Shown here: positions 1-28,924 of the stretch, piece after piece | Layout: each line of letters opens with the position of its first letter | Position numbering within the stretch: the stretch's first letter is position 1 | Source: Saccoglossus kowalevskii | Lineage: Eukaryota; Hemichordata; Enteropneusta; Harrimaniidae | Reading direction: 5' to 3' | Assembly: GCF_000003605.2 (NCBI RefSeq) | Contig: NW_003151260.1 | Location: forward strand, 152,890-181,813 | Length of the DNA: 28,924 nt | Position numbers and translations under genes: made by a program | The notes under the pieces: model-generated | Told to the model about the DNA's origin: nothing | What the model saw: only the letters and a program-made list of their open reading frames with translations | Databases searched by the model: none

Positions 1-297
1 GAATTATGGATTTGTGATTGGCTAATGTCACGGCTAACGTGAATCATTGTGATTGGCTAAGCTAACGTTATTGATAGTGTGAATTATGGACTTGTGATTG
101 GCTAATGTCGCGGCTAACGTGAATCATTGGCATGTGATTGGCTAGTGTTATCGATAGTGTGAATTATGAACTTGTGATTGGCTAATGTCACGGCTAGTGT
201 GACTCACTAGCATCTGATTGGCTAATGTTATCGATAGTGTGAATTATGGATTTGTGATTGGCTAATGTTACGGCTAGTGTGAATCATTGACATTATT
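1..297. repeat. CCAAT-bearing minisatellite, 80 bp unit made of two ~40 bp monomers
   Basis: Near-identical units start at 1, 81, 161 and 241, each opening with GAATTATGRA. Each 80 bp unit splits into two related 40 bp halves opening GAATTATGG and GAATCATTG. Every half holds GATTGGCTA, an inverted CCAAT box, starting at 16, 51, 96, 136, 176, 216 and 256. The array runs off the left edge, so its full length is unknown. The last unit decays after about 290. A protein-binding role is only inference. Confidence 0.9.
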
Positions 298-2675
298 ATT
301 GAAGGGTTAAAAGAGAACATGTCAAAATAGGTATTGCTATGATGCAAATCTCCCCCAGTGCGTCGCAAGATGGCACTCTACAAAAGTATTTTAGGGGTAT
401 CGTTTTATATGCTGTTCCACCCTTTTAGGTCAGAAAAACAAATTTATGTTTATCGTCTGCCCAAAACACCTGCGACTGGGACACATTTTAAGTAAAAATA
501 CAAAATTAAGTGTAAGATTCTGCAGTGCAAATTCCTTTGTGTTCGTCTGGAGTTAGTTGTATCCACTCTGTCTCCCTACCATGTAAAAAAAATCAATAAA
601 AAATGTCTCATTCAATGATACGAGAAACATGTGTTCTAAACCCTGTTTTAATTTCTGTTGAAACAGGGACTTAAGTTTTGGGTTTTGTCCAACGTCATTT
701 CTCGGACATGTCTGAACTGATTTTGTTCAAAGTTGGTACAAAGATAAATCTCAGTGGAATGATACATATATTTATCGCTTTGTTTTTTATTCGATGACCT
801 TTGACCATCTAATGATCAGTTTTGCGCAAAAAAACAACAATCAGCAATCCAATTCTAAATAGCCGACCTGTTTCTCGGATGCGCTGAGCATAACTGATGC
901 ACATAAGTTATTTTCATTATTTGATTCAAAATTAGTGTTTCATACTCGTTTTAGGAAAACGTGAGTACCGGTATTACTTGTGAATGTATCTGCTGTGAGG
1001 GAATGTTCTTTCTTAAATCACTTGAACGATGAAGTTTATTCTGTGGTCAAAATATACACTTTTCTGTAGTCGTCGCGCCGTGCACTGGATATATGAGTGT
1101 TATATAAACAAAGATGGCGACTTTGAATGTTGCGCAGATCAACGAGAACAAACTGGGACATTACCAAGCTTTAATTAGATATTTTTAGGTGATTGAAAGG
1201 TATCAAAGGAGTCACCAGCGGTAATTATTGCAAGTCGTGCCCAGGTCAAACCTTATATTTGTGATTTCCATTAGAAGATAGAACGTGGCAAATTTCAAAA
1301 TCACATATAGATGTTAAAGACAAATATCAGACCAATGTGTTCGATGTGTCTGATAAGAAATATTTTCAAGCATTTTTTACCATTTTTCCGAGAAAATCCA
1401 TGACATGAGAGTCACATGACTGACCGCTAAAGTTTGTTATTGCTGATATCTATTGCACACGAGTAGTATTATGTGCTATAAAAAAATCAGTTCACCTTGA
1501 ACCTTAGAAGGTGGTCAAAAAGCCACTTGTGGTTAAATTTCAATCCAATATGGCTACCGAGCCAGTGGACCAATCACAATTTCGAAAGTATGATGAGTAG
1601 TATATATTATCCCCTATTAGCATAAAAAGATCTTCTCAAACCAACGCTCGAAAAGGAAAACGGGGGAGGGGAAGGAGGGGGTATACTAAAGAAGCTAGAA
1701 AGTGCTCTAACTAGTTTAAAAATATCAAACATGCTTAGTTAATGCAGATTAATTACAAAGTAGTTTTGGACATCCAACTGCAAAAACAGTATGCGTGTAC
1801 CAAAGTTTAAAGCGGCGGAGTCGTCACCTACGCATGCGTCAGATGGCCATAGCGTGTCATTGTTTACAAACAAGCGTCTACCCACGAGCCTTTGCGTTTT
1901 TTTGTGCATGCGCGGGTGACGAACCTCTCGCTTTAATCTATTTGAGCAATCTGTTAGGACATCTACAAATTCTGAAAGTTTATTTAATCACTTCCCACTC
2001 TTGTGTTTCTGTATTATAATACGAAATAATGGTGAGAAAAGCAATATACCTTAAACCCAGACCCCCCCCCCCCACATTAATAAATCGTTGAAACGACAAA
2101 CCCGCTATAAATGCTTTTCAATGTCATCTGCAAATTTAAATATTTGCATGTTTTTGCATGTCGTTTGCTTGTAAACGACGGGAAAGATTTGTTTATAGAA
2201 CTTTTACAAGCTTGACACTGAGAGAAAAATGTATACAAAGTGTTTTGGCACATTCAAGAAATATAAAAAGAATTTTCAGACAAGACACCGCGAACAAAAA
2301 TTACATTGGTCACCCCCCACGATTTCTAACATTTTACCCTTTATTGTCATCTGGAGCGGTTCGATCCCAGACATGTTGTCGATCCTCAAAACGTAATCGA
2401 GTGTGCGGCAAAAATATATTCTTTTAGATTATGTAGATTGGAATTTACTACTAGCTAGGAACTACTCGAATAAACCTCACAACGCCGAGATGCGTGCGCG
2501 AATTTGCTCCACTGCTCGTTTTATCTATAATAGTAGTATACCAGTTCCAGGGCCATTTTTGTTTTACTATGTGCAAGTACAGTGCATCACTGGTGCTCTT
2601 GTTTATATGTCGTGAATTGTGCAAAATCGAGTAGTATACCCGCCCTGGCCGTAGTTTATTGTGTCTTTATTCCCT
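298..2675. other. Intergenic DNA with no supported gene
   Basis: No frame here has protein-like composition or recognisable motifs. Minor elements are a 24-codon ATG frame at 1114-1188 in a near-TISU context (AAAGATGGCGAC), a G-rich run at 1662-1681, a run of twelve C at 2062-2073 and an isolated tRNA B-box-like GGTTCGATCCC near 2358. The frames at 1795-2019, 2158-2427 and 2403-2615 look like chance openings. Confidence 0.5.
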
Positions 2676-3083
2676 AAATAATATAAACCTGGAAATGCCT
2701 GATATATAAAATGCAGTATCTCCATGAAGAATTATGGACTTCTACATTGCTGAATTGCATTAAGGGATATATGTGTACAAGGATTTAAGAATCTAAATTT
2801 GGTGCTGTATACAGTAATTTGTGTGATGATAAACTGATATAATTAAATATAATTATGTCCATTTTTCAATTTAAATAATATAAGCCGGGAAATATGTGAT
2901 ATATATTTAGCAAGGCTAAATGTTGTATATGAAGGAGTGCACACCTTCACAATGATGTCATTGCCGAATTGCATTGTGGGATATATGTGTACAAGGATAG
3001 ACAAATTTAAGAATCTAAATCCGGTACATAACTGTATAATTGGTGTGATAATAAACTAATATAATGCTAAATTAATATCCACA
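2676..3083. repeat. Diverged tandem duplication, two copies of about 190-210 bp
   Basis: Copy 1 is about 2676-2861 and copy 2 about 2871-3083. Both start TAAATAATATAA and then share GGAAATNNNTGATATATA, GAATTGCATT, GGGATATATGTGTACAAGGAT, TTTAAGAATCTAAAT, TGTGATRATAAACT and ATATAAT in the same order. Copy 2 has small insertions. The copies are non-coding. A decayed transposon pair or a local duplication would both explain them. Confidence 0.75.
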
Positions 3084-3373
3084 ATTATCGAATACAGCTA
3101 ATCTAACACAACGTTAACAAAATACTAAAGTACTAATATACTGGTAATATATTTAATTTATAAAAATATGCAAATATTTACATAATACTGAATTAATAAT
3201 ATATGTTGTGAACGAGTTCAGATTGATAACTGACCTCATCTCATTAAGTTTTGTTATACTCTGTATTCTCTGTTTGAATCGAATGACGTTGCTAATAAAA
3301 TTTAAAAGAAACCCTATTTTGAAGTTTGGCCGTTAAAATAGAAATGTTTCCCTTGACCACATCCCGCCACCCG

Positions 3374-3407
3374 AGCTGTCCCCAGTGTACAGCTGTCCCC
3401 AGTGTAC
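3374..3407. repeat. Perfect 17 bp tandem duplication upstream of ELOVL6
   Basis: AGCTGTCCCCAGTGTAC occurs twice back to back (3374-3390 and 3391-3407), about 430 bp before the elongase start codon. Perfect identity suggests a recent event. No established regulator is assigned. Confidence 0.9.
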
Positions 3408-3839
3408 CGTGAGAAGTACTGTACATTTTTATTATAGTATTATCAACGCTGGTTATCAATGGCACGCCCTGCGTTTGTTTGTTCTGCAGTGTTTTGACAA
3501 AGCATTTAATTTGTTGGTATGACTGTCATGACGACGTCGGACCACTTGCCGAGACTACTCATATGCAAATACAGATAATTTACATTTGAAAGCGACGCCT
3601 TTTTGAATCCGCAGCACAACGTGCAATAGTTGGACACGTCAGAACACGAGGTTGTGGTCACTCATTAACAGGTGCCGGTACACGCTGCTATCAGCACCCA
3701 GTTAATATTAGACGACCCAAACTCCGCGCCACTGACTAGCCAGTCTATACCACAGCTAAGAGACAACCGACACGTCTTTATATTTCTGTTTCGATTCTAT
3801 TGCAAGAAAAAAACGTTACTTGTGAACATTACAATAGCC
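3408..3839 (+). promoter_or_regulatory. Upstream and 5' untranslated region of ELOVL6
   Basis: The frame is open for 56 codons before the elongase ATG but contains no ATG, and its conceptual residues are unlike elongases, so I read it as untranslated. A perfect octamer ATGCAAAT lies at 3563-3570. ATTAACAG at 3664-3671 could be a splice acceptor for an upstream untranslated exon, but its pyrimidine tract is poor. I see no TATA box that clearly sets a transcription start. Confidence 0.4.
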
Positions 3840-4718
3840 ATGGTGACTGCAGGAGAATATGCTAATGAAGCACTACTATTAAGTAAACTCACTCATAATG
3901 GAGGTGTCTTCAGACGTCAGTACGATTTTGAGAGGAACCTCGTGGATACCCCTAGCTGGCATATCCACATGAAACATTATTGGCATTATTCAATCTATAC
4001 CAGTGTAGTCTACATTATACTAATATTCAGCATTCAACGTTATATGAGAGATCGACCTAAATTTCACCTCCGTGGCCCACTTGTCGCCTGGAATCTTGTA
4101 TTGGCCATCTTTAGTATGTGGGGATCTGTCCGCACCAGTCTGGATCTGTTCATCATTATCAAGGAAGATGGGTTTTATGCATCCGTGTGTGATTCCAAGT
4201 ATTTCACTCCATCGGCAGGATCCGCTATTTCATTCTGGGGTGTGCTGTTCGTACTTTCCAAATATCCGGAACTGATAGACACTTTCTTCATTGTACTGCG
4301 AAAACAGAAGTTAATATTCTTACACTGGTATCACCACGCTACCGTGCTCGTGTACTGTTGCCTGTGTCACAGTGAGTATGCCGCTCCAGCGTACTGGTTT
4401 TTAACCATGAATTTCACAGTCCATGCTTTTATGTACTTGTATTATGCAATCAGGGCAACAGGATACCGCGTTCCACTTAAGGTGAATATCGTGATCACCA
4501 GCTTGCAGATTACCCAAATGGTGGTTGGTTGCGGCGTTCTCATCTACGCTTACGCGATGAAAACCAAGGGTTACGGATGCGACGTGAGCGACTTTAACCT
4601 TACCTACGGCGGTCTCATGTACCTCAGTTATTTTATTCTCTTCGCTAACTTTTTCTACCATACATACTTTGGCAAGGGTACGTATTCCATTAAACAAGCC
4701 TTGAAGAAAAGAGAATAA
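3840..4718 (+). CDS. ELOVL6: ELOVL6-type very-long-chain fatty acid elongase, single coding exon
   Basis: By family knowledge this is the ER-membrane condensing enzyme (3-ketoacyl-CoA synthase) that extends C12-C16 saturated and monounsaturated acyl-CoAs by two carbons using malonyl-CoA. The 292-residue protein has the ELO motifs in order: KYPELIDT (141-148, KxxExxDT), the catalytic histidine box HWYHH (162-166), NFTVHAFMYLYY (191-202) and TSLQITQ (220-226). Hydrophobic stretches near 52-66, 81-93, 130-140, 168-177, 183-200, 216-238 and 258-273 fit a seven-pass fold. It ends KKRE, a KKxx-type ER-retrieval signal. Several stretches, including FVLSKxPEL and LRKQKLIFLHWYHH, match vertebrate ELOVL6 closely, so ELOVL6 or an ELOVL3/6 ancestor is preferred over the ELOVL1/7, 2/5 and 4 groups. 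The start is the first ATG of the frame, with G at -3 and +4. The coding region is intronless, unlike vertebrate ELOVL6. Confidence 0.92.
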   Translation: MVTAGEYANEALLLSKLTHNGGVFRRQYDFERNLVDTPSWHIHMKHYWHYSIYTSVVYIILIFSIQRYMRDRPKFHLRGPLVAWNLVLAIFSMWGSVRTSLDLFIIIKEDGFYASVCDSKYFTPSAGSAISFWGVLFVLSKYPELIDTFFIVLRKQKLIFLHWYHHATVLVYCCLCHSEYAAPAYWFLTMNFTVHAFMYLYYAIRATGYRVPLKVNIVITSLQITQMVVGCGVLIYAYAMKTKGYGCDVSDFNLTYGGLMYLSYFILFANFFYHTYFGKGTYSIKQALKKRE

Positions 4719-5144
4719 AGACGCTATATCTTTGGCAATCGTACATCACTTAATTATGACAATTCACTTTCTTTGCTAACCATCGTTTTTATTAGGTTAA
4801 TGACATTATAATGAGAAAAAAAGTTGCTATGCGCTCCATTGACACACGCTCTCCGGCTCCCAAGCGAAGGTATACAAAGAAGAACTGATTGGAGTGGGAC
4901 ACGTATTTGTTTGTGAAAAACTACGTACAGCTAACAACAAGCGACCTAGTGACGGACATTATGAAGCTAAATTTCACTTGTGAACTGTTCACCGTGTTCT
5001 AGCTCCATGTCCTGATGGGTCTCGAAACAGAGTACACTACTTGTCACGGGGACCAACTCTGGTTGTATTGTTACAGATATGTTAAATATGCTAGGCTAAC
5101 AATTGTAAACTGTCTTCAAAAAATGTTGTAAATAGAACATAGAT

Positions 5145-5150
5145 AATAAA
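5145..5150 (+). terminator. Poly(A) signal candidate for ELOVL6
   Basis: AATAAA lies 427 bases past the stop codon. It would give a 3' UTR of about 450 bases. An earlier AATAAA overlaps the stop codon itself (4713-4718) and is unlikely to be used. Confidence 0.55.
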
Positions 5151-5170
5151 ATGTCACAATTAGCTATTCA

Positions 5171-6951
5171 CAGACGTGTTTATGGGCTTTCACATATACG
5201 TACATATATTTAGATGTCATCCCTTTATTTTGAAACAAATGCTTGCAGCGAATACCATTCATGTATTTCAGATTGTCCTATGGAATTATGTACCAGAATA
5301 CAGTAAAATACTTTTATTTCCACTTAGACTTCATTTTCGCCGAAGAGATGGTACAGTGAAAATTAATTCCAGCTAATATAAAGTATTTTACAGTAACCAA
5401 GCCGTGGATTTATGGATGTAATTTTGGCGAAAACAGTTTTTGGTAGTATCAATGTGGATTCGTGTTTGGGACGTTCTATATACTTCAGTGATGTCCTACT
5501 TGTTACGTTGTTTTAGAGGGGATTTATCATCTCGTAGATACTGCAAATTATATTTTCTCAACCTTAAAAACGGCTGGAATTATGTGTGTGTTATTTAGGC
5601 AGTGCATTTTTTTGTTGATGGTATAATGGAATAATTATATTAACCCTGACGTTGGCAATATTTTACTTCCTGTTATTTTGAAATATTTGTACGTTTCTTG
5701 TACATACAGTCATACAATATGACGTAACCTATAATGTACATATTCATGTGAATGCCCTTAGAGATATCACGACTAAGCTCAACTTCCTTCCAATATTTGT
5801 CTTGATTCGTCATTTTGTTCATGATAAGATATTACAATTGGCCAAATGCAGATAAAGGTCACGGAAACGTCCGATCCCTGACTGTTACGTGTGGTCGACC
5901 CTGGATACGAGTGACAAAAATGGCATGACCACACGGGCGTGACGCAATGCACACAATTGTGTCCGAATGTATCCATTGATACCATATGTTTGAAATTCTG
6001 TAACTCAGTAATTATGTATTGTATATTCAGTATTAAAATATATACATCTTCAGAAATGCACATTGTGTGATTGTCTATGTTAATATTGACTTGCATCACT
6101 CGGCTTGTTCGTGATAGCAGCTCGGGCTGTCCAATGAGTAGGACGAACGTCATGATTCTCCTTTACACTCTGTTGCTTAGCAACAATTGATTCCTTGTAA
6201 CACAGCTCTAAGTTTACGACATTAATCGCCAGAGCAACTGCGTGGTTTATTTAGGTGATTTCACCATATAGCTACTACACGACTGTCAATCGTAAATTAA
6301 AACAGCCACGTCACAGGGGTTTACTCTCCACATAGAAAAGCTATGGGAGCTGTGTACAACATAACATGAAAATTGATTAGGATAGATAGGGGTTACTCCT
6401 ATAAGAAAGCTGCCTCGGGACTTTAACCCTTGTGTAGTTAAGTTAATTTAAAAGTACATGGGACTGACAAGATAAGAGGTAAAGTGCAAATGGTAATTGA
6501 TAGGCATGGATTACGCCTATAGGAAAACTATGATTTGTGGGTTGCTTATGTTTAGTTATTGTCTGACATGTACATTGCTGCATAAATATGTTATGTAATT
6601 GCGTGTGCGTCAAGACGCAGTTCTGCACTGTTTGTGCCTAAATTTATTATTACAGCGATTTATATCAGGCATTTTAGAGACTGTACGTAAATTGTCGAAG
6701 ATGAACCCATTCTATTGCAAGGTTAGGTTGGTCACAATTTTGTGAGAAGAAGAGGGTCGTGTATATTTATTTTGAACTAACCACTGCCATTACTGACACT
6801 CGGTCTTACAGATAACTCATTTGCATAGTGACAACCCTGTCAACCCAGACCCTGTGCAGATGTTATTCGATCCTCTTAAATGTATTTTGTCTTCCTATAA
6901 TTTTAGCGAAAACATTATACCCTGTCTCTGAAAACCTCCAGTCTTTGCATC
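5171..6951. other. Intergenic DNA with no supported gene
   Basis: Only short frames without protein-like composition occur here; the longest is 124 codons on the minus strand at 5779-6153. Weakly similar ~30 base segments near 6317, 6389 and 6508 (GGTTTACT or GGATTACG followed by CTATARGAAA) may be remnants of an old repeat. Nothing else is assignable. Confidence 0.45.
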
Positions 6952-7290
6952 ATGCCGAAAGTATTCGAGTGTTCATTTCATGACTTCAAAAAACAGTCGG
7001 CGCTTACTGTTCTCCCGGATTTATTCGAAAATCATTTAGTTCTCTATCCTAATGTCTCTGTGAGACCATCAGTATTAGCATGTTTCAAAACAGATGATCA
7101 TTTTTATCTTCTTTGCAAAGTGCGGCATTATGGACCGTATCTTATAATTTCAAACACCAGAAACTTCAGAAGAATTAACTTGGTGTTATTTGAGACTGAT
7201 CAGTTTCCAAATAGTCAGCAAGACAGCATCATCAGTTCATTAAAGCGCGGTGGTCGTCGCGCAGCACGTGTTCGAATTTCATGTAAATAA
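6952..7290 (+). CDS. Orphan 112-codon open frame, unrecognised
   Basis: The frame runs from an ATG with weak context to a TAA that lies in an AATAAA string. I do not recognise the product. It has mixed, protein-like composition, with an aromatic-rich middle (DDHFYLLCKVRHYGPYLIIS) and a basic tail (SLKRGGRRAARVRISCK). There is no signal peptide, clear membrane span or zinc ligand pattern. The GC-rich DNA just after the stop, near 7345-7372, could be part of a CpG-rich regulatory segment. It may be a real small gene, one exon of a larger gene, a transposon fragment or chance. Confidence 0.25.
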   Translation: MPKVFECSFHDFKKQSALTVLPDLFENHLVLYPNVSVRPSVLACFKTDDHFYLLCKVRHYGPYLIISNTRNFRRINLVLFETDQFPNSQQDSIISSLKRGGRRAARVRISCK

Positions 7291-9439
7291 ACAATCTATT
7301 TTACACGCGTTGTATACGTCGCTATGAGTCCCATATCAAACAGGACGCGGCGCGACGACTGCCGCCCTTTAACATCACTGCTACTACCACTAATTCCACC
7401 ATCGTTATGTTTCAGGGTTGTGTTATGAGATATGAGAATATACATCTAAGATTCTACAAATTACCTCAAACTGACACGTAATTCACATACTTGAATATTG
7501 ACGCAATGCCTGAATTCAAAACATGTATACGTGTAATAATAAACGGTTACCAATTGTTAATACGTATGAAGCCAAATAGAAAGAAACTTTTATGTCAACG
7601 TTATCAATGGTGAAGTGATTTGAGTGTTCACCTCGCATAACTGCGTACTGCATACTTGTAGCCAAGCTATTCAAATCCATGTTGATATTGTAGAGGGCGC
7701 TGCATTTGGGGGAACTTCTGGCACCTGTTGTGATCTGGTCGATCAGTCACACCATTGAAGTGAAGTTACATACGTTTAAAAATATGCATTTATTAATAAT
7801 GCTTTTCAAATAGATGTGAGGTAGCATGTATCCATGTTGACCATTTGACTAAAACGGCCTCAGAGTCATATACGTAACTAATGTGGCCACACAGACACAG
7901 GCATGATACATGTCGTTTTGCTTAATGTAAAATATTGTCGAGCATAGTAAGTGTGTTGTTACGAGAAAGCAAATCCACTGGCATAAGTATTAACAGGTTA
8001 CACAATTCCTTTTAATTGAAACAGGTATAAAAAAACTGAGTGTTAATTATCAGGAGAGGACAGATACTATTTAGTATGATGGAATGAAAAGAATCTAATA
8101 ATTAGTATACAGATTTAATCAAAAAGAAGGTAATACAAATGAGAACTGCAAATGTAAATTTAAGTAAAAGTTCTAATGGATCACAAATAGATGTATCAAC
8201 AGTTCCACCCAAAGACTGAACAGCACATAATAACAATCAGTAGATGTATTTTCGACACTACATCGGTATTGGGTGTAACATCGCCACGTTGTCATTTCAG
8301 GAACCCCTCCTTATTTAGATAGGACTACCGCTGGTCTTGTTGCAACTCAAAATCACCATTCATCACTTGATTGAGTGAGTGAAGGCTTCCTCCTAACCTG
8401 TTTAGTGCAAAATCACAGCGGAATATATCACCCGACATTCATCTCTTCTCTTCAGCATGACATCCGTTTAAGTGGAATAGTGTTTCTGTCTTTTTACTTT
8501 TGTTGGCATAGCTGTAAACAGTGACAGACGATGTTCAAGCAAACTGGAAAAATGCTAGATTGATTTATTCAGATCTAGAGAAGACAGCAAGTCATCTGGT
8601 TGCACACACTGTTCCCTAAACCTGGTGTGATTATTTGAAGCGAGCCTTGATTTAGATATGACAACTCTAATGAAGGCCTCAACACATCTCTTGATATTGG
8701 ATGGATGGCCCATTATTCTAGAAGTGCAGTGACCTCGTTTCATATCAAAAAAGGGTCCAGTGGCAGACGATCCCATGTAGTAATGGCGTTTTGCCTATCG
8801 AATATTTTACTTTCTTGCAGATGTACACTTGTTCTCATGCATTGCTAAAGCCATAACTATAAACACTCTGAAAAGACAAACCGGTTGACCGCAATTGTTT
8901 ATATAAACGGGCAAATGTTTTGTATAGCCGACTGTCAGTGTTAAACTTCCTACTTGATAAGAGCACTCTTCCATTGTTTGACAAAAGATAACTACAATTT
9001 TTATGTTCTTAATGCATAACAGTTTAGCGCGAGGTTCACAATTTGTAATATTCATATTTCATTTACACAACTTCTAGAACATACGACGACATCACACTAT
9101 TTCTGAATGGATGGTAATGTTTAGACAACTTCTTGGTTGAGCATTTGAGAAATCCAGTGATATATCTAGTTTTGTGATTAGCTAGAATTGTTAGTTTGTA
9201 GGTAGAATTTCCAGAAAGAACCACAGATAAAACAGTTATTACATGTCAGTCTCAACAGAAATGGTCCCATCTCTGATTGCGAGAGTACGTTTCAGATAGT
9301 CGGTAATAACTAAGCCACCACTAAACATGGATGAAAACAATACAGGATATTACAACAAGCTGAGATAGCCCCGTTGTTAGCAATACACATTTCAATTAAA
9401 GAACTGAAGTTATTAGAAAATAAACAATATGTTTAGTAC
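7291..9439. other. Intergenic DNA with no supported gene
   Basis: The minus frames at 8555-8776 and 8807-9055 are short and have no recognisable motif. AGAGGGCGC at 7692-7700 resembles the core of a CTCF site but lacks the upstream CCA half. No RNA gene or transposon end is seen. Confidence 0.4.
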
Positions 9440-9960
9440 GTAGTACCTATATGTATAGTATCAAAGCAATTGAAATTGAAAATATCACTTTTTAACAAAA
9501 AATATTCATCAAAATTAGATATCACAAAATGAACAAATCTGAGAGAGGTTTACCTGTAGTACCTATATGTATAATATAAAAGCAATCAGAGTTGCTGTTT
9601 CCAAATAGAAGTCAAAATATCACTTTTTACCAAAAATATATCACAGAATAAACAAATCTGACCGAGGTCCACATGTAGTACCCATATACTAGTATATAAT
9701 ATCAAAGCAATCGTTCTTGAGGTTTACAGCAAGAAGTCGAAAATATCACTTTTTACCAAAAATATTCACCAAAATTAGAAACTTAAAGATATCCCCATGA
9801 AATGAACAAATCTAAGAATGGTCTGCCCAAGGTACTCCAATATCAAAGCAATAAGAATTGTAGTTTTCAAGAAGGAGTCAAAAAAGTAAACACGGACACG
9901 AACGCAGACAATCACTCATATAAGCTCTGCTTGATAAAGTCAACAGTGGAGCTAAAAATG
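9440..9960. repeat. Degenerate tandem repeat, four units of ~116-154 bp
   Basis: Units start with GTAGTACCTATAT at 9440 and 9556, its variant at 9675, and a shortened GGTACTCCAATAT near 9834. Each then carries ATATCAAAGCAATC, GAAGTCRAAAATATCAC, TTTTTACCAAAAATAT and AATRAACAAATCTGA in order. The array ends near 9890-9955 with GGACACGAACGCAGAC and later GGAGCTAAAAA. This resembles a dispersed repeat I recall from several marine invertebrate genomes, where a GGACG-rich stretch precedes GTGAGCTAAAAA, but that parallel is from memory. The frame at 9802-10029 lies in the array and is not a gene. Confidence 0.7.
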
Positions 9961-10907
9961 GAACATTTGCAATTGGGGGTTGGGGTCGGAGCCAAGTACC
10001 CTAGAAGAGAAAATCAACAAGTGTCCTGACATGATTCATTCTCACAATACAAGTTGGAGCATGTGCCAAAATTAAGAAGTCAACAGAAAACATATCAGGA
10101 ATTTAGAATTCTGAAATGTTATTCTGCTTAGATGGGGCATCTTGCAGTGAAGGAAGCATACAACATGGTGAATAAACTAGATCAGAATCTAATTAGTTCA
10201 GATCCCCCACCTCAATGCGAGAGCTTGGCAAATGTTTCTTATCAGTACTATGTAGAGGTGGGCATGTGGATTGCCCTATTCAGCACAAGCATACAACATA
10301 ACAGATGCACTTACCATTGTAGCATAGAAGATGTATGCTATCCTTTGGTGGTGCAAGCATAAACCCCCAACACAGAGATGCTGGCAGCAATTTGTTAAAT
10401 ACTGACTGGTACTAACAGGCCCAATTATCATTGCACGATAAATCCAGAGACCAGCTGGGATATCAGTTCCAGAAAAAGACATAGTATAACACAGGAACTA
10501 CAGTAGGAGGTCACAGTACATTTTTTTTAGCTGACAACATGTCCAAAAAAAGTAAAACTCTCTGAAGGTGAATTGACAATGATGCTGGCAATATGTATGC
10601 TTCACAAGTCAAACAGGCAGAGATTCTTGATAATCTTGAGCAGTCGCCCCCTGAAATTATGCATTGTTGATGCACCATAGTAAGGATGCACTTACAATTT
10701 AACTTTTATTTAACCCTGTAGTGGTCAATTTGGCAACCAAATCAAAGTTAGATATTTCTGATATCAACCTTATGTTTATTATGGGGATATTGAAATAGTA
10801 TGTACAAGAGTTTTTAAAACTTCAGAGGTTTATGTAGAATCAACTATATCACAACCTATCATTTGGCAAATAAACATAACAGCAAATATAGTAAATTGGC
10901 ACATGTA
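9961..10907. other. Intergenic DNA with no supported gene
   Basis: The overlapping frames at 10132-10362 (+) and 10276-10482 (-) have no recognisable domain and no splice context. No repeat ends or RNA genes are seen. Confidence 0.4.
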
Positions 10908-10913
10908 TTTATT
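10908..10913 (-). terminator. Distal poly(A) signal candidate for the ZC3H4-like gene
   Basis: TTTATT on the plus strand reads AATAAA on the minus strand, about 1.4 kb after the stop codon. ATTAAA at 11548-11553 (minus) is a closer alternative. The 10914-12322 interval has no gene of its own and is best read as 3' UTR plus flank. Confidence 0.3.
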
Positions 10914-12322
10914 GTTCAGCCTAAAATACTTATATACAACAGAAAATACAGGCACAAAACACACACACATGCACACAATATATGTTAGAATATTTACATT
11001 AATTTTGAGTAAATTTTGTTAGCAGGTTTGCAAGCAAAGTATGTTGGACACAGCTGACCAAATCAGGTATTAAAAAGCCAGATGTCTCAGAATCCTGTGA
11101 ATTTATGTCCCTTGTGGTCAATAATATTGATTTAAACAAATGCACTTCTAAAAACTATAATGTCTGGTAGAAGTTGTCACTGATTTCACAAAAACATTGA
11201 TTTTGTGTTGCCCCAACACATTTTACAATATGAATGTCAACTCTAATTCAGCTGATATATGACATCATCTGAACTGATATATAAACTAAAATTATGACTA
11301 GAGTGGTTGGAATGTTCTGTTTCTAAGTCAATAATAAATATACAATGCTGCTAATCTCACAATCACATTTGTAGGTTTGCAAAGTAAAGTGTATTGACAT
11401 TCAAGACATTTTTGTTTGAACAGCTATAGAAATATCTATAACCTCTGCACAAATTCAGCACTAACTGACAATGTGGGAACAGTATATTTTGAAATTAAAA
11501 AAACATTATGGTTAATAAGCACATATAGAAATATACAAAATATACATTTTAATGAGTTTAGAAATTTCTGCATCACAAACTTAGTTGTAATAGTTGCAGA
11601 GAACAAAGTTCATTGTATATAGTATCACCACAGCAAAAATCTATTTGTATTTCTGATTAGCCCACAACCTTACAGAGTCTAACATCTAGACTTTTTCTAT
11701 GAATTTTACAAATTCAATATTTAGGAATTTTGAAACAAAATGATTTAGAATCAAAGATTTCAGCCGATCATTCAGAATTCTCTTTCATATCCTGTACGCA
11801 CATTGTGCATTATAGTTAAATTAATTGACCACATTGGGAACACAATATCAAAATTAAGGCCAACATGTAGAATAAACTGTGATAAACCTACAATTGAAAT
11901 AGTTTCTCAGGGTCTAGCCACTCTGGATTCATATACTGATGTACAGTGTGTTGAGTGAGCGGATTTCCCCCAAATCAGAATATAGAGCTGTTAAGGGGAC
12001 GGAAATATTCAAGCATACATAAAGGTATTCAAAATATAATAATTTAAATATGTAATACATTGTACATTGAACATATATATATAAAGCCTAAAGTAATATA
12101 ATAAATAGCTATGTACACAGCTCTAATGTAATCACAAAATTAACTTACAATAATATTAATACAATGTACCAATTAAAATAACTATTACAGGCTTTGACCA
12201 TCAATGATGATATACCACACATGTATAATATCAATCTCACTTTCATGAAGTATGTATTGAGTTGCTAATGGCAGTTATTCGTTCACTGTCCAACAAACTT
12301 CAAGTGTTGGAGAATGTTATTT

Positions 12323-14766
12323 TTAACAGAATGGGGAAGCAGTTGGATCAATAGTTTTGAAAACATCCTTTAATGTTGCATCAGGATCAGAAGGATCATT
12401 TGTTTCAGTTGGACTGTTAGTATTTTGTTGTAATTGTTGATTACCTGCTACAAACCTCTTCCGTGGATCTTGGTTGGTAATCGATGATTGGCTAGCCCCT
12501 CTACGATTAACAGGATTCAGACTTTGGGTACCTTGAAACTGCTGCTGGCCAGGGCTTCCTCCACCATGATCAAATTGATTTCTATTTCTTTGATTTGGAA
12601 ACTGTGGTTGGCTAGGGCTTCCTTCACCACGATCAAATTGATTCTTATTTTGTGAATCTTGAAAATGTTGCTGATTAGGATTTCCAGCTGGATTTCTATT
12701 TCTAGGATCTTGGTTCAACACTTGACCTTGCTGATGTCGACTTTTCGGCCTTATCTTTGAACCTTGTGTAAATGAGCTTACCTGTGGTAGTCTGTGATAA
12801 GCACGAACAGGATGACTAATCAAAGCATTTGTCTGCAGTCCTTGACTATTGTCAGACTGATCACCAATGTCTGGAAAATTTTTTGGTGATTGTGACTCGT
12901 TTATTATTTGTGATTTAGAATCTGTCCTAAGGCGTGTGTTTGCCTCTGGAGGTTGTGTTTTACGCTCACCCTTTGGCAGTTTTGGGATTGAATAATTTGA
13001 AAGTCTTCCCCCAGGTTTTTGTGCTTTTGGATTGGGCTGCACTTGTGTGTTTTGTTGACCTGTTCTGTTACTGGGTTCTGAAATAGATCTCTGTATCCTA
13101 GGATCTTGAGTCAAGTTCACAGGAGTGTAACTAACACCTGAGCTTGCATTAGGTTCTTCTACCAAAATATTTTGTGTGGCAATTTTAGAATCCTGACTGA
13201 TACTCCGTGCTAATCTTGGATCCACAGACCGTTCCCCTTGAAAGCTTCCTGTTAATGTATGGCTCCTTGGTGGTGATGCAGAATGTCTTGGGTCAAAAGG
13301 TGACTGACCCTGAGCCAATTGTGGTGGTGCAGATTGTCTTGGATCAAAAGATGTTGTTGACATAAGTGGCGGTGCTGAATTTCTTGGATCAAAAGATAAT
13401 TGTGGTCTTAGTGGCGGTGTGGAATTCCTTGGACCGAAAGATGACTGGCCAACTGGAGGTGGTGCAGTATGGAATAAAGAAGAATCCGCCTTCAGTGGTG
13501 GTGCTGAATTCCTCGGATCGAAAGAGGATGTAGGCATAAGTGGCGGTCCTGAATTCCTTGGATCAAAAGATGGTCTTAGTTGTGGTGGCAAAGTCCTTGG
13601 ATCAAATGATGACTGTGGCATAAGTGGTGGTGGTGCAGAATTCCTTGGATCAAAAGATGATTGTGGTCTTAGAGGTGGTGGCAAATTCCTTGGATCAAAA
13701 GATGACTGCGACCCTAAAGGTGGTGGTGCTGAAATCCTTGGATCAAAAGATGACTGCGACCCTAAAGGTGGTGGTGCTGAAATCCTTGGATCAAAAGATG
13801 ACTGCGGCCTTAGAGGTGGTGGTGCTGAATTCCTTGGATCAAAAGATGATTGTGGCCCTAGGGGTGGCAGTGCTGAATTCCTTGGATCAAGAGATGACTG
13901 CGGCCCTAGTGGTGGTGGTGCTGAATTCCTTGGATCAAAAGATGACTGCGGCCCTAGTGGTGGTGGTGCTGAATTCCTTGGATCAAAAGATGACTGCGGT
14001 CCTAGTGGTGGTGGTGCTGAATTCCTTGGATCAAAAGATGATTGTGGTCCTAGTGATGGAGTTGAAGTACTTGGATTCAAAGGAAGTAGTTGGGGAATGG
14101 CAGCCTTTCTCGGGTCAGCAGGCCGATCAGATTGTCTTCTTCGCCTGGGATCACTAGGTCTTTTCGTGGGTGGTGGTTTGGGAGCATTGGCTTTAAATTT
14201 TTCAACTTCAAAACTCTCTTCAATATCCTTCCAATGCAGTAACTGTAAATCAGGATTCTGGAAATCTTTTGGCTGCTTGTGCAGTCTAGGATCTTCATGT
14301 GGAAGCCTATGGGTGTCACTGACACTGGGCATTGTCTTAGTAACAGGATCTAATGGAATTGTCTGCTGTTGGTTGGTTGGCGATTTCAATTCAGTTATTC
14401 TTACTCCATCATTGGTTGTGCTTAATTGTTCAGATTTTTCAGTTTGAACCAATGGAGGAGGTTCCTCAGTAATTTGTTTCTGTACTCTAGGGTCTGCGTG
14501 CAGTGTTCTTGTTGTTGGATCAATCTTCGGCTGAGTTGCATCTTGTCCACTACCTCTAGCACTCAGTAAAAGTTGATCTATAATATTCATTTGGGCATTA
14601 GCTTGAGCAGTAGCAGCTGTGTTCGCTTGCGACTGTGAGACTTGTTGTCTGATTGTATGAAGAACTGCTGCTAGTGGTTGGCTATTACTAGATGCCCCAG
14701 CTGGGAGAGACAAAGGCATAGCACCATCTTCATCATCACTCGAGTACCAATCATCGTCATCCCCAG
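12323..14766 (-). CDS. ZC3H4: ZC3H4-like exon 10 (terminal): DPR-rich disordered tail
   Basis: The acceptor is ATGTTTTAG|. It opens [15 protein letters not shown] and soon has [11 protein letters not shown], matching GNWYSSDEDEG and SILKTLRQQ in human ZC3H4. About 25 Asp-Pro-Arg motifs follow, most of them in the tandem array at residues ~830-1090. A Gln/Asn-rich segment with 21-residue repeats (~1270-1350) precedes the conserved end [16 protein letters not shown]. Human ZC3H6 also ends FDPTASPFC, so the terminus is certain. Confidence 0.95.
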
Positions 14767-17700
14767 CTAAAACATACAAAGATAAGATATTAAATTAGAG
14801 ATTTTTAAATATCTGAGTATCCTTGAAAGAAGACATGCAGCAGATGATTTGGTGACTTCATTTCTGGATGATATAATACATAATTTTTATGGTGTCACAT
14901 CATCTGTATGTATTGGTATGTAGCAAATAGCTTAGTAGAAGCAGCTCAGCATAATAAACAATAAATTAGTTCTGAATGCTCCCTGGTATGTTTTATGCAT
15001 TCCTGAGTCAACTTATCATGTTACTGCGAATAATAAATATACGGTCTTACCTGCATCTTTCTCATCTTGTTTCTGTTCTTCAGATGTTGTTAACTCATCC
15101 TCCTGTTGTTTTTGTTGAATTCTCATGAACAGTTCTCTTTGTTTGGGTGCTAGAAACATTGGAACTTTAGGTGGTTGTATATTGGCTCTCCTTATTTCAC
15201 CATCACTACCAACAGCAGCTACACTACTGGTAGCTGAATCACTGTCTCTGTTTTCATCTTCTATTTTTGGACCTTGCTGATTGTCACTGTCACCAACAGA
15301 ATCTAAAATAAACCCAAGTAGAGCGCCATTAGTTCCACAATACTTTTGTCTGCTGAGTACTGGTAAGTACATGTCAAGTCTTTTGCCTTACAGCAATTTC
15401 TTAAAACCCTCACTGACCAGGGCCATACTATGTCATACTAAAGCGTATAAATCTAAATCTAAACATGGTTTCAGAACTTCACTAAAACAAAACGGCCATT
15501 TTGAATCCAATCCAAAGGAACATGCAAGTTCCATAATGACATACATGACTGGGTATCCAGTCGCAGTATCACAAAAATGACTTTGATGATCATTTTTTAG
15601 CACAGAAATAGCCGTTATTCAGCCATCTGGAATCAGATCCCAAACTGAATGAACGTGTGCAAGTAATCTTAGTAAGTATGATATATTTGTGAACTTTGAA
15701 TGTAATCAGTTTAAGCATGTCAAAGATACAGGTGGAAATATACACACAGGGGTAAAATCACAAGTCCATGTTTTCGGACTTTGTTCAAACAGGAGCCAAT
15801 AATCCCAATGAATGAAATTTGTTTCCATCTAAAAATTCTAGTGTAAGCTTACAATGAAAATTTTGGAAGCCAACCTGAGAATTTATACATGTGCCATAGA
15901 CAAAATACTAACCTGGTTGACTAGGGTAAAAGTTGTCATAGAATGTAGAAGGTGTTTTCATAGGACTGGTTGTTGTCATTCCTCGCACCGGTAAAGCAGA
16001 CTGTGAAGGAGGTTGATCGTCTTCCATCATTCTTTGACTATCAGATTCGGAAACACTCCCTTCCACTTCAGGTGATTCTTCTGCGTTGTAAAACTGAAAC
16101 CTGATATATATATAAACCATAAACAACTCAACTCAATAATCCATGTGGATATTTGGCAGAATCAACATTTGAGACCACAACATTTATGTCATCTTTGCAC
16201 TTACTTTGAACAAAATCTGTAAGGCATGTTTGAGAAATGATAAAAACATAAATATAATATCGAACAGCCACATTGAATTAAACAACAAAACAAACCATTA
16301 ATGACGTCAATACCAAGTTTGAATGAATACATCCAGGCATGGAAAACGAATTATGATGTGTTGAAATTTTATATTTGGTGTTTTTGGAACAAATATAGCA
16401 TCCAGTCAATCAAATTAGTCTAAGTTGACAATAATATAGCTGTATACACACATTTGCATCACATAGTCACTGTGAATTATCAAGTTTAAGAAATATAATT
16501 ATAAAATTTAAACATGAGCGGTCTCTGGGCATGTCAGAAATATAGCTGGAAAACAGCATTAACCTTTTCACAACCAGTTCCTTCTTTTCATCACAAATTC
16601 ACAAAATAGTCCTGTTATACTCTCAGAAGAAGTAAAAACTTTTTGTCTGTTGGCTCCAAACTTAGGGTTCATTTCCAGAAATATTGAAGAATACAAGAAA
16701 TAAGTGCAGATAAATTTTAGCAAGGAAGACTGGTGGTGAAAAGGTTAAAACAATATGCCCGGTTCCCTATCTCAGACTGCATTTGAACAGAGACAGATTA
16801 ACAATTAAGAACAAACAATCATGTCACAATACCCTCTTCTCTTGAAGTCGTATGAATTGGTAAAACCTGAAGCAGAGATGTTGAGCTTATTGAATAAAAT
16901 ATTTCCAATATTACATGTCCAAAATCTGTATCTGAGCTGAAATACTGAACAGTCCTTACTTTTGAGTTTCTTTTGCTAATATTTTCTGCCCTTGATGACC
17001 TGTAGGAGCAACATGTATATCAAATAATGATGGAATACTAGTATTAGCTGTCTGTCCTCCTGGTGTACCTGGAGTGGGCAATAGAGTGCGCCGTGGTTGA
17101 TCCTGTGCACCTTGTGGCATTTCCTCAAACTCTTCATTATAGGGCATTTGTAGATCGTTTTTATCAAACCTCTTTTCTCGTCCGTGATTCAAAACCTGGA
17201 AACAAAAGACTCCGGAGTTAGGAGTTTAAAACACTTTAATTCGTCTTCTTGTCCATTACTGACCCGTCCTCTTGAAAAAAGTCCTACTAAACAAGATTTT
17301 GAACTTTGATTTGCAAGATGACCAACTATAGACTAAAATTTATGATTTCTTAAACTTTAAGAACTACCTTACCTTTTCCAGTAATGGCCTTGTCTCATCT
17401 GTTAACGGATCGTGTGAAAATTTACAGTTTTCACCTTGATAACATTCTGCCCCCGTATGGAAAAACTTGCATGGATAATTAGGTGAGAAAAGTTAAAGTA
17501 TTAACTGAGAAGAGATTTACCATTCACAACCCTAACAAGTCATTGTAAAAGTATTTGAATGATAGTCACCATTCAGGCGTGTAAAATGAGATCACAATAC
17601 AAAACAAATGCAAGCTTAGAATAAATGTGTGCTAAGGGTATTGGAGGCAAAGAACTTAAAAGATGGTGGTCGACACGACAGGACATGACATGGTAATCAT

Positions 17701-20700
17701 AGCAATGTACACAAGTAAATATATTTTAAAATACATGAAATTCAAACATGTGCTGCACAACAACCACCATCCTTTAAAATTAACTAAAAATATAAGTCAG
17801 TTGACTAAGATAGCTCTGCTTATTATGATGTAAAAGCAATCTGACCCGTTTATAAATACTAACAGAAAACACTACAAAGATAATATTAAAACAACATTTG
17901 AATGTATATCTGTAGTTTATCATAGAACACCTATGCATCAACTTTCACTTAAATCATTCAAGTGATATCAGTGACGAAGAATAAAATTTGCTATTAATTA
18001 TGCAAATTAGATGTTTAATACACATGAATTTCAACCCAAAACTAATCAGATACTCGTGGTGATCTTAAACAAATTGGTTTAAGGTTAATCCCAGTCTTCC
18101 TTCCATGAAGACAGTAAGTCACAAATTGGGCATAATTCAAGTGTTAATGCTCTAAGACTATTGTGCCAGCATGTAGATGGGCAAAGTGTCATACATGTAT
18201 ACCTCATGTGGATTTAGTACGTATGTCTATGGTGTTAACAAATCTTACATTCATTTAACATATTGAAAAGGATATCATGCAGAAACAAACACTGATCGCC
18301 CTTCACACAGTTACTGTTTAAATAAAATTTACATAATTCATTTTTCTTGTTTTGTGCTCCAGCATGGGAGAATGGACAGTGTTCACCCTGTTAAAAAAAA
18401 CAAAGAATATGTTAAATGCAAACACTAACAAATTTATATATAGGAAAAAGTTAAACAAGAAATCATGATGGGTGTATCTTACCTTGGAACACTTTCCATC
18501 CATGTAAAACTTGCATGGAACTTTACTTCTTGGTAGTTGTCCAATTCCACCACGACCTCTACCTCTACCACGCCCATGGAACCCCCTACCCCTTCCTCTG
18601 ATGAACTGAAAACAAAAGGTTTGGTTGTTTACTGAACATTATTTGAGCCACCATGATGATTTTCGCTATTTATTTCATATACTAATTTAATATCAGTTTG
18701 TTTGTTTTTTTGCTCTAGCCGTATTTACACAAAGTTATTTAAATGTAACAAGACGCAACAAGAGCTGGGAATTTTTTCTGTCAAGACCTTTCGCCAATTT
18801 GGTTTCAAATTAACAAAAAAGTTATAGAAAAATACATTATGATGAGAAAAACAATGGCATTAAAAGTGTATATTACTGCAGCATATGTCATTTGTACATA
18901 AATGTGTAATAAGTAACGATATGACCTACATGTCTTGGACTATGGTGTTCACCATCATGCTCCATTTCTCCATTATTAGAGTTGTTCTCCCAATCATTGT
19001 TATATTGTGCTCCAGGTGGAACAGCGTAATTAGATTGATGATACATATTGTAGCCACCATGCGAGTAAGATCTATCAAAGGGTCTGTCATAAGGGTCGTT
19101 TTCATCAAATGAATCACTATAGTCTGAATATGAAGGACTTCTTGATGGTGGAGACTGTTGACAAATGATACATAATAATTAATTAGATGAGAGTTAACAA
19201 ATTTCAACAATGTCACAGTTCAGATCAGAGCCAACTGGGTACATTTGCATATCACACTTTCCAGGATATATGGTTCTCTATTGTTTTATTACAGTTATTT
19301 CCCTACTTAAAATGAAATCAACCATTCCAGGGAACATGCATTTAATGTTTAACTATTAGATGGTTTTCATATAATATTATGATTGCTGAACACAATACAG
19401 TAACAGCGCTATCTGGAGCTTAAATTGAAGTATTTTTCCCACCAAATCTATGCAATTACACGTCAATAATCAAATTTGTACTACTGATGAATTTGGTTCC
19501 AGAAAGGTGGAAATGCATGTTTACAACTCAAATAGATGCTGGTTTTTAATGCCACAGTACCTCACTCCGATGCCGCCTCCTCTTCTTTCGCTTCCTTCTA
19601 GCATCTCTTTCTTTTTCCTTTTCTCGTCTTCGCTTTTTCTTTTTTCTCCTATGCCTTTCTTCTTTCTCTTTTAGTCTTGCTCTTCTTTCCTTATCTTCCA
19701 AGTCTTCCTCGTCATCCGTATCATCATCGTTTCCTTTGATGACTTCATTTTCCTCTATGTCTTCTTTTTCATCGAATACTTTTGCTTTCTCCTCCGCCAT
19801 TGGTTCTCCCTCGCATACTTTCTCTTCTTCCTGTTCCTGCCCAGTTTCATCTCCATTCACCTCCTCTTCTTCCCCGCCAGAATCTTCAAGTTCACCATCC
19901 TCAAGTTCACCTTCTTCTTTATCCTCTTCATCATCCCCATCATTTTCTTCTCCGTCTTCAACTTCTGTACTTGTTAGTTCTCCAGCTACAGCCTCATGCC
20001 TGTAAATCAGTAAAACAAAGATTATCACGCATGTTCACAATAACCTTCTAACCGCCAGTTCTCTCTTTTCATCACAAATTTACAAAATAGTCCCGGAGGT
20101 GAAAAGGTTAAAAACAAAAACATGACCACAGCCCTAAATTAGTCTACTGTCAATAGATGAGCACATACTTGGATAAACATTGGAAAGAAGACCGTTAGTG
20201 CCTGGTACCAAATCATTTTGAATAATAAAATTGTCAGTAACCACATTTTGTGTTTACAAGTAAAAAAAAAAAGCATTTTCCACGGATATTAAAATTTATT
20301 TATTATGTACGTATATATTTTGCATATACCAAATTTGAACAAATTTCACCATGTACGTCTGTGATCTTTTGCAATAATATAAAAATAAAATATTTCAAAC
20401 CATGATACGTGTGCACATTGATGTGTAAACTTAAATTGTCTAGGCATGCTGAAACATGGCTCGGAAACATCAATAAAGCAACTAGTTATATTGAACTATA
20501 TTGAATCATATTTGTATGACAAAATATAGTGAATCAAGATCTCAATCTGTAGTTTGAATATAAACCATACATCCACATATACATGCAGCTGATTTGTCAA
20601 TAGTCTGCCATCAGAAAATGAAATAATGCCTTTGCTTATCTCTTGATGTTTTCTGTACGTGTAAAGTTTGAATGGCAGAGACACGACTGCAAAACAAAAT

Positions 20701-23700
20701 GCATGTTCCAAACACATCAAAAGTTACATATTAGCAAAAATTAATAATTTCAAATTTTATGTCAACTATCTAACTACATACAGCAGACAATAACTGCAAA
20801 TACCAGAGCTCTGAGACAATTCCGTGTCAACAAGCACACATGGCGGAAAATGCAATAAGATAAGCTGCGAATGAGATTTTGATAGATTCAGATTTAGATG
20901 GATTAACAATCCAGTCGCTTCTGTTTGGTAGCATCTGTTTCCAATAACAAATATAATTGTTTTTCAAGTTTTTACAAAATAGCTTGCATTCCAGTTTTTT
21001 TATTAGTTTTTAAATCAGTGTCATATTTATCATTTCATTTCAAAAAAAGCCTACTAAATCATTTTCCTCATCATATACTAACAATTCAATCATGTTTGTT
21101 GTCTATTAGAGTAATTGTGATTAGGAGACCTTTTTCTCAAATTTTTATTTTCAACAAAACATCTCCTGTATCACTACTATTTGAACATTGAGAAAATAGC
21201 CTATATGCTATAAACTCACGTTGCACATTAAATCACTTGCTAGTCAAAAAAGATGGCCATGGGGTTGTGTCCAGATCTCCATAGCGGTCATCTATTAAAA
21301 TCCAATTTTGTTAAGTGATCTTCAAAGATTAGGGTACAAGACAACTTACTGGGTGCCCTGGGCAAAATGCCAAATATGTTGATATCTTGAGAGGCTAAGC
21401 CGCTCTAACAGCCTCCGATTATAATAATAGTGTGTATTGTGTGTCATAATTTTTTTACGGTCTCCATCAAGTGACCGATTTCAAGGAAATGGCGACTACT
21501 TGAACCTTAGTTTTCACATTGCATTCTATGTAATAATAACCTTGTGTAGGATCAGCATACCAAAGTCTTTGTGAATTTACTTTAATGGCAGTTATAAATG
21601 TTTGTCACTGGTTTTTGTTTACTCATTTGTCAGAATGAAATGTTTACATGCATAGTTACATTTCATAGTGCTATAAGTGTCATCATTTGAAATATACACT
21701 ATCTATTTGAAGTTTTATTCTAATGAACCAAGTGTAGACTGAATAAAATATGATGTACGAATGTAAACCTGGATTAAAACACTATAAGAAATATCTCTAC
21801 CAGTTGTGTATGTTATTAGCAACATTTGATGAAGCTTTGTACATTGATGATTAACAGAATTATTGGTGAATGGCAGCGTTACTAATTATGATTGATGCAC
21901 CTGCCAGTGTTATGTGGACCCTAATGACGTACTTCACATACGAGTAGCTAGTCATGCTGTGAGAGGGTGGGTAGTTCTTAATTTTTGAAAAATGTTTAAT
22001 CGGTACTGCCCATCTTTAACTTAACTTTGCATACTGTGAACACACCTTTGTCAAAACATGTTCAAACAAATCACTAATGTTATTTAAAGCCCATTAACCC
22101 TTTAAACCAGCAGAATGTTCTTTATATTTATTCAAAAAAGCTGATCACGGTATGTGGGTGAATGCAAAATTTAAATTTAACACAAATTCTTGTAAAAAAA
22201 ATGTACAAAACCTTGCACTAAATGTTATGTCATTTAAAGGGTTAACAGCACAGGCTTAAACATAGTGTACTAGTTAGTGACAATTCTATTACTATTGTGT
22301 AGAGAAATGCTACCAGTACATTTCCATTTTTACATTAGCTTCTCTTACATGTAAACATGTGCTACAGAAATCCACAGAGTTTTCAGTAGACATACACACT
22401 ACAAGTTACAATCCCAGAAATAATCACTGGATAAACAAGTTATGACAAGAAACCAATTACCAATTTTACCAACTTAATGAGCCAATGTCTTCACTCGGTT
22501 GTTAGCTTGGTACATTTCTATTTTCTACTTTAGCTTCAAACAATACAAGCTACACAAACCCAAATCAATAGTATTTGACCAGATGTAGATGAAGCAAATT
22601 ACTACAATTAGGAATTTTAACAAGCTATGACAAGATAGTTTAACCAATTTCAACACACCAATGATTTTTTTTGAATGTGGACGTGGAGTATTTATTCAAA
22701 TAAAATTGCAATGAATACATTTTCACTGGATTAACAACTTGATATTCGTGGTTTGAATTATATAGTGTTCAAATGCAATTGTATACAAAGCTAGTTGGAA
22801 TTACAATTCTAAGGTCTAGGATTGTCATTGAGATTCTAAGCAGTGGATAGGTGTCAATTGAATTATTAATTTCAAGTTTTCAAAGTAGTCAATAAAAAAG
22901 GTTGAAGTAGCCGGGCAATTAAGCAGGTTACCTGTTTCTAACAATACCTTGAACAGGTACAAATGTATTTTTGTACTGCAGTATTCTTAAGTTACTCAAT
23001 TTCAAGACAAAAACTTTGATAATGCACCATACTGATTGACATTATTATTTATTTATTGATATTTGACTATTTAGTAAGGCCACCAAGATATTCAGGTGGG
23101 GCATCAAGGTAATGTTCTTTGTGAATTTTAGACTATTTTAGACTCCCAAATTTAATGCGAATACATTTACTAATTATCTTACATCCTGGTTACCTGACCA
23201 CCAATCCGATTATCTACCATAATTCTTAGCAGTAGGGAGACTCAAAAACACATTGCCCTGAACCAATTCCCTTTTATGACAAGGTATTCCACCTAGTTAG
23301 TAGGGACCATTTAAAAGTAGAGCCATGCTTCAATTATTATGTAAATAGAAATCATTCTAATTAGAAAGGCATATACAAATATTTATTAGTCATCTAGCAA
23401 AGGTATAGTTAGGAAGGGGAGTGCTCAAGTTATAATAAATTTGCCCAATGTTTTATTAAAAAATAGGTTTTTGTAAATTGTTTACAATGTAGTGATATTT
23501 AAAGAAGAAAAAGTAAATACTTTCCATGGAAGTTTTTTTATTTTTTTTATTTTGTAGGCAGAGATAATGCTATATTAATAGTTTAAGTATAGGTTATAGA
23601 ATAACTAGTGACTTATACACAGTTTTAGGTCATCTGTATTGTTTAATACTGTATTATAGAGATAAGAGTAGCCATAAATAAAAATATGATATATATATAT

Positions 23701-25923
23701 AGAGAGAGAGCGGTAATTTGAGTAAATGCTTAGGGATCATGATTGTATTGAGAATCATAAATAAAGTCAATTTCCTCTACATTTTTGTATTCCCAACTTT
23801 GCTGCAATTATCTGGAAATGCATGCAAACAGCATATATTGGGCCGAGTTCAGGAGTATATAACATTATGCCAAAACAAAATCCTATAAATAACAGCTGTT
23901 AATAAATAACATGTGATCTGAAACCCTGGTAAGACAGGGTGTGGCTTTTCGAGTAACACTTCCTGTACAAAGGTCAGTGTTCTATAACCTTTAACCTCTC
24001 ATTTTTACTTCCTGTCAATGACAGTTTATAGGCACTGTGTCATTAAAAATGGATCAGGGATGAATAAATAGAGGTTACTTCAGCGTTTCAGTTCAAATTC
24101 TCAATTTCTTTTTAGATACAAAATGTGCAACAATACGCATGTACTGCATTAAGCTTAATTACTGGCATTTATTATCTGGTTTTATTTTCTTATTTCACCA
24201 ATAACTAAATGCACTATAGTAAAACCCAGTGAATATGCAAAATTGACCATAGAATTTATTGTTTCCTTCACAAACCAGTGAAATAGTTCTCTTACTAAGG
24301 TACCCATGTGTAATAGTACAACAATCATCTTCCATCCAGGCAACCACCAACTGTCAAATTCTACTAAGATTCATTTTAAATTTTTTTTAACAACCCTTGT
24401 ATTGTATTACCCTTCCTAGAATAAACTAATATATTTCCAAATTTGTAAAAACACTTCAAGTTCTGTAACTAATAGGAAGTTACATCCATATGATCCAAAA
24501 TTAATACAGAAATTATAGAAAAATTCATAAAAACTGAGCACAAATGTATCAAAATTTTGGAGGAAAAACTTTCAACATAAAAAGTTGATATTGTATGCTT
24601 GGAAGTCCTGGCGAAAACAGGATCCCGAGAAAAAAAATTATCAAATCACAGGCAAGCACTACTTTTTTATTATTTCCAGAAATATGTTCAAAGAACATTA
24701 TTCATAAATTTCAAAATTCAAATAATTTAGTACGACTCAAGATAGTCTGGTTAAATCATCAGTGGGCACCATAACTACAACCAGACTGATTTTCATAATT
24801 TTTGAAAAAAGCATTACTTTCAAAAGGTTTGTAGTTACATACAAGAACTTACTTTGCCTTAAGAAAAAGTTTAAGCAATCAGAAAATTCATTTCTAATCT
24901 AAGTGAATCAATCAGCTGTCAGCAGAGACTGGGTAATAAAACACCATTTAGGAAACAGCACTTCAAAGAAATTAGTAACTAACAAACAAACACACATGAC
25001 AGAACACAACTGGCAAGGACACATGGAAAGTGACAAACCGATTGGTACACCTGCCACAACACAATATGCAAATTAGATGAGCACCTGTACTGCCAATGGT
25101 AGGATCACTGAAGGATTACAACATGGAACACCTGTTATACAATCAGAACAGTAACTTTTCTAAGAACAGTGGCTTAAGACAATGCATTTCTGTTTCAGCC
25201 ATTTTCTGCCAACAATAATGAACAAAAAAATATTTTTCATTTTTACACCTTGTATGTATATATGAATACCAATACATTTTTTTTAATTATTTTTTTGAAA
25301 TTTGTATGTCGCCAAATTGCTATTTTTTATGGCTAGTTGGTTTGATATTCCGAGTTTCAATCAACCGGAAAAATGAATGGTGATGAAGTCCTTTTAATAA
25401 TGGGCATTTCAACAAAAAAAATGCAACTGATAGATAATACAGCATAAGTACTAATACAGTATCCTGTAAATCCTAAGTATAGACTGGTAAGAATAAACTG
25501 AGAAGTTAGTGGAAAAATATGTTAATCGGAAACTACAAGCAGTTGTTATGACAACATACTTAAAAGTGAATGCATGCAGAAAGAAATGTATAAGCCAGAT
25601 TTGTACCTATGACAATGTTGGCACCTTTGCCAACGCTGATATTTTGAAGCAGAAGCCCAACCAGCTGTTTCGCTCATTAGCATAAATTATGTTCTACCTG
25701 ATTAACATAATTTATGCAGCCTTACCAGCAAATGACCCTTTTCGGGGAAAATCCCCGCCCGTTTACCTATCTGAAGACAAAAATCCATCGAAAAACAGAA
25801 AAATATCGTGAATTGAATCCACAAAGCGTTACTTGACCTTTCTTTCTCGCCCTGTTCTGTTTCTTTGTTTACATCACCGTTCACTAGGGGTGGGGGATTT
25901 TCAAACAGGCTTTCAAGAGCCAT
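12323..25923 (-). CDS. ZC3H4: ZC3H4/ZC3H6-type triple CCCH zinc finger protein (su(s)-like), ten exons
   Basis: By family knowledge ZC3H4 works in the nucleus with WDR82 as the Restrictor, ending unproductive RNA polymerase II transcription; Drosophila su(s) is the related protein. Coding exons (minus): 25838-25923, 19561-19999, 18930-19154, 18483-18605, 18276-18387, 17373-17482, 16960-17195, 15913-16100, 15051-15302 and 12323-14766. Phases agree throughout and the sum is 4,215 bases, 1,404 residues. In order: [10 protein letters not shown] acidic stretch then a Lys/Arg-rich block (to ~175), RG-rich tract (253-269), CCCH fingers 281-299, 310-328 and 333-352, LLPTPG (403-408), IPSLFDI (419-425), FYDNFY, a [13 protein letters not shown] segment (561-573), [11 protein letters not shown], many DPR motifs, and DPTASPFC at the end. 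Human ZC3H4 and ZC3H6 have the same order. A single gene equally related to both is likely. The first exon is the least certain part. Confidence 0.92.
12540..12700. repeat. 63 bp coding repeat in the Gln/Asn-rich tail
   Basis: GATCAAATTGATT occurs at 12568 and 12631. It encodes [16 protein letters not shown] and [16 protein letters not shown], with a third, more diverged unit on the 3' side of the gene (PVNRRGASQ). Confidence 0.75.
13265..14052. repeat. 48 bp coding minisatellite, ~17 units of [16 protein letters not shown]
   Basis: On the plus strand GAATTCCTTGGATC recurs at 13923, 13971 and 14019, exactly 48 bases apart. Units on the 5' side of the gene (13800-14050) are nearly identical; those toward 13265 diverge, with lengths of 13-16 residues and variants such as [15 protein letters not shown]. 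The gradient suggests recent expansion at one end. Confidence 0.95.
15051..15302 (-). CDS. ZC3H4: ZC3H4-like exon 9
   Basis: Bounded by TTTTAG| and GCAG|GTAAGA, phase 1 at both ends, 84 codons. Residues 552-576, [19 protein letters not shown] and on, match the human [21 protein letters not shown] helix, which is probably an interaction segment. Confidence 0.92.
15303..15912 (-). other. ZC3H4-like intron 8
   Basis: A 610-base GT-AG intron. The plus-strand frame at 15281-15580 overlaps it and exon 9 and has no protein-like features. Nothing else recognised. Confidence 0.6.
15913..16100 (-). CDS. ZC3H4: ZC3H4-like exon 8
   Basis: Bounded by ATATCAG| and CCAG|GTTAGT, phase 2 to 1. It contains a Ser/Glu/Asp-rich stretch and [12 protein letters not shown] near its end, matching FYENFY in human ZC3H4 and FYDNYY in ZC3H6. 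Confidence 0.88.
16559..16748. mobile_element. piggyBac-like MITE, copy A
   Basis: It is flanked by TTAA on both sides (16559-16562 and 16745-16748). The left end CCTTTTCACAACCAG and right end CTGGTGGTGAAAAGG form imperfect terminal inverted repeats. TTAA target duplication with CC…GG ends is typical of piggyBac-family elements. It lies in intron 7 of the ZC3H4-like gene and has no coding capacity. Confidence 0.8.
16960..17195 (-). CDS. ZC3H4: ZC3H4-like exon 7
   Basis: Bounded by TTTCCAG| and AA|GTAAGG, phase 0 to 2. It begins [14 protein letters not shown] and carries LLPTPG (403-408) and [13 protein letters not shown] (from 419), matching the human LLPTPP and IPSLFEIVVRPTG. These are short conserved islands of unknown role in disordered sequence. 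Confidence 0.9.
17373..17482 (-). CDS. ZC3H4: ZC3H4-like exon 6: zinc finger 3
   Basis: It starts after an AC dinucleotide (…TTCTCAC|CTAATTATCC) and ends GAAAAG|GTAAGG. It encodes finger 3, C333-x8-C342-x5-C348-x3-H352 ([20 protein letters not shown]), followed by [13 protein letters not shown]. This is almost residue-for-residue the human ZC3H6 segment and is the strongest orthology evidence in the gene. Confidence 0.93.
17483..18275 (-). other. U12-type AT-AC intron between zinc fingers 2 and 3
   Basis: On the minus strand the intron opens ATATCCTTTT, a full match to the minor-spliceosome AT-AC donor. It closes with the branch motif TACTTTAAC and then TTTTCTCAC, with the presumed branch adenosine at 17493, ten bases before the final base. 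Splicing here joins G to CT (Ala329) and gives [13 protein letters not shown], the same spacing as human ZC3H6 (MHNEFPCKFYH). No AG acceptor keeps finger 3 in frame: the nearest, after CTCAG, leads to an in-frame TAA. A U2-type GTAAGA donor lies 27 bases inside the intron (18243-18248). Confidence 0.9.
18276..18387 (-). CDS. ZC3H4: ZC3H4-like exon 5: rest of finger 1 and all of finger 2
   Basis: The acceptor is TTTTTTAACAG|. It completes finger 1 (C281-x7-C289-x5-C295-x3-H299) and encodes finger 2 (C310-x7-C318-x5-C324-x3-H328, [19 protein letters not shown]). It ends one base into the codon after His328, at a non-GT junction: G|ATATCCTTTT. Confidence 0.93.
18483..18605 (-). CDS. ZC3H4: ZC3H4-like exon 4: RG-rich tract and start of finger 1
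   Basis: Bounded by TTTTCAG| and AAG|GTAAGA, phase 0 at both ends, 41 residues. [20 protein letters not shown] is an RG repeat of the kind that binds RNA and is arginine-methylated; human ZC3H4 has a longer RG-rich region before its fingers. The exon ends inside finger 1 ([12 protein letters not shown]), giving Cys281 and Cys289. Confidence 0.92.
18930..19154 (-). CDS. ZC3H4: ZC3H4-like exon 3
   Basis: Bounded by TCAACAG| and CAT|GTAGGT, phase 0 at both ends, 75 residues from [14 protein letters not shown]. It is rich in Ser, Tyr, Asn and Asp, so probably disordered. Joined to exon 2 it gives RRRHRSESPPSRSP, an SR-like stretch that may be phosphorylated. Confidence 0.85.
19561..19999 (-). 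CDS. ZC3H4: ZC3H4-like exon 2: acidic then basic low-complexity region
   Basis: Bounded by TTTACAG| and GAG|GTACTG. Residues ~29-175 begin [19 protein letters not shown], contain the family signature [12 protein letters not shown], and switch at about residue 135 to a Lys/Arg-rich coiled block ([19 protein letters not shown]) that is probably a nuclear localisation signal. The plus strand shows open serine- and proline-rich frames here, which are artefacts of GAA/GAT-rich sense codons. Confidence 0.9.
20040..20111. mobile_element. piggyBac-like MITE, copy B (internally deleted)
   Basis: The left ~55 bases match copies A and C (TTTTCATCACAAATTTACAAA and on), then it jumps directly to the right end GGTGAAAAGG. 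The right flank is TTAA (20108-20111); the left is ATAA, one change from it. It starts only 39 bases from the acceptor of ZC3H4-like exon 2, inside intron 1. Confidence 0.75.
22094..22245. mobile_element. Second TTAA-flanked MITE, 152 bp, unrelated interior
   Basis: TTAA at 22094-22097 and 22242-22245 flank an element opening CCCTTTAAA and closing TTTAAAGGG, a perfect 9 bp inverted repeat. The interior is AT-rich, non-coding and unlike copies A-C. The ends and target site fit piggyBac. It lies in intron 1 of the ZC3H4-like gene. Confidence 0.7.
23688..23710. repeat. (TA)n(GA)n microsatellite
   Basis: A run of alternating AT switches to AGAGAGAGAG. It lies in intron 1 of the ZC3H4-like gene. 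Confidence 0.9.
25838..25923 (-). CDS. ZC3H4: ZC3H4-like exon 1, predicted start
   Basis: It encodes [16 protein letters not shown] and ends GEKER. The ATG has G at -3 and +4. The donor AAG|GTCAAG is weaker than the others, but the exon ends in phase 2 exactly as exon 2 requires, joining AG to G as Arg. In human ZC3H4 and ZC3H6 the matching acidic block also follows an Arg. The alternative donor a few bases on (TCAA|GTAACG) gives the wrong phase. It lies 5.8 kb from exon 2, so an unseen intermediate exon is possible. Confidence 0.6.
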
Positions 25924-26440
25924 TTCGCCTAGTTAAAAGTTCTGACCGCATATACAAACGGTACTGGTGTGTTCTAGAGATCGTTAGGTGTATACTCGTA
26001 GTATTTATGCTGCTTTGTTGCTCCTTTTCACGCGAAGAAATCTGCAATTTCCCACGCAGTATTTGCACATACTTCCCCCTTGGTATCAAATATGGCGACT
26101 ACAATGCAAGTTGTGAAAACGAAAAAAATCACTGCGCTTGCGTACTCGTGACGTCACGGCAACGGTGGCTCATAGTTACAAATCAGATAGAAAATATTGA
26201 AGGATAAAAACAATAATTAGAATGTTTGAATATGATTTCTAATAAAAACAATGCTCAAACAGTTTAAAATAAACTGTATATAAAAAATAAATTGCATAAA
26301 ATGTATAGAATAATGAAAAAATACGCAAATAGATGCCATTCAGCTACACTGTACTATTGGGACACCGTATGACATGTTAACCAGAGGGGCACCAGGATAT
26401 TAGGTCAGCAGTTTTGTAAATTAGCATTTCTTGACGCCAT
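25924..26440. promoter_or_regulatory. Divergent promoter between the ZC3H4-like gene and the rightward gene
   Basis: It separates a leftward start codon (25923) from a rightward first exon ending at 26469. It contains a perfect CRE palindrome TGACGTCA (26149-26156) followed by CGGCAACGG, and YY1-like ATGGCG cores at 26092 (plus) and 26435-26440 (minus). I see no TATA box at a fitting distance. Start sites are not visible from sequence. Confidence 0.55.
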
Positions 26441-26469
26441 TGTGTTGGTTATGCTGCTGTTGAACACAG
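26400..26469 (+). other. Predicted untranslated first exon of the rightward gene
   Basis: The donor ACACAG|GTAAGG (26470) is a near-perfect U2 site. The left limit is a guess. The exon holds an ATG at 26453 (ATGCTGCTGTTGAACACAG) that could act as an upstream start, depending on which acceptor is used in exon 2. Confidence 0.45.
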
Positions 26470-27750
26470 GTAAGGACTGTTTCCCATGCCCATCCTTTGT
26501 CTGTGGTGATCGTCGTACTGTAGACGCGAATTATCTTAGTAAAATTCACGTTATATATTTAGGAACATGAAAAATCCACAATTTTCAATGCCATTCAGGG
26601 GCCTATAGAGGGCGAATCACACGTGGGCTGTTGTTGACAGGCGTTACGCAGGTTTGATACAGTGGGATTACTGTGTTGTTTCTGCATAATAAAACACAAT
26701 ATGTTGCTTTTTAATAAAAAATTGTGTCCATAGTTATGTAACGGTCAACATAAATTATGTGATAATCCTTGGGCTCGAATGAAACAATATGTCGTCAGAA
26801 TGTCTTGATGGAAGTGTTGATCATTCGGCTCTCTTGTTCCTGTAACTTGTCACTAGCACACGAACACAACGGAATGAAGATTCGGACCGTAGAAATCTCA
26901 CTGCTATGGGTCGTAACTTGATGCCGCCATGTCCTAAATTTGTGGGACAGGGGGGGGGTGTAGGTTGTTGGTCCATATTGTTTCGCTAGTGTGTCTGAAG
27001 TGTTGGTTGACTTTCCCTATTCAGTTTGTCAGTAACAATGAAAACTACTCTTCAATACAACAGAGTTTTCATGAAGCTTGTTAGTTAACTAAATATCAAA
27101 AATAGAAATAGTGTAATATGAGGTTATTATGAGGGGATACTGCAGAGTGTGCATAAAGTCCGACATGGTGAAGGTCAAAGCGACCCTGTGCTGTATTAAT
27201 TTCATACTTTGTGGTATATGTCTTTGTAATTACCTTATTATGTGTCTTCCCAATCTAACCAGTTGGTGCATGAAGCCCCAAACTGAGCAAGATGGTGAAA
27301 ATTAGTGAAACATTCTCACTATGAACATCTTGATTTTGGAAATATTGTGTAATCATTGTATAATTTTAATTTGCATTTTTTATTTGTATTTAAATACCAT
27401 AGAAAGCGGTACAGTGTATGAAATAAGTCCAATGATAACAATGTATGCAGGTGATAAAGACAGTTCCAACCCTAACTGCATTACTTTGCTGTGATTAGTT
27501 GTGAATTGATATTCTCTCTTTGGTACAAGTCAAGAACATAGAGACTGTGAAATATTCGACATAAACTGTAAAAAACTTCATTATTTCATAATCTCTATTA
27601 ATTTTTACACCCATTAGTTAACTTTCAAAACTATGTATCAAATGTTAATTTGAAATGTTCAAAAAAAACTTAAAAATGATATCCTAATAACTCTCTAACT
27701 TGTTACGCGTAATATGATTCGGGAATAATTTATACATGTATTGCAGGCAT

Positions 27751-28190
27751 GACTACATAATCCCCAGATAGCTTGTGACCATACATAATTGACTGTGTTA
27801 GACACTCCTAGTACATTAGCCCTTTCACCACCAGTTTCCTTTTTTCATCACAAATTCACAAAATAGTCCTGTTTATAGTCTGCATTTGCCTTCAAAAGAT
27901 TGGGACAAAAATAGTTAAATTTGTTGAGTAAAAACTGAAAATTGACTAAAATTTTATCTGTTGGCTGCAAAATAAGGTTTATTTTCAGAAACATTGAGGA
28001 ATATTATAAGAAAAATTTGGGCGAGAAAGTCTGGCAGTGAAAAGGTTAGAAGAACTACATGCTTCACAGATGGCCTGTGACCACAGATAGTTGACTTAGC
28101 TTAACACTCCTAATACATTAGATGGTCTATCAGTACACAGTTCTTAGATTGCCTATGACCACATGGTACCATATTGACTCCATGAGTAGC
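27751..28190. repeat. Local ~70 bp repeat, split by MITE copy C
   Basis: Unit 1 (27751-27819) and unit 2 (about 28052-28121) share ACTACAT, GATRGCYTGTGACCA, TTGAC, ACACTCCTARTACATTAG in order. A partial third unit (GATTGCCTATGACCACATGG) starts near 28147. MITE C sits exactly at the end of unit 1. Confidence 0.75.
27816..28049. mobile_element. piggyBac-like MITE, copy C, with TTAG target duplication
   Basis: The ends CCCTTTCACCACCAG and CTGGCAGTGAAAAGG match copy A, and the interior shares CATCACAAATTCACAAAATA and ATCTGTTGGCT. Both flanks are TTAG (27816-27819 and 28046-28049) instead of TTAA. Unit 2 of the surrounding repeat keeps a single TTAG at the equivalent place (28118-28121), which confirms the element's edges. 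Confidence 0.85.
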
Positions 28191-28301
28191 CATGTACCAA
28201 TAATGGCTGGTATACGTCAGAAGTGAATGACAATTTGAAGACATTAATACTTACGAAATGTTATTTTTGTTTCTTTTTTTTTCATCAAGTAATAAGCCAA
28301 G

Positions 28302-28376
28302 ATGTCTGATAGTGAAGGCAGTTTATCTTCTGACGCTGAGAGTGACCAAAGCTATGGTGCAAACAGTGAAGCAGAG
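28302..28376 (+). CDS. First coding exon of an unidentified acidic, serine-rich protein (partial gene)
   Basis: It encodes 25 residues, MSDSEGSLSSDAESDQ and on to NSEAE, ending GAG|GTATTT in phase 0; reading through meets a stop after 10 further codons. The ATG has A at -3. The acceptor is probably CATCAAG| at 28289; AATAAG| at 28296 is an alternative. Acidic Ser-rich starts of this kind occur in nuclear and chromatin or elongation proteins (SPT5 begins MSDSEDSNFSEEEDS), but 25 residues cannot assign a family. The gene continues past the window. It shares a presumed promoter region with the ZC3H4-like gene. Confidence 0.65.
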
Positions 28377-28924
28377 GTATTTTGTGTAATATTGTTACAA
28401 AGATCATAATCTTGGTCCAACTTCTAGTTGTGATACTGTAATACATGTCAACTTATCATGTTCTCTACGAGGTGTTGATTGTGTATTAATTTTAATATAT
28501 TAGCACATGTATTTCATTATGAGGCGTACATGTATATGTTAGGTGAAACAACTTTAAAAATATTCTGGAATAACATTTTTAAAAACGTGTCATGATTCAC
28601 CTAATATATAAACATTATGTTTAAGGTAGAGATACAGTTTATTTGTGAATTTCAATCAAAAATAGTTTTTTTCGTTTTTTATATAGATTTTTATCTAAAG
28701 AACATTCTGTGAAAATTTGACCAATGAATTGTTATTGGAACACCATTAAAATTGCTGTTTATTTTCTGGTTAAAAATAAAAAACACTCACACGTGGCAAT
28801 GTTTATGTCCAATTGCCTAATTTGCATGAGTAAGCAAATAACAGGACCTTTGATTGACAATATGCATATCGAGATTGTACGGGGCATAGTTCATTCAATT
28901 CACGCGCATGTGCAATTATTCTTG
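28377..28924 (+). other. Start of the next intron of the rightward gene
   Basis: AT-rich, with no open frame, repeat or second exon visible before the window ends. Confidence 0.5.

Follow-up and report, generated by a model that had tools for sequence, protein, structure and literature searches.

The window, a 28,924-nucleotide stretch of Saccoglossus kowalevskii DNA, carries on its minus strand a gene resembling ZC3H4 and ZC3H6, which was mapped as nine exons running from 19999 to 12323 with a frame that stays open for 1375 residues. The exons are listed below in the order in which they are read.

19561..19999, minus strand, coding exon, acidic at first and basic thereafter; one or more initial exons lie further upstream
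18930..19154, minus strand, coding exon
18483..18605, minus strand, exon encoding an RG-rich stretch and the beginning of finger 1
18276..18387, minus strand, exon 5' of the AT-AC intron, with the end of finger 1 and finger 2
17373..17482, minus strand, exon 3' of the AT-AC intron, with finger 3 (PF22623)
16960..17195, minus strand, coding exon
15913..16100, minus strand, coding exon
15051..15302, minus strand, coding exon
12323..14766, minus strand, final coding exon, which contains 16-residue repeats as well as the stop codon

The repeats of the last exon form a 48-nt (16-residue) tandem array at 13366..14081, and the strand opposite this array holds a 377-aa open frame that is probably a by-product. 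Elsewhere in the window, an open frame for a fatty-acid elongase lies at 3669..4718 on the plus strand (PF01151 ELO, 229.5 bits, profile positions 2-237 of 242, the matched part being intronless), an 80-nt satellite-like tandem array occupies the window edge at 1..293, and a 119-nt two-copy array is found at 9519..9775.

The family assignment made by the first-pass annotation, ZC3H4/ZC3H6, was upheld by structure and domain searches. When the spliced finger block was compared with known structures, the best match was 2cqe, from human ZC3H4 (KIAA1064), with an E value of 1.2e-23 over 73 ungapped residues that span the splice junction; the next-best structures were CPSF30/CPSF4 chains. Finger 2, the three-residue linker and finger 3 align without a gap to those of human ZC3H4, a Restrictor subunit. 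Finger 3 matches the Pfam model PF22623 (KIAA1064-like) with an E value of 4.5e-21, and in the longer protein this match reaches 79.3 bits for a cut-off of 27; its best stretch covers residues 39-75 of the finger block, the junction falling after residue 36. The charged flanks and DPR-rich tail of the predicted protein also resemble those of the ZC3H4/ZC3H6 family. Human ZC3H4 binds WDR82 and restricts non-coding transcription, according to the passages of PMC8137146 that concern it.

The 572-Mb genome gave two matches to PF22623, both in this gene and one of them above the cut-off. A protein search of the same genome returned seven matches, three in this gene and four weak ones elsewhere (L007 to L010, E 0.04 to 4.7), and one of the latter, L008, has fingers that resemble another CCCH family. 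The general CCCH model PF00642 matched nine times, always on other contigs and never in this gene, and other genes with predicted CCCH fingers are thus present in the genome. An exon-by-exon search of this possibly incomplete assembly yielded no second ZC3H4/6-like gene and no ZC3H8-like gene. A pattern search for relatives gave three matching stretches in viral contigs, none of which was confirmed, and 54 in genome contigs, a single one of which was confirmed; this last (L001) is a bacterial protein with a DETRPLLEK stretch and no finger array, and was rejected as spurious.

Fingers 2 and 3 of the ZC3H4-like gene are separated by a 793-nt phase-1 intron that begins with AT and ends with AC (18275..17483, minus strand), the other seven mapped introns being GT-AG. 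It reads ATATCCTTTT ... TACTTTAACTTTTCTCAC, followed by the exon sequence CTAATTATCC, and its features are the following.

17483..18275, minus strand, U12-type AT-AC intron (phase 1, 793 nt) that separates CCCH fingers 2 and 3
18266..18275, minus strand, U12 5' splice site ATATCCTTTT
17492..17500, minus strand, branch-point motif TACTTTAAC, whose presumed branch A, at 17493, stands 10 nt from the end of the intron
17483..17484, minus strand, AC terminus of the intron

The upstream exon (18387..18276) ends within finger 2 (...CLFLH) and the downstream exon (17482..17373) opens within the linker that precedes finger 3 (PCKFFH...), so that the junction lies in the linker between these two fingers, where it had been placed beforehand. 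The codon is split after its first base, and the splice joins CAT-G to CT-AAT (His, Ala, Asn). The AT and AC termini thereby restore the reading frame of the gene. Retention of the intron, by contrast, would add 13 residues past the last His of finger 2 before a stop codon.

To compare this junction with other possible ones, introns of at least 30 nt were enumerated whose start lies beyond the last His of finger 2 and whose end precedes the Pro of finger 3. Among these pairs, the routes that join the two fingers in an open frame number four for GT-AC and six for AT-AC, and none was obtained with GT-AG, GC-AG or AT-AG ends. Just one of the ten open routes, the 18275..17483 pair, has a U12 donor along with a linker of three residues and a branch motif at the correct distance. 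The nearest alternatives are the same U12 donor used with an AC at 17492, so that the intron would stop at the branch motif and the linker would have six residues, and a donor at 18263 that is not of the U12 type, with a linker of seven residues. AG acceptors fail because an in-frame TAA stands just upstream of finger 3 and no AG is found between this TAA and the first Cys of the finger. A reading with two introns around a small internal exon fares no better: with any AG acceptor, the exon of finger 3 either runs into the stop or loses its first Cys, and this reading was discarded. The enumeration therefore agrees with the earlier claims that this splice alone keeps the finger spacing, being the sole U12 donor with a three-residue linker among the enumerated pairs, and that a U2 route runs into a stop. 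Gene models restricted to GT-AG or GC-AG introns would, on the enumerated pairs, be unable to connect fingers 2 and 3 of the ZC3H4-like gene.

The strength of the splice signals was scored with an approximate U12 matrix built from the consensus. On this matrix, the donor ATATCCTTTT reaches 14.5 bits for a maximum of 15.4 and is close to RTATCCTTT, whereas the branch motif TACTTTAAC, close to TTCCTTRAY, is moderate, with 7.7 for a maximum of 14.2. At least as high a branch score is found at 29 sites of the window (12 on the plus strand and 17 on the minus strand), the motif itself included. Searching both strands of the window for ATATCCTT returned two copies, and the one away from the intron, at 14223 on the plus strand, falls within the final exon of the ZC3H4-like gene, in antisense orientation. 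The first-pass annotation had held that donor, branch and AC end all fit the minor-spliceosome AT-AC class; this holds for the near-maximal donor with its AT start and for the termini, and less so for the branch, which is only of middling quality.

Under a first-order Markov model, and at the junction that the protein imposes, a donor of this quality has a chance of 0.0007 of occurring within 13 places and a branch of this quality together with an AC or AG end one of 0.06, while the joint chance is about 4.5e-5. This last value bears on whether the gene could be a pseudogene or a misassembly in which the AT-AC junction is fortuitous. Such an explanation appears highly improbable, given also that the 1375-residue frame is open across nine exons and that the region of the junction is conserved with human ZC3H4. 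The phase of the intron, phase 1, is likewise in keeping with the U12 reading; minor introns are reported in PMC10639083 to be biased away from phase 0 and to be enriched in several invertebrate groups.

AT-AC ends may also be removed by the major spliceosome, as U2-class AT-AC introns exist, although they are very rare. Rows of a table in PMC7367187 give frequencies of 0 to 0.05% for this class. Here, however, the donor conforms to the U12 consensus and scores -7.8 on an approximate U2 matrix, the branch motif stands at the distance expected for U12, and parts of the minor spliceosome are present in the genome, so that removal by the major spliceosome seems highly improbable.

Genes for U6atac, U4atac and PDCD7 are indeed present in this genome. 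U6atac is represented by two full-length copies on different contigs (L017 and L018, 136 and 112 bits); pairs are lost from one stem of the second, which may thus represent a variant or a pseudogene. U4atac scored 67 bits for a cut-off of 53, with some non-standard pairs. PDCD7, also called the U11/U12 59K protein, gave three ordered exon matches over the cut-off (best E 6e-8); two of the three were confirmed on rescanning and the third has a stop codon within the matched stretch. Family searches of the same genome returned neither U12 nor U11 RNA, but of the candidates no more than 44 of 18940 and 40 of 36006 were scored in them, and they gave no signal in any control genome; a 22-base pattern taken from the human sequence, allowing at most 2 mismatches, did not retrieve U12 either. 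No RNA gene reached the Rfam gathering score in the window or in three fetched stretches.

We therefore give a probability of about 0.93 to the sequence at 18275..17483 being a true U12-dependent AT-AC intron, located in the one gene of the ZC3H4/ZC3H6 family that this genome yielded, and we infer that it is spliced in vivo. Recognition of the ATATCCTTTT donor and of the region around the TACTTTAAC branch motif by the U11/U12 di-snRNP would be followed by entry of the U4atac/U6atac.U5 particle, and excision would fuse CAT-G with CT-AAT to yield two intact fingers separated by the three-residue linker of the family. Since both retention and the tested GT-AG routes truncate the protein before finger 3, output of the ZC3H4-like protein would depend on the capacity of the minor spliceosome.

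Minor introns and AT-AC introns are well described, as passages of PMC10639083 and PMC7367187 illustrate, and the intron of the ZC3H4-like gene is a well-supported new member of this known class. There is already a precedent for a link of minor splicing to the termination machinery: the genes of the human Integrator subunits INTS4, INTS7, INTS8 and INTS10 have minor introns, according to PMC9881141. The two cases are alike in that genes of the RNA 3'-end and termination machinery carry such introns, and differ in that Integrator is another complex, described in human, whereas the present case is a ZC3H4-like gene. If it is spliced as predicted, the sole ZC3H4-family gene found here would need the minor spliceosome and would extend the Integrator precedent. 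The article texts searched contained none naming ZC3H4, ZC3H6 or ZC3H8 as a minor-intron gene, although prior knowledge may exist in minor-intron catalogues. The ZC3H passages of PMC11460701 and PMC9320363 proved unrelated to minor introns.

A pair of U2-like sites lies inside the U12-type intron:

17505..18248, minus strand, candidate nested U2 intron, with the donor AAT/GTAAGA (G at 18248) and the acceptor TCTTCTCAG ending at 17505; predicted to lead to a stop before finger 3

Twintrons are defined, and vertebrate cases given, in PMC3564746. Were the present sites to form one, the two spliceosomes would compete: removal of the U12 intron would give the full-length protein and removal of the nested U2 intron (18248..17505) a truncated or NMD-targeted product, a switch like those of Drosophila prospero or human SRSF10, for which nesting of U2 sites within an AT-AC intron is described in passages of PMC8329584. 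The GTAAGA donor lies 27 nt into the intron and has a score of 7.7 on an approximate matrix, which falls among the values of the donors used by this gene (3.7 to 11.4), and the TCTTCTCAG acceptor ends 22 nt before the end of the U12 intron. A comparable U2 pair (a donor scoring 7.7 or more in the first 60 nt and an acceptor scoring 1.9 or more in the last 40) arose in 0.8% of 1000 Markov shuffles, with windows that were picked after seeing the sequence. The acceptor, however, is weak, 2.6 against 2.4 to 10.7 for those in use, and on its own it was matched in 37% of the shuffles, while a donor as good as GTAAGA arose somewhere in 30% of them. Moreover, none of the 28 AG acceptors tried with the GTAAGA donor avoided a stop ahead of finger 3, which is also what random intron sequence would give. 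A functional twintron thus appears unlikely. Human SRSF10, as passages of PMC8329584 report, shares with this arrangement an AT-AC U12 intron that encloses U2 sites and a U2 route that truncates the product; it differs in that its nested unit employs an internal exon bearing a poly(A) signal and in that its regulation has been studied. Less likely still is that such a twintron acts as a protein-dose switch, in which competition between the minor and major spliceosomes would set the level of the sole ZC3H4-family termination factor identified in the genome, and a falling minor-spliceosome capacity would shut the factor off and free non-coding transcription.

The genuine U12-type intron proposed for the ZC3H4-like gene can be compared with one in another gene of the same genome, taken as an independent control for the ability of the organism to splice such introns. 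The gene prospero is a classic AT-AC gene. Its S. kowalevskii homologue (L019 / L015) carries at G000:C3422:31953..31657, minus strand, a 297-nt phase-0 AT-AC U12-type intron, in which the exon ending ...SAPNSA is followed by ATATCCTTTTACAT... and the 3' end TTCCTTAACTCTTATTCAC by the next exon SLNTTLTPAHLKKAKLMFF. This intron has the same ATATCCTTTT donor, identical over ten bases to that of the ZC3H4-like gene, a TTCCTTAAC branch motif and an AC end. Two RTATCCTT sites were found on the prospero strand in the 50 kb searched upstream, and of these the AT-AC donor alone comes after an open frame at the expected position. The next prospero intron, within the matched domain, reads GT-AG. Drosophila prospero resembles the ZC3H4-like gene in having an AT-AC U12 intron; it is a different gene, and use of its nested U2 intron leads to a longer isoform, as passages of PMC8329584 indicate, whereas use of the U2 sites in the ZC3H4-like intron would truncate the protein. 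The S. kowalevskii prospero intron offers a ready comparison for that of the ZC3H4-like gene. A U2-like acceptor, TTTTTTCAG, is also present in this prospero intron, 38 nt before its end, and its use would meet an in-frame stop.
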